Below are positions 1-56,049 of a stretch of 56,049 bases of DNA, piece by piece (position 1 is the first letter of the stretch; each line of letters starts with the position of its first letter). Source of the DNA: Gammaproteobacteria bacterium (GTDB lineage: Bacteria; Pseudomonadota; Gammaproteobacteria; Steroidobacterales; GCA-2729495); assembly GCA_003695765.1 (NCBI GenBank), contig RFHQ01000201.1, forward strand, positions 1-56,049. Reading direction: 5' to 3'. The translations under genes were made by a program, and so were the position numbers. Under the pieces are notes generated by a model that ran no database searches, had not been told where the DNA came from, and worked only from the letters and a program-made list of their open reading frames with translations.

Positions 1-513
1 ATATTCTGGGGCGGCTTCAACACGGCACTGGAGTTCTCCAACCGCGAGGTGTTTTGCATTTCCTGTCACGAGATGCGCGACAACGTCTACCAGGAATACA
101 AAAAGACCATTCACTACTCGAATCGCACCGGCGTCAGGGCCATCTGCTCCGACTGCCATGTGCCGAAAGACTGGACGAAGAAATTCTTCCGCAAACTCCG
201 TGCGACGACGAAGGAGCTGCCGCACTGGATTCTCGGCACGATCGACACGCGCGAGAAGTTCCTGGCCAAGCGGCTGGAGCTCGCGACTCACGAGTGGAAG
301 CGCATGAAGGCAGCCGACTCCATCGAGTGCCGCAACTGCCACGAGCTGGAGCACATGGACCTGAGCAAGCAGGGACGCACCGCGCGCCGCCGGCACGACC
401 CCGAACGCGTCCGCAAGCGCGGCGAAACCTGTATCGATTGCCACCAGGGCATTGCGCACGAACTGCCGGAAGGCTGGGAAGATATCCCCTTGTGGAACGG
501 CGAGGGCGGTTGA
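1..513 (+). CDS. NapC/NirT-family tetraheme cytochrome c (5' end missing)
   Basis: The frame is open from base 1, so the N-terminal membrane anchor lies outside the window; 170 residues remain. Four heme-binding CXXCH motifs are visible at fragment residues 19-23 (CISCH), 49-53 (CSDCH), 110-114 (CRNCH) and 144-148 (CIDCH), and the leading GGFNTALEFSN segment with the following HEM is typical of NapC/NirT/TorC quinol dehydrogenases. These proteins sit in the inner membrane and pass electrons from quinol to periplasmic reductases. The partner reductase is not visible, so nitrate, nitrite, TMAO or another acceptor cannot be chosen. A GTG at 49 is inside the conserved region and is not the true start. 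Confidence 0.9.
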   Translation: MFWGGFNTALEFSNREVFCISCHEMRDNVYQEYKKTIHYSNRTGVRAICSDCHVPKDWTKKFFRKLRATTKELPHWILGTIDTREKFLAKRLELATHEWKRMKAADSIECRNCHELEHMDLSKQGRTARRRHDPERVRKRGETCIDCHQGIAHELPEGWEDIPLWNGEGG

Positions 514-561
514 GCGCCGCAGCGGGCGGGCCGCCAGCGGCGGCACCGGCAGCCGCCGGGC

Positions 562-1710
562 CTACTGCGGCGCTGCCCGCGTCGGCTGGGCCAGCTCCGC
601 CGGCGCGCCCGGCTTCGGCTTTGGCGGCCGTTTCGGCGGGCGCTTCGGCTTGGCCGGTTGCGCCTCGAGCTGCAGCGCTTCGTCCATGCAGATGATGCTG
701 TACTTCGCCTTGGCCGACGGCCGCACGCCTTTTGGCTCGACGATCTCCAGCCGGCGCCAGCCCTTGTAGGTCGGCCCCTTCTGCGAGCCGCCGCCGGCGC
801 TGAGCCGGCCGGACGGATCCGGCTTGGCGAAGGTCTGCGACCAGGGGCTGATCGCCTTGACGCCCGGGCCGTTGAACTGCACGCCGAAGATCGGCGAGCG
901 CGAGCCGTCGTGGGCCACGGTACGGTATTTCACGATGCCCTTGCGGTTGGCGACGATCCGGCCGGTGAACCGGATGCTCATCGGGCACTTGCCGATGTAG
1001 TTCGGCTTGTCGACCTCGAACTCGACCCGCTTGACCAGTGGCACCAGGCGCGCGGGTTTCGGCGGCTTCTTGTCACCGCCATCCGGTTTGCCCTTGCCGG
1101 GCGCCGGTTTGCCGGTCTTCGTGCCGACGCACTTGACCCAGACATCGACCGGTTCGGAATCGGTGGCGATGTGGCCCTTGACCGGCCCCTTGTCACAGAA
1201 CAACCAGGCCTTGGACTTGAAGGCATCCTCGTAGCGCAGCGTGAAGCCCTGTTTCACCAGTTCCTTCTTCGATAGCCCGGTCTCGATGGCGAGTGTCCGC
1301 AGTTCGTCGTTGCAGGCCTTCACAGCATTGAAAGAGCCCAGCTTGCCGTGCGGGACGCTGACGGTGATCTGTTCCTTGATGAACTCGCCGCGCTTGGTCA
1401 CCAGCGTCTTCTTGCCTCTCACGCCGGCGATTTCCACGCTCGCTGAACTGGCGCTGCGCGGCCGCTCGCAGTAACCGGCGATGGTCGTTACGAAGGTCAG
1501 GTTCTGGTTCTTCTTGCCAACGAAGTCGAATCGCTCCGGATGCTCGGAATAGACCTTGAACACCGGGCCGGTTACCGGCAGGCGCACACCGATCGGTGGC
1601 GCCGAGCCCATCTTGTACATGCCCTCGGTGACCGAGACGAACGAATTCGCGATCGCGGTGACCGGCAAGCAGGGCAGGCTCAGCAGGCCAGTGAGCAGCA
1701 GACGTCGCAT
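562..1710 (-). CDS. secreted protein of unknown function with Lys/Pro-rich tail
   Basis: The 382-residue product begins MRRLLLTGLLSLPCLPVTAIA, a clear signal peptide, preceded by a G-rich ribosome-binding site. The body contains several well-spaced cysteines (for example around GYCERP, KACNDE, LFCDKG, VKCVG, KCPMS, IICMD) suggesting periplasmic disulfides, and two lysine/proline-rich linkers: one near the middle (GKPAPGKGKPDGGDKKPPKP) and one at the C-terminus (KPKRPPKRPPKPKPG). I do not recognise the family. It is convergent with the cytochrome gene and divergent from the DUF1800 gene. The same strand stays open far upstream (to about 4710), but that extension is antisense to two good genes and is not coding. 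Confidence 0.75.
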   Translation of the reverse strand: MRRLLLTGLLSLPCLPVTAIANSFVSVTEGMYKMGSAPPIGVRLPVTGPVFKVYSEHPERFDFVGKKNQNLTFVTTIAGYCERPRSASSASVEIAGVRGKKTLVTKRGEFIKEQITVSVPHGKLGSFNAVKACNDELRTLAIETGLSKKELVKQGFTLRYEDAFKSKAWLFCDKGPVKGHIATDSEPVDVWVKCVGTKTGKPAPGKGKPDGGDKKPPKPARLVPLVKRVEFEVDKPNYIGKCPMSIRFTGRIVANRKGIVKYRTVAHDGSRSPIFGVQFNGPGVKAISPWSQTFAKPDPSGRLSAGGGSQKGPTYKGWRRLEIVEPKGVRPSAKAKYSIICMDEALQLEAQPAKPKRPPKRPPKPKPGAPAELAQPTRAAPQ

Positions 1711-1782
1711 GACAACCCCCCGTCGATTCGAGCCAGGCGCCGGGCCGGCTGCGCCGCTGCCCGCCGCAGGCCTATTTGACAT

Positions 1783-1851
1783 AAACCGGCAACGATTCGC
1801 AAACCGGCTAAACCGATCCTGCCACCGGCGCACTGACCATGACAAACCGGC
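1783..1851. repeat. AAACCGGC direct repeats in a divergent intergenic region
   Basis: AAACCGGC occurs at 1783-1790, 1801-1808 and 1844-1851, with a degenerate AAACCGAT at 1810-1817. The first three starts are 18 and 9 bases apart. They lie between two divergent genes, downstream of a TTGACA at 1776-1781, so they could be operator half-sites for either gene. Function is inference only. Confidence 0.45.
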
Positions 1852-1875
1852 CGTTTCACGGCGAAGGAGTACGCC

Positions 1876-3564
1876 ATGCACCGCTCGATCCCCAGACCTC
1901 GCGGCAGCTGCCCCGCATTGTTGCTGGTGCTTGGCCTGGGCCTCGCCGCCTGCGGTGGCGGAGGCGGCGGCAGCAACGGCACCGAGCCGCCGCCGCCGCT
2001 GTCCCGCGCGCAACTGGTCGAGGCCTCGCGCTTTGCCAGCCAGGCGAGTTTCGGCCTGCCCTGGGAGGAGATTCGCTCGCTGGCGCGCGAGGGCCGGGAG
2101 GCCTGGCTGGAACGCCAGTTCGCGCTGCCGGCCGGCTACCACACGCCGATCGTCGATGAGCTGGTCGCGCGGCGGAATCGCGGCGATTTCGCGGCCTTCG
2201 AGCAGGACATCGAATACCTGGTCAGCTTCCGGCGCATGGCCTGGTGGCACCGGGCCGTGACCAGCCCGGACGTGCTGCGCCAGCGTGTCGCCTTCGCGCT
2301 CAGTGAGATCTTCGTGGTCTCCGACAAGGTCGACGCCCTGCTGATCCACCCGGATGCGCTGAGCGGTTATTACGACACCCTGCTGGAACATGCCTTCGGC
2401 AACTTCCGGGACCTCCTCCGCGCCGTCACTCTGAGCCCGGCGATGGGCATCTATCTGAGCCATGTGAACAACCGCAAGGCCGATCCGGCGCGGAACACCT
2501 TCCCCGACGAGAACTACGCTCGCGAGGTCATGCAACTCTTTTCCATCGGCCTGTTCGAGCTGAACATCGACGGCAGTGTCAAGACCGACGTCAGCGGTCG
2601 GCCGCTGCCCACTTACGACAACGACGACATCCGTGAATTCGCTAAGGTCTTCACCGGCCTGTCCTATGGCGGGCCCGGCGCTTTCTTCGGCAAGCAGGAA
2701 CCGTGGTTCCGCGATCCGATGCAGATGTTCGACAGCGCGCACGAGCCGGGCGAGAAACGCCTGTTGAACGGCGTCGTCGTGCCGCCGGGGCAGAGCGGCA
2801 TGCAAGACATCGAGCAGGCGATCGACGTGCTGTTCAATCACCCGAACACCGGCCCGTTCATCGGCCGGCAATTGATCCAGCGGCTGGTGACTTCCAACCC
2901 GTCGCCGGCCTATGTCGAGCGCGTCGCACGGGCCTTCAATGGTGATGCGACCGGCCTGCGCGGCGATATGCGGGCGGTGATCCGCGCGGTGTTGCTGGAT
3001 CCGGAGGCCGAGGCCGGCGAAGCAGTCCGTCCGGATTTCGGCAAGCTGCGCGAACCGGTCGTGCGCTACGCCGGCGCCTTGCGGCAATTGCATGCGCGCA
3101 GCGACGACGGCTTCATCGGCATCAGCGGCTATCTGCTGGAAGAACTGGGCCGACAGCATCCGCTGTCGGCGCCCAGCGTGTTCAACTTCTTCCTGCCCAG
3201 TCATTCGCCGGCCGGTGAACTGGCCGATGCCGGCCTGGTCGCGCCCGAATTCGAGATCACGACCAGCAGCAGCATCGTCGGCGTCACCAATCTTGCCGAC
3301 CTGCTGCTGTTCGCTCCGTCGGCCGGCGATGTATTGCCGCCGTTCTCCCAAGTGCAGCTGGACCTGGCGGATCTGCTGCCGCTGGCGGACGATCTGCCGG
3401 CGCTGGTCGAGCGGCTGGACATCCTGCTGGCTGCGGGCGCGCTGCGGCCGGGGACGCGCAGCGCGATCGAGAGCCTGCTGGCGCCGATCGACGACCGCGA
3501 TCTGCGCGTGCGACTGGCGATCTACATGGTGCTGGCATCCGCCGATTACGCGGTCCGGAGCTAG
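1876..3564 (+). CDS. DUF1800 family lipoprotein
   Basis: The 562-residue product starts with a signal peptide ending in a lipobox-like LGLAAC followed by a Gly run, so it is probably an exported lipoprotein. The body matches the DUF1800 family as I know it: an N-terminal ASFG..EEIRSLA segment, VAFALSEIFVVSDK, then NPIARNTFPDENYAREVMQL-like text (here PARNTFPDENYAREVMQLFS), GLSYGGPG and the C-terminal HPLSAPSVFNFFLPSHSPA. A strong GAAGGAG lies 6 bases before the ATG. It is followed after 6-9 bases by a DUF1501 gene; such pairs are common and usually of unknown role, sometimes linked to surface polysaccharide. No catalytic residues can be assigned. Confidence 0.9.
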   Translation: MHRSIPRPRGSCPALLLVLGLGLAACGGGGGGSNGTEPPPPLSRAQLVEASRFASQASFGLPWEEIRSLAREGREAWLERQFALPAGYHTPIVDELVARRNRGDFAAFEQDIEYLVSFRRMAWWHRAVTSPDVLRQRVAFALSEIFVVSDKVDALLIHPDALSGYYDTLLEHAFGNFRDLLRAVTLSPAMGIYLSHVNNRKADPARNTFPDENYAREVMQLFSIGLFELNIDGSVKTDVSGRPLPTYDNDDIREFAKVFTGLSYGGPGAFFGKQEPWFRDPMQMFDSAHEPGEKRLLNGVVVPPGQSGMQDIEQAIDVLFNHPNTGPFIGRQLIQRLVTSNPSPAYVERVARAFNGDATGLRGDMRAVIRAVLLDPEAEAGEAVRPDFGKLREPVVRYAGALRQLHARSDDGFIGISGYLLEELGRQHPLSAPSVFNFFLPSHSPAGELADAGLVAPEFEITTSSSIVGVTNLADLLLFAPSAGDVLPPFSQVQLDLADLLPLADDLPALVERLDILLAAGALRPGTRSAIESLLAPIDDRDLRVRLAIYMVLASADYAVRS

Positions 3565-3573
3565 GAGGGCATG

Positions 3574-4956
3574 ATGCTGACTCGACGACAATTCCTCTCC
3601 CGCGGCTGCTCGCTCGGCGTCGCCGGCACTTCGGCGGCTGCGGCGCTGTTGCAGCTCGGCATGGCAAGACAGGCGGTGGCGCAGGCCGTGCCTGGTTATC
3701 GCGCGCTGGTCTGCATCCTGCTCGCCGGTGGCAACGATTCCTACAACATGCTCGTGCCGAACGACGCCGACCAGTACGGCGAGTACCGGCGGCTGCGCTC
3801 GGACCTGGCGCTGGATGCGGCCAACCTGCTGCCGCTCGCGGGCGCGACAGCGAATGGACGCCATTACGCCGTTCACCCGGGCATGCCGGAACTGCAGGGC
3901 CTGTACGCGGCCGGTGAAGCGGCCTTCATCGCCAACGTGGGCACGCTGGTGGAGCCGATGGATGCCCAGGCCCTGCAGGCCGGCAGCGCGAAACTGCCGC
4001 TGGGCCTGTTCTCGCATGCCGACCAGATCAACCAGTGGCAGACAGCGGTCAGCGACGCGCGCCTGGCTCACGGCTGGGGTGGCCGCATCGCCGACCTGAT
4101 GCAGGGAGCCACGCCGCTGAACGGCGTGTCCATGAGCATCTCCCTGTCGGGCAGCAACCTGTTCCAGAGCGGACACTCGAGCAGCGAGTACAGCATCGAG
4201 GCGGGTGGCGATGGCGCGCCCGGCATCAACGCCTATGACGACGGCAGCGAATTCGGCGCCTTGCGCAAGCAGATGATCGACTCCTTGCTGGCCGTCCCGC
4301 AGCCACAGATCCTGCGGCGCGAATACAGCCGGCGCCTGCGCGCGGCAATCGATACGCGTGAGGTCTTTCTGCAGGCGCTCGCCAGCTCGCCGCTGCTCAC
4401 CACGCAGTTCTCGCCCGGACCGTTCTCGCAGAGCCTGCGGCAGATCGCCCGCGTCATCGGCGCGCGCGATGCGTTGGGCGCGACCCGCCAGACCTTTTTC
4501 GTGCTGGTCGGCGGCTGGGATCACCACGACAACGTGCTGGACAATCAGGCCCGCATGTTGCCCGCGGTCAGCGCCGGACTGCGCGAATTTCGCGATGCGC
4601 TGGCCGAACTCGGCGTGTTCGACTCGGTGACGACCTTCACGACCTCGGATTTCGGCCGCACGCTGACTTCGAATGGCAAAGGCTCGGATCATGGCTGGGG
4701 CGGACACCACATCGTCATGGGTGGTGCCGTCCGCGGCGGACAGATCTATGGCGAATACCCGCTGCTGGCGGCGGGCAACCCGCTGGACGTGGGTCGGGGG
4801 ATCTACGCGCCGACGACCGCGGTCGACGAGTACTTCGCCGAGCTGGCGCTCTGGTTTGGCGTCGCGCCGGGCGACCTCGACCTGGTGTTGCCGAACCTGC
4901 GGCGCTTCTATCTGCCGGAGAGCGGCCAGCCGCCGCTCGGCTTCCTGTTATCGTAG
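3574..4956 (+). CDS. DUF1501 family Tat-exported protein
   Basis: The product of about 460 residues starts MLTRRQFLSRGCSLGVAG, a twin-arginine signal, followed by ILLAGGNDSYNMLVP, the recognisable DUF1501 opening. Later segments GGWDHHDN, TTFTTSDFGRTLTSNG and SDHGWGGHHIVMGGAVRGG are the conserved metal-site-like regions of this alkaline-phosphatase/sulfatase-related family. AGGAGGG overlaps the stop of the DUF1800 gene; it fits the ATG at 3574 better than the ATG at 3571. The pair is almost certainly co-transcribed and probably works together in the periplasm. Substrate unknown. Confidence 0.9.
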   Translation: MLTRRQFLSRGCSLGVAGTSAAAALLQLGMARQAVAQAVPGYRALVCILLAGGNDSYNMLVPNDADQYGEYRRLRSDLALDAANLLPLAGATANGRHYAVHPGMPELQGLYAAGEAAFIANVGTLVEPMDAQALQAGSAKLPLGLFSHADQINQWQTAVSDARLAHGWGGRIADLMQGATPLNGVSMSISLSGSNLFQSGHSSSEYSIEAGGDGAPGINAYDDGSEFGALRKQMIDSLLAVPQPQILRREYSRRLRAAIDTREVFLQALASSPLLTTQFSPGPFSQSLRQIARVIGARDALGATRQTFFVLVGGWDHHDNVLDNQARMLPAVSAGLREFRDALAELGVFDSVTTFTTSDFGRTLTSNGKGSDHGWGGHHIVMGGAVRGGQIYGEYPLLAAGNPLDVGRGIYAPTTAVDEYFAELALWFGVAPGDLDLVLPNLRRFYLPESGQPPLGFLLS

Positions 4957-5016
4957 CCGGGGTTCGATGGTGACGGTGGACAGAGCTGGTGCGCGCTGCC
5001 TGGACCAAGGCACGGA

Positions 5017-5568
5017 ATGGGCCGCTCGATGCGTGATCTCGATGCAGCGGACAGCGAGCTGCTGCGGCGTTTCCGCCGCGGTGACGAACAGGCTTTCACC
5101 GCCATCGTCCAGCGGTTCCAGCATCGGATCTGCCGGCTCTGTGCCGTCTGGCTCAGCGATCCCCAGCTCGTCGAGGACGCAGCGCAGGAAGTTTTTCTTC
5201 GCAGCTATCAGGGCCTGCGGCGTTTCCGCTTTCGCTCGGCACCGTTCACCTGGCTGTACCGCACGACGCGCAATGTCTGCCATGAGTTCAACCGGATCCG
5301 GCGTGACGATGCGTTGCCGGAACTGGCCGACGATGGACCCGGCCCGGCCGGCGAACTGCAGCGCTACGAAGCGGCGCGGCGCCTGCGCGCGGTACTTGCA
5401 GAACTGCCGCCGCGCCAGCAGGAAGTCGTGCTGCTACGCGTCTTCGAAGATCTGCCGGTGCGCGAGACGGCCCGCGCGATGGGCTGCCGCGAAGGCACGG
5501 TCAAGGCCCTGCTGCATCAGGCGACGCAATCCTTGCGCGGCCTGCTCGACGAGGAGCATGCCGGTTGA
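5017..5568 (+). CDS. RNA polymerase sigma factor, ECF (sigma-70 region 2/4)
   Basis: The 183-residue protein has region 2 (FTAIVQRFQHRICRLC, DPQLVEDAAQEVFLRSYQGL, FTWLYRTTRN) and region 4 (LAELPPRQQEVVLLRVFEDL followed by an ETARAMGCREGTVKALLHQA helix-turn-helix), with no region 3, as expected of ECF sigma factors. It starts 60 bases after the DUF1501 gene and overlaps the next gene by one base (TGATG), so it is coupled to a probable anti-sigma factor. An alternative ATG lies at 5029. Target promoters are unknown; the upstream DUF1800/DUF1501 pair is a candidate. Confidence 0.93.
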   Translation: MGRSMRDLDAADSELLRRFRRGDEQAFTAIVQRFQHRICRLCAVWLSDPQLVEDAAQEVFLRSYQGLRRFRFRSAPFTWLYRTTRNVCHEFNRIRRDDALPELADDGPGPAGELQRYEAARRLRAVLAELPPRQQEVVLLRVFEDLPVRETARAMGCREGTVKALLHQATQSLRGLLDEEHAG

Positions 5569-5975
5569 TGCGTGAGCACGGCCAGCAACTGAAACGCGAC
5601 TACCGGGCGATCGAGGCGCCGCCGGGCTTTGCCGCGCGCGTCCAGGCCCGCTTGCCGCGCTCGTCGCCGCGGCGCTACGCCTGGCTGCCCGCGGCCGCCG
5701 CCGCGGCGCTCGTCGTGGTCGCCTTGCTGCTGCTGCGACCCGCCGAACCGCCGCGAACGATGGTCGCCGGCCTGGGGCCGGCACCGTCGCTGACGGCCCT
5801 GTCCCGGGTCATGGCCGACAAGCCATCGCTGCGCTCGCCCAGCCTGACGCGGCTGCGCAGTTATTCGGCTCCGCCGTTGCCGCCGAAACCCCGCGCCGGC
5901 CCGCCGGCGGACCGGGCCCGGCCACATCGGCGGAGCCACCTGGAAACCACCCTCGAGGAGACACATCATGGATAG
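5568..5975 (+). CDS. probable anti-sigma factor, single-pass membrane protein
   Basis: This 135-residue protein begins at an ATG overlapping the sigma factor stop by one base. It has a short N-terminal cytoplasmic segment (residues 1-35), one hydrophobic helix built of WLPAAAAAALVVVALLLL, and a Pro/Arg-rich periplasmic tail. No zinc-binding HxxxCxxC motif is visible, so it is not a classic ZAS protein. Position, overlap and topology suggest that it restrains the adjacent ECF sigma factor; this is inference from context. Its end overlaps the following gene by 8 bases. Confidence 0.65.
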   Translation: MREHGQQLKRDYRAIEAPPGFAARVQARLPRSSPRRYAWLPAAAAAALVVVALLLLRPAEPPRTMVAGLGPAPSLTALSRVMADKPSLRSPSLTRLRSYSAPPLPPKPRAGPPADRARPHRRSHLETTLEETHHG

Positions 5976-6381
5976 ACCGAAGAGAATCGCCCTGGCGCTG
6001 CTCGCCATGGGCCTGCTGGGCCTGTCCGCGGGCGCCGCGGCTCAGGAACCATCCGCGGAGCAGTTGCGCATGATGCAGACCTTTCTCGGCATCATGCAGG
6101 ACTATTTCGCGGTGATCGAGTCCGCGCACGAGATCAACGCGGACGCGGAGAAATCGGCGATCCTGCAATTGCAGAAGATTCAGGAGACCTACGAAGACCG
6201 CGGCGAGAAGGCGCGGGTCATCGAAGTCCTGCGCGACGTGCTGAAATCGACGCGCAACCAGACCATCCGCAACTATGCCTACATGATGATGGGCGACGTG
6301 CTGAAAGACACCGGCCGCAGCGACGAGGCGATCCGCCTGCTGCGCGAGGGACTCAAGGAGAACCTGGCGGCTGCGCCCTGA
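5968..6381 (+). CDS. small secreted helical-repeat (TPR-like) protein
   Basis: The 137-residue product carries a signal peptide (KRIALALLAMGLLGLSAGAAAQ) and then alpha-helical sequence. Segments ARVIEVLRDVLKSTRNQTIRNYAY and MMGDVLKDTGRSDEAIRLLREGL look like tetratricopeptide helices. It is the last gene of the sigma/anti-sigma operon, with a GAGGAG site 8 bases before the ATG, inside the previous gene. It could be a periplasmic modulator of the sigma system, or simply a regulated target. No enzymatic motif is seen. Confidence 0.7.
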   Translation: MDRPKRIALALLAMGLLGLSAGAAAQEPSAEQLRMMQTFLGIMQDYFAVIESAHEINADAEKSAILQLQKIQETYEDRGEKARVIEVLRDVLKSTRNQTIRNYAYMMMGDVLKDTGRSDEAIRLLREGLKENLAAAP

Positions 6382-6418
6382 GGTACCGGCCGCCGCGGCC
6401 CCGGTCGACCGCCGCCGC

Positions 6419-7351
6419 TCAGAAGTGCACGGTCGGCGGGGCGTTGACGGCGGACCAGGCCTCGTAGGGCACGAAGGTCTTCGCCAGCATGTCCCAGAAC
6501 AGCTGGTCCTCCAGCCAGCGGCGCCGCATGCGGTCCTGGGCCGCCAGTTCGACCTCGCCGAAGGGTTGCTGCACCCGGCGCGACAGGATCTCGAAATAGC
6601 TGTCGACGACCGCGCGATACAGTTCGCTGGCCAGCGCGAAGGTCGGGCGGTCGGCGCGCAGCTTCGGTCCATACATGCTGATGCCGGTGCAGGTGCTCAG
6701 CCGGTGCCACTTCCACATGCCGGCATTGGGTTTGCCGCAGCCACGCGAGCGGTAGCGGTCGCTCGGCAGGCCATGCGCCTGCAGCACGGCCGAGACCCGC
6801 TCGCGCATCAGCTGCAGGTCTTCCTCGGGCTGCGCACTCTGCATCATGTCCAGTGTCGCGCCGATGTTGCCGACGCCCTTGGAGGACACCTGCACCGACA
6901 GGGTGGCATGCAGCATGCCGACCAGCGGCGTGCGCGGATGCACTGCCACCTCGATGAAGCGGTTCCAGCGAAGCCCGTTGATGAACGGCGGTTTCTCCAC
7001 CGTCGTGCGCACGGTCATCAGGCCGGCCTTTTCGATCACGTCGCCACGGTGCACGCGGACCTCGTAGTGGCCGTTCTCCGGAAAGTCCCAGGCGAAGGAT
7101 TCCTCGCGGCTATGGCCGTGGTTGAAGGCATCGACCCGTTGCCAGAAGTCCGATTCCAGCGAGGCCATGAAGTCGAGCATCGCCTGCGCGACGGCCGCCT
7201 GTTCGTCGGTCAGCGCCGCCAGATCGTCGCCCGGCTCCGCCGCGGCAGCCGGCTCGGCGAGATCGCCGGGTTCGGCCGCGGCAGCCGGCAGGCCGGCGCC
7301 GAGCAGCAGGGCCATGAGGGTGCAAACGGAAGTCTTTGCCAACATCGTCAT
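6419..7351 (-). CDS. exported coproporphyrinogen III oxidase (HemF)-like protein
   Basis: The 310-residue product has a signal peptide (TSVCTLMALLLGAGLPAAAA) and an AEPGD-containing low-complexity linker. Residues from about 65 resemble aerobic coproporphyrinogen oxidase: an FEKAG-like VIEKAGLM, then EVAVHPRTPLVGMLHATLSV matching the HP.NP.VP..HAN region of HemF, and near the end YRAVVDSYFEILSRR and RRRWLEDQLFWDM like the VERR...RRGRYVEFNL region. The usual GGGGRSR and WWFGGG.DLTP segments are not apparent. HemF is normally cytosolic, so an exported copy is odd. I would call it a divergent paralogue, perhaps without the classical decarboxylase activity. Confidence 0.55.
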   Translation of the reverse strand: MTMLAKTSVCTLMALLLGAGLPAAAAEPGDLAEPAAAAEPGDDLAALTDEQAAVAQAMLDFMASLESDFWQRVDAFNHGHSREESFAWDFPENGHYEVRVHRGDVIEKAGLMTVRTTVEKPPFINGLRWNRFIEVAVHPRTPLVGMLHATLSVQVSSKGVGNIGATLDMMQSAQPEEDLQLMRERVSAVLQAHGLPSDRYRSRGCGKPNAGMWKWHRLSTCTGISMYGPKLRADRPTFALASELYRAVVDSYFEILSRRVQQPFGEVELAAQDRMRRRWLEDQLFWDMLAKTFVPYEAWSAVNAPPTVHF

Positions 7352-7384
7352 CGTCCGATCGGCCGCGTCTGGGGCGGCGCAAGT

Positions 7385-8014
7385 CTAAACCGAAACGCCC
7401 GGCGCTGCCGCCGCTTTGGGTTCGGTGGCCGGGACGCCGGCCGCGGCCAGCCTGGCCTCAAGATCCTCGATCCGGTCCTGTCCCCAGAACGGCTCGCCGT
7501 CGAAGAGCATCGTCGGTACGCCCCAGTGGCCGGCAGCGCGGAGGCATTCCGCATTGCGCTCACAGCGGGCCAGCCATCGCGGTTCGGCCAGCGCCTGCTC
7601 GCACTGGCGCCAGTCCAGCCCGGCGGCTTGGCAGAGCGTGCGCAGTACGCGTGGCCGGCTGACATCGGCGGCTTGCGACCAGATCGCCCGTGCGCTCAGG
7701 GTCACGAACTCGCGCGCCCGGCCCAGCTCGGCGGCCAGCTCGCCGATCGCCAGACAGCGTTCGGCGCCTTCGCCGAGCGGGTCGTGCACAGGCCCGAACG
7801 GGATCCCCAGCCGGCGCGCTTCCCGCGCGGCATCACGGAGCAGGTACAGTTTCTTCGCCCGTGGCAGCGCGACGCCGCGGTTTACCATCGGCGCCACGCC
7901 ACGGTACTGCACGCGCAGCCGCCAGCGATCGGCGAGCGCGAAGACGCGCGCTGCAGCGAGGTAGGAATAGGGGCTGCGGTAAGAGAAGAAGAACTCGACG
8001 ACGGCCTCGCTCAT
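7385..8014 (-). CDS. DsbA-family / 2-hydroxychromene-2-carboxylate isomerase-like protein
   Basis: The product of 209 residues from the ATG at 8014 starts MSEAVVEFFFSYRSPYSYLA, the usual start of HCCA isomerase / kappa-class GST-like proteins, with Ser in place of the redox CXXC. VPTMLFDGEPFWGQDRIEDL near the C-terminus is the conserved cis-proline and substrate region (VP.....GE.FWGQDR). Such enzymes are glutathione-dependent isomerases of aromatic catabolism or of unknown role. The start overlaps the stop of the upstream gene (ATGA), so the two are co-translated. Confidence 0.8.
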   Translation of the reverse strand: MSEAVVEFFFSYRSPYSYLAAARVFALADRWRLRVQYRGVAPMVNRGVALPRAKKLYLLRDAAREARRLGIPFGPVHDPLGEGAERCLAIGELAAELGRAREFVTLSARAIWSQAADVSRPRVLRTLCQAAGLDWRQCEQALAEPRWLARCERNAECLRAAGHWGVPTMLFDGEPFWGQDRIEDLEARLAAAGVPATEPKAAAAPGVSV

Positions 8015-8730
8015 GGCGCCAGCCTCGCGAGCCACGCGTCGATCTGCTCCAGCCGCTCGTGGACCAAGAACCATTGGCCGGCGATGCGCACGCTCGGCAC
8101 GCTCCAGTGTCCGCGCTGTTGCAATCGGTGGCGATTGCGCGCGAGCCAGGCTTCGACTGCCGCGGTGTCGGGGAGTTGTGCGGATTCGCCCGCGCCGATC
8201 GGGGAATTCGCACCGTCGTCAGCTGATGGGTCGTCGGTCCGGGCACGCCACAACTGGCGCAGTGCCTCGACCGCGAATTCGATGCCGCGGCCCGACTGCT
8301 CGGCGGCCACGGCGCGCGACTCGTAGTGCCGCAGGCGCTCGGGGTCGGGCACCCGGCCGGCTGGTGCAGGCAGCCCGTAGCGCCGGGCCAGTCTTCGGGC
8401 ATCGAGCAGTTCATAGGCCGGCCGCACGGCCGGCTCGGGCTGGCCGCCCGCGGTCTCCCGGCGAATCAGGCGCGCATCGATCACGGCCCCGTGCCGGGCG
8501 GCGATGTTGGACAGTGCTTGCAGGGCCATCGCGCCGTAGGGGCAATCCAGCGCGTAATAGCACTCGACATGCAGCGGCCGCCGCAGCAGCCCGCTGAGGC
8601 GGGCGCCGGTCACGGCCAGGGACTCCTGCGCGCGCCAGGCGCCCAGCAGCAGGGACGGCAGCCAGCGGCGGCGCAGCCGCTCTCCGGCACGCCGCGGCAG
8701 GTCCAGCAGTTCAGCCGCATGACCGGACAT
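8011..8730 (-). CDS. DsbA-family thioredoxin-fold protein
   Basis: This 239-residue protein precedes and overlaps the HCCA-isomerase-like gene. It has an extra N-terminal basic region, then VECYYALDCPYGAMALQALSNIA: the position of the DsbA CXXC reads CPYG, so only one cysteine remains. The C-terminal HWSVPSVRIAGQWFLVHERLEQ resembles the cis-Pro/substrate region of its neighbour. The two may form a heterodimer or sequential glutathione-linked enzymes; this is inference from gene overlap and shared fold. Confidence 0.72.
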   Translation of the reverse strand: MSGHAAELLDLPRRAGERLRRRWLPSLLLGAWRAQESLAVTGARLSGLLRRPLHVECYYALDCPYGAMALQALSNIAARHGAVIDARLIRRETAGGQPEPAVRPAYELLDARRLARRYGLPAPAGRVPDPERLRHYESRAVAAEQSGRGIEFAVEALRQLWRARTDDPSADDGANSPIGAGESAQLPDTAAVEAWLARNRHRLQQRGHWSVPSVRIAGQWFLVHERLEQIDAWLARLAP

Positions 8731-8736
8731 GGCGCG

Positions 8737-8742
8737 AGTCTA
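8737..8742 (-). promoter_or_regulatory. putative -10 (TAGACT), near-leaderless
   Basis: TAGACT on the minus strand ends 7 bases before the ATG at 8730, so transcription would begin at or next to the start codon. No -35 was recognised. Confidence 0.3.
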
Positions 8743-8794
8743 GCGCCGCGGCTCACCGGGCGTCCAAGCCGCGGCTCGCTCGAGACCGATTGAG

Positions 8795-8800
8795 TACACT
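8795..8800 (+). promoter_or_regulatory. putative -10 (TACACT), near-leaderless
   Basis: TACACT ends 7 bases before the ATG at 8808. No Shine-Dalgarno sequence precedes that ATG, so a leaderless transcript is plausible. The alternative TTG at 8790 would lie upstream of this element. Confidence 0.3.
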
Positions 8801-8807
8801 GCGTTGT

Positions 8808-10979
8808 ATGGAGCAACCGCGGATTGCCGACACGCGTCCGGCGAAGCGCCGGCTGGCCGCCGGGCGCACGGTCTACTGGTGCCGCTGCGGGCGTTCGCGA
8901 CAGCAGCCGTTCTGCGACGGCTCGCATGCGGGCACCGGTTTCGAGCCACTCGCCTTCACGCCGGAGGAGGATGACGAGTATTTCCTCTGCCAGTGCAAGC
9001 GCACGGCCAGGCCGCCGTTCTGCGATGGTTCGCACAAACGCATCGCGCAGGAGGAACTGGACGCGCAGGCCGGCTTCCGCACCATCTGGCACCGGCTCGC
9101 CGGCGCTGCCGAGCTGGCCGACGGCGAAAGTCGGGCCGTGCAGGCCGGCCGGCGCGCGCTGGTGCTGGTCCGCATCGGCGAGCAGTATGCGGCACTGGAC
9201 GCCCGTTGCCCGCACCGCGGCGGGCCGCTGGCCGACGGCGAGCTGCTGCGCGACGCTGCGGGCCGTCACTGCCTGCGCTGCCCCTGGCACGGTTCGGATT
9301 TCGATGCGCTGACCGGCCACCCGCCGGGCGGTCAAGGGCCGGCGGTGGAGAGCTGGCCGGTCGAACTGCGCGACGACGGGGTCTACGTGGCCCTGCGCGA
9401 ACCGCTGGAAGTCCCGGCCACGGTCGCCGAGCTGCTCGCCGATACGCTCGGCGCCTGGGGACTGCAGCCGGTTTTTGCCAGCGGTGGCGCCTGGGCGGCC
9501 GCGGTGGCCGGAACCGTTGGTGGGGACGCCGATCCGGCGGATCGCGACTGGCTGGAATTACCGGATCCGGCCGCGGCCGCTGCGGCCGCCGCGACTTTCG
9601 CCCGCCTGAGCGGCGGACCGGCGGCCTGTGCGGGCCCGGCCGTGATCTGGCCGGCGCTGCTGACCGCGGCCGGCGGTTCGGCTGCGGTGCTCGCGATCGT
9701 CGAGCGCCGGCCCCCGGGCCTCGGTGCGCCCGCTGAGCCGGATGCCCCGGTTCCGGAGCCGCCGCTGTTCGAATGGCCGGCCCGCGATGGATCGGATCTG
9801 GCCGACACGATCGGCCGAGCCTGCCGGGCCGCGAGCCTGCGGCGTGGGCCGGCGTTGCTGGTGCTGCCGGCGGCAGGGCGATCGCGGGCGCCGGCCGGCG
9901 AGCAGCGAAGCGGCTCGCCGGCGGGCCGGATCTGGAATCCGCCGCTCGCCCCGGCGCCGGAATCGGTGGCCGCGCTCGGACGCCGCCTGCAGGCCGCGCA
10001 GCGCCCGGCGATCGTCGTCGGCGACGGCGCCGGCATTTCCGCGGCGGCCCTCGTCGAGCTCGCCGACAGGCTGGGCGCGCCGGTGCTGACCAGCCGGATG
10101 GCGAAGGGCAGCATGCCGGAAACCGATCCGCTGTCCGCCGGCGTGCTGGGCCGCGGCGGCACACCGGTCGCGGCCTGGTGCCTGCGCGAGGCCGACCTGC
10201 TGTTGCTGTTCGGCGCCTGCCCGCCGGCACTGGCCGGGCTGGACTGGCTGGCCGAGATCGTCCAGGTCGACGCCGATGTCGCGCGGCTCGGCGCACTGCG
10301 CCCGGTTGCAGAGGCGCTGCCGGCCGATCCGGGCCGCACCGCGGCCGAACTGGCCCGCGGCCTGGGCCCGGCCGATCGCGATGCTCCATGGCGGCGCGCC
10401 GTGGCAGCCCGGCGCGCGGCCTGGCAGGCGGAGAAAACGCGGCTGGCGGCGGGCGGCAAGCGTGACCGGCCGGAGGTGGCGCTGTTCGAGCGGCTCGGCC
10501 GGTGCCTGCCGGCCGAGGCGGTGCTGGTCGTCGACCTGGGTGCCGGCAACGATGGGTTCACCCGCTATTTCGATTGCCGCGAACAACGGGTCCTGCTGCC
10601 GGCCGGCGACGAGTCGCAGGCTTTCGGTTTGCCGGCGATGATCGCTGCGTCCCTGGCCACGCGCAGCATCCCGTCGCTGCGCGGCCGGCCGGTGATCGGG
10701 CTCAGCAGCCGCGAGCATTGCCTGGCGCAATGGGCGAGTTTTGTGACGGCCGCGCGGCTGGCGCTGGACCTGACGCTGATCGTGCCCGGCGAGCTGCAGC
10801 CGACGGGCCTGGACCCCGGTCGGCCGGCGGCGTTGGTGGCGCAGCCGCCGCTGGCCGATTGGGCGAGTGAGGTCGGCGCAAGCGGGCGGCGGCTCGCCGG
10901 GCTCGACGAACTGGAGGCCGCGCTGCGCGGACCGGCCACCGGCGGGACGGTACTGCTGGAGCTCGGACGCCGGCACTGA
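8808..10979 (+). CDS. multidomain fusion: two CDGSH Fe-S motifs, Rieske domain and degenerate ThDP-enzyme fold
   Basis: The product is 723 residues from the ATG at 8808. Residues 25-40 and 61-76 are two mitoNEET-type sites (CRC...FCDGSH and CQC...FCDGSH), each able to hold a [2Fe-2S] cluster by 3Cys-1His. Residues 100-195 form a Rieske ferredoxin domain with C134-x-H136 and C158-P-W-H161. Residues 205-720 follow the acetolactate-synthase/pyruvate-oxidase layout: Pyr domain (VAELLADTLGAWGLQPVFASGG), central domain (AAQRPAIVVGDGAGISAAAL), PP domain (AFGLPAMIAASLAT). But the catalytic-glutamate position (HEE in relatives) reads LPDPA near 251-255, the GDG cofactor motif reads GLSS near 631-634, and the Asn pair reads GE near 661. 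ThDP catalysis is probably lost. Expected cytosolic; three 2Fe-2S centres suggest electron transfer. No named function. Confidence 0.85.
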   Translation: MEQPRIADTRPAKRRLAAGRTVYWCRCGRSRQQPFCDGSHAGTGFEPLAFTPEEDDEYFLCQCKRTARPPFCDGSHKRIAQEELDAQAGFRTIWHRLAGAAELADGESRAVQAGRRALVLVRIGEQYAALDARCPHRGGPLADGELLRDAAGRHCLRCPWHGSDFDALTGHPPGGQGPAVESWPVELRDDGVYVALREPLEVPATVAELLADTLGAWGLQPVFASGGAWAAAVAGTVGGDADPADRDWLELPDPAAAAAAAATFARLSGGPAACAGPAVIWPALLTAAGGSAAVLAIVERRPPGLGAPAEPDAPVPEPPLFEWPARDGSDLADTIGRACRAASLRRGPALLVLPAAGRSRAPAGEQRSGSPAGRIWNPPLAPAPESVAALGRRLQAAQRPAIVVGDGAGISAAALVELADRLGAPVLTSRMAKGSMPETDPLSAGVLGRGGTPVAAWCLREADLLLLFGACPPALAGLDWLAEIVQVDADVARLGALRPVAEALPADPGRTAAELARGLGPADRDAPWRRAVAARRAAWQAEKTRLAAGGKRDRPEVALFERLGRCLPAEAVLVVDLGAGNDGFTRYFDCREQRVLLPAGDESQAFGLPAMIAASLATRSIPSLRGRPVIGLSSREHCLAQWASFVTAARLALDLTLIVPGELQPTGLDPGRPAALVAQPPLADWASEVGASGRRLAGLDELEAALRGPATGGTVLLELGRRH

Positions 10980-11009
10980 GCCGGCGCTGCCGCATTCGCC
11001 GGTAGCGGA

Positions 11010-11015
11010 TACAAT
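11010..11015 (+). promoter_or_regulatory. putative -10 (TACAAT)
   Basis: GGATACAATAG lies 62 bases before the ATG at 11078. No clear -35. It would place the 11025-11052 hairpin inside the 5' untranslated region. Confidence 0.35.
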
Positions 11016-11024
11016 AGCGCGCCG

Positions 11025-11052
11025 CCGCGCCGCGAACCGGATCGCGGCGCGG
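11025..11052 (+). promoter_or_regulatory. perfect 11-bp inverted repeat in the leader
   Basis: Arms 11025-11035 and 11042-11052 are exact reverse complements, separated by ACCGGA. There is no T-run, so it is not an ordinary intrinsic terminator. It sits between the putative -10 and the ribosome-binding site (GGGGGAG about 6 bases before the ATG) of the barrel gene, where it could stabilise or control the mRNA. Confidence 0.5.
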
Positions 11053-11077
11053 GGACTGGCTGGACGGGGGAGTCCTG

Positions 11078-12313
11078 ATGCGCAGCGCGAAGCGGGTCGT
11101 GCTGGCCGCGGCCGTGGCGGTCGCCGGCCCGGTGGCGGTCGCCGGTCCCGGCGATACGCTGGCGACGGCTATCGGCAACGGCCGCGTGACGCTGGATTTC
11201 CGCTACCGCTACGAGTTTGCCGACGACGAACCCTTCGCGCGCGACGCACACGCGCACAGCTTGCGCTCCCGGCTCGGCTTCGCACCGGCGCCGCTGGGCG
11301 ACTGGCGCCTGTTCGTCGAATTCGACGACGTCAGGCACATCGGCAACGACCGTTTCAACGATACGCGCAACGGCAAGGTCGACCGCCCGCAGGTGCCCGA
11401 TCCGGAAGGCACGGACCTGAACCAGTTCTGGCTGCGTTATCTCGGCATCGATTCGCTCGCGATCGGCTTCGGCCGTCAGCGCATCGAGCGCGGCCGGCAG
11501 CGCTTCGTCGGCGGCCATGGCTGGCGCCAGAACGAGCAGACCTTCGACAGCCTGAGCATCGACTGGACGCCGCCGGCGCCGTACCGGCTGAGCTACGCCT
11601 ATATCTTCTCCGTCAACCGCATCTATGGGCCGGAGCGCGGTGCCCCGGCGCGGGACCTCGATACCCGGATCCACCTGCTGGACGGGCGCTGGCGCTTCGG
11701 CCCGCTGCTGGAACTCGGCGCTTTCGTCTACCTGATGGACTTCGACAATGCACCGACCCTGTCCAACGCCACCATCGGCATCAGCGCCGATGGTGCGGCT
11801 GCGCTGCGCAGTGGCTGGCGCCTGGACTACAGCCTGCAGTTCGCATCCCAGCGGGACCATGGCAGTAGCCGCGTCCGCTTCGCCGCGGACTACCTGTTGC
11901 TGGAGGGCCGCCTGCACTGGCAGCCCTGGCGCGCGAGTCTGGCGCTGGGCTACGAGGTTCTCGGCAGCGCCGACGTGACCGGCGGCGGCTTGCGGACGCC
12001 GCTGGCCAGCCTGCACCGCTTCCAGGGCTGGGCCGACCGCTTCGCCGCGGCCAGCAGTTTCGGCCTCAACGACGGGATCCGCGACCTGTACTTCGCGGCC
12101 CAGTGGCGCTGGCGGAACGGCGAATTCCAGCTGCGGGTCCACGACTTCGGATCCGACCGCCGCAGCCGCGACTGGGGCAGCGAACTGGACCTGTCGGCTG
12201 CCTGGACCTTCCGCGAGCGCTTTCGCCTGCTGCTCAAATACGCGGGTTTCGATGCCGAAGAATTCGGTGGCGACCTGAGCAAGTTCTGGCTGCAGTTCGC
12301 TGCCGGCTTCTAG
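11078..12313 (+). CDS. outer-membrane beta-barrel protein (alginate-export/porin-like)
   Basis: The 411-residue product starts with a signal peptide (VVLAAAVAVAGPVAVA) and continues with alternating amphipathic strands, ending in the aromatic LQFAAGF typical of BamA-recognised barrels. Segments FRYRYEFADDEPF, SLRSRLGFAPAPLGDWRLFVEFDDVRHI, IGFGRQRIERGRQRFVGGHGWRQNEQTFDSL and DYLLLEGRLHW resemble the alginate-export domain family of large porins, in which the GRQ...WRQN.QTFD segment is conserved. Likely role is outer-membrane passage of an unknown solute. Its TAG stop shares CTAG with the convergent next gene. Confidence 0.82.
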   Translation: MRSAKRVVLAAAVAVAGPVAVAGPGDTLATAIGNGRVTLDFRYRYEFADDEPFARDAHAHSLRSRLGFAPAPLGDWRLFVEFDDVRHIGNDRFNDTRNGKVDRPQVPDPEGTDLNQFWLRYLGIDSLAIGFGRQRIERGRQRFVGGHGWRQNEQTFDSLSIDWTPPAPYRLSYAYIFSVNRIYGPERGAPARDLDTRIHLLDGRWRFGPLLELGAFVYLMDFDNAPTLSNATIGISADGAAALRSGWRLDYSLQFASQRDHGSSRVRFAADYLLLEGRLHWQPWRASLALGYEVLGSADVTGGGLRTPLASLHRFQGWADRFAAASSFGLNDGIRDLYFAAQWRWRNGEFQLRVHDFGSDRRSRDWGSELDLSAAWTFRERFRLLLKYAGFDAEEFGGDLSKFWLQFAAGF

Positions 12314-13584
12314 CGCCGCCGGCCGGCCGTGAACTCCCAGCTCAGGGTCAGCTGGACCCGGTCTTCGGTGGTATCGCGCGGCAGCCCGTGGAACACCCAG
12401 GCGCAGGCCGCCTGCCGGCAATGCCGGCTCTCGATGCGCAGGTACTCGGCGCCGATGCGCAGCGTCGGCCGGAACCGGTACAGCCAGGCGACGGCCAGCA
12501 CATTGCCCTTGTCCTGGTTGGTGATGCCGGGGGGGTCGTTGTACGGCTGCAGGTCGAACCACTCGTAGCGGGCCGTCAGTCGGTGCTCTCCGAAGCGCCG
12601 TGTCAAGGCCAGGTAACTGGCATCGAAGAGCAGGTCCTGCACCCGCCACGGGCCGAGGTCTTCGCCCATGCGCGTCTTGCCGTCCAGCCACTGCGCCAGC
12701 AGGCCGAAGCCGGCCGGCAACGCGAGCTGCAGGCCCAGGTGATTGAACCAGGTCTCCCAGGCATACAGCCCGTTGGCCGTCTCGGCCTCGGGATCGGCGT
12801 GGTTGTCGTAGAAGAAATACTTCAGGCGCAGCCGTTCTTCCCATTGCCAACTGGCGCCGGCATAGAAGCCGGGGCGATGGTCGACTTCTTCGAAGGGCGG
12901 AAATCTGGCCGGCGGTTGCCCGTCTTCGCGCCACGGCTCGATGACCGAGACTGTGGGCATCGGCACCTTGCCGAAAAGGCCGGTCTGGCGATCGTGGGCC
13001 GACCAGCCGCGCCAGGCCAGCAGGCCGCCGAGCGGATCGTTGCCGAAGAACATCGCGCCTTCGATGCTCAGCTGGTGCTGCGGATGGCGCTGCAGCCGCC
13101 GGCTCAGCGTCAGCTCCAATCCCAGCGTGCGCAGCTCCTCGCCGATCCAGGTGTTGATCGCCGAGGCCGACAGCGCGTAGCGATTGCTCCAGGCCGGCTC
13201 GCCGTGCTCCAGCGAGAGGCGCGGGTAGAAGGCCCCGAACCGCCCGCGCAGGCGCCAGGCGCTGGCCGGCAGCGGACGCCAGGCGAGGTAGGCCTCGGTC
13301 AGGTCCAGCTTTTCGGACACGGTGTCGTTGAAGTTCACGACGGCGTGCAGGAACCAGTTCGGTGTCAGCCGGCCGCGGTAGTCGGCGAACAGCCGGCTCG
13401 GCCTGAGCCCGTCGTGATCGCCGTCGAATCGCAGCTTGCCGTTGCCGTGGTGCAGCCAGGACGGCAGCTCGCTGCCGGCGGCGACCAGCGCGAGATCGGC
13501 GCCGATCACCAGCCGGTGGCGATCGATCTCGCCGGCGATCGCGCTGGCGCAGGCCAGGCCCAGCAGCAGCAAGCCGTGCTTCAT
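12310..13584 (-). CDS. outer-membrane beta-barrel protein, unknown family
   Basis: The product has 424 residues from the ATG at 13584 (TTG at 13587 also possible) with a short signal peptide (GLLLLGLACASAIA). Many alternating aromatic strands follow (LRLKYFFYDNHAD, HRLTARYEWFDLQPYN, VAWLYRFRPTLRIGAEYLRIE), ending in LTLSWEFTAGRRR. It resembles phosphate-selective or TorF-type porins in length and texture, but I cannot assign a family. Its start overlaps the stop of the cupredoxin gene by one base, so the two are co-expressed and may act as a secreted copper protein with its outer-membrane partner. Confidence 0.75.
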   Translation of the reverse strand: MKHGLLLLGLACASAIAGEIDRHRLVIGADLALVAAGSELPSWLHHGNGKLRFDGDHDGLRPSRLFADYRGRLTPNWFLHAVVNFNDTVSEKLDLTEAYLAWRPLPASAWRLRGRFGAFYPRLSLEHGEPAWSNRYALSASAINTWIGEELRTLGLELTLSRRLQRHPQHQLSIEGAMFFGNDPLGGLLAWRGWSAHDRQTGLFGKVPMPTVSVIEPWREDGQPPARFPPFEEVDHRPGFYAGASWQWEERLRLKYFFYDNHADPEAETANGLYAWETWFNHLGLQLALPAGFGLLAQWLDGKTRMGEDLGPWRVQDLLFDASYLALTRRFGEHRLTARYEWFDLQPYNDPPGITNQDKGNVLAVAWLYRFRPTLRIGAEYLRIESRHCRQAACAWVFHGLPRDTTEDRVQLTLSWEFTAGRRR

Positions 13585-14219
13585 CAATATTCGTCCCAGG
13601 CCAGCGCGTCGTCGCCCCCCGGGGCCGGCGCGCTGCGCAGGCGCCGGTCCAGCGCGAGCTGCAGGCTCAGATCGCGGCCGCCGATGTCGACCGGGCCCAG
13701 CGCGACCGCGTTCAGCGGATCCAGGCGCGGCGACCAGGCATGCAGCCGGTAGCGGCCGGCCGGCAGGCCGGTGAGCCTGAGTTCGCCGCCGGCATCGGTG
13801 ATCCCGAAGTGCGGCGTCGGCACGACCACGATGTAGCCGAGCATCGAGTCGTGGATGTTGCAGCCGATCACGACGATGCCGGGCTCGTCGAAGCGCACGG
13901 CCGGCACCAGGTCGTCGCGGTACAGCGGCAACTCGAAGGCGTTCGGGCGGTTGAAGGAGTAGACGTGGTGGCTCACCTGGTCTTCGTTCGGAAACTCCAC
14001 CGTCGTGCCCGCCTGCACGACGGCGATCGCCGGGATGAAGCGCTTGTCTTTCTGCCGGATCGTGAAACGCCGGTCGGCGCTCAGCGCCTGTCGGCCGACG
14101 AGATAGACGACCGTGTCGCTGGCGGCGTCACCGGCGGCGTCACGCAGGCGTAGCTGCAGGTCGGCCGCCTGCGCTGCGATCGTGAAAATCGCCAGGCAGC
14201 CGCACACGATGAGCCGCAT
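13584..14219 (-). CDS. periplasmic cupredoxin-like protein (MauL-like methylamine-utilisation family)
   Basis: The 211-residue product carries a signal peptide (VCGCLAIFTIAAQAA). A cupredoxin segment follows: FPNEDQVSHHVYSF supplies His (84 or 85), and VIGCNIHDSMLGYIVV supplies Cys120, His123 and Met126, the expected type-1 copper set. The region after about 135 looks like a carboxypeptidase-regulatory beta-sandwich (GELRLTGLPAGRYRLHAWSP). Relatives are often annotated methylamine utilisation protein, but no methylamine dehydrogenase genes lie nearby. It has a GGAGGGA site 7 bases before the ATG and is divergent from a c-di-GMP phosphodiesterase gene. Confidence 0.85.
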   Translation of the reverse strand: MRLIVCGCLAIFTIAAQAADLQLRLRDAAGDAASDTVVYLVGRQALSADRRFTIRQKDKRFIPAIAVVQAGTTVEFPNEDQVSHHVYSFNRPNAFELPLYRDDLVPAVRFDEPGIVVIGCNIHDSMLGYIVVVPTPHFGITDAGGELRLTGLPAGRYRLHAWSPRLDPLNAVALGPVDIGGRDLSLQLALDRRLRSAPAPGGDDALAWDEY

Positions 14220-14348
14220 CGCGGGTCCCTCCGCGCAATCCTCCGTCGGCAGGCTAGCGGCACCCGGGCGCTGGCGCCGTGAGCGGAGTCACATTATGTC
14301 AGGTCGCGCTTCGCTACCCTGAACCTCCTTCCGGACCGCGAAACGGCG

Positions 14349-16703
14349 ATGCACAGCCTGCGCAGCAAAGTCCTGCTGATCGCTTCGGCGCTGATCCTGG
14401 TGACGGAGCTAGCCAGCGTCAGCCTGATCCTGTACCTGGCGCGCCAGGACGTCGCCGCGCGCGCGGTCCGTAGCCTGGCGGCCGCGGGCGAGGTCTACCG
14501 GCAGCATGCGCGCCAGCGGGCCGGGCAACTCAGTGCCGCGGCCGGCACCGTGGCGGCCGATTACGGGCTCAAGCAGGCAGTGGCCAGCGGCGACGCGCCG
14601 ACGATCCGGTCGGCGCTCGCGAATCACGCCCACCGGGCCGGCGCCAGCCTGGCGCTGCTGCACCGGCTCGACGGCTCGCCGGTCGCGGCCACGGGCGATC
14701 CGGCGCTGGCCGGGCACTTCCGGCCCGCGGCCGACGCCGACCCCGCCGTGCCGCAGCATGGCCTGTTGCTGTCCGGCGGGCAGGGTTTCGAGACCTACAC
14801 GGTCGCGCTGCGCGCGCCCTTGCCGGTGGCCTGGGTGACGCTCGGCTATCCACTGGACGACCGTTACGCCCGGGACCTGGCGGCGCTGACCGGGCAGGAT
14901 GTCAGCCTCGTCGCGCGGCTCGCCGGCGGCAGTCGCTGGCTCGCCTCGTCCCGGCCGCCCGCCGACCGGCGGCGCTGGTCGGCGGCGGCGCTCGAGCGCG
15001 CGCTCGCCGGCGCAGGCGAGATCGCCGTCGACGGCGATCGCATCCTGGTCGCGGCCAGCCCGCTGCTGCCCGCGGATCCACGGCTGCAGCTGCTGTTCAG
15101 CCGCTCGCTCGCGGCCGCGATGGAGCCTTACGAGCTGCTGCGCTCGGCCGCGCTGCTGCTGGCCGCGATTCCGCTGCTGATCGGGATCGTCGGCGCCTGG
15201 TGGCTGGCCGGGACCGTCGCGGGACCGGTCGAATTGCTGACTCGGGCGGCCCGGCGCATGCAGTCCGGCGACTACGGCAGGCCGGTCGATCTCAGCAGTG
15301 ACGATGAGTTCGGGCAGCTCGCCTCGGCCTTCAACGCGATGCAGGCCGGCATCGCCGAGCGCGAGCGGCGCATCCTGCACCAGGCTCGGCACGATGGGCT
15401 GACCGGGTTGCCGACGCGCGATCGCCTGCTGGAGCGGCTGGGCGACCTGCTGGCCGGTCCCGAGCCGCCGGACTCGGTCGCGGTCGTCAAGATCCTGCTG
15501 AACGCCTTCGTCGATATCAGCGAGTCGCTCGGTCATGACATCGCCGATGCCTACGTCCGCCAGGCCGGCGCCCAGCTCAACACGCTGCTGATGCAACGGG
15601 GCTGGCTGGCGCGCAGCGAAAGCGACGTGTTCATCGCGGTCCTGCCGGGCATCGACGCCACGAGCGCAGAGGGTTTCGCGGCCGAACTGAGCCGCTCGCT
15701 GGCGGCCGGCGTCGCGTTGCGTGAACTGACGGTGCCGGTCCGGCCCGCCCTGGGCATCGCCGTCGCGCCCGAGAACGGCTCGCGACCCGAGCAACTGCTG
15801 CTGCGCGCGAGCATCGCCGCCAGTCGCGCGGCCGAGACCGGACTGGCTTGCCAGCGCTACCGCCGCGGCGACGAGGAGCAGCGCGTGCGCCGCACCCGGA
15901 TCGTCGCCGAACTGCGCAAGGCCTTGCAGGATGGGCAGCTATCGCTGCGCTTCCAGCCGAAGCTGCGCATGCGGGACGGCAAGCTGATCGGCGCGGAAGC
16001 GCTGTTGCGCTGGGAGCACCCGGACCTCGGGCCGGTCAGTCCCGCGGAGTTCATCCCGATCGCCGAGCGGTCGGGCAGCATCGGCGCGCTGACCCGCTGG
16101 GTGCTGGAGACCGCGATCACGGAGTGCCGGCTCTGGGAGGAAGCGGGCCTGGTGCTGGCCGTGTCGGTGAACCTGTCGCCGGCGGACCTGCTCGATCGCG
16201 AACTGCCGTGGCTGGTCGCCGACTGCCTGCGTGGCCGCGATCTCGGCGCGTCGCGGCTGATCGTCGAGGTGACCGAGGAGGCGATCGTGCGCAACTTCAA
16301 GCAGGCCGTGGCCGTGCTGGAGCAGATGCGGCAGGCGGGCGTGCGCGTGTCGATGGACGATTTCGGCACCGGCTATTCTTCGCTGGCGCAACTGAAACGG
16401 CTGCCGATCGACGAGCTGAAGATCGACCGCAGCTTCGTGACCGGACTGCCGGCGGCTGAGACCGACTGCGCCATCGTCAAGGCCGTCATCAGTCTCGCGG
16501 ACAGCCTCGGCCTGTCGCTGGTCGCCGAAGGTGTCGAGACCGCCGAGGCATGGGCATGGCTGCGCCGCCAGGGCGCCGGGATCGCGCAGGGTTACGCGAT
16601 CAGCCGGCCGCTGGTCGGCGAAGAGTTCCTGCGCTGGGCCAGCTCGGGCCCGGCGGTGCCCGGCGGCGGCGCGCCCGCGTCCGCCGGGCCGGGTGCCGCC
16701 TGA
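14349..16703 (+). CDS. membrane sensor with HAMP, degenerate GGDEF and intact EAL domain (c-di-GMP phosphodiesterase)
   Basis: The 784-residue protein has an N-terminal membrane helix (VLLIASALILVTELASVSLILYL), a periplasmic sensor of about 225 residues, a second helix (LLLAAIPLLIGIVGAWWLAG), then HAMP (GPVELLTRAARRMQSGDY). The GGDEF domain reads SESDV at 423-427, so cyclase activity is unlikely. The EAL domain is complete: E550-A-L, NLSPADL, EVTEEAI, DDFGTGYSSLAQL from 670, KIDRSFV and VAEGVET. It should hydrolyse c-di-GMP in response to a periplasmic cue. It is transcribed away from the cupredoxin gene across 129 bases; the cupredoxin could influence its sensor domain, which is inference. 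Confidence 0.92.
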   Translation: MHSLRSKVLLIASALILVTELASVSLILYLARQDVAARAVRSLAAAGEVYRQHARQRAGQLSAAAGTVAADYGLKQAVASGDAPTIRSALANHAHRAGASLALLHRLDGSPVAATGDPALAGHFRPAADADPAVPQHGLLLSGGQGFETYTVALRAPLPVAWVTLGYPLDDRYARDLAALTGQDVSLVARLAGGSRWLASSRPPADRRRWSAAALERALAGAGEIAVDGDRILVAASPLLPADPRLQLLFSRSLAAAMEPYELLRSAALLLAAIPLLIGIVGAWWLAGTVAGPVELLTRAARRMQSGDYGRPVDLSSDDEFGQLASAFNAMQAGIAERERRILHQARHDGLTGLPTRDRLLERLGDLLAGPEPPDSVAVVKILLNAFVDISESLGHDIADAYVRQAGAQLNTLLMQRGWLARSESDVFIAVLPGIDATSAEGFAAELSRSLAAGVALRELTVPVRPALGIAVAPENGSRPEQLLLRASIAASRAAETGLACQRYRRGDEEQRVRRTRIVAELRKALQDGQLSLRFQPKLRMRDGKLIGAEALLRWEHPDLGPVSPAEFIPIAERSGSIGALTRWVLETAITECRLWEEAGLVLAVSVNLSPADLLDRELPWLVADCLRGRDLGASRLIVEVTEEAIVRNFKQAVAVLEQMRQAGVRVSMDDFGTGYSSLAQLKRLPIDELKIDRSFVTGLPAAETDCAIVKAVISLADSLGLSLVAEGVETAEAWAWLRRQGAGIAQGYAISRPLVGEEFLRWASSGPAVPGGGAPASAGPGAA

Positions 16704-16712
16704 AGCCGGCGG

Positions 16713-16721
16713 TGCTACAGT
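16713..16721 (+). promoter_or_regulatory. putative extended -10 (TGCTACAGT)
   Basis: TG at 16713-16714 and TACAGT at 16716-16721 form an extended -10 about 52 bases before the ABC ATPase ATG and just after the EAL gene stop. Confidence 0.35.
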
Positions 16722-16773
16722 TGCGCCGGACGCGGGCCGTCGCCCGTTTGCAGCAGCCGACCGACCAGCCCGG

Positions 16774-17736
16774 ATGTCCAGCGCCGAAGCCGCCGCTCAC
16801 GAGCAGCCGATACTCAGCATTCGCCAGGCCGCCAAGCGCCTCGGCGGCTGGCCGGCGCTGCGCGGCGTCGACCTGACGCTGTTTCCCGGCGAAATCCTCG
16901 TACTGCTAGGGCCCAACGGCGCCGGCAAGAGCACGCTGCTGTCGGCCGCCTGCGGCCGGCTGGCGCTGGATACCGGTACCGTGTCGCTGGCCGGCGAGGA
17001 TCCGCGCCGCGTCGCCGGGGTGCGCGCGCAGCTCGGCTTCGTGCCGCAGCATCTCGCGGTCTATCCGTATCTGACCGTCCGGGAAAATCTCGAAGTCTTC
17101 GGGCGCATGATGGGCGTACCGCGGAGCGCCCTGCCGGCGCGAGTGCGCGAAGCCGCCGCCTGGGCGGGGCTGAGCGGCCGCCTCGACGCGCACAGCGACG
17201 CACTGTCCGGTGGCATGCGGCGGCGGCTGAACATCGTCGCCAGCCTGCTGCACCGCCCGCGCGTGCTGCTGCTGGACGAGCCGACCGTCGGCGTCGACAT
17301 GGATGCCCGCGAACGCGTGCACGAGTTGTTGCGCCGCCTGCGCGACGACGGACTCGGCGTGCTGCTGACGACCCACGACCTGGCCCAGGCCGAGGCGCTG
17401 GCGGATCGCGTGCTCGTCATGCTCGACGGCCGGATCCGGCTGGCCGGATCGCCAGCGCAGCTCGTCGAGAGCGAGTTCCATGGCATGCAGGAGCTCAAGC
17501 TGGTGCTGCGCGAGGTGCCAGACGCGCCAGGCCGGGCGCTGTTGCGTTCCCTGGACCTGCGCCCGGCACGCGGTGAGCTCGCTTGGACCGGGCCGGTGGC
17601 CGGTGACTTCTCCCGGCTCGGTGAGCTCGACGCACGCCTGCGCGAGGTCGGCTTGACGCCGGCGGAATTGCGCGTGCGCGCGCCCGGTCTCGAAGGCGTA
17701 CTGCTGCGTGTGACCGGAGAGGAGATCGGCCCGTGA
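16774..17736 (+). CDS. ABC transporter ATP-binding protein
   Basis: The 320-residue ATPase shows Walker A (GPNGAGKST), Q-loop (GFVPQHLAVYPYLTVREN), signature LSGGMRRRLNIV, Walker B (VLLLDEPTVGVD) and the switch His (LLTTHDLAQAE). It belongs to the ABC-2/DrrA-like export group. The chosen ATG begins MSSAEAAAHEQP; the same frame is open further upstream into the EAL gene. Its TGA overlaps the GTG start of the permease, forming a two-gene exporter. Substrate unknown (drug, lipid or polysaccharide are common for the group). Confidence 0.93.
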   Translation: MSSAEAAAHEQPILSIRQAAKRLGGWPALRGVDLTLFPGEILVLLGPNGAGKSTLLSAACGRLALDTGTVSLAGEDPRRVAGVRAQLGFVPQHLAVYPYLTVRENLEVFGRMMGVPRSALPARVREAAAWAGLSGRLDAHSDALSGGMRRRLNIVASLLHRPRVLLLDEPTVGVDMDARERVHELLRRLRDDGLGVLLTTHDLAQAEALADRVLVMLDGRIRLAGSPAQLVESEFHGMQELKLVLREVPDAPGRALLRSLDLRPARGELAWTGPVAGDFSRLGELDARLREVGLTPAELRVRAPGLEGVLLRVTGEEIGP

Positions 17737-19031
17737 GCGTCGCGATCTTCCGTGCCATGCTGCTCGGCCTGCTGCGTGATCGCGGCGCGCTGCTGATGAG
17801 TTTCGTCCTGCCGGCGGTGTTCTTCGTGATCATGGCGGAAATCTTCACGGCCACGACAGGCGACACGCTGAACCTCGACGTGGCGGTTGTCGACGAGATC
17901 GGCGACGATACCTCGACGCGGCTGCTCGCGGCACTGGAGCAAAGCCCGGCGCTGCGCATCGAACGGCTCGGCGGCGCCGGCGAGGCCGCGCGCCGGACCT
18001 TGCGCGAGCGGGTGCGGCGTGGGCTGGCCGATGTCGGCCTGCTGTTGCGGGCCGATGCCGAGCCATTGGATTCCGCCGGCGGCTTCGGGCCGGAACCGAT
18101 CGTGATCTACAGCGATCCGGCGCGGGCCGTGGCCGTGCCGATGCTGGTCGGCCGGATCCGCCAGGCCTATTTCGGCGCGCTGCCCGATGTGGCCATGGGC
18201 AATGTCGTCGCGGAACTGGAAAACCAGTTCCTGACGCTGACCGAGGAACAGCACGCGGAGCTGGCCGAAGGGCTGGCCGAACTGCGCGAAGATGCCGAGG
18301 CCGGCCGCAGCAGCGGCTGGTCCTTCGAGGACATGCTGGCCTTCGAGCCGGTGGCCGGTGACGGCGGGCGGCTCAGCCTCGTGGCCTACTCAGCCGGCGC
18401 CGTGGCCTTCATGTTCCTGCTCTTCGCCTCGGTGCATGGCGCGGTCTCGCTGCTGGAAGAGCAGGAGAACGGCGTGCTGGACCGCGTGCTCGCCGGCCCC
18501 GGCGGCATCGGCGTGCTGGTCAATGGCAAATTTCTCTACCTGGTCCTGCAGGGGGTGTTGCAGGTCGCGGTGATCTTCGGTGTCGGCTGGCTCGGTTACG
18601 GCCTGGATCTGCCGGGCCATTTCCTGCCATGGCTGCTGGTGACGCTGGTGGCCGTTGCCTGCGCGTCGGCGCTGGCGATGCTGCTGGCCACGGCCTGCAC
18701 GACGCGTCGCCAGGCGCAGACGATCGCAAATACGGCGATCCTGATCGTCTCGGCACTGGGCGGCAGCATGGTGCCGCGGATCTTCATGCCGGAATCGCTG
18801 CAGCAGCTCGGCTGGCTGACGCCGAACACCTGGGCGCTGGAAGCCTACAGCGGCATCTTCTGGCGCGAAGACCCGCTGATCGAGATCCTGGCGCCAATGG
18901 GGGCAATGTTCGGCACAGCGCTGCTGGCCTGGCTGGCGGCGAACGCGGTCGCCCAGCAGCGCATGTACGGTCGGGCGACGCGCTTGCGACCGACCCGCCG
19001 CACCGGGGACCAACTGCTCGGCAAGGGCTGA
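17733..19031 (+). CDS. ABC-2 type transporter permease
   Basis: The 432-residue membrane protein starts at GTG within the ATPase stop (GTGA). One N-terminal helix (LLMSFVLPAVFFVIMAEIFTA) is followed by a periplasmic domain of about 200 residues, then five or six helices (SAGAVAFMFLLFASVHGA, FLYLVLQGVLQVAVIFGVGW, LVTLVAVACASALAMLLATA, ILIVSALGGSMVPRIFMPE). This is the YhhJ/NatB-like ABC2_membrane_3 layout. The motif GGSMVP and ...LTPNTWALEAYSGIFWRE are usual for the family. With the adjacent ATPase it forms an exporter. Confidence 0.92.
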   Translation: MSVAIFRAMLLGLLRDRGALLMSFVLPAVFFVIMAEIFTATTGDTLNLDVAVVDEIGDDTSTRLLAALEQSPALRIERLGGAGEAARRTLRERVRRGLADVGLLLRADAEPLDSAGGFGPEPIVIYSDPARAVAVPMLVGRIRQAYFGALPDVAMGNVVAELENQFLTLTEEQHAELAEGLAELREDAEAGRSSGWSFEDMLAFEPVAGDGGRLSLVAYSAGAVAFMFLLFASVHGAVSLLEEQENGVLDRVLAGPGGIGVLVNGKFLYLVLQGVLQVAVIFGVGWLGYGLDLPGHFLPWLLVTLVAVACASALAMLLATACTTRRQAQTIANTAILIVSALGGSMVPRIFMPESLQQLGWLTPNTWALEAYSGIFWREDPLIEILAPMGAMFGTALLAWLAANAVAQQRMYGRATRLRPTRRTGDQLLGKG

Positions 19032-19041
19032 AGCCGACGCC

Positions 19042-19602
19042 TCAGTCCGCGCCGGCCGGCGTCGCCGGGTCGCCGAGCAGTGCGGTGATGGCGTCGCGGA
19101 CGGCCGGGAAGCGCTTCTTCCTGTAGTTGCCCTGCCACTGGCTCAGCAGGCGGCCGTCCGGGTCGAACAACAGCAGATTCGGGCTGCGCGTATCGACGGC
19201 CAGCCGCGCGGCCCAGATGCCGCCGATGTCGATTCCGACCCGGACGTCTTCTGGAAGCCGCTTGCGCAGCTTTTCTGCGACCCGTTCGTAGTCGGCCTTG
19301 CTGTCCGCCGGCAGGTCGGCGACGCGCAAAATCGGCAAATCGGGAAAGGCTTCGCGCAGCGCCTTCTCCCACGGCTTGATGCGGCGCAGGCGCCGGGCGG
19401 ACACGGCGATCAGGACGAAATGCTCGCCTGCATGGGCAGTGGCGCTGACCGGTTGGCCGAACTGGTCCAGCAGGCGGGGCAATTCCCCGGCCGTGACCGA
19501 CGGGATCGGCTCCGCAGCCGTGCCCGCCGCGCAGCACAGCAGCGCGCCGGCACACAGCGCGGCAATGATGGGGCGGAGCAGTCGTCCTTGCTGATCGTTC
19601 AC
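19042..19602 (-). CDS. exported thioredoxin-fold protein without active-site cysteines
   Basis: The product has about 186 residues from the GTG at 19602, with a signal segment (IIAALCAGALLCCAAGTAAE) that could be cleaved by signal peptidase I or be a lipobox. The mature part (LPRLLDQFGQPVSATAHAGEHFVLIAVSARR...SPNLLLFDPDGRLLSQWQG) has the strand/helix order of AhpC/TSA-like thioredoxins but contains no cysteine. It may be a binding or chaperone-like member. A TATAAT on the minus strand lies 29-34 bases upstream. Neighbours are the convergent ABC permease and the divergent GST. Confidence 0.65.
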   Translation of the reverse strand: MNDQQGRLLRPIIAALCAGALLCCAAGTAAEPIPSVTAGELPRLLDQFGQPVSATAHAGEHFVLIAVSARRLRRIKPWEKALREAFPDLPILRVADLPADSKADYERVAEKLRKRLPEDVRVGIDIGGIWAARLAVDTRSPNLLLFDPDGRLLSQWQGNYRKKRFPAVRDAITALLGDPATPAGAD

Positions 19603-19630
19603 CGAAATCTCGCGCGGCAGTGCCCGGCCG

Positions 19631-19636
19631 ATTATA
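19631..19636 (-). promoter_or_regulatory. putative -10 (TATAAT)
   Basis: A consensus TATAAT reads on the minus strand, 28 bases before the GTG at 19602. No good -35 was found 16-18 bases upstream. Confidence 0.4.
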
Positions 19637-19716
19637 GACGTTGACGGCCGCGCCGGCTTTGGTCGAACATCAGCCGTTTCCCGGATCCAGGCTACGAACG
19701 AAAACAGGAGTCGGCC

Positions 19717-20394
19717 ATGAAACTCTACGGTGCGCTCGCTTCCCCCTATGTCGCTCGCGTGGTGATGTTCGCCCGCATCAAGGGCCTGGAACTGGAGCCG
19801 GCCGGCATTCCCGGCGACTCGCCGCGTTCCGCCGAGTACCTCGCGATCAACCCGATCGGCAAGATCCCGAGCCTGGCAGTCGACGGCCAGTGCATCGCCG
19901 AATCGGAGGTGATCTGCGAATACCTCGAAGACGCCGCTGGCGGCCGGCCCGGACTGCCGTCCGATCCATTGCAGCGCGCGACCTCGCGGCTGACCGGCCG
20001 CATCGTGGATCTGTATATCGCCACGCAGGTCAGTACCTTCTTCCGTCAGATGAACCCGGCGAACCGCGACCAGCAGCAGCTCGACGAGGCGGCCGCTGCG
20101 CTGGAGAAAGGCTTCGGCTATCTCGAGCACTTCATGGGCCCGGGGCCGTTCTGCGTGGCCGACCAGCCGACGCTGGGCGATTGCGCGGCGGCGCCGTATT
20201 TCATGCTGATCAAGAAGACCGTGTTCGCGAATTTCGAGCGGCCGGCCGATCCGACCTCCGGCGACGGGCGCCTGGCCCGCTGGTGGCAGGCGGTCATGGG
20301 CAACGAGGACTGCCGCAGCGTGGTCGATGCCTACGGTGCCGCGGTCGATGCCTTCATGCAGGCGATGGCGGCCCGGACGCAGGGGCGGTCCTAA
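19717..20394 (+). CDS. glutathione S-transferase family protein
   Basis: The 225-residue product begins MKLYGALASPYVARVVMFAR, the N-terminal thioredoxin-like domain with Ser/Tyr candidates, and shows the hallmark INPIGKIPSLAVDG..IAESEVICEYLED (cis-Pro and the glutathione gamma-glutamyl-binding ESE). The C-terminal helical domain has the N-capping box ADQPTLGDCAAAPYF. It is probably cytosolic; the electrophilic substrate is unknown. Its TAA overlaps the stop of the convergent MBL gene (CTAA). Confidence 0.92.
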   Translation: MKLYGALASPYVARVVMFARIKGLELEPAGIPGDSPRSAEYLAINPIGKIPSLAVDGQCIAESEVICEYLEDAAGGRPGLPSDPLQRATSRLTGRIVDLYIATQVSTFFRQMNPANRDQQQLDEAAAALEKGFGYLEHFMGPGPFCVADQPTLGDCAAAPYFMLIKKTVFANFERPADPTSGDGRLARWWQAVMGNEDCRSVVDAYGAAVDAFMQAMAARTQGRS

Positions 20395-21416
20395 CGGGTC
20401 CGGTACCAGTCGACGCCGTCGGCGTCGGTCTCGGCATCGATGTCGCCCTGCGCCTGCAGGTAGCGCAGGTGCGCCAGGGACTCGCCGACCGCCATCACCA
20501 GGTTACCGCCGTTGACCTTTCCGCGGAACAGGGCGGGAAACACGTCGACGACGCGCTTGGGTTCGCGGCAGAGTTCGATCAGGCGCTCGAGGCCGCGCTC
20601 GTGCTCGGCGGTCAGTGCGGCCAGCCGCGCGTGCAGCCCCCTGAAGGGACGGCCGTGCGCCGGCAGGACCAGCAGCTCCTCGGGCAGTTGTTCGCGCAGC
20701 CGCCGGCAGCTGTCCAGCCAGTCGGCCAGCGGATTGGCCTGTGGCTCGGTCGGCCAGACGCCGACATTCGGTGAGATCGTCGGCAGCACCTGATCGCCGG
20801 CGATCAGCATGCCCAGCTCTTCGCAGAGCAGGCAGGCATGCTCAGGTGAATGCCCGCGTCCGACGACGACGCGCCAGCGGTGGTCGCCGATCGTGAGCTC
20901 GTCACCATCCCGCAGCCGCCGGTAACTTTGCGGCGCTGCCGACACAACCGCGCCGAACTGGCCGAAACGCTCGCTGTAGCTTGCCAGCTGCTGCTCGCTG
21001 AAGCCGGCGCGCCGATAGAAATCGATGGCCTCCGGCGGCGGCGGCGGACGATCGGCCGACAGTACGCGGGCCAGCAGATATTCGTCGCGGGTCATCCAGA
21101 GCATGGCGCCATGCTCCCGGCACAGCCAGCCGGCCAGGCCGGCGTGGTCCGGGTGCAAGTGCGTCGCGATGACCCGCCGGACCGGGCGGCCGGCCAGCGC
21201 CGCTGTCCAGATTCCTCGAGACTTGCGGGAGTCGATGCCGGTATCGACGATGCTCAGCCCGTCACCGTCCTGCAGCAGCCACAGATTGATGTGATTGAGC
21301 ACGAAGGGCAGCGGCATGCGCAGCCAGCCCAGTCCCGGCGCCAGCTGCAGGGTCTCGCCGTCGCGGGGTCGCGCAGGCAGTGGGTAGTGGATCCCGGAAT
21401 CGTTGGCGGCGGGCAT
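20391..21416 (-). CDS. MBL-fold metallo-hydrolase
   Basis: The 341-residue protein has the binuclear zinc motif THLHPDHAG (HxHxDH), followed by VVVGRGHSPEHACLL (third His), MLIAGDQVLPTISP (bridging Asp) and VLPAHGRPFRG (last His). The C-terminal winged-helix-like tail (VVDVFPALFRGKVNGGNLVMAVGESLAHLRYL) is shared with LACTB2/glyoxalase-II-like hydrolases. Substrate unknown. The start chosen, ATG at 21416, lies 7 bases after a TATGCT -10-like element and lacks a spaced ribosome-binding site. Confidence 0.9.
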   Translation of the reverse strand: MPAANDSGIHYPLPARPRDGETLQLAPGLGWLRMPLPFVLNHINLWLLQDGDGLSIVDTGIDSRKSRGIWTAALAGRPVRRVIATHLHPDHAGLAGWLCREHGAMLWMTRDEYLLARVLSADRPPPPPEAIDFYRRAGFSEQQLASYSERFGQFGAVVSAAPQSYRRLRDGDELTIGDHRWRVVVGRGHSPEHACLLCEELGMLIAGDQVLPTISPNVGVWPTEPQANPLADWLDSCRRLREQLPEELLVLPAHGRPFRGLHARLAALTAEHERGLERLIELCREPKRVVDVFPALFRGKVNGGNLVMAVGESLAHLRYLQAQGDIDAETDADGVDWYRTR

Positions 21417-21422
21417 CCGCCA

Positions 21423-21428
21423 AGCATA
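21423..21428 (-). promoter_or_regulatory. putative -10 (TATGCT), near-leaderless
   Basis: TATGCT on the minus strand ends 7 bases before the ATG at 21416. Weak on its own; noted because two other genes in the window show the same spacing. Confidence 0.2.
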
Positions 21429-21459
21429 GCCGCTTCCAGGGCCGCTTGCCCGCCGGGGG

Positions 21460-21858
21460 CTAAAGGCTGGCGTGGACGCTGCCGGTATCGGTTTCCGGCT
21501 GGCGTTCGTCCTCGTCGTCCGGTGGCGCTGGCGCGATCGGCATCCAGTCCGGGCGCACACCGAGCGTGTCGATGCCGGCGAGTTTTTCGAAGCAGGCATG
21601 GCAGAGTCCGGTATCGAAGACCTGCAGCACCTCGCTCCAGTCCGGCTCGGCACCGCAGCTCTCGCAACAGCCGAGCCAGGGCTCGATGACCTCGGATTCC
21701 AGCAGCCGGCGCTCGGTCGCGTTCAGACTGTCGATGCCGGCGTCGAGCGCCGCCCGCGCAACCGTCGCCTCGGCTGCGCTGAGACAGTCGTCGTCCAGCA
21801 GTTGCCGGATGAATTCGAGCAGTCCCGCATCCGGCTGCTTGCCGAGCCTGAACCCCAT
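21460..21858 (-). CDS. small protein with four-cysteine zinc-ribbon-like site
   Basis: The 132-residue protein starts at an ATG with GGGGAGA 6-7 bases upstream. Residues about 63-88 carry CCESCGAEPDW...GLCHACFE, two CxxC pairs that probably bind zinc. The C-terminus is acidic (PPDDEDERQPETD). I do not recognise a named family. It lies between the MBL hydrolase and MtfA genes on the same strand, with 43 and 78 base gaps. Confidence 0.7.
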   Translation of the reverse strand: MGFRLGKQPDAGLLEFIRQLLDDDCLSAAEATVARAALDAGIDSLNATERRLLESEVIEPWLGCCESCGAEPDWSEVLQVFDTGLCHACFEKLAGIDTLGVRPDWMPIAPAPPDDEDERQPETDTGSVHASL

Positions 21859-21936
21859 GCTGCGTCTCCCCGCGACCTGCCTGCCAGGAGCTTATCGGCC
21901 CGGCCGGTCGAAACTTGAGTGCCGGCCTGCCGGACC

Positions 21937-22785
21937 TCAGGTTCGCGTTGCTCTCGGCGGCCAGCTCGCCGGGTCGAGCCGGTAGAAATCCCGCAGCACG
22001 GCGTAGAGGCGCGACAGCCGCTCGCGCATTGCGCGCGGGGCGAGAAAAAAAGTCTCGGTCGCGACGGCGAAGAACTCCGCCGGTGATTCCGCGGCATAAG
22101 GGTCCAGCAGGCTGTCCTCGCCGCGCGCCACGGCAGCCTGCAAGGCGCGATAGCTGTCGGCCATGACCTCGGACCAGGCGCGCAGTTGCTCGGCATCGTC
22201 CAGCCAGGGCAGGCCCGGCGAGTCCGGCTCCGCCTGGTCCAGCTTGTGCGCGAATTCGTGCAGGATCACGTCGTGGTCGCCACTGGCAGCACCGGCGACG
22301 ATGTCGGCCCAGGAGAGCACGACCGGGCCGTCTTCCCAGGCTTCGCCGGCACGCGCCTCGGCCAGCTCGTGCTCGAGCCAGCCGTCGTGTTCCGCGTAGC
22401 GCGCGACGAAGGCGTCCGGATAGACGAGGATCCGCTGCACGTTCGGCCATGGCGGGCCAGGCCGGTTGACGACCAGCAGGCAGGCACGGGCCGCGATCAG
22501 CAGGCGATGTTCGTCGTTCAATTCGAAACCGTTGCAGCCGATGAACTGCTTGTTGGCCAGGAATTCCTGCAAGTGGGCGTGCAGCCGGCCGCGCTCGCCG
22601 GCGTCGAGGCAGCGGTACCAGTCGCAGCGCGCCGACAGCAGCGCCACCCAGGCAGTCGGCAAGGGGCGGGCGCGCAGCTGCGCGCGACGCCTCGCCGCCC
22701 GCCAGCGCAGGGCTGCATACAGCAACCAGCCGCCGACGGCGGCGCTCAGCACGATCAGCAGCAGGGCGCCGTAAGGGTTTCGCAT
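21937..22785 (-). CDS. mtfA: MtfA-like zinc metallopeptidase (M90 family)
   Basis: The 282-residue product resembles MtfA/DgsA anti-repressor: an N-terminal hydrophobic helix (LLLIVLSAAVGGWLLYAAL), FLANKQFIGCNGFEL, RILVYPDAFV, GPVVLSWADI, then the zinc site HEFAHKLDQ at 176-180 (HExxH) and a downstream Glu in SPAEFFAVATETFF. E. coli MtfA is cytosolic, binds the repressor Mlc and thereby affects glucose PTS genes; no Mlc or PTS gene is visible here, so the role may differ. The N-terminal helix suggests membrane attachment. Confidence 0.92.
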   Translation of the reverse strand: MRNPYGALLLIVLSAAVGGWLLYAALRWRAARRRAQLRARPLPTAWVALLSARCDWYRCLDAGERGRLHAHLQEFLANKQFIGCNGFELNDEHRLLIAARACLLVVNRPGPPWPNVQRILVYPDAFVARYAEHDGWLEHELAEARAGEAWEDGPVVLSWADIVAGAASGDHDVILHEFAHKLDQAEPDSPGLPWLDDAEQLRAWSEVMADSYRALQAAVARGEDSLLDPYAAESPAEFFAVATETFFLAPRAMRERLSRLYAVLRDFYRLDPASWPPRATRT

Positions 22786-22825
22786 CCGCCGATGTTACGG
22801 CAAGCCCCGGGCCGGGACGCGGGGA

Positions 22826-22831
22826 TATACT
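22826..22831 (+). promoter_or_regulatory. putative -10 (TATACT)
   Basis: GGGATATACTCG lies 37 bases before the ATG at 22869, in the divergent region shared with mtfA. No -35 recognised. Confidence 0.35.
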
Positions 22832-22868
22832 CGCCGGCACTGAACGATCCGATGGTGGCGATGCGACG

Positions 22869-23477
22869 ATGGCGACCCAGCTCGATTTCGCGCCGGCCGC
22901 TGAACGCAACAAGGGACCCATCCTGACGCGCTTGCAGCCGCTGTTGCGCGCGCATAACGACGTACTCGAGATCGGCGCCGGCACCGGGCAGCACGCGGTG
23001 TTCTTCGCCGCGCAGATGCCGTGGCTGCGCTGGCTGCCCACCGAACGCGAGGCCCAGCTGCCCGGCCTGCGCGCGCGGATCAGCGCCGAGGGGCCGCCCA
23101 ATTGCCTGGCACCGCTGGCGCTGGATGTCGACCGCCTGCCCTGGCCGTTGCAGGAGGCCGACGTGGTCTACACGGCCAACACGCTGCACATCATGGCCTG
23201 GGACAGCGTCGTCGCGCTGTTCACCGGCCTCGCCCGGCTGGCGCGCGGCCCGGAGCTGCTGTGCATCTACGGGCCGTTCAAATACGCCGGCGAGTACACG
23301 ACGCCGAGCAACGCGGCCTTCGACGCGGCGCTGCGGGCACAGGATCCGGCCAGCGGCCTGCGCGACTTCGAGGCGGTCGACCGGCTGGCCGCGGGACTCG
23401 GCCTGGCGCTGCTCGCCGACCACCCGATGCCGGCCAACAACCAGCTGCTGGTCTGGGGCCGGCCGGGCGGCAGCTGA
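22869..23477 (+). CDS. DUF938 family SAM-dependent methyltransferase
   Basis: The 202-residue protein begins with QLDFAPAAERNKGPIL and has motif I VLEIGAGTGQHAVFFA, the family-specific LRWLPTERE, ALDVDRLPWP and VYTANTLHIMAWD. This is the complete DUF938 layout and normal length. Substrate unknown. It is the first gene of a short plus-strand pair with an alpha/beta hydrolase 32 bases downstream. Confidence 0.92.
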   Translation: MATQLDFAPAAERNKGPILTRLQPLLRAHNDVLEIGAGTGQHAVFFAAQMPWLRWLPTEREAQLPGLRARISAEGPPNCLAPLALDVDRLPWPLQEADVVYTANTLHIMAWDSVVALFTGLARLARGPELLCIYGPFKYAGEYTTPSNAAFDAALRAQDPASGLRDFEAVDRLAAGLGLALLADHPMPANNQLLVWGRPGGS

Positions 23478-23509
23478 AGCGCGGCCCGGCCGCAGGCACG
23501 GAGCAACGG

Positions 23510-24379
23510 ATGCAGGCGGAGACGATCGCGATCGCTTGCCGCGACGGTTACCGGCTCGCGACAAGCTGGTATGCCCCGGCGCAGCCGCCGCGCTGCAAGC
23601 TGCTGATCGTGCCGGCGATGGGCATGCACCAGCGTTTCTATCGGCCTCTGGCCGAATGGCTGGCGGCGCAGGGCTGCCTGGCCGTCAGCTTCGACTACCG
23701 CGGCACCGGCGCGTCGCGCCACGGCAGCTTGCGCGGCTTTCCGGCGGACATCGTCGACTGGGCGCGGCTGGACTGCGCGGCAGTGCTGGAGGCGCTGGAC
23801 CGTCGCGAACCGCAGCTGCCGATCTGCTGGCTGGGTCACAGCCTCGGCGGCCAGATCCTGCCGTTCGTGCCCAACTGGCGGCGGCTGCGGCAGGCGATCA
23901 TGATCGCCACCGGCAGTGGTTACTGGCGGGATGCGGCGCTGCCGCTGCGGCGCTATGTCTGGTGGCTGTGGTACGTGGCCGTCCCGCTGTCCTTGCCGCT
24001 GTTCGGCTATTTCCCGGGACGGCGCTTGCGCAAGCTGGACGACCTGCCGAGAGGGGTCATGGCGCAGTGGCGCCGCTGGTGCCTGGATCCGGACTACTCG
24101 GCCGGGGCCGAGGGCGAACTGGTCCGGCAACTGTATGCCGCGGTCGACCTGCCGATCCTGTCCCTGTCCTTCAGCGACGACGAGTACCTGTCGGCCCGCA
24201 GCGTCGCGGCGCTGGAGCGCTTGTATGCCGGTGCCGAGCTCCGGCGACTGCGACTGGACCCGGCGGCGGAGGGACTGGACGCGATCGGGCACTTCGGCTT
24301 CTTCCGTCCGGCCGCCGGCGAACGGCTCTGGCCACGCTACCTGCTGCCGGCGCTGCCGCCGGGGGACGGCAGCGCCTGA
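23510..24379 (+). CDS. alpha/beta hydrolase
   Basis: The 289-residue product (ATG with GGAG 6 bases before) has an oxyanion-type VPAMGMHQRFYRPLAEWLA, FDYRGTGAS, and the nucleophile elbow GHSLGGQ. A late GHFGFF gives the catalytic His, and SFSDDEYLS a likely acid. It fits the serine-aminopeptidase/lysophospholipase-like group, probably cytosolic. Substrate unknown. It is convergent with the SrkA-like gene, 15 bases apart. Confidence 0.88.
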   Translation: MQAETIAIACRDGYRLATSWYAPAQPPRCKLLIVPAMGMHQRFYRPLAEWLAAQGCLAVSFDYRGTGASRHGSLRGFPADIVDWARLDCAAVLEALDRREPQLPICWLGHSLGGQILPFVPNWRRLRQAIMIATGSGYWRDAALPLRRYVWWLWYVAVPLSLPLFGYFPGRRLRKLDDLPRGVMAQWRRWCLDPDYSAGAEGELVRQLYAAVDLPILSLSFSDDEYLSARSVAALERLYAGAELRRLRLDPAAEGLDAIGHFGFFRPAAGERLWPRYLLPALPPGDGSA

Positions 24380-24394
24380 GCGCCGCTCGGCCGT

Positions 24395-25387
24395 TCACGG
24401 CCGCCACGGCAGGGGCGCTTCCTGCATGGCCGCGAGCTGTTCGCGCAGTGCCAGCAGGTGCTCATCCCAGTAGCGCGGCGTGTCGAACCAGGGAAAAGCA
24501 TGGCGGAAGGCCGGGTCCGACCAGCGCCGGCCGAGCCAGGCGGCGTAATGCATGATCCGCAGCGTGCGCAGCGCTTCCAGCAAGTGCAGTTGGCGTGCGT
24601 CGAAACAGCGGAATTCGGTGTAGCCGGCCAGCACTTCGGCGAGCTGCTGCGCCTGCGCCTCGCGGTCGCCGGACAGCAGCATCCACAGGTCCTGCATCGC
24701 CGGGCCCATGCAACTGTCGTCGAGATCGACGATGTGGATCCGCTCGTCCCGCACCAGCACGTTGCCCAGGTGGAAGTCGCCGTGCAGGCGCAAGCCGGCG
24801 ACCGTGCCGCAGCGCGCGTAACAGGCCTCCACCGCGCTGAACAGGTCGGCGCAGAGCGTCTCGTAGGCGAGCGTCAACTCCGCCGGGATGAATCCCGCGG
24901 CCAGCAGATAGTCGGCCGACGCCCGCCCGTGGCTGTCTAGGCCGATCGCGGGCCGGTGCCGGTAGGCTTGCTGCTCGCCGAGCAGGTGCATGCGGCCGAC
25001 GAGGCGGCCGAGCTGGCGCAGCAGCTGGGCGTCGTCGAGGTCCGGCGCATGGCCGCCGTGGCAGGGATACAGCGCGAAGCGGAACCCGGCTTCGCGTTGC
25101 AGCGTCCGCCCGTCGATCGCCAGCGGCGCGACGACCGGCAGTTCCGCCACCGCCAGTTCCGCGGCGAAGCCGTGTTCTTCGAGGATCGCGGCGTCGGACC
25201 AGCGTCCCGGCCGGTAGAACTTCGCCACCAGTGGCCCGGCCGCGTCGATGCCGACGCGATAGACGCGGTTCTCGTAGCTGTTCAGGGCCAGCAGGCGGCC
25301 GTCGCAGCGGAATCCGCAGGCCTCGACGGCGCGAAGTATGTCCTCGGGGCAGAGATCCTGGTAAGGGAGGCTGGCGTCGTCGGGCAT
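24395..25387 (-). CDS. srkA: SrkA/YihE-type stress-response Ser/Thr kinase
   Basis: The 330-residue product matches the RdoA/YihE (SrkA) kinases: LNSYENRVYRVGI for the nucleotide loop, VAKFYRPGRWS with the lysine, EEHGFAAELA, catalytic RLHGDFHLGNVLV and metal-binding HIVDLDDSCMGPAMQDLWML. The GGAG site 5 bases before the ATG and the extended -10 TGCTACACT 23 bases upstream support the start. In E. coli SrkA protects against stress and antagonises MazF-linked death; its role here is inferred by homology. Confidence 0.93.
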   Translation of the reverse strand: MPDDASLPYQDLCPEDILRAVEACGFRCDGRLLALNSYENRVYRVGIDAAGPLVAKFYRPGRWSDAAILEEHGFAAELAVAELPVVAPLAIDGRTLQREAGFRFALYPCHGGHAPDLDDAQLLRQLGRLVGRMHLLGEQQAYRHRPAIGLDSHGRASADYLLAAGFIPAELTLAYETLCADLFSAVEACYARCGTVAGLRLHGDFHLGNVLVRDERIHIVDLDDSCMGPAMQDLWMLLSGDREAQAQQLAEVLAGYTEFRCFDARQLHLLEALRTLRIMHYAAWLGRRWSDPAFRHAFPWFDTPRYWDEHLLALREQLAAMQEAPLPWRP

Positions 25388-25409
25388 GCGCGCTCCGGGC
25401 TGCGGCGCG

Positions 25410-25418
25410 AGTGTAGCA
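25410..25418 (-). promoter_or_regulatory. putative extended -10 (TGCTACACT) of the srkA-like gene
   Basis: On the minus strand TGCTACACT ends 23 bases before the ATG at 25387, giving a short leader with GGAG. It lies in the 118-base divergent region facing the carotenoid operon. Confidence 0.45.
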
Positions 25419-25505
25419 TCGCTGCCGGCGCGCGCGGCGCTACGCAGGCGCGGGGCAGGCTGTTACCCTTAGGCATCGACACAGGCTGGATCGAGGAACA
25501 GGCGC

Positions 25506-25910
25506 ATGGCGGCGGATATGAGCGAGATGGACATCAGGATGGACCGCAACGGTCTTTACCGGGAGGAAGTGTTCACCGACCGGCGCGTGGGAACGATCCA
25601 GCGCCTCACGCCGGTGGACGCCGACGGCCAGGCGGATCCGGCACGCGCGGTCATCTACGTCGGTCAGGCACAGTTGATGACCCGCGCCGGACCCTTGCCG
25701 TTGAGCTTCGAGATACCGGCCGCGAGCCTGTCCGAGGCCGTGGACAGGTTCGCCGACAGCGCCAACGCCGCGGTCAACGAGGCGATGCAGCGCCTCGAGG
25801 AGATTCGCCGCGAGGCGGCCTCCTCGATCATCGTGCCCGGCAGCGAGGGCGCCGGCGGTGGCGGCGTTCCCGGCGGTGGCGTGCCCGGTGGCGGCATCCA
25901 GATGCGCTGA
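25506..25910 (+). CDS. small protein with Gly-rich tail, first gene of the carotenoid operon
   Basis: This 134-residue protein has no signal or membrane segment. An acidic/basic N-terminus (MDRNGLYREEVFTDRRVGTIQRL), a mixed beta region (ARAVIYVGQAQLMTRAGPLPLSFEIP), a helix (VDRFADSANAAVNEAMQRLEEIRRE) and a repeat tail (GGGGVPGGGVPGGGI) are seen. I do not recognise the family. It ends 6 bases before crtY, so it is almost surely in the same transcript. Start choice: ATG 25506 has GAGG 9 bases upstream; ATG 25518 is an alternative. Confidence 0.72.
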   Translation: MAADMSEMDIRMDRNGLYREEVFTDRRVGTIQRLTPVDADGQADPARAVIYVGQAQLMTRAGPLPLSFEIPAASLSEAVDRFADSANAAVNEAMQRLEEIRREAASSIIVPGSEGAGGGGVPGGGVPGGGIQMR

Positions 25911-25916
25911 GCCGCA

Positions 25917-27080
25917 GTGAACCCGGACCTGATCCTCGTTGGCGGGGGGCTGGCGAACAGCCTGATCGCCTGGCGGCTGCGCGCCCGGCGTCCGTCCCTG
26001 CGCCTGCTGCTGCTGGAACGCGGCGAGCGCCTCGGCGGCAACCACACCTGGTGTTTCCATGGAGCCGACCTGAGGCGGGAGCAGCACGCCTGGCTGGCGC
26101 CCCTGGTCGCGCAACAGTGGCCGGGCCACGAGATCATCTTCCCGCGCCGCCGCCGCCGTCTGCCAGGCAGTTATCACTGCCTGCTGTCCGATCGCCTGCA
26201 CGAGGCGCTGGCACCGCTGCTCGGTGAGCAGCTGATCACGGGCGCCGAGGTCAGCGAATTACGCCCGGATGGCGTGAAGCTGGCCGACGGGCGCAGTTTC
26301 GGCGCGCCGGCCGTGATCGACGGGCGCGGCGATCCGGGCAGCCGCGCACTGGATGTGCGCTTCCAGAAGTTCTTCGGCCAGGAGTTGCGCCTCGCCGCCC
26401 CGGCCGGCCTCGCGGAGCCGATCCTGATGGACGCGACCGTGCCGCAGCGCGATGGCTTTCGCTTCATCTATACGCTGCCGCTGGCGCCGGATCGGCTGCT
26501 GGTCGAAGACACCCGCTACAGCGACGGCCCGGCGCTGGCGGTCGCCGAAATGCGCGAGGCCATCGCGGACTACGCGGCGGCTCGGGGCTGGCAGGTCAGC
26601 GCGGTCGAGCGCGAGGAGCAGGGGGCTTTGCCGGTCGTGCTCGGTGGCGACCTCGCCGCCTATCTCGCCGAACAGCCCGAACTGCCGCGCGCCGGCGTAC
26701 GCGCCGGCCTGTTCCATTACACCACCGGCTACTCCCTGCCGGAGGCCGTGCGGCTGGCCGATGAGCTGGCCGCGCTGCCGGAATCGGCACTGCGCAGCGC
26801 CCCGCTGGCCGACCGCATCCGCGCGCGCAGCTTCACGCTGTGGCGCCGTGGCGGCTATTTCCGGATGCTGAATCGGATGCTGTTCCTGGCCGGCCCGCCG
26901 GAAGAGCGCTATCGCGTCCTGCAGCACTTCTACCGCCTGCCGGCGCCGCTGATCGAGCGTTTCTACGCCGGGCGGCCGAGCTGGAGCGATCGCGTGCGCA
27001 TTCTCAGTGGGCGCCCGCCGGTGCCGGTCGCGCGCGCCCTCGGCAGCGTGGTCGGCCTGCGCCAGGAGCGCGCGCATTGA
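25917..27080 (+). CDS. crtY: lycopene beta-cyclase CrtY
   Basis: The 387-residue flavoprotein starts at GTG with DLILVGGGLANSLIAWRL, the dinucleotide-binding fold of bacterial CrtY, followed by the typical LGGNHTWCFHGADL and later FRFIYTLPLAPDRLLVEDTRYSD, GALPVVLGGD and FHYTTGYSLPEAVRLAD. It cyclises both ends of lycopene to beta-carotene at the membrane. It overlaps crtI by four bases (TTGA). Length matches known CrtY proteins (about 385). Confidence 0.95.
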   Translation: MNPDLILVGGGLANSLIAWRLRARRPSLRLLLLERGERLGGNHTWCFHGADLRREQHAWLAPLVAQQWPGHEIIFPRRRRRLPGSYHCLLSDRLHEALAPLLGEQLITGAEVSELRPDGVKLADGRSFGAPAVIDGRGDPGSRALDVRFQKFFGQELRLAAPAGLAEPILMDATVPQRDGFRFIYTLPLAPDRLLVEDTRYSDGPALAVAEMREAIADYAAARGWQVSAVEREEQGALPVVLGGDLAAYLAEQPELPRAGVRAGLFHYTTGYSLPEAVRLADELAALPESALRSAPLADRIRARSFTLWRRGGYFRMLNRMLFLAGPPEERYRVLQHFYRLPAPLIERFYAGRPSWSDRVRILSGRPPVPVARALGSVVGLRQERAH

Positions 27081-28576
27081 ACCCGGCCGCCGGCGAACGC
27101 GTGGCCGTCATCGGCGCGGGTTTCGGCGGCCTTGCGGCGGCCGTCCGGCTGCAGGCGGCCGGAATTCCGACCCTGCTGCTGGAACGGCGCGAACGTCCCG
27201 GCGGCCGCGCCTATGTCTACGAAGACCAGGGCTTCGTCTTCGACGCCGGCCCGACGGTCATTACGGCCCCGGACTGCATCGAAGAGCTGTACCAGCTCGC
27301 GGGTCGGCCGATGTCGGACTATCTGGAATTCATCCAGCTGGATCCGATGTACCGGCTGAGCTGGGAGGACGGCTACCAGCTCGACTACACCGCGGACCTC
27401 GAGCGCATGGACGCGCAGATCGCCGCCCGCAACCCGCGTGACGTCGAGGGCTATCACCGTTTCCTGGAGTACTCCGAGGCCGTGTTCCAGGAGGGCTATG
27501 TCAAGCTGGCCGCCACGCCGTTCCTGGACATCTGGAGCATGGTGCGCGCCGCGCCGCAACTGGCGCGACTGCAGAGCTGGCGCTCGGTCTACAGCATGGT
27601 CTCCAAGTACATCCAGGATCCACAGTTGCGCCAGGCCTTCAGCTACCACACGCTGCTGGTCGGCGGTAACCCCTTCAGCGCTTCGTCGATCTATGCGCTG
27701 ATCCACGCGCTGGAGCGGCGCTGGGGCGTGCTGTTCGCGCGCGGTGGAACCGGGGCGCTGGTCCGCGCCCTGGCGAAGCTGTTCACCGACCTCGGCGGCG
27801 AACTACGCACCAACTGCCCCGTGGATCGCATCGAGACCCGCAACGGGCGCGTGACCGCGATCGTCACCGGCGACGGAGAGCGCCTGCCGGCACGCGCCGT
27901 CGTTTCGAATGCCGACGTCGTGCACACCTACCAGTCGCTGTTGCGTGACGAGCCTGGGCTGGACGGCATGCGCCGGACCCTGCTGAAGAAGCGTTACTCG
28001 ATGTCCCTGTTCGTCGTCTACTTCGGCTTGCGCCGCCAGCATCCGGAACTGGCACACCACACGATCCTCTTCGGGCCGCGCTACCGGGAGTTGCTCGATG
28101 ACATCTTCGAACGCGGCCTTTTGGCCGACGATTTCTCGCTCTACCTGCACGCGCCCTCGGTGACCGATCCCGGCCTCGCGCCGCCCGGCTGCAGCAGCTA
28201 CTACGCGCTGGCGCCGGTGCCGAACTTCGCGCGCAGCCGCATCGACTGGGACGAGGCGGCGCCGCGCTTCCGTGACCGGGTGCTCGACTATGTCGAGCGC
28301 CGCTGCATTCCCGGGCTCCGTGCCGACCTCGTCACCAGCCGCATGTTCACGCCACAGGACTTCGAGACCGAGTTGAACGCCTATCAGGGCTCGGCCTTCT
28401 CGCTGCAGCCGACTCTGACACAGAGCGCCTGGTTTCGCGTACACAACCGGGATGCGAAAATAGGCGGGCTGTATTTCGTCGGGGCAGGGACGCACCCGGG
28501 GGCCGGCGTGCCGGGCGTGGTGAATTCCGCGAAGGCGACCGCCGGCCTGGTCCTGCACGACCTTGGGGTAGCCTGA
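27077..28576 (+). CDS. crtI: phytoene desaturase CrtI
   Basis: The 499-residue product starts at TTG inside the crtY stop and shows AVIGAGFGGLAAAVRLQAAG, ERRERPGGRAYVYEDQGFVFDAGPT, LVGGNPFSASSIYALIHALER, then GGTGALVRALAKLF and the C-terminal GLYFVGAGTHPGAGVPGVVNSAKATAGLV. This is a full-length CrtI that desaturates phytoene to lycopene with FAD. The same frame is open far upstream into crtY, but TTG 27077 gives the normal N-terminus. Coupled translation with crtY is likely. Confidence 0.95.
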   Translation: MNPAAGERVAVIGAGFGGLAAAVRLQAAGIPTLLLERRERPGGRAYVYEDQGFVFDAGPTVITAPDCIEELYQLAGRPMSDYLEFIQLDPMYRLSWEDGYQLDYTADLERMDAQIAARNPRDVEGYHRFLEYSEAVFQEGYVKLAATPFLDIWSMVRAAPQLARLQSWRSVYSMVSKYIQDPQLRQAFSYHTLLVGGNPFSASSIYALIHALERRWGVLFARGGTGALVRALAKLFTDLGGELRTNCPVDRIETRNGRVTAIVTGDGERLPARAVVSNADVVHTYQSLLRDEPGLDGMRRTLLKKRYSMSLFVVYFGLRRQHPELAHHTILFGPRYRELLDDIFERGLLADDFSLYLHAPSVTDPGLAPPGCSSYYALAPVPNFARSRIDWDEAAPRFRDRVLDYVERRCIPGLRADLVTSRMFTPQDFETELNAYQGSAFSLQPTLTQSAWFRVHNRDAKIGGLYFVGAGTHPGAGVPGVVNSAKATAGLVLHDLGVA

Positions 28577-28577
28577 T

Positions 28578-29519
28578 CTGGACGCGCTCGCCAGCAACAG
28601 CCGGGAGTCCATCCGCCGTGGATCGAAGAGCTTTGCCGCGGCGGCGCGGCTGTTCGACCGCGGGACGCGGGAACGCGTCTACATGCTCTACGCATGGTGC
28701 CGGCACTGCGACGATCTGATCGACGGCCAGGAGCTCGGTTTCGGCCGCGAGGCGATCAGTCCGGCGGAAGCGCGCTCCCGCCTGCAGCGCCTGCGCAATC
28801 AGACCCGCGCTGCGCTGGCCGGCGAGCCGGTCGCGGACCCGGTCTTCGCCGGCCTGCAGCGCGTCGCCGCGAACTGCCATATTCCGGAACGCTATCCGCT
28901 GGAGCTGATCGACGGCTTCGCGATGGACGTCGACGGCAAGCGCTATGCACAGCTGGAAGACACGCTGCTGTACTGCTACCACGTTGCAGGGGTGGTCGGC
29001 GTGATGATGGCTCACGTCATGGGAGCGACTGCGCCGGACGTATTGCGGCGGGCGGCGGACCTGGGCATCGCCTTCCAACTCACGAACATCTCGCGCGACG
29101 TGCTCGACGATGCGGCGAACGGCCGCGTCTACCTGCCGGGGGACTGGCTGGCCGCGGCCGGGATCGCGCCGGAAGCGATTGCGGAGCCAGGCCTGCGCGA
29201 GGCGCTGTACGGCGTCGTCGAGCGCCTGCTGGGCGTGGCCGATCGCTACTACCTGTCGGCCAATGAAGGCATCCGGGCGCTGGGCTTTCGCGCCGGCTGG
29301 GCCGTGAGCACGGCCGCGGGCGTCTATGGTGACATCGGCAACGTCGTCCGGCGGCGCGCGGCGCGGGCCTGGGATCGCCGTGCCGTCGTGCCGGGACGAC
29401 GCAAGCTGTACTGGGCGCTGCGGGGTGCGCTGGCGGCGATCGGCGCGGTCACCGTGGGCCGGGCGCGCGGCCTGCCACCGCGGGCCGCCGACCTCTGGGC
29501 CAAGCCGGACCTCTGCTGA
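28578..29519 (+). CDS. crtB: phytoene synthase CrtB, probable CTG start
   Basis: The protein condenses two geranylgeranyl diphosphates to phytoene. Seen: GSKSFAAAARLFD, MLYAWCRHCDDLIDG (first Asp-rich motif), QLTNISRDVLDDA (second), and PGDWL. The first ATG in frame (28683) would remove the conserved SKSFAAAARLFDRGTRERVY segment. Upstream of it the frame is open back to a stop at 28569-28571 and holds no ATG, GTG or TTG; CTG at 28578, two bases after the crtI stop and 9 bases after GGGG, gives 313 residues, the normal size. An ATC at 28617 is another possibility. Start confidence is moderate, function high. Confidence 0.92.
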   Translation: MDALASNSRESIRRGSKSFAAAARLFDRGTRERVYMLYAWCRHCDDLIDGQELGFGREAISPAEARSRLQRLRNQTRAALAGEPVADPVFAGLQRVAANCHIPERYPLELIDGFAMDVDGKRYAQLEDTLLYCYHVAGVVGVMMAHVMGATAPDVLRRAADLGIAFQLTNISRDVLDDAANGRVYLPGDWLAAAGIAPEAIAEPGLREALYGVVERLLGVADRYYLSANEGIRALGFRAGWAVSTAAGVYGDIGNVVRRRAARAWDRRAVVPGRRKLYWALRGALAAIGAVTVGRARGLPPRAADLWAKPDLC

Positions 29520-29528
29520 GCGTTTGCC

Positions 29529-30023
29529 TCAGGCCGCGCCGCCGGCATTCACCCGGTTTTCCAGCGCACGGCGCTCGGCATCGAGTTCGGCGACCGGGCG
29601 GGCGTAGAGGAAACCGAAGGACACGGCGCCTTCCTTCGTCGTGGTCGCGTGGTGCACGTAGTGCGCCTGAATGATTCGCCGCATATAGGGATTCTTGCCC
29701 CGGTAACGGAAGGGCAGCCGCCGATGCACGATGCCGTCGTGAAAGGCGAAATAGCAGAAGCCGTAAGCGGTCATGCCGAGGCCGATCGGCAAACACCATT
29801 CATTGACGTTGACGCCGAGCCAGATCAGCAGGATCGACGGCAGGGCGAAGTAGAAGGCGAACAGGTCGTTCTTCTCGAACGGCCCTTGCCGCGGGCTGTG
29901 ATGCGAGGCATGCAGGCACCACAGCCAGCCGTGCATCACGTACTTGTGGGTCAGCCAGGCCACGCCCTCCATGCCCGCGAAGGCCAGCAGGAACAGCAAC
30001 AGGAACAACAATGTGTCGATCAT
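29529..30023 (-). CDS. crtZ: beta-carotene 3-hydroxylase CrtZ
   Basis: The 164-residue membrane protein contains the four His clusters of the non-heme di-iron hydroxylases: HKYVMH, HASHH, HDGIVHRR and HYVHH, with EKNDLFAFYFALPSI between them, as in bacterial CrtZ. It adds 3-hydroxyls to beta-carotene to give zeaxanthin. It is convergent with crtB, with only 9 bases between the stops, and is followed upstream by a second hydroxylase gene on the same strand. Confidence 0.95.
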   Translation of the reverse strand: MIDTLLFLLLFLLAFAGMEGVAWLTHKYVMHGWLWCLHASHHSPRQGPFEKNDLFAFYFALPSILLIWLGVNVNEWCLPIGLGMTAYGFCYFAFHDGIVHRRLPFRYRGKNPYMRRIIQAHYVHHATTTKEGAVSFGFLYARPVAELDAERRALENRVNAGGAA

Positions 30024-30049
30024 GATCGAAAAGCTCGCGGCCGCCGGGT

Positions 30050-30844
30050 TCAGCCCCCGGGCTCGCCCGGTTCCAGCACCGGTGCGGCGGCCGCCGTGCT
30101 CAGGAAAGGATACTCGTTTTCCAGCCGGTCGGTGCCCATCAACCGGTCCCAGAAGCGGAAATACAGCGCATAGTTGCAGCTATAGCGCTGGTGATGCAGG
30201 TTGTGGTGCGCTGCGGAGATCCAGTGGCGGCCGATCGGTCCCTTCAGCAGGCGATCCGGCAGCAATTCGAAGCCCGAGTGATTGGTGACGCTGACCACGG
30301 TCATGAGCACGAGGATGAACAGGATCGCGCTGACATGAATCGGGATCAGGAAAGCCAGCAGCGGCAGTATCACGGCGCCGAGCAGCGACTCGGTCGGATG
30401 GAAGGAAAAGCCGGCCCAGGGTGTCGGTTGCCGCGACTCGTGGTGCACCTTGTGCATCACCGGAAACAGCCGTGGATGGTGCATCAGCCGGTGGGTCCAG
30501 TAGAAATAGGTGTCGTGCAGGAACAGGTAGACCGGGATGCTGGCGAAATACCAGGCCCAGCCGTGACTGTCGATGTCGGCATAGATGGCCGTGCCCCCCT
30601 GTTTCCAGGCCTCCAGCACCAGCGCGCCCGGCAGCGCGTAGATCGCCGACGCGATCACGCTCCAGCGGATCTCGCTGAGTATCAGGCGCCGCGGCGGGCG
30701 GATATCGGTCAGCCGCCGGGCCCGCAGCAAGGGCCGCTCGCGCCGCCACAGCGCCCAGTAGAAAAAGCCGGCGATCGCGAAATAGCGCAGCGTGATCAGC
30801 ACGAACAGCGCCGCGGCGGTCGTCAGGTACAGGGTCCAGTCCAT
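30050..30844 (-). CDS. sterol desaturase / fatty-acid hydroxylase superfamily membrane protein
   Basis: A 264-residue product from the ATG at 30844 carries His boxes HDTYFYWTHRLMHH, HKVHH and HHNLHH, plus several membrane helices (LYLTTAAALFVLITLRYFAI, WYFASIPVYLFLHDTYF, ILFILVLMTVVSVTNHSGFE). It is a di-iron oxygenase. Position next to crtZ suggests a further carotenoid-ring or lipid modification, but sterol or hopanoid substrates are possible. An upstream double ATG (30892/30889) would extend it through the palindrome at 30879-30893 with an AGGG before it; I prefer 30844 because it starts just before the first helix. Confidence 0.85.
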   Translation of the reverse strand: MDWTLYLTTAAALFVLITLRYFAIAGFFYWALWRRERPLLRARRLTDIRPPRRLILSEIRWSVIASAIYALPGALVLEAWKQGGTAIYADIDSHGWAWYFASIPVYLFLHDTYFYWTHRLMHHPRLFPVMHKVHHESRQPTPWAGFSFHPTESLLGAVILPLLAFLIPIHVSAILFILVLMTVVSVTNHSGFELLPDRLLKGPIGRHWISAAHHNLHHQRYSCNYALYFRFWDRLMGTDRLENEYPFLSTAAAAPVLEPGEPGG

Positions 30845-30878
30845 TGGGCGGGCGGTGGTGGGGGCCTCAGATCGGCAA

Positions 30879-30893
30879 AATGATGTCATCATT
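30879..30893. promoter_or_regulatory. 15-bp palindrome in divergent promoter region (possible operator)
   Basis: AATGATG at 30879-30885 and CATCATT at 30887-30893 are exact inverted copies around one base. The element sits between the divergent hydroxylase (ATG 30844) and GT2 gene (ATG 30902), the expected place for a dimeric repressor site. No regulator gene adjoins it, and no second copy was noticed. Confidence 0.5.
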
Positions 30894-30901
30894 CGCGCCC
30901 T

Positions 30902-32050
30902 ATGGGTAGTGCATCTCCCGCAGTCCAGCCTACAGTCGCGCCGGTGCCGGCCATGCAGACCGGCCCGGAACTGGCGGTCGTGGTCCCGACCTTCAACGAG
31001 GCCGCCAACGTCGGGCAGCTCGTCGCGCTGCTGGGCCGGGCGCTGGCGGGCATCGAGTGGGAGCTGATCGTCGTCGATGACGATTCACCGGACGGGACCG
31101 CCGGCCTGATGCGCGAACTGGCGCGGGAGAACCCGCGCCTGCGCTGCCTGCAGCGGCTCGGCCGCCGCGGCCTGTCCTCGGCCTGTATCGAGGGCATGCT
31201 GGCGACCGCCGCGCCGTACATTGCCGTCATGGACGGCGATCTGCAGCACGACGAGCGCCTGCTGCCGCGGATGCTGGAGCTGCTGCGCAAGGAGGCGCTG
31301 GACATCGTCGTCGGCAGCCGCTACGTCAGCGGGGGCGGCAGTGCCGGCCTGGACGAAACCCGTGCCGGCATGAGCCGCTTCGCGACCCGACTCAGCAGGC
31401 CGCTGATCCCGGACGGGCTGCAGGATCCGATGAGCGGTTTTTTCATGCTGCGCCGGGAAGTCTTCGAGGCCACGGTGCGCCGGCTGTCCGGGATCGGCTT
31501 CAAGATCCTGCTCGACATCTTTGCGTCGGCGCCGCAACCGCTGCGCTTCCGCGAACTGCCATACGAGTTCCGCAGTCGCGGAGCGGGTGAGAGCAAGCTC
31601 GATTCGCAGGCGATGTGGGACTACGGCATGCTGCTGTTGGACAAGCTGGTCGGTCGCTGGGTACCGGCGCGCTTCGTGTCCTTCCTGCTGGTCGGCAGCG
31701 TCGGCGTGCTGGTCCACATGAGCGTGCTCGCGGTGCTGCTGAACCTCGCCGGGCAGAGCTTCCTGTTCAGCCAGGCGACGGCCACGATCGTGGCGATGAC
31801 CAGCAACTTCGTGCTGAACAACCTGATCACCTACCGCGATCTGCGACTGCGTGGCTGGGCGCTGCTGCGAGGCTGGCTGTCCTTCGTGCTCGCCTGCAGC
31901 ATCGGTGCCGTCGCGAACGTCGGCGTCGCGAACTACCTCTTCGAGCAACGCACTGGCTGGGCGCTGGCGGGGCTGGCCGGCATCCTGGTCGGCGCCGTCT
32001 GGAACTACGTCGTGACCCTGGTCTACACCTGGCGGGGCGCCGCCCGCTGA
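30902..32050 (+). CDS. GT2 polyprenol-phosphate glycosyltransferase fused to GtrA domain
   Basis: The 382-residue product: residues about 20-240 are a GT2 dolichol-phosphate-mannose-synthase-like domain (AVVVPTFNEAANV, LIVVDDDSPDGT, AVMDGDLQHDE as the metal-binding DxD region, QDPMSGFFMLRREVF); residues about 255-380 are a four-helix GtrA domain (FVSFLLVGSVGVLVHMSVLAVLL, SNFVLNNLITYRDLRL, WNYVVTLVYTWRG). This fusion is a known arrangement for making polyprenyl-phosphate sugars and flipping them. A later ATG at 30953 is an alternative start nearer the GT2 domain. It overlaps the next gene by one base. Confidence 0.9.
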   Translation: MGSASPAVQPTVAPVPAMQTGPELAVVVPTFNEAANVGQLVALLGRALAGIEWELIVVDDDSPDGTAGLMRELARENPRLRCLQRLGRRGLSSACIEGMLATAAPYIAVMDGDLQHDERLLPRMLELLRKEALDIVVGSRYVSGGGSAGLDETRAGMSRFATRLSRPLIPDGLQDPMSGFFMLRREVFEATVRRLSGIGFKILLDIFASAPQPLRFRELPYEFRSRGAGESKLDSQAMWDYGMLLLDKLVGRWVPARFVSFLLVGSVGVLVHMSVLAVLLNLAGQSFLFSQATATIVAMTSNFVLNNLITYRDLRLRGWALLRGWLSFVLACSIGAVANVGVANYLFEQRTGWALAGLAGILVGAVWNYVVTLVYTWRGAAR

Positions 32051-33585
32051 TGTCGCTGGCGCCGGCCGGCAGCTGGCGCGCGCTGCGCGCCCCATTGCTG
32101 TGTGCGCTGCTGCTGCGGCTGGGGATCCTCGCGCTGGCCGGCGAGCAATACGGCTATATGTCCGACGAGCTGTATTTCCTGGACGCCGGTCGCCACCTGG
32201 ATTTCGGCTATGTCGATTTTCCGCCGCTGATCGCCTGGCTCGCCGCCCTGCTCGAGGCGTTGCAGCTGGATTCGATCCTCGCCCTGCGCGCGACCGCGGG
32301 CCTGCTCGGTGTCGGCGTCACGGCTGCCGGCCTGCTCCTATGCCAGGTGCTCGGCGGCGGCCGCCTGGCCTGCTGGCTGGTCGCGCTGTTGCTGAGCCTG
32401 GCACCCGGCTTTCTCGCCGTGCAGTCGATCTTCACGATGAACGTGCTCGATCAGCTCTGGTGGCTGCTGGCCTTCCTGCTGTTGGCACGCTATCTGCAGC
32501 TGGGCGACGATCGGCTGCTGTACGCCCTGGGCGGTGTGCTGGGCCTCGGCCTGCTGAGCAAGCTGTCGATACTGGCGCTGTGCCTGACGATCCCGCTGGT
32601 GTTGCTGTTGTTCGACCGGCGCGTATTCGGCCGCCCTGCCATCTGGCTCGCTGCCGGCTTCGCGCTGCTGCTCGCGGCCCCGTTCATCGCCTGGCAGGTC
32701 GCGAACGACTTCCCCTTCCTGGATTTCGTGCGCGCCTACAACAGCTCGTCACCGAAGGCGATGGTGCTGGAACGGCCGTTGCTCGGTCTGCTGCTGACGA
32801 TGAACCCGGTCTACGCGCCCTTCTGGGGCGCCGGCGCGGTCGCCTGCCTGCTGGCGCGGGACCGCGCGCTGCGCGCGCTGGGCCTGGCGGCCTGGGCCTG
32901 CCTGGTCCTGTTCGTCGCCGCCGGGGTCAAATTCTATTTTGCCGTGCCGCTGTTCGGCCTGTTCTGCGTCGCCGGCGCCCTGGCCTGGGAGCGGTGGACC
33001 GCGGCCGCTGCCCGGTTGCGCCCCGCGCTGCTGCTGCTGGCGGCCAGCGGAATCGCGGCCGTGCCATCGGCGGCGCCGGTCCTGCCACCGGCGCAGTTGC
33101 AGCGGCTGGCCGATTTCCTGCGCGACGGTGAGCAGGGGCAGAAACTCGCGCAGCCGGCCTCGCTGGAACGCTATTTCCCGCATTTCGCCGAAATGCATGG
33201 CTGGCCGGAACTGGTGGCGCTGACGGCGGCGGTCTGGCGTTCGCTGCGGCCTGAGCAACGCCGGGATGCGGTGCTGATGGCCTCCCACTACGGGCAGGCG
33301 GGCGCGTTGAACCAGCTCGGCCCGCCACAGGGCCTGCCGCCAGCCCTTGGGCGGCACATGAGCTACCACCTGTGGAGTGCCGGCGCGGACTATCGGCGCG
33401 GCCTGTTCGTCGGTTTCGATCGGGCGGAACTCGCCGGCTTGTTCGAGACCGTGGAATTGCGCGGGCGCCTGCAATGCCAGCGCTGCATGGCGCGCGAGCA
33501 GGGGCTCGCGGTCTATTACGTCGACCGCCCGCGGATGTCCCCGGAGGCGATTCGGCAGCGGCTGCGGCGCTACGACTTCTTCTAG
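32050..33585 (+). CDS. GT39/ArnT-like polyprenol-dependent glycosyltransferase, integral membrane
   Basis: The 511-residue membrane protein starts at an ATG overlapping the GT2-GtrA stop. After the first helix it has SDELYFLDAGRHLDFGYVDFPPLIAW, the periplasmic acidic loop of PMT/ArnT enzymes (DELY and D.PPL), about ten further helices, LSLAPGFLAVQSIFTMNVLDQLWW, and a periplasmic C-terminal domain. It probably takes the sugar delivered by the upstream GT2-GtrA protein and moves it to a lipid or protein acceptor. Acceptor unknown. Its TAG shares CTAG with the convergent gene. Confidence 0.9.
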   Translation: MSLAPAGSWRALRAPLLCALLLRLGILALAGEQYGYMSDELYFLDAGRHLDFGYVDFPPLIAWLAALLEALQLDSILALRATAGLLGVGVTAAGLLLCQVLGGGRLACWLVALLLSLAPGFLAVQSIFTMNVLDQLWWLLAFLLLARYLQLGDDRLLYALGGVLGLGLLSKLSILALCLTIPLVLLLFDRRVFGRPAIWLAAGFALLLAAPFIAWQVANDFPFLDFVRAYNSSSPKAMVLERPLLGLLLTMNPVYAPFWGAGAVACLLARDRALRALGLAAWACLVLFVAAGVKFYFAVPLFGLFCVAGALAWERWTAAAARLRPALLLLAASGIAAVPSAAPVLPPAQLQRLADFLRDGEQGQKLAQPASLERYFPHFAEMHGWPELVALTAAVWRSLRPEQRRDAVLMASHYGQAGALNQLGPPQGLPPALGRHMSYHLWSAGADYRRGLFVGFDRAELAGLFETVELRGRLQCQRCMAREQGLAVYYVDRPRMSPEAIRQRLRRYDFF

Positions 33586-34151
33586 GCGCTCGCCGGAAAC
33601 GGGCAGGCGGGCTCGCGTTCGACCAGGTCGAAAGCAAACAGGAACTTGGCCATGCCGCAGAGCACGGCCATCAGCATGCCGAGTTCGACGATGTCGCCGT
33701 CGCTGAAGTGCGCCCGCAGGCGGGCGTGCAGGGCCGGCGTCAGCCGGCCCTGCATATTGGTCAATGCCATTTCGTCCGCCAGTGCCAGGGCTGCCTTTTC
33801 CGCATCGCTGAACGGCCCGTTCTCGTAATCCGGCAAGGCGTCCAGCTCGCTTTCGCTGAGTCCCGCGGCCAGTGCCTGCACGCGATCGCCCTTGTTGCAG
33901 AAGGCACAGCCGTGCAGATTGGCCAGGCGCAGGCGCAGCAGTTCCAGCACGCGCCGGTCCAGGCGGCCGGCATGGAAGACCTGGCCGTAGAAGCCGTTGA
34001 CGTACCAGTCGAACATGGCCGGATTGTTGCCGAGCACCTCGATGAAGGTCGCGTCGCCGCTGTTCGCCATCGCCTGGTCCCATGCCGCCTGCATCGCCGG
34101 CGGCAGCTGGTCTCGCGGGATCCGTCGCAGCAACGGTCGGGGCAGGTTCAC
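33582..34151 (-). CDS. carboxymuconolactone decarboxylase / AhpD-like protein
   Basis: The 189-residue product from GTG 34151 (GGAG 6-7 bases before, TAAACT -10-like further up) is an all-helical CMD domain. RLANLHGCAFCNKGDRVQALA carries a CxxC plus following Asp, like the AhpD redox site (CxxCxxxH in AhpD; here the His is absent, replaced by KGD). LSDAEKAALALADEM-like text (here FSDAEKAALALADEM) and VELGMLMAVLCGMAKF close the fold. It may be a peroxide-defence redox protein; partner peroxidase not seen. Confidence 0.87.
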   Translation of the reverse strand: MNLPRPLLRRIPRDQLPPAMQAAWDQAMANSGDATFIEVLGNNPAMFDWYVNGFYGQVFHAGRLDRRVLELLRLRLANLHGCAFCNKGDRVQALAAGLSESELDALPDYENGPFSDAEKAALALADEMALTNMQGRLTPALHARLRAHFSDGDIVELGMLMAVLCGMAKFLFAFDLVEREPACPFPASA

Positions 34152-34185
34152 GGCGCACTCCGGGACAGGTGGCTGGGCATCCAGT

Positions 34186-34860
34186 TTAGCGCAGCTGCCG
34201 CAGCTGCGCCGCGCGTCGCCGGCAGGCCCCGAGCAGGCCGAGGGCGGTGGCGAACAGCCAGGCCGCCGCCGGCACTGGCACGGCCGCGAGGCTGTTGCCG
34301 GGGCTGCCCGGCGAACCGAAATTGCCGGCTGCCAGTGGCAGGCTGGCGGCGATGAAGTCGCCGCCGGCCAGTGGCCCGAGCAGGCCGTTGCGCGCCGGCA
34401 GCAGCTGTGCCAGTTCATGGCTGACACCCGGGCCGAAGGCATCGCCATCGCTGTAGTCAAGGCGCTGCAGCAGCCGGCCGCCGCCGTCCAGCAGCAGGAT
34501 CTCGTCGGCGGTATTGCTCAGCGTCATGCCGCTGTACTGGTAGTCGGGCGTGAAACCCAGCGCCGTGCCGTCGCCGTTGCTGAGCACGGCGAAACCGCGC
34601 GGGGGCAGGATCAGCGCGCCGACCGTGAACTGGTTGCTACCGGTATCGCGCACCAGCAGCCCGGCGAGATCGACTGCCTCGCTGCGGCTGTTGTAGATCT
34701 CGAAGTACTCGCTGCCGGCGTCACTGACCGTGACCGGGTTGGCGAGATACTCGCTGATCAGCAGGTCGCCGGGCGCAAGCTCGGCGAGGCTCAGGGTCGC
34801 GGCCTGCACGGCAGGCAGGCAACAGGCCAGGCACAGCCCGGCAATCGGATGTAAGCGCAT
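34186..34860 (-). CDS. lamin-tail-domain protein with VPVPA-CTERM sorting signal
   Basis: The 224-residue product has a signal peptide (IAGLCLACCLPAVQAA), then a lamin-tail-like beta sandwich (GDLLISEYLANPVTVSD, SEYFEIYNSRSEAVDLAGLLVRDT, ALILPPRGFAVLSNGDGT, LSNTADEILLLDGGGRLLQRLDY). The C-terminus VPVPAAAWLFATALGLLGA followed by CRRRA is a variant of the VPLPA/PEP-CTERM signal: motif, helix, basic tail. That implies an exosortase-type processing system elsewhere in the genome and a surface or exopolysaccharide-associated location. GGAGA lies 7 bases before the ATG. Confidence 0.82.
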   Translation of the reverse strand: MRLHPIAGLCLACCLPAVQAATLSLAELAPGDLLISEYLANPVTVSDAGSEYFEIYNSRSEAVDLAGLLVRDTGSNQFTVGALILPPRGFAVLSNGDGTALGFTPDYQYSGMTLSNTADEILLLDGGGRLLQRLDYSDGDAFGPGVSHELAQLLPARNGLLGPLAGGDFIAASLPLAAGNFGSPGSPGNSLAAVPVPAAAWLFATALGLLGACRRRAAQLRQLR

Positions 34861-34960
34861 GGTCGGTCTCCACTGGCTGATGAGATAGAACGCAGCCCGG
34901 TGGCTGCGGCCAGTGGAGATGCTCGGCGATGGCGGCGCGACCGGCCATGGCGGAAAGCCG

Positions 34961-35431
34961 TCAGTTCGACTGTTTTTGCCGGCGCGGTCCGCGCCACCAG
35001 ATCAGCCAGAGAAAGCCGGGATAGGCGATCGCCATGAACCAGAATTCCTGCAGGCCGAGGCGCACGCCGGCACGGGCGATGTTCTCGAAGGCGATGAAAG
35101 CCACGGTGAACGGCACGGCGGCCAGTGTGGCCCCGAGCTTCCACGGCCAGCGGCGTGGCCAGGGCGCGACGGCGACCCGATACCAGGCGAGCAGGAACAG
35201 CAGCGTGTAGCCGTACAGCAGCCAGCCGTAGAACGGCGCGTGCTGGAAGTAATGGTTGACCCAGAAGAAGCTGGCTCCGAGGAAGGTCAGCAGCAGGTAC
35301 TGCCACTCCGGCAGTGGGACCCGCAACAGGCGCTCCCAGAGCAGCACCAGGAAGGCATAGGCGAGCCAGGTGCCGAACACGAGTTCATAGAAGTTCACGT
35401 CGCCCTGCCAGGCAGGATCGATAAAGGGCAT
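34961..35431 (-). CDS. hypothetical integral membrane protein
   Basis: A 156-residue protein with four to five hydrophobic helices (LVFGTWLAYAFLVLLWERLL, EWQYLLLTFLGASFFWVNHYF, WLLYGYTLLFLLAWYRVAV, KLGATLAAVPFTVAFIAFENIA, FWFMAIAYPGFLWLIWW) and a basic tail. GGAGGGAA stands just upstream of the ATG, and TAAGCT may serve as -10. No family recognised. It is followed on the same strand by the VPVPA-CTERM gene after 100 bases. Confidence 0.72.
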   Translation of the reverse strand: MPFIDPAWQGDVNFYELVFGTWLAYAFLVLLWERLLRVPLPEWQYLLLTFLGASFFWVNHYFQHAPFYGWLLYGYTLLFLLAWYRVAVAPWPRRWPWKLGATLAAVPFTVAFIAFENIARAGVRLGLQEFWFMAIAYPGFLWLIWWRGPRRQKQSN

Positions 35432-35496
35432 GCCGTTCCCTCCGGAGTGACAGCACCGGCGAGCTTAGCGCAGTCGCCAGCGCGCGTGGACGCGTA

Positions 35497-36471
35497 TCAA
35501 TCCCGGGCGGCGGCCGCCGGGCTTCGCAGCGAACTGCCGCAATGGGGGCAGTAGCTGTACTGGCGCAGTTGCTGCTGCTTGAGGCGGATCAGGCGCTCGA
35601 GTTGCTGGCGCGAGATGCCGAGCCTCTCCTGCATGGCCTCTAGCGAACGTTCCTCGTCGGCGTCCAGCACGCCGTCCTCCAGTGCCTGCCGAACCTTCTC
35701 GGCCAGCAGTTCGCGACGGAACTGCAGTTCCTCGGTAAAGCGCGCAGCCAGAATGCCGGCCGGCAGCGCCATCGTGCCGACGCCGAGCACCATGATCACG
35801 ATGCCCAGCAGCTTGCCGGCGAAGGTCACCGGGGTGATGTCCCCGTAGCCGACCGTGGTCAGCGTCACGACCGCCCACCAGATGGAATCGGCGACGCTGT
35901 GAAAATGCCCGGGGGCGGCCTGGTTCTCGACCGTGAACATCAGGCAGGCCGAGACCACGGTGACCACCAGCATGATCATCAGCGCGCCGGCGATCGAACT
36001 CGCCTCCCGCCGCAGCACGGTGGCGAAGATGCTGAGTCCGTCGAAGTGATGGGACAGTTTCAGCAAGCGCATCAGGCGGAACAGGCGGAGGTAGCGCAAG
36101 TCGATGTGGACGAACAGCGACAGGTAGAAGGGCAGGATCGCCAGCAGATCGACCAGCGCCATTGGCCGCAGCATGTATCGCAGCCTGGCCTGCAGCGGGC
36201 CCTTGCCGGCGTAGTGCGGATGCTCGGCCGCTGCCCACAGGCGGGCGAGGTACTCGGCGCTGAAGACGACGACGGAAAACACCTCGAAGGCCGTGAACAG
36301 CTCGAGGTAGCGCAGGTGGATCGCCGGATTCGACTCGAGCACCACGGCGATGCCGTTGGCGACGATCAGCGCGACGATGAAGCGGCCGACGAGCCGGCTG
36401 GCGGGGTAGCACTGCGGCCCTTCGAGGATGCCGAAGGTCACGCTGCGCCAGGTGCGTGCTGCGGTGTTCAT
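35497..36471 (-). CDS. voltage-gated-type potassium channel with C-terminal zinc ribbon
   Basis: The 324-residue product has six-helix channel topology: S1-S3, an arginine-bearing S4-like segment (YLRLFRLMRLLKLSHHF, about 127-143), a pore loop with selectivity filter TVGYGD at 206-211, and S6 (LLGIVIMVLGVGTMALPAGILAARF). After the pore come a helical region (QALEDGVLDADEERSLEAMQERLGIS, written here in parts) and YCPHCGSSL, a lone CxxC. It should conduct K+ across the inner membrane. The start ATG 36471 gives the normal N-terminus. Confidence 0.92.
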   Translation of the reverse strand: MNTAARTWRSVTFGILEGPQCYPASRLVGRFIVALIVANGIAVVLESNPAIHLRYLELFTAFEVFSVVVFSAEYLARLWAAAEHPHYAGKGPLQARLRYMLRPMALVDLLAILPFYLSLFVHIDLRYLRLFRLMRLLKLSHHFDGLSIFATVLRREASSIAGALMIMLVVTVVSACLMFTVENQAAPGHFHSVADSIWWAVVTLTTVGYGDITPVTFAGKLLGIVIMVLGVGTMALPAGILAARFTEELQFRRELLAEKVRQALEDGVLDADEERSLEAMQERLGISRQQLERLIRLKQQQLRQYSYCPHCGSSLRSPAAAARD

Positions 36472-36544
36472 CGCGGATAGCGGCCTGCCGGGCCGGTCGC
36501 GGCCCTGTCTCCTGCAGCTATATCGGCCGGTGGGGCCGCGGTCT

Positions 36545-37660
36545 TTAGTCGACCGCCTCCGACTGGCTCCATTCAGCGATATGCAGGCTCTGGCTGATGC
36601 ACTGGACCAGCGCGTGCTGCGAATGCACGCCGACTTTGGCAAAAATGTTCCGCAGATGAGTGCGCGCCGTGTGCACGCTGACCGACAACTGCTCCGCGAT
36701 CTCGGCCACGCTCTTGCCTTGGCACAGAGCCTGCGCCAGTTGCGCCTCGGCCGGTGTCAATCCGAAAAAGACGGCGAGCAGGTCCTCGGCCGGGAGCACC
36801 CGCTGCGTTGGATCGTGGACCATGCCGATGGCCAGGCCGAGCTGCTGGTTCAGCGTCGCGCGGCGCTCGTCCCAGGGCAGCGCATACAGCACGAGCTGGT
36901 AGGCGGCGTCGTCCCTCTCGCGGACGACACGGATGCCCAGCGACCGTTCGGCAACCGGCAGCTCGCCGAGCCGCGCGGCCTGCAGGAAGGTCATGACCCG
37001 GGCCCGGGCCGTGACGTTCTGGATCTCGAGCCGGCCCTCCCGCTCGCAAAGCCCGTCGTCCTGGGCCAGCAGCTGGCGTGCCGCGGCATTGGCGTAGCAG
37101 AGCCGCGCGTCGGGGCCCAGTACGATGACGCCGCGCGGCGCCCCGTCGAGGACCAGGCGGGCGACCCGGTAATCGTCCTGTAGACGGACGAAATGCCGAT
37201 TGATCGAGCCGGCGCGTCTGAGGTAACGCCCGAGCACGCGGAAGGTGTCGCGGTCGGCCTGACTGAAGTCGCCGCCGTCGGCGGTCAGCAGCAGCAGCGC
37301 GCTGACGTAGGCCTCGTCGGCACTGATCGTCATCGCCAGATAGCCACCGGGCGGCCAGCCGGCGGCGCCATTGCCGCGGCTTTCGGCCAGCACGGTGCCG
37401 GGCGGTTCCCGGCCGAGACGCTGCAGCAGGCTGCCGGGGCGATGCCCGTGGCTGGCGATCTCCGCTAGCAGGCCGTCGTCGATGCGGTGCTGCACGGACA
37501 GCATCTGCTCCGGCGCGTCCCGGGCCCAGATCAGGTAGGCGGTACCGCTGGCCGCGAAATAGTCGTTGGTCTCGGCGACGAACGCCTGGAGACGCGGCGG
37601 TTCGCCGCAGGCGGCCTCGTAGGCCTGGGCGACGAGTTCGGGCAGGGTCGCGTTCACCAT
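36545..37660 (-). CDS. LuxR-family transcriptional regulator with PAS-like domain
   Basis: The 371-residue protein has a PAS-like middle (RLVLDGAPRGVIVLGPDARLCYANAAARQLLA) and a C-terminal LuxR helix-turn-helix (FGLTPAEAQLAQALCQGKSVAEIAEQLSVSVHTARTHLRNIFAKVGV). No receiver or acyl-homoserine-lactone domain was recognised. The ATG at 37660 has GAGGGGGG upstream; TTG 37681 lies upstream of that site and is less likely. A TATAGT -10 is present on the minus strand at 37715-37720. It could regulate the catabolic operon upstream or the channel gene downstream; neither is shown. Confidence 0.9.
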   Translation of the reverse strand: MVNATLPELVAQAYEAACGEPPRLQAFVAETNDYFAASGTAYLIWARDAPEQMLSVQHRIDDGLLAEIASHGHRPGSLLQRLGREPPGTVLAESRGNGAAGWPPGGYLAMTISADEAYVSALLLLTADGGDFSQADRDTFRVLGRYLRRAGSINRHFVRLQDDYRVARLVLDGAPRGVIVLGPDARLCYANAAARQLLAQDDGLCEREGRLEIQNVTARARVMTFLQAARLGELPVAERSLGIRVVRERDDAAYQLVLYALPWDERRATLNQQLGLAIGMVHDPTQRVLPAEDLLAVFFGLTPAEAQLAQALCQGKSVAEIAEQLSVSVHTARTHLRNIFAKVGVHSQHALVQCISQSLHIAEWSQSEAVD

Positions 37661-38034
37661 CGCTGTCCGCGCCCCCCTCAACAGCGCGGTTTCGTTGCCG
37701 GCGCCATCGCCGACACTATATGTGAGAAAAAACTACCATATGCGGTTGCATGGGACGAATGTCCATCGGCGCGGATCTACTTCAAATGAGGTATTCGCGG
37801 GAGATTGCAAGCCACTGCTTTACAATAAGTTTTCGAAGTCATGACAAATCAACGGCCGCCGGTCTGCTGCATTATGTCAAAAATTTAACCCATTTGTAGG
37901 ATTGTGTCGATAACGGCCGGCCGGGAGAATGACCGTCAGGCATTAGGGATGCCTAGATCCTCCAGATCTTCCCACTGCGCCGGTCGGTGTCCCGGGTCCC
38001 CTTAACCGGGTTAGAACACCGAACCGGCGCTTTT
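37661..38034. other. 374-base non-coding gap, AT-richer than surroundings
   Basis: No convincing protein gene lies here. The left part holds the regulator's promoter region; 37720-37920 has A/T runs unlike the rest of the window, including CTTTACAAT (TACAAT at 37821-37826) on the plus strand; the right part holds small hairpins and a terminator described separately. Confidence 0.6.
37715..37720 (-). promoter_or_regulatory. putative -10 (TATAGT) of the LuxR-type gene
   Basis: Minus-strand CACATATAGTGTC lies 54 bases before the ATG at 37660, in an AT-rich context. The -35 region is poor. Confidence 0.4.
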
Positions 38035-38036
38035 TT
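37921..38036 (+). ncRNA. candidate small RNA with anti-Shine-Dalgarno-like loop
   Basis: Three hairpins follow each other on the plus strand. First, AGGCAT/ATGCCT (37938-37943 with 37949-37954) with loop TAGGG. Second, AGATC/GATCT (37955-37959 with 37965-37969) with loop CTCCA, so CCTCC at 37959-37963 is partly exposed. Third, the terminator at 37977-38036. No plus-strand gene follows or precedes that would need this terminator: both neighbours are on the minus strand. The 5' end is a guess, set by GATAAC at 37909-37914; TACAAT at 37821 would give a longer RNA. Confidence 0.38.
37977..38036 (+). terminator. strong intrinsic terminator, plus strand
   Basis: GCGCCGGT (37977-37984) pairs with ACCGGCGC (38023-38030), and CGGTGT (37985-37990) with ACACCG (38016-38021), one A bulged; an inner CCCGG/CCGGG is possible. 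TTTTTT follows at 38031-38036, overlapping the MFS stop codon on the other strand. On the minus strand no T-run follows the stem. Confidence 0.8.
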
Positions 38037-39261
38037 ATCCGCGTGCCCTCGATCCCGGCCGAAGCGCGGTCGCCAGGAACAAGACCAGCGCCAGCCCGCA
38101 GCCGGCCGCACCGACGTAGTTGGCCGCGAGCAGGCTGTCGCCGCTCATCAGCTGCCCGGCGAGGAACGGTCCGAGAGCGAAGCCGCCGGTCTGCGCTGCG
38201 GGGATCAGCACGCTGATCCGGCCGTCCGGGTCGGCACTCGCGACCGAGCCCATCAGGTAGGGGCCGGTGAAGTTCCAGAAGCTCTGGAAGACCGCGGCGG
38301 TCACGGCGAAGCGCAGGAAGCTGAAGTCTCCCTGCAGCATCAGGATCGCGCCCGCCTGGACCAGCAGCGCGACCCCCACCGGCAGGACGCGGCCGCCACG
38401 GCCGGCCAGCCACGAGGCCGCCAGCGCGCCGCTGACGCCGACCGTCGTGCTGATCGCGATCGCCTGACCGGCGCCGGTGGCGCTGAGTCCACCGGCCTCG
38501 CCGATGCGTAGCAGGAAGGTCCAGATGCCGCCGAGGCCGGTGCACCAGATCAGCAGGCAGGCCAGCGCGGCGATTGCCGGACCGCGGCCGCCGCTCGCGG
38601 CCGGTGCCCGTCCGGCGACGGGCTCGTCGCTATCGGCGGCGGCCCGGGTCGCGCTGTCCGGCACCCAGGGCAGCAGGGTCAGGACCGCGGCCGCGAGGAT
38701 CGCCAGCGGCAGCAACACGCCGGCGACGCCGAAGCGCTGCGCCAGCGGTGGCAGCGCCAGCAGCGTCAACACCCCGACGCTGACCTGCGCGGCGATGGAA
38801 AAGGCGAAGTTGCGATCGTGTTGCGAGCTGCGATTGATGATGCCGATCGCGACGGCGAAGGCCGTCCCCTGGCCGGCGAAGCCGGCGACGAAGCGCAACC
38901 CCGCCAGCAGGTTCGCGTCGCTCTGGAAGCTCGACAGGAGATTGGCGGCGATTACGACGATGATCGCGAGGCCGCCGGCGAGACGCCAGTCGAGGCTGCG
39001 GATCCACAGGCTCGCGGCGATGGACGCCAGTGCGCCGCCGAAGATCTCGGCCGAGACGATGCGGCCGATCTGCTCCGGGCCGAAGCCGAGCTGGCTGCCC
39101 AGCGCCTGTGCCAGGATCGGTGCGGCCAGGATCCCGAAGACGCCGATGCAGCTGAACGCGACCGCGGCCGCGACGGTCCCGGGACGGTCATGCGGGTTGC
39201 GCGCTTCGGCGCTCGGCGCCACTTGGCTGCCGGCGATGGGATTGTCCTGTTTTGGCTCCAT
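38035..39261 (-). CDS. MFS transporter
   Basis: The product of about 408 residues has twelve probable membrane helices (for example VAAAVAFSCIGVFGILAAPIL, LAGGLAIIVVIAANLLSSF, GVAGVLLPLAILAAAVLTLLP, PAIAALACLLIWCTGLGGIW). Relaxed MFS motifs are seen after helix 2. The ATG at 39261 has GGGGAGA 7 bases upstream; the ATG at 39282 overlaps the dehydrogenase stop (ATGA) and is an alternative. Last gene of the oxygenase/dehydrogenase operon, so it probably moves the operon's substrate or product. Confidence 0.87.
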   Translation of the reverse strand: MEPKQDNPIAGSQVAPSAEARNPHDRPGTVAAAVAFSCIGVFGILAAPILAQALGSQLGFGPEQIGRIVSAEIFGGALASIAASLWIRSLDWRLAGGLAIIVVIAANLLSSFQSDANLLAGLRFVAGFAGQGTAFAVAIGIINRSSQHDRNFAFSIAAQVSVGVLTLLALPPLAQRFGVAGVLLPLAILAAAVLTLLPWVPDSATRAAADSDEPVAGRAPAASGGRGPAIAALACLLIWCTGLGGIWTFLLRIGEAGGLSATGAGQAIAISTTVGVSGALAASWLAGRGGRVLPVGVALLVQAGAILMLQGDFSFLRFAVTAAVFQSFWNFTGPYLMGSVASADPDGRISVLIPAAQTGGFALGPFLAGQLMSGDSLLAANYVGAAGCGLALVLFLATALRPGSRARG

Positions 39262-39278
39262 GTCAATCTCCCCGGTGG

Positions 39279-40778
39279 TCATCGACCGCCCCGGCCCAGC
39301 CGCGCGAGCGGAAAATCCCGCCGCGGGATGGACACGGTCTTGGCCTCGGTGAACAACTCGCGGCTCCATTCGCCGCCGTCCCGGCCGATGCCGGAATGCT
39401 TGTAGCCGCCGAACGGTGCGCGCAGTTCGCGATAAAGCGGCGTATTGATCCAGACCACGCCGGTGCGCAGCTCGTCCGCCGCCTGCATGGCCTTGCCGAT
39501 GTCACGAGTCCAGACGTAGGCGACGAGGCCAAACTCGCTGTCGTTGGCGATTGCCAGTGCCTCGTCGAAATCGTCGAAAGTGAGCACCGACACGAAGGGC
39601 CCGAAGATCTCTTCGCGACAGATCCGGCTGGCATTGTCCGGCGCCCGCACGACCGTCGGCTCGACGTAGTACCCGGGTCCGGCCTCGCTGCGCCGCCCGC
39701 CGGCCAGGATCTCGGCGCCTTCTTCGCGAGCGATGTCCACGTAGCCGAGCACCCGCTCCAGCTGTGCCTGCGAAATCAGCGGGCCGATCTCGGTTTGGTC
39801 GTCCGCCGGCGGGCCGATCCGCAGCCGCGCGACCCGCGCGAGGAAGCGCTCCAGAAATTCATCGACGATCGAGCCTTGCAGCAGCAGGCGGGTACCGGCC
39901 AGGCACTGCTGTCCATTGTTCGAGAAACTCGCCAGCAGTGCGCTGTCGAGCGCCCGGTCGAGATCGGCATCGGCACAGACGATGTTGGCCGACTTGCCGC
40001 CGAGTTCGGTGACCACCCGCGTCAAGCTTCGGCCGGCCGTCGCAGCGATCTGCCGGCCGGTCTCGGTGCCGCCGGTGAAGGCGATGACATCGACGTCCGG
40101 GTGCGCCACGAGCGCTTCGCCGGTCACCGGCCCACGACCATTGACCAGGTTGACGACGCCGTCGGGCAGGCCGGCCTCCTTCAGCAGTTCCATCAGCCGC
40201 AGGAAGGGCAACGGCGTCAGTTCCGACGGCTTCAGCACGGCGCTGTTGCCGAAGGCGATCGCGCCGGCCAGCTTCATCGTCGACAGCGCCAGCGGCGCAT
40301 TCCAGGGCGCGATCAGGCCCGCGACGCCGACCGGCTCGTGGCGCACGAGCGTCAGGTAGTCCGGGTGCTGATCGTAGAGCCGGTCGGCGACCTGGGCGAT
40401 GAATTCGGCGAAGAACTCGAAGTTCATCTGCGCCCGCTTGACGTGCCGGCCGCGCGTCTGCGCGATCGGGATGCCGGCGCCGAGCGTCTCCAGCTGCGCC
40501 AGTTCCTCGGCATGCCGTAACAGCAGCGCATGGATGCGCAGCAGGACCGCCTTGCGTTCCGCCACCGGGGCGCGCGACCACTCGCCGGCCTCGAAAGCCG
40601 CTCGGGCGCTGCTGACCGCGGCCGCTACCGACGCGGCGTCGTCCTCGGCCAGCTCCGTGATCGGTTCCGTGGTCGCCGGGTCGATGACCGGCAGGCGCTG
40701 GGCGTGACTGGCCGGCCGCTGCCAGGCGCCGTCCCGCCAGGGACCGATCAGTGCCGGAATGCGATCTCGTGGCTGCAT
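39279..40778 (-). CDS. NAD(P)-dependent aldehyde dehydrogenase (HpaE/BetB-like)
   Basis: A complete ALDH of 499 residues from the ATG at 40778, which has GGAG 6 bases before; ATG 40790 lacks such a site. Seen: GVAGLIAPWNAPLALSTMKLA, VLKPSELTPL, FTGGTETGR for nucleotide binding, catalytic E258 in VVTELGGKS, catalytic C292 in NNGQQCLAG, EEIFGPFVSVLTFDD and FGGYKHSGIGRDGG. It oxidises an aldehyde, perhaps a hydroxymuconate semialdehyde or similar product of the adjacent monooxygenase pathway. Operon with flanking genes (gaps 14 and 17 bases). Confidence 0.94.
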   Translation of the reverse strand: MQPRDRIPALIGPWRDGAWQRPASHAQRLPVIDPATTEPITELAEDDAASVAAAVSSARAAFEAGEWSRAPVAERKAVLLRIHALLLRHAEELAQLETLGAGIPIAQTRGRHVKRAQMNFEFFAEFIAQVADRLYDQHPDYLTLVRHEPVGVAGLIAPWNAPLALSTMKLAGAIAFGNSAVLKPSELTPLPFLRLMELLKEAGLPDGVVNLVNGRGPVTGEALVAHPDVDVIAFTGGTETGRQIAATAGRSLTRVVTELGGKSANIVCADADLDRALDSALLASFSNNGQQCLAGTRLLLQGSIVDEFLERFLARVARLRIGPPADDQTEIGPLISQAQLERVLGYVDIAREEGAEILAGGRRSEAGPGYYVEPTVVRAPDNASRICREEIFGPFVSVLTFDDFDEALAIANDSEFGLVAYVWTRDIGKAMQAADELRTGVVWINTPLYRELRAPFGGYKHSGIGRDGGEWSRELFTEAKTVSIPRRDFPLARLGRGGR

Positions 40779-40792
40779 CGAAAGCTCCATTG

Positions 40793-42004
40793 TCAGGTCA
40801 TGGCCGCTGCCTTGCGCAGCCCGCTGATCATCGAACTGCGCAACAGGAATTCGCGCGCTGCGTCACGGTCGGCGGCGATGGCTTGCAGGCGCGCGAGTTC
40901 CCGCCGGCGCCAGGCCGGGTCGCGCTGCTGCATGCGGCGCCGGTTGCCATCGGCCTGCTTGAGAATCTCTTCACGGGCAATCGGCCGCCGCTGCCGGTCA
41001 TAGAGGTCCAGCAGTGATTCATCGCCGCCGGCGAGCACGGCGGCGAGCTTTTCGGCCAGGTTGACCGCATCGTGAATGCCGCAGTTCATGCCCATGCCGC
41101 CGCTGGGGCTGTTCAGGTGCGCGGCGTCGCCGGCGAAGAGCACGCGGCCCGCCCGGTAGCAGTCGAGGATCCGCTGGTGAATCCGGTAGGGCCGTGCCTC
41201 GATGATCTCGTAGCCGCCGGGATTGGGCACGATCTCCTGCAGGCGGGACTGCAGCCGCTCGGGCCGCAGTGCCGCGGCGACGATTTCCCCGTCTGCCGGG
41301 TAGAGGCTGATCCGCCAGCGGTCCGGCACGCGCAACAGCGAAAACGTGCCCTGCGCATACCAGACGTGGTTGACCCATGACAGCCCCGGCAGATGGTCCT
41401 CGAACGGAAAGCGGGTCGTCGCCAGCAGAGTCGTTTCCGGGTAGGTCAGGCCGGCGAAATTCAGGCCCAGTGCCTCGCGCAGCGTGCTCGATGCGCCGTC
41501 GGCGGCGATCACCCAGCGGGCCTGCAGGCGTTGCCGATCGCCGTTCATCGCAACGTCCAGCGTCACCCGGTCGGCCTGCTGCTCGATCTGCTCGACGACC
41601 TGGCCGCGGCGCAGATCGATGGCGTCGCAGTCGCCTGCGCGGCGTAGCAACAAGGCACAGAAATCTGCCTGTTCGAACTGCACGCGGTAGGGGTGCCGTG
41701 TGTCCCTGGCCAGTACCGAGAGGTCGAAGACCGCACGTTCGTGGGTCTCGTGCTGGCGGACCTGCCACTCGGGTACCCGCAGGCCGCCGGCCAGGATCGG
41801 CGCGGTCAGATCCAGCGCTTCGAGCAGGTCCAGTGTCGGGGGGTGGAAGGTGGAGGCGCGCAGATCGGTGGGCGCACGGGTCTCGCGTTCCAGCACGACG
41901 CTGGGTACGCCACGGGCGGCCAGCGACAGCGCAGCGACGAGGCCGACCGGCCCGGCGCCGACGATCACGACCGGATGTACCTGTTTGTCGGCCCCTGAAC
42001 TCAA
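40793..42004 (-). CDS. FAD-dependent monooxygenase (aromatic hydroxylase family)
   Basis: The 403-residue protein has the three group-A hydroxylase motifs: VVIVGAGPVGLVAALSLAARG (FAD), VIAADGASSTLREALG (DG motif) and RVLFAGDAAHLNSPSGGMGMNCGIHDAVN (GD motif). It resembles MhpA/PheA-type ring hydroxylases but lacks their extra C-terminal domain. The frame's first start is TTG 42004; GTG within VVIVGAG would be too late. TATAGT at 42038-42043 is a plausible -10. First gene of an operon with ALDH and MFS. Confidence 0.91.
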   Translation of the reverse strand: MSSGADKQVHPVVIVGAGPVGLVAALSLAARGVPSVVLERETRAPTDLRASTFHPPTLDLLEALDLTAPILAGGLRVPEWQVRQHETHERAVFDLSVLARDTRHPYRVQFEQADFCALLLRRAGDCDAIDLRRGQVVEQIEQQADRVTLDVAMNGDRQRLQARWVIAADGASSTLREALGLNFAGLTYPETTLLATTRFPFEDHLPGLSWVNHVWYAQGTFSLLRVPDRWRISLYPADGEIVAAALRPERLQSRLQEIVPNPGGYEIIEARPYRIHQRILDCYRAGRVLFAGDAAHLNSPSGGMGMNCGIHDAVNLAEKLAAVLAGGDESLLDLYDRQRRPIAREEILKQADGNRRRMQQRDPAWRRRELARLQAIAADRDAAREFLLRSSMISGLRKAAAMT

Positions 42005-42037
42005 CGGAACGGCGATCGCTGGCTTGCGGCGCTGAGC

Positions 42038-42043
42038 ACTATA
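42038..42043 (-). promoter_or_regulatory. putative -10 (TATAGT) of the monooxygenase operon
   Basis: Minus-strand CGGCTATAGTGC lies 33 bases before the TTG start at 42004. No -35 recognised. Confidence 0.4.
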
Positions 42044-42079
42044 GCCGCAAGCCGGCCGGTCTCCCAGCCGCCGCGGACG

Positions 42080-42478
42080 CTAGTCCAGGCCGAGTTCCGC
42101 CCGGATCCGGTCGAGATTGCGGCGCGCCCAGGCGATGCCATTCTCGGCCTTGCCAACGTGGATCATCGCCGCATGCACCTTGTCGAGCTTGGCACAGGGA
42201 AACTCGTCGCAATGCGCGCAGTTCTCCAGCCCGCGCTCGATCGCGCAGCCGCGCACCTCGCACCAGGCGCAGTAGCCGCTCTTCGGCCGCTCGTCTCGGC
42301 AGCCGTAGCACTCGACCTTGGCCGGCTCGACCTCGATGCGGAATTGCTCGAAGACCTTGTCTACATAGGCCCGGCGCAGTTCGTCATCGTCCCAGGCCGT
42401 GGCCCGATAGACGTCGCAGCCGGAGCAATCGAGGCCGCAATAGGCAATATGGGGTGTCAGCGCGGGGCGTTCGCTCAT
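42080..42478 (-). CDS. DUF3795 cysteine-rich protein
   Basis: The 132-residue product carries IAYCGLDCSGCDVYRAT, VECYGCRDE, YCAWCEVRGCAIERGLENCAHCDEFPCAKL, the cysteine ladder typical of DUF3795 and likely metal-binding. GGGAGGA lies 8 bases before the ATG. Last gene of the DUF1838/flavin operon, 91 bases after the LLM gene. Function of the family is unknown. Confidence 0.9.
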   Translation of the reverse strand: MSERPALTPHIAYCGLDCSGCDVYRATAWDDDELRRAYVDKVFEQFRIEVEPAKVECYGCRDERPKSGYCAWCEVRGCAIERGLENCAHCDEFPCAKLDKVHAAMIHVGKAENGIAWARRNLDRIRAELGLD

Positions 42479-42569
42479 TGCTCGGTCCTCCCGCCGCCAG
42501 AGTGCCGCAGCCCGGCCCCCGCCGGCAAGTAGCGGCCATCCAGTGGCCGCAGGCCGGTGCGGTGCGCTG

Positions 42570-43592
42570 TCAGAGTTCCGGGCCGAGCGTGGCGGCGATC
42601 AGGCGAATCGATTCCTCCGGGTCGTCGTAGAGGCGCAGCGCGAGCTCATCTATCCCGGCGGCCTTGAACTCCAGGCAACGTTCCACGGCCCGGTCGATAT
42701 CACCGTGGTCGCCGCAGAAGGTGAGTTCCTCGACCAGCTTGTCGACCAGCGCTGCCGGCAGGTCGTCGATGTCGGGCCGGTCCTCGACATAGGCCCGGAT
42801 GATGCCGGCCATGTTGTTCTCGACCAGCGCCACCTCCGCCGGCTCGAGGAACGGCTCGATGTACCAGCGCCCGACCATGCCGCGGACCCAGAGCTTGCGG
42901 CGCGCCTCGGCGGCCGCTTCGGCCCGGTCTCGCTTGACGTGCCAGGCGTAGAGGTTGTTCAGGCGCGGCCGGCCGGGCCGTTCACGCCGGGGCAGGGCAT
43001 CGGCCACGATTTGCATGGTTTCTGCCAGGCGCCCGGCGGTCAGGTCGCTGAACATCACGCCGTCGGCGACCTCGACGGCCATGCGCAGCATCTGCGCGCG
43101 CGTGGCGCCGACGTAGACCAGCGGTGCCGGTTGTGCGGCCGCCCAGCGTGCATGGTAGCCATCGACCTGGAACAGCTCGCCACGGTGGTCGACGGGCTCG
43201 CCACTGGCCGCGAGACGCAGGAACTGCACGCACTCTCGCACGCCGTGCACCATCCGCGGGAACATGCTCGCGCGCCCGGCCTTCAGGTGCATCGCGATCG
43301 TCGTGCCACCACCACCGCCGACGACGAGGCTGGCGCGGCCGCCGGCGAATTCGTTCAGCGTCAGCAGCGAGTTGGCCATTTTCAGCGGATGCAGTTCGAA
43401 GGGACTGATCGCGACCGGCCCGACGCGGATCGCCGAGGATTCCCGGGCCAGCAGGCAAAAGGTCAGGAACGGGTCCCGGGCCGCCGGGTGGTTGGCCGTC
43501 CAGGCGGCGTCGAAGCCGAGCTCTTCGGCCAGGCGTCCGAGGCGCAGGAATTCCTCAGCCGACGCGGGCTCGAAGATCAGCTGGATGCGCAA
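42570..43592 (-). CDS. LLM-class flavin-dependent oxidoreductase
   Basis: The 340-residue bacterial-luciferase-like TIM barrel begins at TTG 43592 (MRIQLIFEPASAEEFLRLG). Family features: FDAAWTANHPAARDPF, VGPVAISPFELHPLKMAN, LTLNEFAGGRASLVVGGGGG, and VADGVMFSD. It probably uses FMNH2 from the flavin reductase encoded 5 bases upstream to oxygenate an unknown substrate. It is closely similar along its whole length to the truncated gene at 55076-56049 (shared GRLAE, SRDPF, LTLNE.AGGRA, QMLRMA, RFLEPA). F420 use cannot be excluded. Confidence 0.92.
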   Translation of the reverse strand: MRIQLIFEPASAEEFLRLGRLAEELGFDAAWTANHPAARDPFLTFCLLARESSAIRVGPVAISPFELHPLKMANSLLTLNEFAGGRASLVVGGGGGTTIAMHLKAGRASMFPRMVHGVRECVQFLRLAASGEPVDHRGELFQVDGYHARWAAAQPAPLVYVGATRAQMLRMAVEVADGVMFSDLTAGRLAETMQIVADALPRRERPGRPRLNNLYAWHVKRDRAEAAAEARRKLWVRGMVGRWYIEPFLEPAEVALVENNMAGIIRAYVEDRPDIDDLPAALVDKLVEELTFCGDHGDIDRAVERCLEFKAAGIDELALRLYDDPEESIRLIAATLGPEL

Positions 43593-43597
43593 GGGCC

Positions 43598-44434
43598 TCA
43601 GGCCCGGCGGGCCTTGCGCTCGCGGAAGCGATCGAAGAAATCCTCACTCATGCCGGCTTCCTCGGCGAGCTGCTGGAAGCGCTGCAGGCTGACCTCGGTA
43701 TCCCCGTGTTCGCGGGCGAAGTTCTCGGTCTGCTCGGCCACCATCTGGCGCACGCCGGGCGGAATGCTCATCAGCGTTTGCAGCGCGTCCTCGGCCCAGG
43801 TCAGGTCGAGCTTGACCTCGCCGCCCTTGAATCCGTCCGGGGTCTCGCCGAGCCGGTGGCTGGTGATCTCGTAATTGACCGCATGGAAATAGTCCATGCG
43901 GCTCTCGTCGCCGAGGCCGATCGGCAGGTTCATCGCCCGGATGCGTTCTTCGCGTGGCATGTCGATCAATTCTTCGTCGAACACCAGCGCCTCGATATTC
44001 GCGATCACGATCCCGCTGCTCTTCGGCAGGCGAATGATCTCGTCGACCGTGCACTCGGCGATCTGCGGGCATTCCTGGATGCTCGGTGGCTTGACCTTGT
44101 GCGATGGGATCGGCGTGAAGCGGGTACGCTCGAGTTCGTTCACCCCTTCAGGATAGAAACGCGCGGTCTCCATCATGTCATCGAGATATTCCGCGGACGG
44201 GCAATTGACGACGAACTCTCCGGTCGCGCAGATATTCTTGAAAGTGTGGGAATCCTGACGGAAGCCGACGATCATCCGCGGGTTCTTGGCCATGACGTCG
44301 TATTGCATGATATGCGAATACGGCGCCGCATTGACCCTGCCCTGCTCGTCCAGCGTCGTGATGATCGTGATCAGTTTCGGAAACAGCCAGACATCCGAGT
44401 ACCAGAACGGCCGGATCTTCGCTTCTTTCTTCAT
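43598..44434 (-). CDS. flavin reductase family protein (FMN-binding split barrel)
   Basis: The 278-residue protein starts MKKEAKIRPFWYSDVWLFPK (GGAGAG 7 bases before). VTIITTLDEQGRVNAAPYSHIMQYD-like text (here LITIITTLDEQGRVNAAPYS) and RMIVGFRQDSHTFKNICATGEFVVNCPS are the flavin-reductase split barrel; the C-terminal third is an extra helical region of about 80 residues. It may supply reduced FMN to the adjacent LLM, making a two-component monooxygenase. Long upstream in-frame extension is not coding. Confidence 0.92.
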   Translation of the reverse strand: MKKEAKIRPFWYSDVWLFPKLITIITTLDEQGRVNAAPYSHIMQYDVMAKNPRMIVGFRQDSHTFKNICATGEFVVNCPSAEYLDDMMETARFYPEGVNELERTRFTPIPSHKVKPPSIQECPQIAECTVDEIIRLPKSSGIVIANIEALVFDEELIDMPREERIRAMNLPIGLGDESRMDYFHAVNYEITSHRLGETPDGFKGGEVKLDLTWAEDALQTLMSIPPGVRQMVAEQTENFAREHGDTEVSLQRFQQLAEEAGMSEDFFDRFRERKARRA

Positions 44435-44483
44435 TGTCGCTCTCCGTTGCCCGCTTTCCCGCGGGCCGTTGTTTAGCGTTGAC

Positions 44484-45236
44484 TTACAGGTGCTTGCGCG
44501 GGCCGCGGTGCTGCGCCGGCGTACCCGGTTCCACGTCTGGCCTGAGCCTGTGGTCTTCGCCGAAATCGGCCAGTCGATGAAAGAACAGCGGTTCTTCCTC
44601 GTCCAGTGATTGCAGCCGGCGGCGGTAACGGGCCAGCACCTCGGCGCGGCCCTGGTCACCGATCCAGGGCACGGCCCAGGCGGTGAACGGCCGCAGCACC
44701 GAGAAACCGCAGAGCGCGAGCACGCCGCCATGCAAGGGCCACAGCACGCGCTCCAGGTCGCCGCTGCGGCCATCGGGTTCGAAGACGTTCGCCGGTGCGC
44801 CGGTCGTGAAGGACAGCATGGCCCGCTTGCCCCGGAACACGCCGCGATCCCAGGTGCGGCCGAAATCGTAGGCGACCCCGAAGGCGAACACCCGGTCGAT
44901 CCAGCCCTTGAGAATCGCCGGCACGGAGAACCACCACATCGGAAACTGCAGGATCAGCAGATCCGCGGCGAACAGGCGGTCGATCTCGCGCCGGATGTCC
45001 GGGGCGTAGGCCAGCGTCTCCGCGGCCGCCAGCTGCTCGGCGCCGAGATCGAAACGCTCCGGATTCGCGCGTTCCAGCACATCCCCAGGACCGGCCGCTG
45101 CCTCGAAACCTTCGGCATAGAGGTCGGACACCGTCACGGAGTAGCCCTGTTCCGCCAGCGTGCGCGCGGCCTCGTCGCGCATCGCGGCGTTGAAGGATCG
45201 CGGTTCCGGGTGCGCGAAGACGATCAGCGCGTTCAC
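44484..45236 (-). CDS. NAD(P)H-dependent quinone/flavin oxidoreductase (flavodoxin-like fold)
   Basis: A 250-residue NQO1/YwrO-type protein from GTG 45236: ALIVFAHPEPRSFNAAMRDEAARTL, a DLYAEGF-containing linker, DLLILQFPMWWFSVPAILKGWIDRVFAFGVAYDFG, RAMLSFTTGAP and WPLHGGVLALCGFSVL are hallmarks. It reduces quinones or flavins by two electrons. In this operon it may recycle a quinoid product or feed reduced flavin. The ribosome-binding site is weak, so its start is less certain. Confidence 0.9.
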   Translation of the reverse strand: MNALIVFAHPEPRSFNAAMRDEAARTLAEQGYSVTVSDLYAEGFEAAAGPGDVLERANPERFDLGAEQLAAAETLAYAPDIRREIDRLFAADLLILQFPMWWFSVPAILKGWIDRVFAFGVAYDFGRTWDRGVFRGKRAMLSFTTGAPANVFEPDGRSGDLERVLWPLHGGVLALCGFSVLRPFTAWAVPWIGDQGRAEVLARYRRRLQSLDEEEPLFFHRLADFGEDHRLRPDVEPGTPAQHRGPRKHL

Positions 45237-45290
45237 GGTGCTGCGACTGCCGGCCCGCGGTCCTGTCGGCACCGCAGGCTGGCGCCGGAT

Positions 45291-46214
45291 CTATTTTTCC
45301 AGCGGCGGCGCAGGCGTCTGCTCCCGCGCGTAGTACTCGAGGCTGGAGATGCTCGGGCCGTAGTCCTCGGTCGGCGCGCCGAGCATGTGCGGGTAGCGCT
45401 CCTTGGTGAACTCGACCACATGCTCCGGCACGATGTCGAAGGAACTGCCGGCCGTCATCAGCCCGACATAGACGCAGTGCCCGGGCTCCTGACCCATCAG
45501 CATCCACGGCAGCCAGGGCGTGATCCGGTTCCAGGTGCCGACATAGGGGATGGCCGTCAATTCCGGGTTCTCGACATCGGCGACGTCGACCCAGTAGCGC
45601 ATCATCTCTGAGACCTGCGCCATCTTGCCGCTGGATTCGCGCGGCCACTTGTCGGGCTGCAGCGCATTCGGGTAGTAGAGGTGCATGTCGGTGCTCAGGA
45701 CCAGCTTTTCGCCGACGCGCCGCCACGGGAAGATCAACGGGATCTTGCGTGGCTTTGGCTTGGACCCATCCTCCGGGAAGTCTTCCGGCGCGAGGATCAG
45801 CCATTCGCTGATCGTGTAGTTGAACGGGTCGTTGGCCACGTGCACGACCTTGACTTCCTCGCCGGTCCAGGGATTGGTCCAGCGGTCGATCATGCGCCGG
45901 TCGCCCGGCTGTTTCGGGATGCCGCGCTCGTCGGTCAGATCGGTGTAGTAGATGACCTCCTTGTTCAGGCGCCGGATCGTGCCGTCCTCCTGCGGGATCA
46001 GCCGGGTGGCCAGAAAGGTCTCGAAGCCGCAGAGGGGCTTGACCGCTTCGCCGGGCTTGACGCCCAGGACTTCGCCGGCACAGTAGCCGATGCGCTGGTT
46101 CTCCGGGTTCAGATCGCCCTGGATCCGGGCCCAGGTGTCGCGGTTCCAGATGGGGTTGTTGAAATCGATCTTGGTCTCGAACTTGATGCTCATGCGTTTG
46201 TCCTTGTTCGCCAT
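45291..46214 (-). CDS. DUF1838 family protein (cytoplasmic copy)
   Basis: The 307-residue product has no signal peptide. It matches DUF1838 features: GYCAGEVLGVKPGEAVKPLCGFETF, RWTNPWTGEEVKVVHVANDP, LSTDMHLYYPN, IPYVGTWNRITPWLPWMLMGQEPGHCVYVGLMTAGS, and EFTKERYPHM. Function unknown; members are often adjacent to oxidoreductases. First gene of the NQO / flavin-reductase / LLM operon, with a TACACT -10 at 46275-46280. A second, Tat-type copy lies at 51540-52361. Confidence 0.88.
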   Translation of the reverse strand: MANKDKRMSIKFETKIDFNNPIWNRDTWARIQGDLNPENQRIGYCAGEVLGVKPGEAVKPLCGFETFLATRLIPQEDGTIRRLNKEVIYYTDLTDERGIPKQPGDRRMIDRWTNPWTGEEVKVVHVANDPFNYTISEWLILAPEDFPEDGSKPKPRKIPLIFPWRRVGEKLVLSTDMHLYYPNALQPDKWPRESSGKMAQVSEMMRYWVDVADVENPELTAIPYVGTWNRITPWLPWMLMGQEPGHCVYVGLMTAGSSFDIVPEHVVEFTKERYPHMLGAPTEDYGPSISSLEYYAREQTPAPPLEK

Positions 46215-46274
46215 TTGGCCCTGCCGCGGGCTGCGACAGCGAGCCTGTCACGCGAGCGGCTCACTGGACGGGCG

Positions 46275-46280
46275 AGTGTA
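46275..46280 (-). promoter_or_regulatory. putative -10 (TACACT) of the DUF1838-LLM operon
   Basis: Minus-strand CGCTACACTCGCC lies 60 bases before the ATG at 46214. No strong -35. Confidence 0.4.
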
Positions 46281-46377
46281 GCGGAAGCAAAGGCGGCCGC
46301 GCGCGCTTGCCGCCGGAACAGCGCCGCGGCGTTCGATAGGTGGATTTCGTGCCCGGCCGCCCCTGCCGGGCGGGGGT

Positions 46378-46938
46378 TCAGAAGCGGTACTCGCCGCCGA
46401 GAACCACGGCCCAGAGCTCGGCCGAGTCGAGGTTGAACCAGTCGAACTCGGCGCGGATGGCCCAGCGCTCTGCGATGCTGATGGTCGCACCGGCGCCGGC
46501 CATGGCCCCATCGGCCTTGCCGGAACTCTCGGTGACCCCGTTGACTTTCAGGTCACCGTCGAAATCGTAGAAGCCGACCTTGCCGAACAGGTCGATCTGC
46601 TCGCTCGGTGTCGGCAGGTAACCGACGACCCCGATATGGAAACCGGAATACTGGATCTTGGCCTTGCCGCCGCCCGGCAGCGGCCCGCCGGTCTGCCCGG
46701 ACGGCACGAATACCTCGAAGTCACTGGTGTTCAGGTAGCCGCCCTCGATGCCGAACCAGTTGTTGAAGCGGTAGCCACCGGTGAACTGGAAGCCGACCTG
46801 GCTGTCGTCGAAGAGCTTGTCGTCGGTCTTGAAATCACCGAAGGCCGCGCCGGCGCCGAGCCGCCACTGTCCCCCCGCGTCCTGCGCCTGCACCGAAACC
46901 GCCGCCAGGGCCAGTGCCGCGATCAGCCACCGTTTCAT
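46378..46938 (-). CDS. OmpW/OmpA-like small outer-membrane beta-barrel protein
   Basis: The 186-residue product has a signal peptide (LIAALALAAVSVQA) and eight-strand barrel texture: WRLGAGAAFGDFKTDD, VGFQFTGGYRFNNWFGIEGGYLNTS, SGFHIGVVGYLPTPSEQIDLFGKVGFY, and a final VVLGGEYRF ending in Phe. The VGYRFNNWFGIEGGY-like segment is typical of OmpA-type beta-barrels. GGAGGG stands 6 bases before the ATG. It may help hydrophobic substrates of the surrounding catabolic genes to enter; that is inference. Confidence 0.86.
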   Translation of the reverse strand: MKRWLIAALALAAVSVQAQDAGGQWRLGAGAAFGDFKTDDKLFDDSQVGFQFTGGYRFNNWFGIEGGYLNTSDFEVFVPSGQTGGPLPGGGKAKIQYSGFHIGVVGYLPTPSEQIDLFGKVGFYDFDGDLKVNGVTESSGKADGAMAGAGATISIAERWAIRAEFDWFNLDSAELWAVVLGGEYRF

Positions 46939-47087
46939 CCGAGACCCTCCTGCAAAGCTGAATCCATCGCGGGCCGCCGGCCTGCCAGGCTCTGCCGGCG
47001 TCGATCGGCCCGGTGTTTGTTCGTCGTGCTGTACTCTTGCCGGCCCGTGCCAGGGCGGGCCGCCCATGCCCCCCAGTAACCGGGCGG

Positions 47088-47093
47088 AGTATA
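47088..47093 (-). promoter_or_regulatory. putative -10 (TATACT) for the barrel gene
   Basis: Minus-strand GGCTTATACTCCG lies about 150 bases before the ATG at 46938, implying a long leader if used. Confidence 0.25.
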
Positions 47094-47121
47094 AGCCTGC
47101 AAACCGGCAGATCAAACAGCC

Positions 47122-48795
47122 TCAGAGGCCGCCCGCGGCCGGCCGCAGCAACTCCGGCCAGTCGGCCGGCGAGTCCGGAAGGCTGAGGAAACGGCAGCGA
47201 TCCGACTGCTCCAGTAAGCGGCTGGCAGCGGAGTGCCAGGGACTGGAAGCCTGCGCACAGGCCAGAATCGGCAAGTCCAGGTCCGCCAGTGCCTCCGCCC
47301 ACGGATAATCGAGAGCGGCTCTGGCCAATGCCTGCCAGCAGCCGTCGGCGCTGAGCTTCTCGCGGACCTCCAGTGTCAGCCGCGCCTCGTCCAGTTGCGG
47401 CTCTGTCCACCGGATGGATGCGCGGTCGCGGCGAAACCAGGGGTGAAACAGCCGCGCGTCCCGGCACATGTGCCAGGCGCGGCTGAGATGGCCGCCGTGC
47501 CAGTCCGGCGCCAGCGACGGCAGGCCCTCGGCACGGATCGCATCGGCCAGCGCGGCGTCGGGCATCGGCGGATCCTGCAGCAGCAGCGCCCGGAACGGGC
47601 GCGGATCGCAGCGGGCGGCTTCGACCGCGACCCAGGCCCCGCTGCCGACGCCGCCGAGCAACAGGCCGTCGGCCGGCAACGCGGCGGCGACCGCCAGGCA
47701 ATGCTCGGCCGCGGCCCGCAGGGTACCGTCGCTGCCGTCGCCGGCATTCTCGCCGTGACCGGGCAGATCCAGCGCCGCCGCGTCACCGAGCGCCAGCAGC
47801 AGCTCGTCCAGCGTCGCTGCCGACGCGCCGGCAGCGTGCACCAGCAGGCAGGCGATGCGCTCGCCGCTGCGGCGCAGGCGCTGACTGCCGCCCGGCAATG
47901 GCAGGCTGTCCTGCCAGATCCGGCCCGGCAGCGGCCGCGCGTTCGGCGGCGCCGGCGGCGGTTCGCCCGGCCAGCCGGCCAGCTGCGCGCGGGCGCGGGC
48001 CAGCGCGTCATCGGCGTCCGCGGCGCCGCTGACCTCGACCCCAGCCGCGCGCTCGCCGATCCGTTGCAGGTGGGCCGCCAGCGGATCCAGGCGTGCGGCC
48101 GTGATCAGCGCCGGCACGCGCAAGCGCTGCAGGGGGCCGGCGGCGCGATAGCTGAAGGCGGCTGCATAGGCGAGCCGGTAGTGATCGCCGGCGTGCAGGA
48201 ATTCGCGCAGATTCCGTTGCAGCGCCTCGGGAGGCGGCACCGGGAAGTCCATGCGGTTGGCGAGGTGGCGTTCGTGCCAGGGAAAGAAGATCGTCTGCTC
48301 GCGCAGGCGCGCCCACAGCCAGGTCAGGTGGCTGCCGTCCCAGCGCGGCGCGAAGCGCGGCAGATAGTTGGCGAGGATGGTCGCCAGCTCGCTGTCCGTC
48401 GGCATGACCAGGCCGTTGACCGCGATCGTGGTGACGCGCTCCGGCCAGCCGTCGGCCAGCGCGACGGCCATGCCACCGCCGGTGTGATAACCGTAGATCC
48501 CGAAGCGCCGCAGACCCAGCGCATCGGCGAATTCGACGGTGGCGGCAGCGAAGTCTTCCATGGCGGCCGACTCGACCGGCAGCGGATCGGACAGCCCGTA
48601 GCCCGGCGTGTCCGGTGCGATCAGCGTGAAATCCCCGGCCCAGCTGCGCATCAATGCTTCGAATTCACGCGAGGACTGCGGCGACTGGTGCAGCAACAGC
48701 ACGGCGGGGCCGCTGCCGGCGCGGCGGTAGTGGACCTGGCGCGGCCCCCAGCGGCCTGCCAGCGTCACGAAGTGGCGGCTCGGCTGCGTACTCAT
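47122..48795 (-). CDS. tandem alpha/beta-hydrolase fusion, altered nucleophile elbows
   Basis: The 557-residue protein contains two alpha/beta-hydrolase domains. Domain 1 (about 1-275): VLLLHQSPQSSREFEALM, APDTPGYGLSDPL, and elbow GYHTGG with His104 where a Ser is usual. Domain 2 (about 310-550): CLLVHAAGASAATLDELLLAL, DLPGHGEN, and elbow GVGSG (382-386) with Gly at the nucleophile position. A Pro-rich linker (PGEPPPAPPNARPLPGR) joins them. Neither domain looks like a standard serine hydrolase; cofactor-free oxygenase or lyase chemistry, or a binding role, are possible. Start ATG 48795 gives a natural N-terminus. Confidence 0.82.
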   Translation of the reverse strand: MSTQPSRHFVTLAGRWGPRQVHYRRAGSGPAVLLLHQSPQSSREFEALMRSWAGDFTLIAPDTPGYGLSDPLPVESAAMEDFAAATVEFADALGLRRFGIYGYHTGGGMAVALADGWPERVTTIAVNGLVMPTDSELATILANYLPRFAPRWDGSHLTWLWARLREQTIFFPWHERHLANRMDFPVPPPEALQRNLREFLHAGDHYRLAYAAAFSYRAAGPLQRLRVPALITAARLDPLAAHLQRIGERAAGVEVSGAADADDALARARAQLAGWPGEPPPAPPNARPLPGRIWQDSLPLPGGSQRLRRSGERIACLLVHAAGASAATLDELLLALGDAAALDLPGHGENAGDGSDGTLRAAAEHCLAVAAALPADGLLLGGVGSGAWVAVEAARCDPRPFRALLLQDPPMPDAALADAIRAEGLPSLAPDWHGGHLSRAWHMCRDARLFHPWFRRDRASIRWTEPQLDEARLTLEVREKLSADGCWQALARAALDYPWAEALADLDLPILACAQASSPWHSAASRLLEQSDRCRFLSLPDSPADWPELLRPAAGGL

Positions 48796-48834
48796 CGTTG
48801 GCACCCCAGGCGCTCTGTTGCCGGAACGCCGTAG

Positions 48835-48840
48835 TATAGT
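48835..48840 (+). promoter_or_regulatory. putative -10 (TATAGT)
   Basis: GTAGTATAGTG lies 51 bases before the TTG start at 48892, in the divergent region with the hydrolase gene. Confidence 0.38.
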
Positions 48841-48891
48841 GATTCGCCCGCGGCGCCGCGCCGCGCCCAAGGCCGGTCACCGGAGCGCAGC

Positions 48892-49479
48892 TTGAAAACC
48901 GCCAGGCAGGATCCCGTGCAGGCAGCCTTCGATCCGGCTGCGTCTTCGTATATCGCGTTGCCGGCGCGGCCGGCCTCGCTGGCGCCGGTGGCGGTCGCCG
49001 AACTGCCGGCCTTCCTGCGCGCCGTGCTGGTGATCGATGGCACGGTGACCCGCTTCATCGAGGCCTGGGCCTGCGAGCCGATCGTCGTCGACTGTCTCGA
49101 GCAGACCGAGCAGCGCGCCGCGGCCGCGGTGGAATGGCTGGATACCGCGAGTGCCGAGCCCTTGCTGCGGCGGCGGAGCCGCCTGCGGGGTCTGGAAAGC
49201 GGGCGCATCTATGCGCACGCGGACTCGCTGATCGTGCCGGCCCGGCTGAGCCCCGGCATGCGGGCCGGTCTCGCCAGCGAGCCGCAGGGGCTCGGGAAGA
49301 TCCTGCGCGACAGCGGCATGGAGACGCGGCGCGAGGGCTTGTGGTACGGCCGCGAGCGCTGGCGCGCCGCGCCGCCGCCGGCCACGCCGGCCGATTACCT
49401 CAATCGCAGCTACCGGGTGCTGGCGAACGGCCGGCCGCTGATGCTGATCACCGAGCGATTCCCGCTCGACGGCGCCTGA
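48892..49479 (+). CDS. chorismate pyruvate-lyase family protein (Rv2949c/DUF98-like)
   Basis: The 195-residue protein starts at TTG with GGAG 6 bases before (GTG 48916 is an alternative). It resembles the UbiC/Rv2949c fold: AVLVIDGTVTRFIEAWACEPIVVDCLEQTE, LLRRRSRLRGLESGRIYAHADSLIVPARLS, GLGKILRDSGMETRREGLWYGRE and YRVLANGRPLMLITERFP. Family enzymes split chorismate into 4-hydroxybenzoate and pyruvate, or are uncharacterised relatives. Here it lies among oxidoreductases, so a ubiquinone role is not assured. Confidence 0.75.
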   Translation: MKTARQDPVQAAFDPAASSYIALPARPASLAPVAVAELPAFLRAVLVIDGTVTRFIEAWACEPIVVDCLEQTEQRAAAAVEWLDTASAEPLLRRRSRLRGLESGRIYAHADSLIVPARLSPGMRAGLASEPQGLGKILRDSGMETRREGLWYGRERWRAAPPPATPADYLNRSYRVLANGRPLMLITERFPLDGA

Positions 49480-49540
49480 TGCCTGTCCACTGCGGAGACC
49501 GGCGGCCGGACCGTGGCTGACGGCCGGGCCACGGGCTGGG

Positions 49541-49546
49541 AATAAT
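49541..49546 (+). promoter_or_regulatory. putative -10 (AATAAT) of the PQQ dehydrogenase operon
   Basis: GGGAATAATGCGG lies 30 bases before the ATG at 49577, with a good GGAGGA between them. Confidence 0.35.
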
Positions 49547-49576
49547 GCGGCCACGACCGAAGCGGAGGACCCCCTG

Positions 49577-51532
49577 ATGCGCCAGCCCATGCCGAGCATC
49601 GCCCTGAGCGGCTTGCTGTTGCTCGCGCTGGCGGCCGCCGGCCAGGAGTGGCCTGCCTACGGCGGCGATCCCGGCGGCAGCCGTTACTCGGCGCTGGATG
49701 CGGTCAATCGCAACAATGTCCAACAGCTGAAGCTGGCCTGGCAGTTCCGCACCGGCGCGGTGCGCAGGAATCCCCAGCTGCGCGAGTTCATCGATTTCCA
49801 GGCCACGCCGATCCTGTTGCCGGCAGCGGCCGGCCGGCATCTCGTCGTCTGCGATCCCTTTCAGCGCGTGATCGCACTGGACCCGGCGACCGGCGAGCAG
49901 CGCTGGGAGTACGATCCCGAGATCGACAAGCGCCCGCTGGCCGGGCGCTTCAAGTGCAAGGGTGTCGCGTTGTGGCAGGAAAAGACACCCGAGCCCGGCA
50001 AGGCCTGCCAGTTCCGCCTGTACGTGGCCACCGCCGACAAGCGCCTGATCGCGATCGATGCGGCCGACGGTCAGCCTTGCGCGGATTTCGGCCGTGACGG
50101 TGTTGTCGACGTGGACCCGCTGCTGCGCGCGATGCAGCCGGCCGAAGGCGTGGAAGCGACGCAGCTGCTGTCGCCGCCGGCGGTCGTCGGCGACATCGTG
50201 GCCGTGAGCTCGACCTCGAACAAGTTCGCCAGCGCGCACTCGGTCAACGGCGCGATCCGCGGTTTCGATGCCCGTAGCGGCGCGCTGCGCTGGACTTTCG
50301 ACCCGCTGATCCGGGATCCGGCCAGCGGTGAGGAGCCGACGCCGCCCGATATCGGTGGCGGCAACAACTGGGTGCCGATGTCGGTGGACGAGGCGCGGGA
50401 CCTGCTGTTCATCCCCACGGCCAGCCCGGCCCCGAATTATTACGGCGTGCTGCGGCCCGGCGACAACAAATGGGCCAACTCGATCATCGCCCTTCGCGGC
50501 AGCACCGGTGAACTGGTCTGGGCCTTCCAGACGCTGCACCACGATGTCTGGGACCGCGATGTAGGCTCGCCGCCGATCCTCGTCGATCTCGAACGTGACG
50601 GTGAACCGGTGCCGGCGGTCATCCAGCTGGTGAAGACCGGCATGCTGTTCACGCTCCACCGCGAGACCGGCCAGCCGTTGTTCCCGGTCGAGGAACGACC
50701 GGTTCCGACCGATACCGACATCGAAGGCGAGCGCCTGTCGCCGACCCAGCCCTTCCCGGTGAAGCCGCCGGTGCTGGTACGCAATACGCTGAGTCCCGAC
50801 GACGCCTGGGGCTTCACGATTTTCGACCGCATGGCTTGCCGGCGGAAGATCGAGAGCCTGCGCCACGGCGGGCATTACGAGCCGATCACGACCGCCGGCA
50901 CGATCCTCTACCCGCAGCCGGGCGGCGGGCCGAACTGGGGCGGTGGCGCCTTCGACCCGAAGCGCCAGCTGCTGGTGACGCCGGTCTCGCAGATCCCGTA
51001 CTACGTCCGCCTGATTCCGCGGGAGCGGGTCGACCCGGTCGCGGCGAGCAAGCCCGGTGCGGGCGCGCCGATGCAGGGGCCAGGCTACATCGGGGGCACG
51101 CCGTACGCGGTGGAGCAGGGGCCGCTGATGTCGCCGTCCTTCGCCCCCTGCACGGCGCCGCCGTGGAACCTGCTGCTCGCGGTCGACATGGTCGCCGGCG
51201 AGATCAAGTGGAAGATCCCCTTCGGCAAGCTGGACAAGCTGATGCCGGTGCCGATTCCGCTCGACTTCGGCACGCCGTCCGCAGGTGGTCCGATCATCAC
51301 GGCCGGTGGCCTGGTCTTCATCGGCGCGACCGGGGATTCGCGGATCCATGCCTACGACATCGACACCGGTGAGCTGCTCTGGGAGTACCGAGCACCGACC
51401 TCGGCGATGGCGACGCCGATGACCTACGCGATTGACGGCCGGCAATACATCGTCTTCGCTGCCGGCGGACATAGCTGGTATGACGCGAAGGGCATCGACG
51501 ACTATCTGCTGGCCTTTGCCCTGCCGGACTGA
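49577..51532 (+). CDS. PQQ-dependent membrane-bound-type dehydrogenase (glucose/quinate family), exported
   Basis: The 651-residue product has a short signal sequence (SIALSGLLLLALAAAG) and an eight-blade PQQ propeller: WPAYGGDPGGSRYSALD, VNRNNVQQLKLAWQFRTG, VIALDPATGEQRWEYDP, PPDIGGGNNWVPMSVD, FQTLHHDVWDRDVGSPPILVDL, GGPNWGGGAFDP, and FGTPSAGGPIITAGGLVFIGATGDSRIHAYD. It resembles the catalytic part of glucose/quinate dehydrogenases but lacks their N-terminal five-helix anchor. It would oxidise an alcohol or sugar in the periplasm, passing electrons to quinone or a carrier. Followed 7 bases later by a DUF1838 gene. Confidence 0.93.
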   Translation: MRQPMPSIALSGLLLLALAAAGQEWPAYGGDPGGSRYSALDAVNRNNVQQLKLAWQFRTGAVRRNPQLREFIDFQATPILLPAAAGRHLVVCDPFQRVIALDPATGEQRWEYDPEIDKRPLAGRFKCKGVALWQEKTPEPGKACQFRLYVATADKRLIAIDAADGQPCADFGRDGVVDVDPLLRAMQPAEGVEATQLLSPPAVVGDIVAVSSTSNKFASAHSVNGAIRGFDARSGALRWTFDPLIRDPASGEEPTPPDIGGGNNWVPMSVDEARDLLFIPTASPAPNYYGVLRPGDNKWANSIIALRGSTGELVWAFQTLHHDVWDRDVGSPPILVDLERDGEPVPAVIQLVKTGMLFTLHRETGQPLFPVEERPVPTDTDIEGERLSPTQPFPVKPPVLVRNTLSPDDAWGFTIFDRMACRRKIESLRHGGHYEPITTAGTILYPQPGGGPNWGGGAFDPKRQLLVTPVSQIPYYVRLIPRERVDPVAASKPGAGAPMQGPGYIGGTPYAVEQGPLMSPSFAPCTAPPWNLLLAVDMVAGEIKWKIPFGKLDKLMPVPIPLDFGTPSAGGPIITAGGLVFIGATGDSRIHAYDIDTGELLWEYRAPTSAMATPMTYAIDGRQYIVFAAGGHSWYDAKGIDDYLLAFALPD

Positions 51533-51539
51533 TCGGCCG

Positions 51540-52361
51540 ATGCCCGCCCGCCGCCGTTTCCTCGGCCTCCTCGGTGCCGCCGCAACGGCGGCCCTGCTGC
51601 CGGGAACGGCGCGCGCCCGCCTGCGGCGCAGCCTGGACTACGAGGATCCGCAGGATGCGCTGACCGCGATGGTCAAGATGCGCGGCAGCCTGCTGCCGGA
51701 AGACGTGCCCCACTGGTACGCGGGGACGATCTACGCCGTGCTGCCGGGCCGCTCGCCGCTGCCGCTGGTCGGCTTCGAGGGTTCGGAGATCGACTATTAC
51801 GAGCGTCAACCGGACGGCAGCTATCATGCCTGGGCGGCCACCGTGAGCATCTTCCGTGACCTGGCCAGCGGCCAGCGGCTCGACAGCTTCACCAATCCGC
51901 TGACCGGCATTCGCAGCGAGGTGCGCGCCAACTCGATCTCGGTCAAGGCGCATTACATCTATTCGATCCATGGCTTCAAGCGTTCCGACGATCCGCGGCC
52001 GCTGCCTGCGGAACCACGGATACAGAAGCTGCTGACCTGGCGGGAGTCCGGCGAGCACGTGTGGCTCAGCATGCGGCGTGCCTATCCGCCGGGCGCGACC
52101 CGTGGCGAGCACCAGCTGGTCCGCGGCGCGCTGGCCGAACTGCACGACCCGGACCAGCCCAAGGTGCATACCACGGCAGCGCCGACCTATGTCTCGCCCT
52201 ACCTGCCGTGGTTCGGCATGGGCGAGCTGGGCGGCCACGCGCTCTGGGTGGGCCCGGCGCGCAAGCTCGACCGCGTGCAGCAGTACCCGCGCGAACTGCT
52301 CGACTACCTCGAGCGGCATTTCCCGGACAAGCTCAGCGCCCACCCGCGGAGACCCGCCTGA
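51540..52361 (+). CDS. DUF1838 family protein, exported (Tat-like) copy
   Basis: The 273-residue product starts MPARRRFLGLLGAAATAALLPGTARA, a twin-arginine-like signal, then DUF1838: YAGTIYAVLPGRSPLPLVGFEGSE, SFTNPLTGIRSEVRANS, YVSPYLPWFGMGELGGHALWVGPARKL and LLDYLERHFPDKL. It shares the TNPxTG and PWxxMGxxxGHxxxVG features with the copy at 45291-46214. Co-transcribed with the PQQ dehydrogenase, so both act in the periplasm. Function unknown; it could be a partner of the dehydrogenase. Confidence 0.88.
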   Translation: MPARRRFLGLLGAAATAALLPGTARARLRRSLDYEDPQDALTAMVKMRGSLLPEDVPHWYAGTIYAVLPGRSPLPLVGFEGSEIDYYERQPDGSYHAWAATVSIFRDLASGQRLDSFTNPLTGIRSEVRANSISVKAHYIYSIHGFKRSDDPRPLPAEPRIQKLLTWRESGEHVWLSMRRAYPPGATRGEHQLVRGALAELHDPDQPKVHTTAAPTYVSPYLPWFGMGELGGHALWVGPARKLDRVQQYPRELLDYLERHFPDKLSAHPRRPA

Positions 52362-52437
52362 AAACGGGACAGTCCTCCCTGCGCCACCCAATTCCAAAAC
52401 TGCGAACTGCGGCGCGGCCGCCCGCCGGCGCGCCGCC

Positions 52438-52443
52438 TAGACT
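52438..52443 (+). promoter_or_regulatory. putative -10 (TAGACT)
   Basis: GCCTAGACTCG lies 32 bases before the ATG at 52476. The same hexamer precedes the genes at 8730 (minus) and 53092. Confidence 0.33.
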
Positions 52444-52475
52444 CGAAGGCCCGGGATGGGGTCGAGAGCCGGCTT

Positions 52476-53027
52476 ATGTCCAAGCTGTTCGAAATGCCGC
52501 TGGTGCTGGGCACGGTCGCCTTCCTGGCCGGCTATGTACTGGCCAAGCTCGGCGCGCTGCTGTCCCGCAAGGCGCCGGAGGCGCCCCCGCCCAGCGACCG
52601 TGACAAGCGCTTGCGTTCCCTCGACGCCGAGTTGCGCGTGGTCCGCAAGAAGCTCGAGGAAGCCGAGGCCGCCGTGCGTGATCGGGAGATGCAGAACGGC
52701 GAACTGCGGGCGGAGCTGGACGAGTTGCGCGAGCGCATCGGTGATGCCAACGAAGAGACCGAGTCTCTCCGCTTGCAGCTGCGGGACGAATGCGAAAAGA
52801 CCCAGCAGCTGCGCACCGAGCTGAGCCAGCGCGCCGAGGATGAGATCCGCGCGCAGATGCGGCTGCGTGAAATCGAAACCGAACTGAGCCTCGTCCATGC
52901 AGGCAACGACGCGGTGCAGGACGAGATCCAGCGACTGGAGGCGGAGCGCGACGAGCTCATGCGCCGCCTGCAGGCGCAGTCGCCCGGCGCGGCGCAGAAG
53001 CGGGACGACGATCTCGCCGTCAGCTGA
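52476..53027 (+). CDS. membrane-anchored coiled-coil protein
   Basis: A 183-residue protein with one N-terminal helix (MPLVLGTVAFLAGYVLAKLGALL) followed from about 45 to 165 by a heptad-rich coiled coil (LRSLDAELRVVRKKLEEAEAAV, LRAELDELRERIGDANEETE, IQRLEAERDELMRRLQ). It recalls YhcB/DUF1043 and ZapG-type cell-envelope proteins in layout, but similarity is only architectural. A scaffold role is likely; no enzyme motif is seen. Confidence 0.75.
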   Translation: MSKLFEMPLVLGTVAFLAGYVLAKLGALLSRKAPEAPPPSDRDKRLRSLDAELRVVRKKLEEAEAAVRDREMQNGELRAELDELRERIGDANEETESLRLQLRDECEKTQQLRTELSQRAEDEIRAQMRLREIETELSLVHAGNDAVQDEIQRLEAERDELMRRLQAQSPGAAQKRDDDLAVS

Positions 53028-53053
53028 CGGCGCCCCGGGCAGCGCGGGTGGGC

Positions 53054-53059
53054 TAGACT
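53054..53059 (+). promoter_or_regulatory. putative -10 (TAGACT) for the LLM array
   Basis: GGCTAGACTAGG lies 32 bases before the ATG at 53092; GGAG follows in the leader. Confidence 0.33.
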
Positions 53060-53091
53060 AGGGGCCTTTCTGTGGCTCCGGAGCTCACCCG

Positions 53092-54132
53092 ATGAAACTC
53101 GGCTTCATGGCCGGCTATTCGCCGGCAGCTATCAGCATCCCGTTTCGTGAAGTGCAGGCGGCCGAGGAGCTCGGCTTCGACTCGGTCTGGACCGCCGAGG
53201 CCTACGGCTCCGATGCCGTGTCGCCGGCGGCCTGGATCCTCGCCAGGACCAAGCGCCTGCGGGTCGGCACCGCGATCATGCAGATGCCGGCCCGCACCCC
53301 GACCTGCGCTGCGATGACGGCGATGACGCTGAATGCGCTGTCCGGCGGTCGCTTCCTGCTCGGGATCGGCCCGTCCGGCCCGCAGGTCGTCGAGGGCTGG
53401 TACGGCGTGCCTTACGGCAAGCCGCTGACCCGCACGCGCGAGTACATCGCGATCATCCGCAAGATCCTGGAGCGTCGCGAACCACTGACCCATGAGGGCT
53501 ATCACTACCAGATTCCCTACCGCGGCAAGGATGCGACCGGGCTGGGCAAGCCGATGAAGAGCATCCTGCACGGTGACCCGAATATGCCGATCTATACGGC
53601 CGCGATCACGCCGGCCGGCCTGCGTTGCGCCGGCGAGGTGGCGAACGGTGTCTTTCCGGTGTGGATGAATCCCGATCGCTTCGACCTGATCGGTCCGTAT
53701 CTGGAAGAAGGCTTTGCGAAGGCCGGCGGCGGCAAGAGCATGGCCGACTTCGACCTCGCGCCGGTGGTGCCCGTCTGCATGCACGAGGACCTGGAGACCG
53801 CCCGCATGCCGGTGCGGGAACTGATGGCGCTGTATATCGGCGGCATGGGTGCGCGGGAAAAGAACTTCTACAACGACTATGCGAAGCGCCTGGGCTATGA
53901 GGAAGCCGCGGTCCGGATCCAGGATCTCTACCTCAGCGGCAAGAAGCGCGAAGCAGCGGCCGCGGTGCCGGAGCAGCTGGTCGACGACTGCGCGCTGGTC
54001 GGTCCGCCGGAGCGTATCCGCGAGCGCCTCCAGGCCTGGAAGGCAGCCGGCGCGCGCGGCGAGGTCGGCAGCATGCTGCTGGGCGGGGCCAGCGTCGACG
54101 CGATGCGCGTGATCGCCGAGGAGATGCTGTGA
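53092..54132 (+). CDS. LLM-class flavin/F420-dependent oxidoreductase
   Basis: The 346-residue TIM-barrel protein shows [91 protein letters not shown], and [20 protein letters not shown]. This text is typical of the F420-like LLM subgroup, but cofactor choice cannot be settled by eye. GGAG stands 8 bases before the ATG. Its stop overlaps the next LLM gene by four bases (GTGA). Substrate unknown. Confidence 0.93.
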
Positions 54133-55076
54133 GCGAACTGCGCTTCGGCATGCCGATCCCGCAGGTCTTCCTCGACGGGCGGGCCGATATGGCGCTGGTA
54201 CGCGACGTGCTTCGGCGCGGCGAGCAGCTGGGTTACGAGAGTGCCTGGGTGCAGGATCAGGTGGCTGGCGAGACGCCGCTGCTGGAGTCGGTCGGTCTGC
54301 TCTGTTACGCAGCCGCGGTGACCGAACGGTTGCGGCTCGGCGTTTCGGTGATCGTGTTCCCGATTCGCAATGCGGTGCAGCTCGCGAAGAATTTTTCCTC
54401 GCTCGATCACATGAGCAACGGCCGTGCGATTCTCGGCATCGGCCTCGGCCCGGTGTTCGCCGGCGATCACTACTACCGGATCTTCGGCACCCGCGCGAAC
54501 GAGGCCTTGCGGCGCTTCAACGAGGGTCTGGACGTGCTGCGCCGGCTGTGGACCGAGGAGGTCGTGGATTTCGCCGGCGAGTTCTACCAGCTCGAGCAGG
54601 CACGGATGGAGCCCAAGCCCGTGCAGCAGCCGCTGCCGATCTGGTTCGGGGCCCAGCATCCCGACGCGCTGCGGCGCACGGCGCTCAAGGCCGACGGCTA
54701 CATGGGCGCGGGCCCGACGACGACAGCGGACTTCGCGCGCAACGTCACGCTGTTGCGGCGTTTTCTCGACGAGGCCGGCCGCGATCCGCAGAGCTTCCCG
54801 ATCTCCAAGCGCGTGTATCTCGCGATGGATTCGCAACGGCCGGAGCGTGGCAAGCAGCGTCTCGACGAGTTCTTCGCCGCGCGCTACCCGTGGCAGATCG
54901 AGGCCAATCCCGATTTCGTCGCCGATATCTGCTACTGGGGTGGCCCGGAGCAGGTGGCCGACGGCTTGCGCGAAGTGGTCGCGGCCGGCGCGGAGATGAT
55001 CGTGCTGAACCCGCTGTGGGATTTCGTCGAGCAGCTCGAGATGCTGGCCGAGGAGGTCATCCCGCTGCTCAACTGA
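54129..55076 (+). CDS. LLM-class flavin-dependent oxidoreductase
   Basis: The 315-residue protein starts at GTG inside the previous stop. It has [101 protein letters not shown] and [29 protein letters not shown]. It is a different subtype from its two neighbours. TGATG overlap with the following gene shows translational coupling of all three. Confidence 0.93.
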
Positions 55077-56049
55077 TGGACGTCGACCTGATTTTGGACG
55101 CGCGCGCCAGCGCCGACGAGCTGCTCGAGCTCGGCCGGCTGGCCGAGGCGCAGGGCATCCGCGGCATCTGGGTGTCCAGCCTGCTGGATTCGCGCGATCC
55201 GTTCACGAATCTCGCGCCGCTGGCCCGGACCACCGAGCGCCTGCTGCTGGGGCCGGTCGCGGTCAATCCCTTCGACACCCACCCGGTGAAGATCGCCGCG
55301 GCCTGGCTGACACTGAACGAGCTGGCCGGCGGGCGCGCTCGGATCGTGATCGGCGGTGGCGGCGAAGCGCTGGCAGCGCTCGAAATCCAGCCGGACCGCC
55401 GGGTTCGGTCGGTTGCCGAGTGCGTCGAGATCCTGCGCGCGGCCGCCAGTGGCGAGACCGTCGATTACGATGGCGAAATGTACCGGGTGCATGGGCTGCG
55501 CCTGGGCTGGTTGAGAGCGCTGGCGCCGCCGGTGCATGTCGGCGCGAACCAGGCACAGATGCTGCGGATGGCCGCGCGCGTAGCGGACGGCATCATGCTC
55601 AGTGACATGCCGGAGAACCTCGCCGCCGAGGCCATCGCGACGCTGGATGCGGCGCTGGCCCGGCACGGCAGGTCGCGCCCCGACTTCGCAACCAACATGT
55701 TCACCGCCTGGCATGTCTATGCCGACGCCCGGGCTGCGCGCGCCGAAGCCCGCCGCTGGCTGCTACTGCGCGGAATCTTCCGGCCGTGGTTGCTGGAGCG
55801 TTTTCTGGAGCCGGCCGACGTGGCGCTGGTGATGGAAAACCAGGAAGCCTTCGTCGCCGCGTTTCGTCGCGGCAGCGCCGAGGTCGACGGCGTGCCTGAC
55901 CGCGTGCTCGATGCGCTGGTCGACCACATTACGCTCTGCGGCGGTCTCGACGATCTGCCACGGATCTGTGCCCGGCTGCGGGCCTGCGCGGAGGCCGGTC
56001 TCGCGGCCGTGTCGCTGCGGCTCTATGCCGAGCCGGCCGAGAGCATCCG
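55076..56049 (+). CDS. LLM-class flavin-dependent oxidoreductase (3' end outside window)
   Basis: The ATG at 55076 overlaps the previous stop; the frame stays open to the window end, giving 324 codons so far with no stop. Sequence: LILDARASADELLELGRLAEA, LDSRDPFTNLAPLA, LLLGPVAVNPFDTHPVKIA, LTLNELAGGRARIVIGGGGE, VHVGANQAQMLRMAARVADGIMLSD, WHVYADARAAR, RFLEPADVALV. It is a paralogue of the LLM at 42570-43592, nearly complete here (that one has 340 residues). Confidence 0.92.
   Translation, partial: MDVDLILDARASADELLELGRLAEAQGIRGIWVSSLLDSRDPFTNLAPLARTTERLLLGPVAVNPFDTHPVKIAAAWLTLNELAGGRARIVIGGGGEALAALEIQPDRRVRSVAECVEILRAAASGETVDYDGEMYRVHGLRLGWLRALAPPVHVGANQAQMLRMAARVADGIMLSDMPENLAAEAIATLDAALARHGRSRPDFATNMFTAWHVYADARAARAEARRWLLLRGIFRPWLLERFLEPADVALVMENQEAFVAAFRRGSAEVDGVPDRVLDALVDHITLCGGLDDLPRICARLRACAEAGLAAVSLRLYAEPAESI

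Follow-up and report, generated by a model that had tools for sequence, protein, structure and literature searches.

A gammaproteobacterial orthologue of a CDGSH-Rieske-thiamine diphosphate enzyme family that has lost its ThDP motifs and kept its 2Fe-2S ligands

The window, i.e., the whole 56,049-nucleotide stretch of DNA analysed here, comes from a draft genome of 222 contigs and carries a 723-aa open reading frame at 8808–10979 on the forward strand, running from an ATG at 8808 to a stop codon at 10979, with no internal stops and no frameshifts. Two CDGSH sites lie at its N-terminus, at residues 25–40 (C25, C27, C36, H40; 8880–8927, + strand) and 61–76 (C61, C63, C72, H76; 8988–9035, +), and a Pfam search matches them to zf-CDGSH as two stretches (69 bits). 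The motifs are ~20 residues apart, each with three Cys and one His, which is the arrangement of tandem-CISD (type 6 CDGSH) proteins, and the best solved-structure match of the N-terminus, second site included, is the tandem CDGSH protein 3tbn (3.3e-23). A Rieske site follows at residues 134–161 (C134, H136, C158, H161; 9207–9290, +; Pfam Rieske, 53.6 bits). All 12 cluster ligands were verified as retained, and the remainder of the protein finds its best solved-structure matches in acetolactate synthases and pyruvate oxidases. Pfam, the ligands, and the structure matches thus bear out the original prediction that two CDGSH sites, one Rieske site, and an acetolactate-synthase-like module are united in a single 723-residue protein.

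The latter module comprises a degenerate PYR (TPP_enzyme_N) domain (residues 201–370; 9408–9917, +), a middle (TH3/TPP_enzyme_M) domain (residues 371–520; 9918–10367, +), and a degenerate PP (TPP_enzyme_C) domain (residues 556–723; 10473–10976, +). The PYR domain scores 19.4 bits, below the Pfam TPP_enzyme_N cutoff of 26.8 bits; the middle domain is the best-kept part of the module and passes its own cutoff (85.6 bits), and TPP_enzyme_C finds no Pfam match in the protein. In an alignment with 79 relatives, (i) the catalytic Glu (standard position 51), present as E in 79/79 relatives, is replaced by P254 (9567–9569), (ii) the GDGG motif, each position of which is kept in 79/79 relatives, is replaced by S634-R635-E636-H637 (10707–10718), and (iii) the Asn pair, with N in 76 and 78 of the 79 relatives, is replaced by G661-E662 (10788–10793). 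All three motifs had been proposed as lost, and they are, although the GLSS originally named in place of GDG stands two or three residues ahead of what actually aligns there, SREH.

An intact Glu or GDG equivalent at a shifted position would have spoken against this loss, and none was found. The GDx...N motif (GDGX24-27N) occurs nowhere else in the protein; its sole other GDG (405–407) is in the middle-domain glycine loop, GYG in relatives, and is not followed by an Asn at the required spacing; N581 is the sole Asn of the C-terminal domain. Near the Glu site, only Asp253 and Glu250 stand directly upstream of the lost position. Compensating frameshifts were considered as a source of the lost motifs and ruled out, given that the relatives align by tblastn in one frame throughout, over the full length. 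Judged from its sequence, the protein should have lost ThDP chemistry because it has neither the activating Glu nor the diphosphate/Mg2+ motif; loss of the Glu alone would be no proof of this, since glyoxylate carboligases are ThDP enzymes that carry Val at that position (PMC3534367).

An AlphaFold2 model built with 50 relatives has a mean pLDDT of 81.5, compared with 88.8 for the intact protein of the same-genus genome G277. Superposition of model residues 201–723 by VIA-align gives Z values of ~34–35 to a ThDP-dependent synthase and pyruvate oxidases, in agreement with the ThDP-enzyme fold first proposed; the alignment behind the model contained intact relatives, such that the predicted fold cannot count as evidence separate from homology. 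The PYR-TH3-PP three-domain fold is accordingly predicted to persist. Confidence drops below pLDDT 50 at residues 237–245, 307–315, and 663–678, of which 307–315 corresponds roughly to a low-confidence stretch of the intact protein (310–315). The 663–678 stretch comes after the lost NN pair, in a segment that is shortened in the 723-aa protein, and the intact protein has a helix there (677–685).

Full-length, colinear homologues with intact RHEG, GDGG, and NN motifs are encoded by two members of the same genus, G277 (L006/L050; 44% identity) and G274 (L007/L052; 41%); the alignment to L006 and L007 spans residues 1–719, and in the G277 protein each of the three ThDP Pfam models scores above its cutoff. 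An initial scan of genome contigs with the 723-aa protein as query returned no match. Loci of relatives number 426 candidates in a scan of 84,980 species genomes. The best 80 of these, ranked by similarity to an intact query such that degenerate copies could rank lower, gave 79 proteins under a filter requiring GDG, which alone could not reveal a loss; a single locus outside the filter (L122) likewise carries HEG and GDGG...NN. At least one exact CDGSH motif lies ahead of the Rieske site in 21 of these 79 relatives from the best 80 of 426 loci (20 besides the G277 copy), and at least 20 other genomes, two of them of the same genus, encode the CDGSH2-Rieske-ThDP order with intact motifs. Rieske-ThDP proteins without CDGSH sites are found in Alpha-, Beta-, and Gammaproteobacteria, in other phyla to judge by record titles, and on plasmids of haloarchaea and mycobacteria, whose records call them "thiamine pyrophosphate-binding protein" (e.g., Halorubrum plasmid NZ_CP053942).

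The degenerate form was looked for across these relatives. Among 19 other matches in 396 genomes of the order and 3 other matches in 274 genomes of the class, a few of them partial and readable in part, no full-length relative shows the same degeneration; none was found on plasmids either, as far as these are annotated. In a full-length tree, the 723-aa protein sits on an unusably long branch, and a CDGSH tree was unresolved, with the row of the 723-aa protein probably incomplete, and was left out of account.

The original prediction regarded the combination as a new type of protein. This does not hold, because the architecture is that of a widespread enzyme family of which the 723-aa protein is one degenerate member: the genome listing of same-order proteins recovered intact members in at least 20 other genomes, with the Rieske-ThDP core in hundreds of candidate loci. 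The 723-aa protein is a degenerate orthologue of the family annotated as "thiamine pyrophosphate-binding protein," an uncharacterised Rieske-ThDP family with or without the CDGSH pair (e.g., L050, L052, L056, NZ_CP053942), with which it shares domain order; the members examined keep their catalytic motifs, whereas the 723-aa protein has not. The further statement that no characterised example is known stands within the literature searched, where neither a characterised member of the CDGSH2-Rieske-ThDP architecture nor a paper on a dead ThDP-enzyme fold of comparable type was found.

The surroundings of the gene place it at the site of the intact copy. An ABC transporter ATPase gene (16774–17736, +) matches at 71% the gene L042_8537-9505, directly downstream of the intact gene in G277; an ABC-2 permease gene (17757–19031, +), likewise a synteny marker, matches L042_7207-8526 at 81%, and a glutathione-S-transferase-like gene (19717–20394, +), a marker common to G274, G275, and G277, matches genes in L042, L043, and L045 at 66–74%. 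Altogether, orthologues of the genes starting at 16774, 17757, 19717, 20391 (metallo-hydrolase-like), 21460, 22869, and 24395 follow the corresponding order next to the intact G277 gene, and most of them are found in G274 as well. Four genes (11078–16703) lie between the 8808–10979 gene and these markers and are missing there in G277. The neighbours being conserved in order, the 8808–10979 gene corresponds by position to the intact gene, as an orthologue changed where it stood; an assembly chimera is unlikely, because the contig itself bears markers in synteny with the genus. A second, intact copy was sought in the organism's own assembly, which is 92% complete and could lack one, and only other ThDP enzymes at 28–30% and the start of another CDGSH protein at a contig edge were found.

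On the other side of the gene, intact copies are adjoined by a divergent gene with a D-2-hydroxyacid dehydrogenase NAD-binding domain. Its place is occupied here by a divergent neighbour (8011–8730, −) that matches neither a Pfam family nor anything in the genus's four other genomes, and no orthologue of the dehydrogenase was found in the organism's own genome (best match, 34%). Next to this neighbour lies a DSBA-family thioredoxin-fold gene (7385–8014, −; Pfam DSBA, 91.6 bits) with ~31–32% matches in two other genus members only; the two are adjacent DsbA-like genes, 30% alike. A further minus-strand gene (6419–7315) has a weak coproporphyrinogen III oxidase likeness (28.8 bits, below cutoff) and is possibly another diverged copy. 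Elsewhere in the window, genes at 42570–43592 and 55076–56044 are of the luciferase-like monooxygenase type, which has about ten matches in the genome. The edge of another contig of this genome (G000:C184; L044, 1–104) encodes the initial 34 residues of a second CDGSH protein, 65% identical to the start of the G277 fusion; that contig lacks the remainder. In G275 (contig C5; L045, 6802–7062), only a small tandem CDGSH gene (86 aa) is present where G274 carries the CDGSH2-Rieske-ThDP gene, a luciferase-like gene adjoining both; the 86-aa gene is either a trimmed copy or an unfused ancestor.

Retention differs between the parts of the protein. Near-invariant family residues are kept at 11/11 positions in the CDGSH pair, 26/35 in the Rieske domain, 31/48 in the middle domain, 32/85 in PYR, and 24/75 in PP. 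The cluster domains together (37/46) differ from PYR plus PP (56/160) with a Fisher p of 6.6e-8, and the middle domain differs from PYR plus PP with p = 4e-4, bearing in mind that sites within one protein are not strictly independent. By these per-domain counts, the losses are concentrated in the two ThDP-binding domains. Identity to L050 follows a similar gradient (CDGSH, ~70–73%; Rieske, 50%; middle, 45%; PYR and PP, 31–32%), compared with 69–83% in the same parts between the two intact genus members. The acceleration is specific to this gene, which in this comparison is 42% identical to its G277 counterpart, as against 76% between G277 and G274; the remaining syntenic genes show roughly the same divergence either way.

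The main rival to a retained function is early gene decay, in which selection on the enzyme has been lost and chance together with high GC has kept the frame open; we regard this as unlikely, though it is the most serious of the alternatives. It would account for the disappearance of the neighbouring 2-hydroxyacid dehydrogenase from the locus and for an acceleration that affects the whole protein and not the ThDP part alone, the Rieske domain being 50% identical to its G277 counterpart versus 79% between the intact genus members. Moreover, the gene is dispensable in the genus, because G275 and G276 are without a full-length copy. Against decay stand the 12/12 cluster ligands and 11/11 near-invariant CDGSH residues, the clean frame, and a GC3 of 0.81–0.91, like that of the neighbours. 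When the ThDP part was evolved neutrally in simulation to the observed identity, a mean of 4 to 7 stops arose at equilibrium GC of 0.69–0.80 and at most 2% of runs were stop-free, whereas none is observed; at an equilibrium GC of 0.86, however, zero stops are unremarkable, because only ~2.3 are expected over the three ThDP domains (summed per-domain means). Conserved-hydrophobic positions are retained well above the neutral simulation, most clearly in the PP core (0.76 versus 0.48) and also in the middle-domain core (0.78 versus 0.61), and part of this signal may date from before function was lost. For PYR, the retention (0.61 versus 0.48) is close to neutral, with p ~0.05 at GC 0.69 and a stronger contrast at GC 0.86, and second-position GC (GC2) is raised to 0.69; raised GC2 and weak core constraint are what relaxed selection would give. 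We take these patterns to mean that selection acts on the cluster domains and the cores of PP and the middle domain and is relaxed in PYR, on the basis of one degenerate sequence, which affords neither a direct dN/dS nor proof of maintenance across species.

The explanation we favor, with moderate confidence, is that the 723-aa protein is a catalytically dead pseudoenzyme that keeps the redox half and the ThDP-fold scaffold and is the in-place orthologue of a PoxB-like enzyme. Its ancestor would have been a PoxB-like ThDP-dependent enzyme with N-terminal tandem CDGSH and Rieske domains. Intact relatives, to judge by fold, motifs, and the neighbouring gene, may oxidise a 2-oxoacid or related substrate on ThDP and pass electrons to the 2Fe-2S clusters, possibly via FAD; a neighbouring 2-hydroxyacid dehydrogenase would fit 2-oxoacid oxidation. 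The ThDP/Mg2+ site has been lost in the source lineage, as the motif replacements show, while sequence and simulation show that coding constraint persists, with all three 2Fe-2S sites kept along with the C-terminal core and a middle domain of the nucleotide-binding type. The protein would thus most likely persist in a redox or cluster-carrying role, without catalysis, on the scaffold of a ThDP fold; it is probably either a catalytically inactive relic or a redox protein put to new use, and not a new kind of protein. The one sequence may be compatible with each of electron carriage, cluster donation, FAD/ADP binding, or a loss still under way.

A more specific proposal, that the dead ThDP fold arose at this locus out of an active oxidase and is maintained by selection as a scaffold that responds to nucleotides or ligands and controls the three 2Fe-2S clusters, appears to us rather improbable. 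The middle domain carries FAD in pyruvate oxidase and acetolactate synthase relatives and ADP in oxalyl-CoA decarboxylases, and nucleotide binding by the retained middle domain is possible from its sequence. The related idea that the dead fold now senses a flavin, nucleotide, or ligand and is coupled to the clusters draws on this same domain, the best-kept part of the module (31/48), and on a fold predicted to be intact; however, the protein has no signalling output domain, and the GGDEF-EAL gene nearby (14349–16703) belongs to the block absent beside the gene in relatives, such that we give this idea little credence. That the protein is still a ThDP enzyme using shifted residues, e.g., Asp253 or Glu250 in place of a Glu at position 254, is most improbable: those residues do flank the lost Glu, and glyoxylate carboligases function with Val there (PMC3534367), but the GDG...N diphosphate/Mg2+ motif is gone with none at a shifted place, and the shortened, low-confidence segment after the NN pair stands where the intact relative forms a helix.

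The nearest solved structure to the family profile is Escherichia coli PoxB (3EYA, 5.8e-89); PoxB and the Lactiplantibacillus plantarum pyruvate oxidase (1POX) have the PYR-TH3-PP fold predicted for the 723-aa protein (Z ~34) but, unlike it, keep the Glu, GDG, and Asn motifs and are without N-terminal 2Fe-2S domains. Glyoxylate carboligase also belongs to the ThDP family and lacks the catalytic Glu; it is nonetheless active via a different mechanism (PMC3534367), whereas the 723-aa protein is additionally without the diphosphate/Mg2+ motif. With type 6 CDGSH proteins (3TBN), it has the tandem pair in common. In the available part of PMC3174974, type 6 is described as the tandem pair and type 5 as the same pair fused to a glutamate-synthase FMN domain, the latter being a parallel design in which the pair is joined to a flavoenzyme; a CDGSH pair with Rieske and ThDP-enzyme fold is not among the seven CDGSH types given in that part. 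At three loci (L046 to L048; G304:C33, G206:C139, and G167:C43), a Rieske-ThDP gene lies near a Rieske-Glu_synthase (FMN) gene, directly beside it in L048 and separated from it by a few gene calls in L046 and L047; together, these Rieske-fused cofactor enzymes may make up a single uncharacterised system. As the Rieske-Glu_synthase neighbours and type 5 CDGSH proteins share the FMN domain, CDGSH and Rieske domains appear to be redox modules that can replace one another ahead of cofactor enzymes. An Na+/H+ exchanger gene was also seen near the Rieske-ThDP gene in L047 to L049.

Ultimately, the locus presents a probable pseudoenzyme, to be set beside intact orthologues of the same genus, in which the catalytic site is lost and the redox sites are kept, and it thereby lends itself well to asking which roles CDGSH and Rieske domains have apart from ThDP catalysis. 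It further points to a widespread and apparently unstudied family in which NEET-type and Rieske clusters are combined with a PoxB-like enzyme, with 426 candidate loci in one genome collection and members on plasmids of haloarchaea and mycobacteria.

Follow-up and report, generated by a model that had tools for sequence, protein, structure and literature searches.

A predicted small RNA with invariant C-rich segments, divergent from a luxR-type gene in uncultured gammaproteobacteria

LuxR-type activators commonly sit near position -42, with their box overlapping the -35 element. The Betaproteobacteria toxic small RNA (RF02278) is of anti-Shine-Dalgarno nature. It is short and has a terminator (PMC4603805). 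The sX13 RNA of Xanthomonas is described as highly structured, bearing three C-rich loops and repressing mRNAs that carry G-rich motifs near their translation starts; its gene adjoins polA and it is Hfq-independent (PMC3771888). GcvB, OxyS and SgrS are encoded divergently from the genes of their own regulators, GcvA, OxyR and SgrR (PMC4423775, PMC1557403).

Here we analyse a 56,049-nt stretch of gammaproteobacterial DNA (contig RFHQ01000201.1 of assembly GCA_003695765.1, positions 1 to 56,049; hereafter the window), in which a gap between two leftward genes is on balance likely to encode a LuxR-activated, trans-acting anti-Shine-Dalgarno small RNA of ~100 nt, whose C-rich segments would block G-rich ribosome-binding sites.

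Predicted structure and conservation of the RNA

The predicted RNA and its parts are as follows.

37937..38036, plus strand: predicted small RNA, ~100 nt, with the 5' end placed from a -10-like site and the 3' end from the T-run
37938..37954, plus strand: hairpin 1, stem AGGCAT (37938-43)/ATGCCT (37949-54), loop UAGGG
37955..37969, plus strand: hairpin 2, stem AGATC (37955-59)/GATCT (37965-69), loop CTCCA, presenting CCUCCA (37959-37964)
37971..37976, plus strand: linker CCCACU, invariant in seven of seven genomes and unpaired for the most part
37977..38036, plus strand: intrinsic terminator hairpin with T6, from the fold and a seven-genome pair count
37997..38003, plus strand: terminator loop UCCCCUU, the third C-rich segment, invariant in seven of seven genomes

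An earlier note on this DNA had described two perfect hairpins with loops TAGGG and CTCCA followed by a strong T6 terminator, pointing rightward between two genes on the opposite strand. Both descriptions are borne out by the sequence, the neighbours being a luxR-type gene and an MFS gene that are both read leftward. The outer stem of the terminator pairs 37977-37990 with 38016-38030 (14 pairs, one bulged base), the inner stem of the predicted fold (37991-37995/38006-38010, 5 bp) encloses a 10-nt loop, and T6 (38031-38036) lies directly 3' of the stem. The segment 37921-38036 has a folding energy of -53.5 kcal/mol compared with -37.5 (sd 3.7) for 200 dinucleotide shuffles, none of which is equally low (z -4.3). 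When the 116 nt are folded in isolation, the minimum free energy (MFE) structure has a longer pairing that partly displaces both 5' hairpins; folding from the predicted 5' end at 37937 yields both of them, with hairpin 1 gaining a U-G pair. Over 36500-39500, a terminator scanner that accepts only loops of 3-8 reports no terminators, and a promoter scanner reports one minus-strand promoter-like site and no plus-strand site at the RNA.

When 40 family genomes are searched at the DNA level, the stretch is recovered in seven, namely four of the five genomes of the window's genus and three of the four of genus g9. Anchored on TTG, a 17-nt spacer and nAnnnT, these seven orthologues give RNAs of 96-102 nt that start at the first hairpin, and a covariance model built on them scores 95-110 bits on the seven and at most 23.7 bits on everything else in the 40 genomes. 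The same model, run with stricter filters on 296 genomes sampled from the order, finds no new match above 23 bits. A pattern scan of genome contigs returns 57 stretches, six of which the model confirms, all of them relatives already found; the best covariance score among the remaining 51 is 15.8 bits. Rfam 15 has no match at its gathering scores anywhere in the window and none up to E 5 over 37680-38060, blastn against phage and plasmid records (E <= 0.01) gives no match, and a literature search by RNA kind and one accession number, rather than by name, brought up nothing recognised as the window's RNA. The RNA appears to represent a new family within a known kind of regulator, without a match in Rfam 15.

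The terminator is the best supported part of the structure. Across the seven genomes 96.6% of its cells are paired, 10 of its 17 pairs never vary and five are changed on both sides, a count reached by 3 of 500 shuffles; none of 500 shuffles reaches its covariation score, and all seven orthologues end in six or more U. Hairpin 1 is formed in the four genomes of the window's genus, with one pair changed on both sides, and does not exist as such in genus g9. The stem of hairpin 2 is unchanged within the window's genus (it is missing from the MFE fold in G001), and in g9 a single longer hairpin with a different stem holds the CCUCCA loop. When the whole structure is scored over the four genus genomes, 26 of 500 shuffles do as well in covariation and the sole fully compensated pair sits in hairpin 1, so that the 5' hairpins are less well supported than the terminator. 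Loss of the upstream hairpins with the terminator alone retained, which the earlier note would have taken as a refutation, is not what is seen: CCUCCA is present in all seven orthologues and hairpin 1 throughout the four genus genomes.

Within the genus, identities calculated by one procedure at fixed offsets, without codon alignment, are 69-85% for the RNA, 61-73% for the promoter block, 24-43% for the spacer, and 35-56% and 57-67% for the luxR and MFS gene stretches. Comparison of sequences establishes a conserved predicted RNA and its structure, and this conservation supports the proposal that the plus strand carries a small RNA gene whose CCUCC loop is exposed. We consider a real, lineage-restricted small RNA gene very likely here, and infer its transcription.

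Flanking genes, promoter and candidate boxes

The RNA is flanked by two minus-strand genes.

36545..37681, minus strand: luxR-type regulator gene encoding a GerE domain and pointing away from the RNA, start probably ATG 37660
38035..39369, minus strand: gene of an MFS transporter that runs towards the RNA, with a stop codon overlapping the RNA T-run in the window

The start of the luxR gene at ATG 37660 follows from comparison with the shorter G039 protein, and no autoinducer-binding Pfam domain is detected in the LuxR-type protein at E <= 0.001. Its distribution follows that of the RNA: a close luxR orthologue (E <= 2.3e-49) occurs in six of the seven RNA-bearing genomes and in none of the 33 other family genomes, with weaker relatives in 20 further genomes (best 2.9e-29). 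In six of the seven loci luxR lies to the left of the RNA, adjacent and divergent. The seventh locus, in G037, counts against a role of LuxR, as it keeps the RNA without an adjacent luxR, whose position is occupied by a plus-strand FGGY carbohydrate-kinase gene (L012 33-1151). The completeness of G037 (78%) and of G038, a member of genus g9 (73%), bears on absences in both genomes.

Between luxR and the predicted RNA lie the following promoter elements and boxes.

37902..37907, plus strand: -35-like TTGTGT, TTG in seven of seven, 17-nt spacer, consensus match only
37925..37930, plus strand: -10-like GAGAAT, nAnnnT in seven of seven at the same spacing, consensus match only
37883..37904, strand unassigned: box 1, an imperfect palindrome over the -35, centred at ~-43 of the predicted start
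37775..37796, strand unassigned: candidate box 2, at a distance of 108 bp from box 1, weak here and stronger in relatives

The -10-like sites are poor, matching three to four of six consensus bases, so the start at ~37937 is a prediction only. Box 1 is clearest in G039 (AATCACC-N6-GGTGATT). In the six loci with luxR, the distances between box 1 and box 2 are 108, 108, 108, 109, 111 and 112 bp. Box 2 is equalled by none of 300 shuffles in four of these loci, by one in G002 and by 27 in the window. In G037, with no luxR at the locus, a second box is not recognisable and box 1 is the weakest of the seven, and the RNA is intact. A matrix built on eye-picked sites that exclude box 1 gives box 1 a p value (per random 22-mer) of ~0.002 or below in six of seven genomes and of 0.011 in G037. 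Scanned over the seven RNA-bearing genomes, the box pattern has four exact places, all of them at this locus (G001, G004, G036 and G039). Since the boxes of G001, G004 and G036 were known when the pattern was written, these three match by construction, and what is informative is the absence of exact places outside the locus. One-mismatch places elsewhere in the seven genomes number 18, and neither of the window's own boxes is within one mismatch of the pattern.

Comparison thus establishes the boxes and the co-occurrence of luxR with the RNA. Because box 1 sits at ~-43, box 2 appears only with luxR and the two genes co-occur, we read the LuxR-type protein as probably the activator of the RNA, its binding and sign being deduced from these features; that the RNA is under LuxR control at all seems to us quite probable. 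The LuxR-type protein would bind the palindromic box pair, box 1, centred near -43, would activate the RNA promoter, and box 2, 108-112 bp luxR-ward of box 1, would serve cooperative binding or autoregulation.

The convergent gene suggests a different role for the transcript, that of a cis-antisense RNA acting mainly on the MFS mRNA through overlap or contact of the 3' ends. An MFS gene is found on the right of the RNA in all seven loci. Its stop codon and the T-run overlap in the window and are 6-27 nt apart in four others (G001, G002, G004 and G037), and since the minus strand has no T-run beyond the hairpin, MFS transcripts may run on. The gap nevertheless widens to 113 nt in G036 and about 225 nt in G039, MFS matches (E <= 1e-20) occur in 33 of the 40 family genomes and the RNA in only seven, and perfect antisense pairing has no need of invariant loops beside changing stems. 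Taken together, we regard this role as improbable.

Somewhat more improbable still is that the conserved element is a mere terminator or 3'-UTR element, formed at the end of read-through from upstream or at the end of the MFS mRNA on the minus strand. Intergenic terminators are common, the promoter has weak hexamers, the scanner gives no plus-strand site, and in G037 the kinase-like gene upstream is on the plus strand. Such an element would not account for the conservation of the 5' hairpins and the promoter block, and in six of seven loci the upstream gene is luxR, on the opposite strand. The plus strand carries the T-run and is also slightly favoured by the stem cells (seven G-U versus three A-C).

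The C-rich segments and their proposed action

The trans-acting reading of the RNA draws on three segments, CCUCCA, CCCACU and UCCCCUU, which comparison establishes as invariant in all seven genomes and which are mostly unpaired in the predicted folds; for comparison, the terminator's 3' bulge, which is just as open, varies in six of seven columns. Invariant C-rich loops next to changing stems point to base pairing of the anti-Shine-Dalgarno type. An Hfq gene is found above the Pfam cut-off in all seven RNA-bearing genomes. We propose that the RNA would act in trans, the CCUCCA loop, CCCACU linker and UCCCCUU loop pairing with G-rich ribosome-binding sites; such pairing on several mRNAs would block translation, and the U-tail would be open to Hfq. 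Action by C-rich pairing is, in our judgement, likely, its targets and mechanism being inferred.

We searched four genomes for long complementarity to the RNA (17-mer, at most two mismatches), which yielded 20 places besides the RNA genes, compared with 10 for a control pattern. Inspection of the 20 places revealed no recurring gene or start region. C-rich pairing RNAs often use 6-9 bases, and given this the outcome of the long-complement search neither supports nor refutes the proposal. A 17-nt exact complement of the RNA, in G000:C98 (L008 1500-1605) just 5' of a terminator, was set aside as a target, not being retained in the genus. It adjoins a possible 10-codon frame with AGGAGG. Also set aside was a match at 25574-25598 of the window (92% of 25 bases), which falls inside an ORF and mostly resembles the terminator stem.

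The earlier note had also suggested that the GGG loop could attract CsrA-like proteins, which would make the transcript a protein-titrating RNA of the CsrB/RsmY type acting through GGG or GGA loops. GGG does occur near the 5' hairpin in all seven orthologues and the window's loop reads AGGGA, but ANGGA is confined to the window's copy (one of seven), each RNA holds just one or two GGA, the repeated ANGGA loops of that type are not found, and the GGG is able to pair with the CCC linker; the suggestion did not hold up, and we give titration very little credence. Less credible again is a small protein gene in place of a non-coding RNA, as the frame of at least 18 codons (starts ATG, GTG, GTG) common to three of the four genus genomes is shifted in G001, is missing from the three genomes of the other genus and begins 12-14 nt from the predicted 5' end, leaving little space for a ribosome-binding site.

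Box-associated candidates elsewhere and relation to known systems

Box places elsewhere were scanned at 42 loci in 61 place-and-strand rows, those of genus g3 being fetched in part. Among them, CCTCC, TCCCC and a T-run occur together, besides the RNA locus, only at L209 in G038, a genome with no RNA by the covariance model and no close luxR orthologue. L215 was rejected as a further seed-bearing RNA, its CCTCC falling inside an ORF. The only exact box of G038 lies at L209 (G038:C182), 1501-1516, between a GGDEF gene and mnmE, the latter identified by its Pfam MnmE and TrmE_N domains, and is followed by one candidate.

L209 ~1352-1465, minus strand: G038 candidate RNA, with UCCCCUUA in a hairpin loop, CCUCC and a U8 terminator, after the box

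The candidate folds with z -3.6 into a predicted structure that leaves its CCUCC only partially open; its seed order is reversed relative to the window RNA, and its seven Rfam matches are weak and all sub-threshold. Both seeds follow the box in 276 of 200,000 shuffles, and in 9 of 200,000 when T6 is included as well. Since 61 rows were looked at, the seeds are suggestive rather than decisive of a second RNA with similar seeds in G038.

In three genomes of genus g3, a box leads into a conserved non-coding stretch (L117 2326-2530; L118 ~1180-1373, minus strand; L115 ~952-1160). The box sits 33-48 nt past the stop of a luxR homologue, of which the one scanned, from G011, has a GerE match just under the Pfam cut-off. 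The stretch ends in a long symmetrical terminator, is convergent to a glycosyltransferase gene and lacks these two seeds; as another small-RNA candidate it is a lead.

It is conceivable, though we hold it only tentatively, that a LuxR-type regulator commands a set of RNAs in which 'box plus C-rich seeds' is conserved and the scaffold is exchanged. Such a set would comprise the luxR/MFS RNA of two genera, the rearranged UCCCCUUA/CCUCC RNA by mnmE in G038 and the box-preceded g3 stretch. LuxR-driven C-rich RNAs with exchangeable scaffolds, if true, would provide a natural test of selection on seeds and promoter versus overall fold. The locus itself adds a predicted small RNA family, with a probable regulator and operator, from uncultured gammaproteobacteria.

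The window RNA resembles sX13 in its proposed working principle, several open C-rich segments having been looked for and found here. It differs in having two loops and a linker, with CCUCC rather than CCCC in the first, and in being flanked by luxR-type and MFS genes rather than lying beside polA. The window RNA has no covariance-model match to sX13 or to other Rfam small RNA families. For RF02278 in particular, the window RNA has no match up to E 5 and the G038 RNA is sub-threshold (21.5 bits versus a gathering score of 50). The promoter is like those of LuxR-type regulators in its ~20-bp palindrome that overlaps the -35 and is centred about -43 of the predicted start, and unlike them in the sequence of the box. 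In layout, the adjacent divergent regulator gene at six of seven loci matches GcvB-GcvA, OxyS-OxyR and SgrS-SgrR; what sets the locus apart from these pairs is its GerE/LuxR-type regulator, an unrelated RNA and two candidate boxes a near-fixed distance apart.
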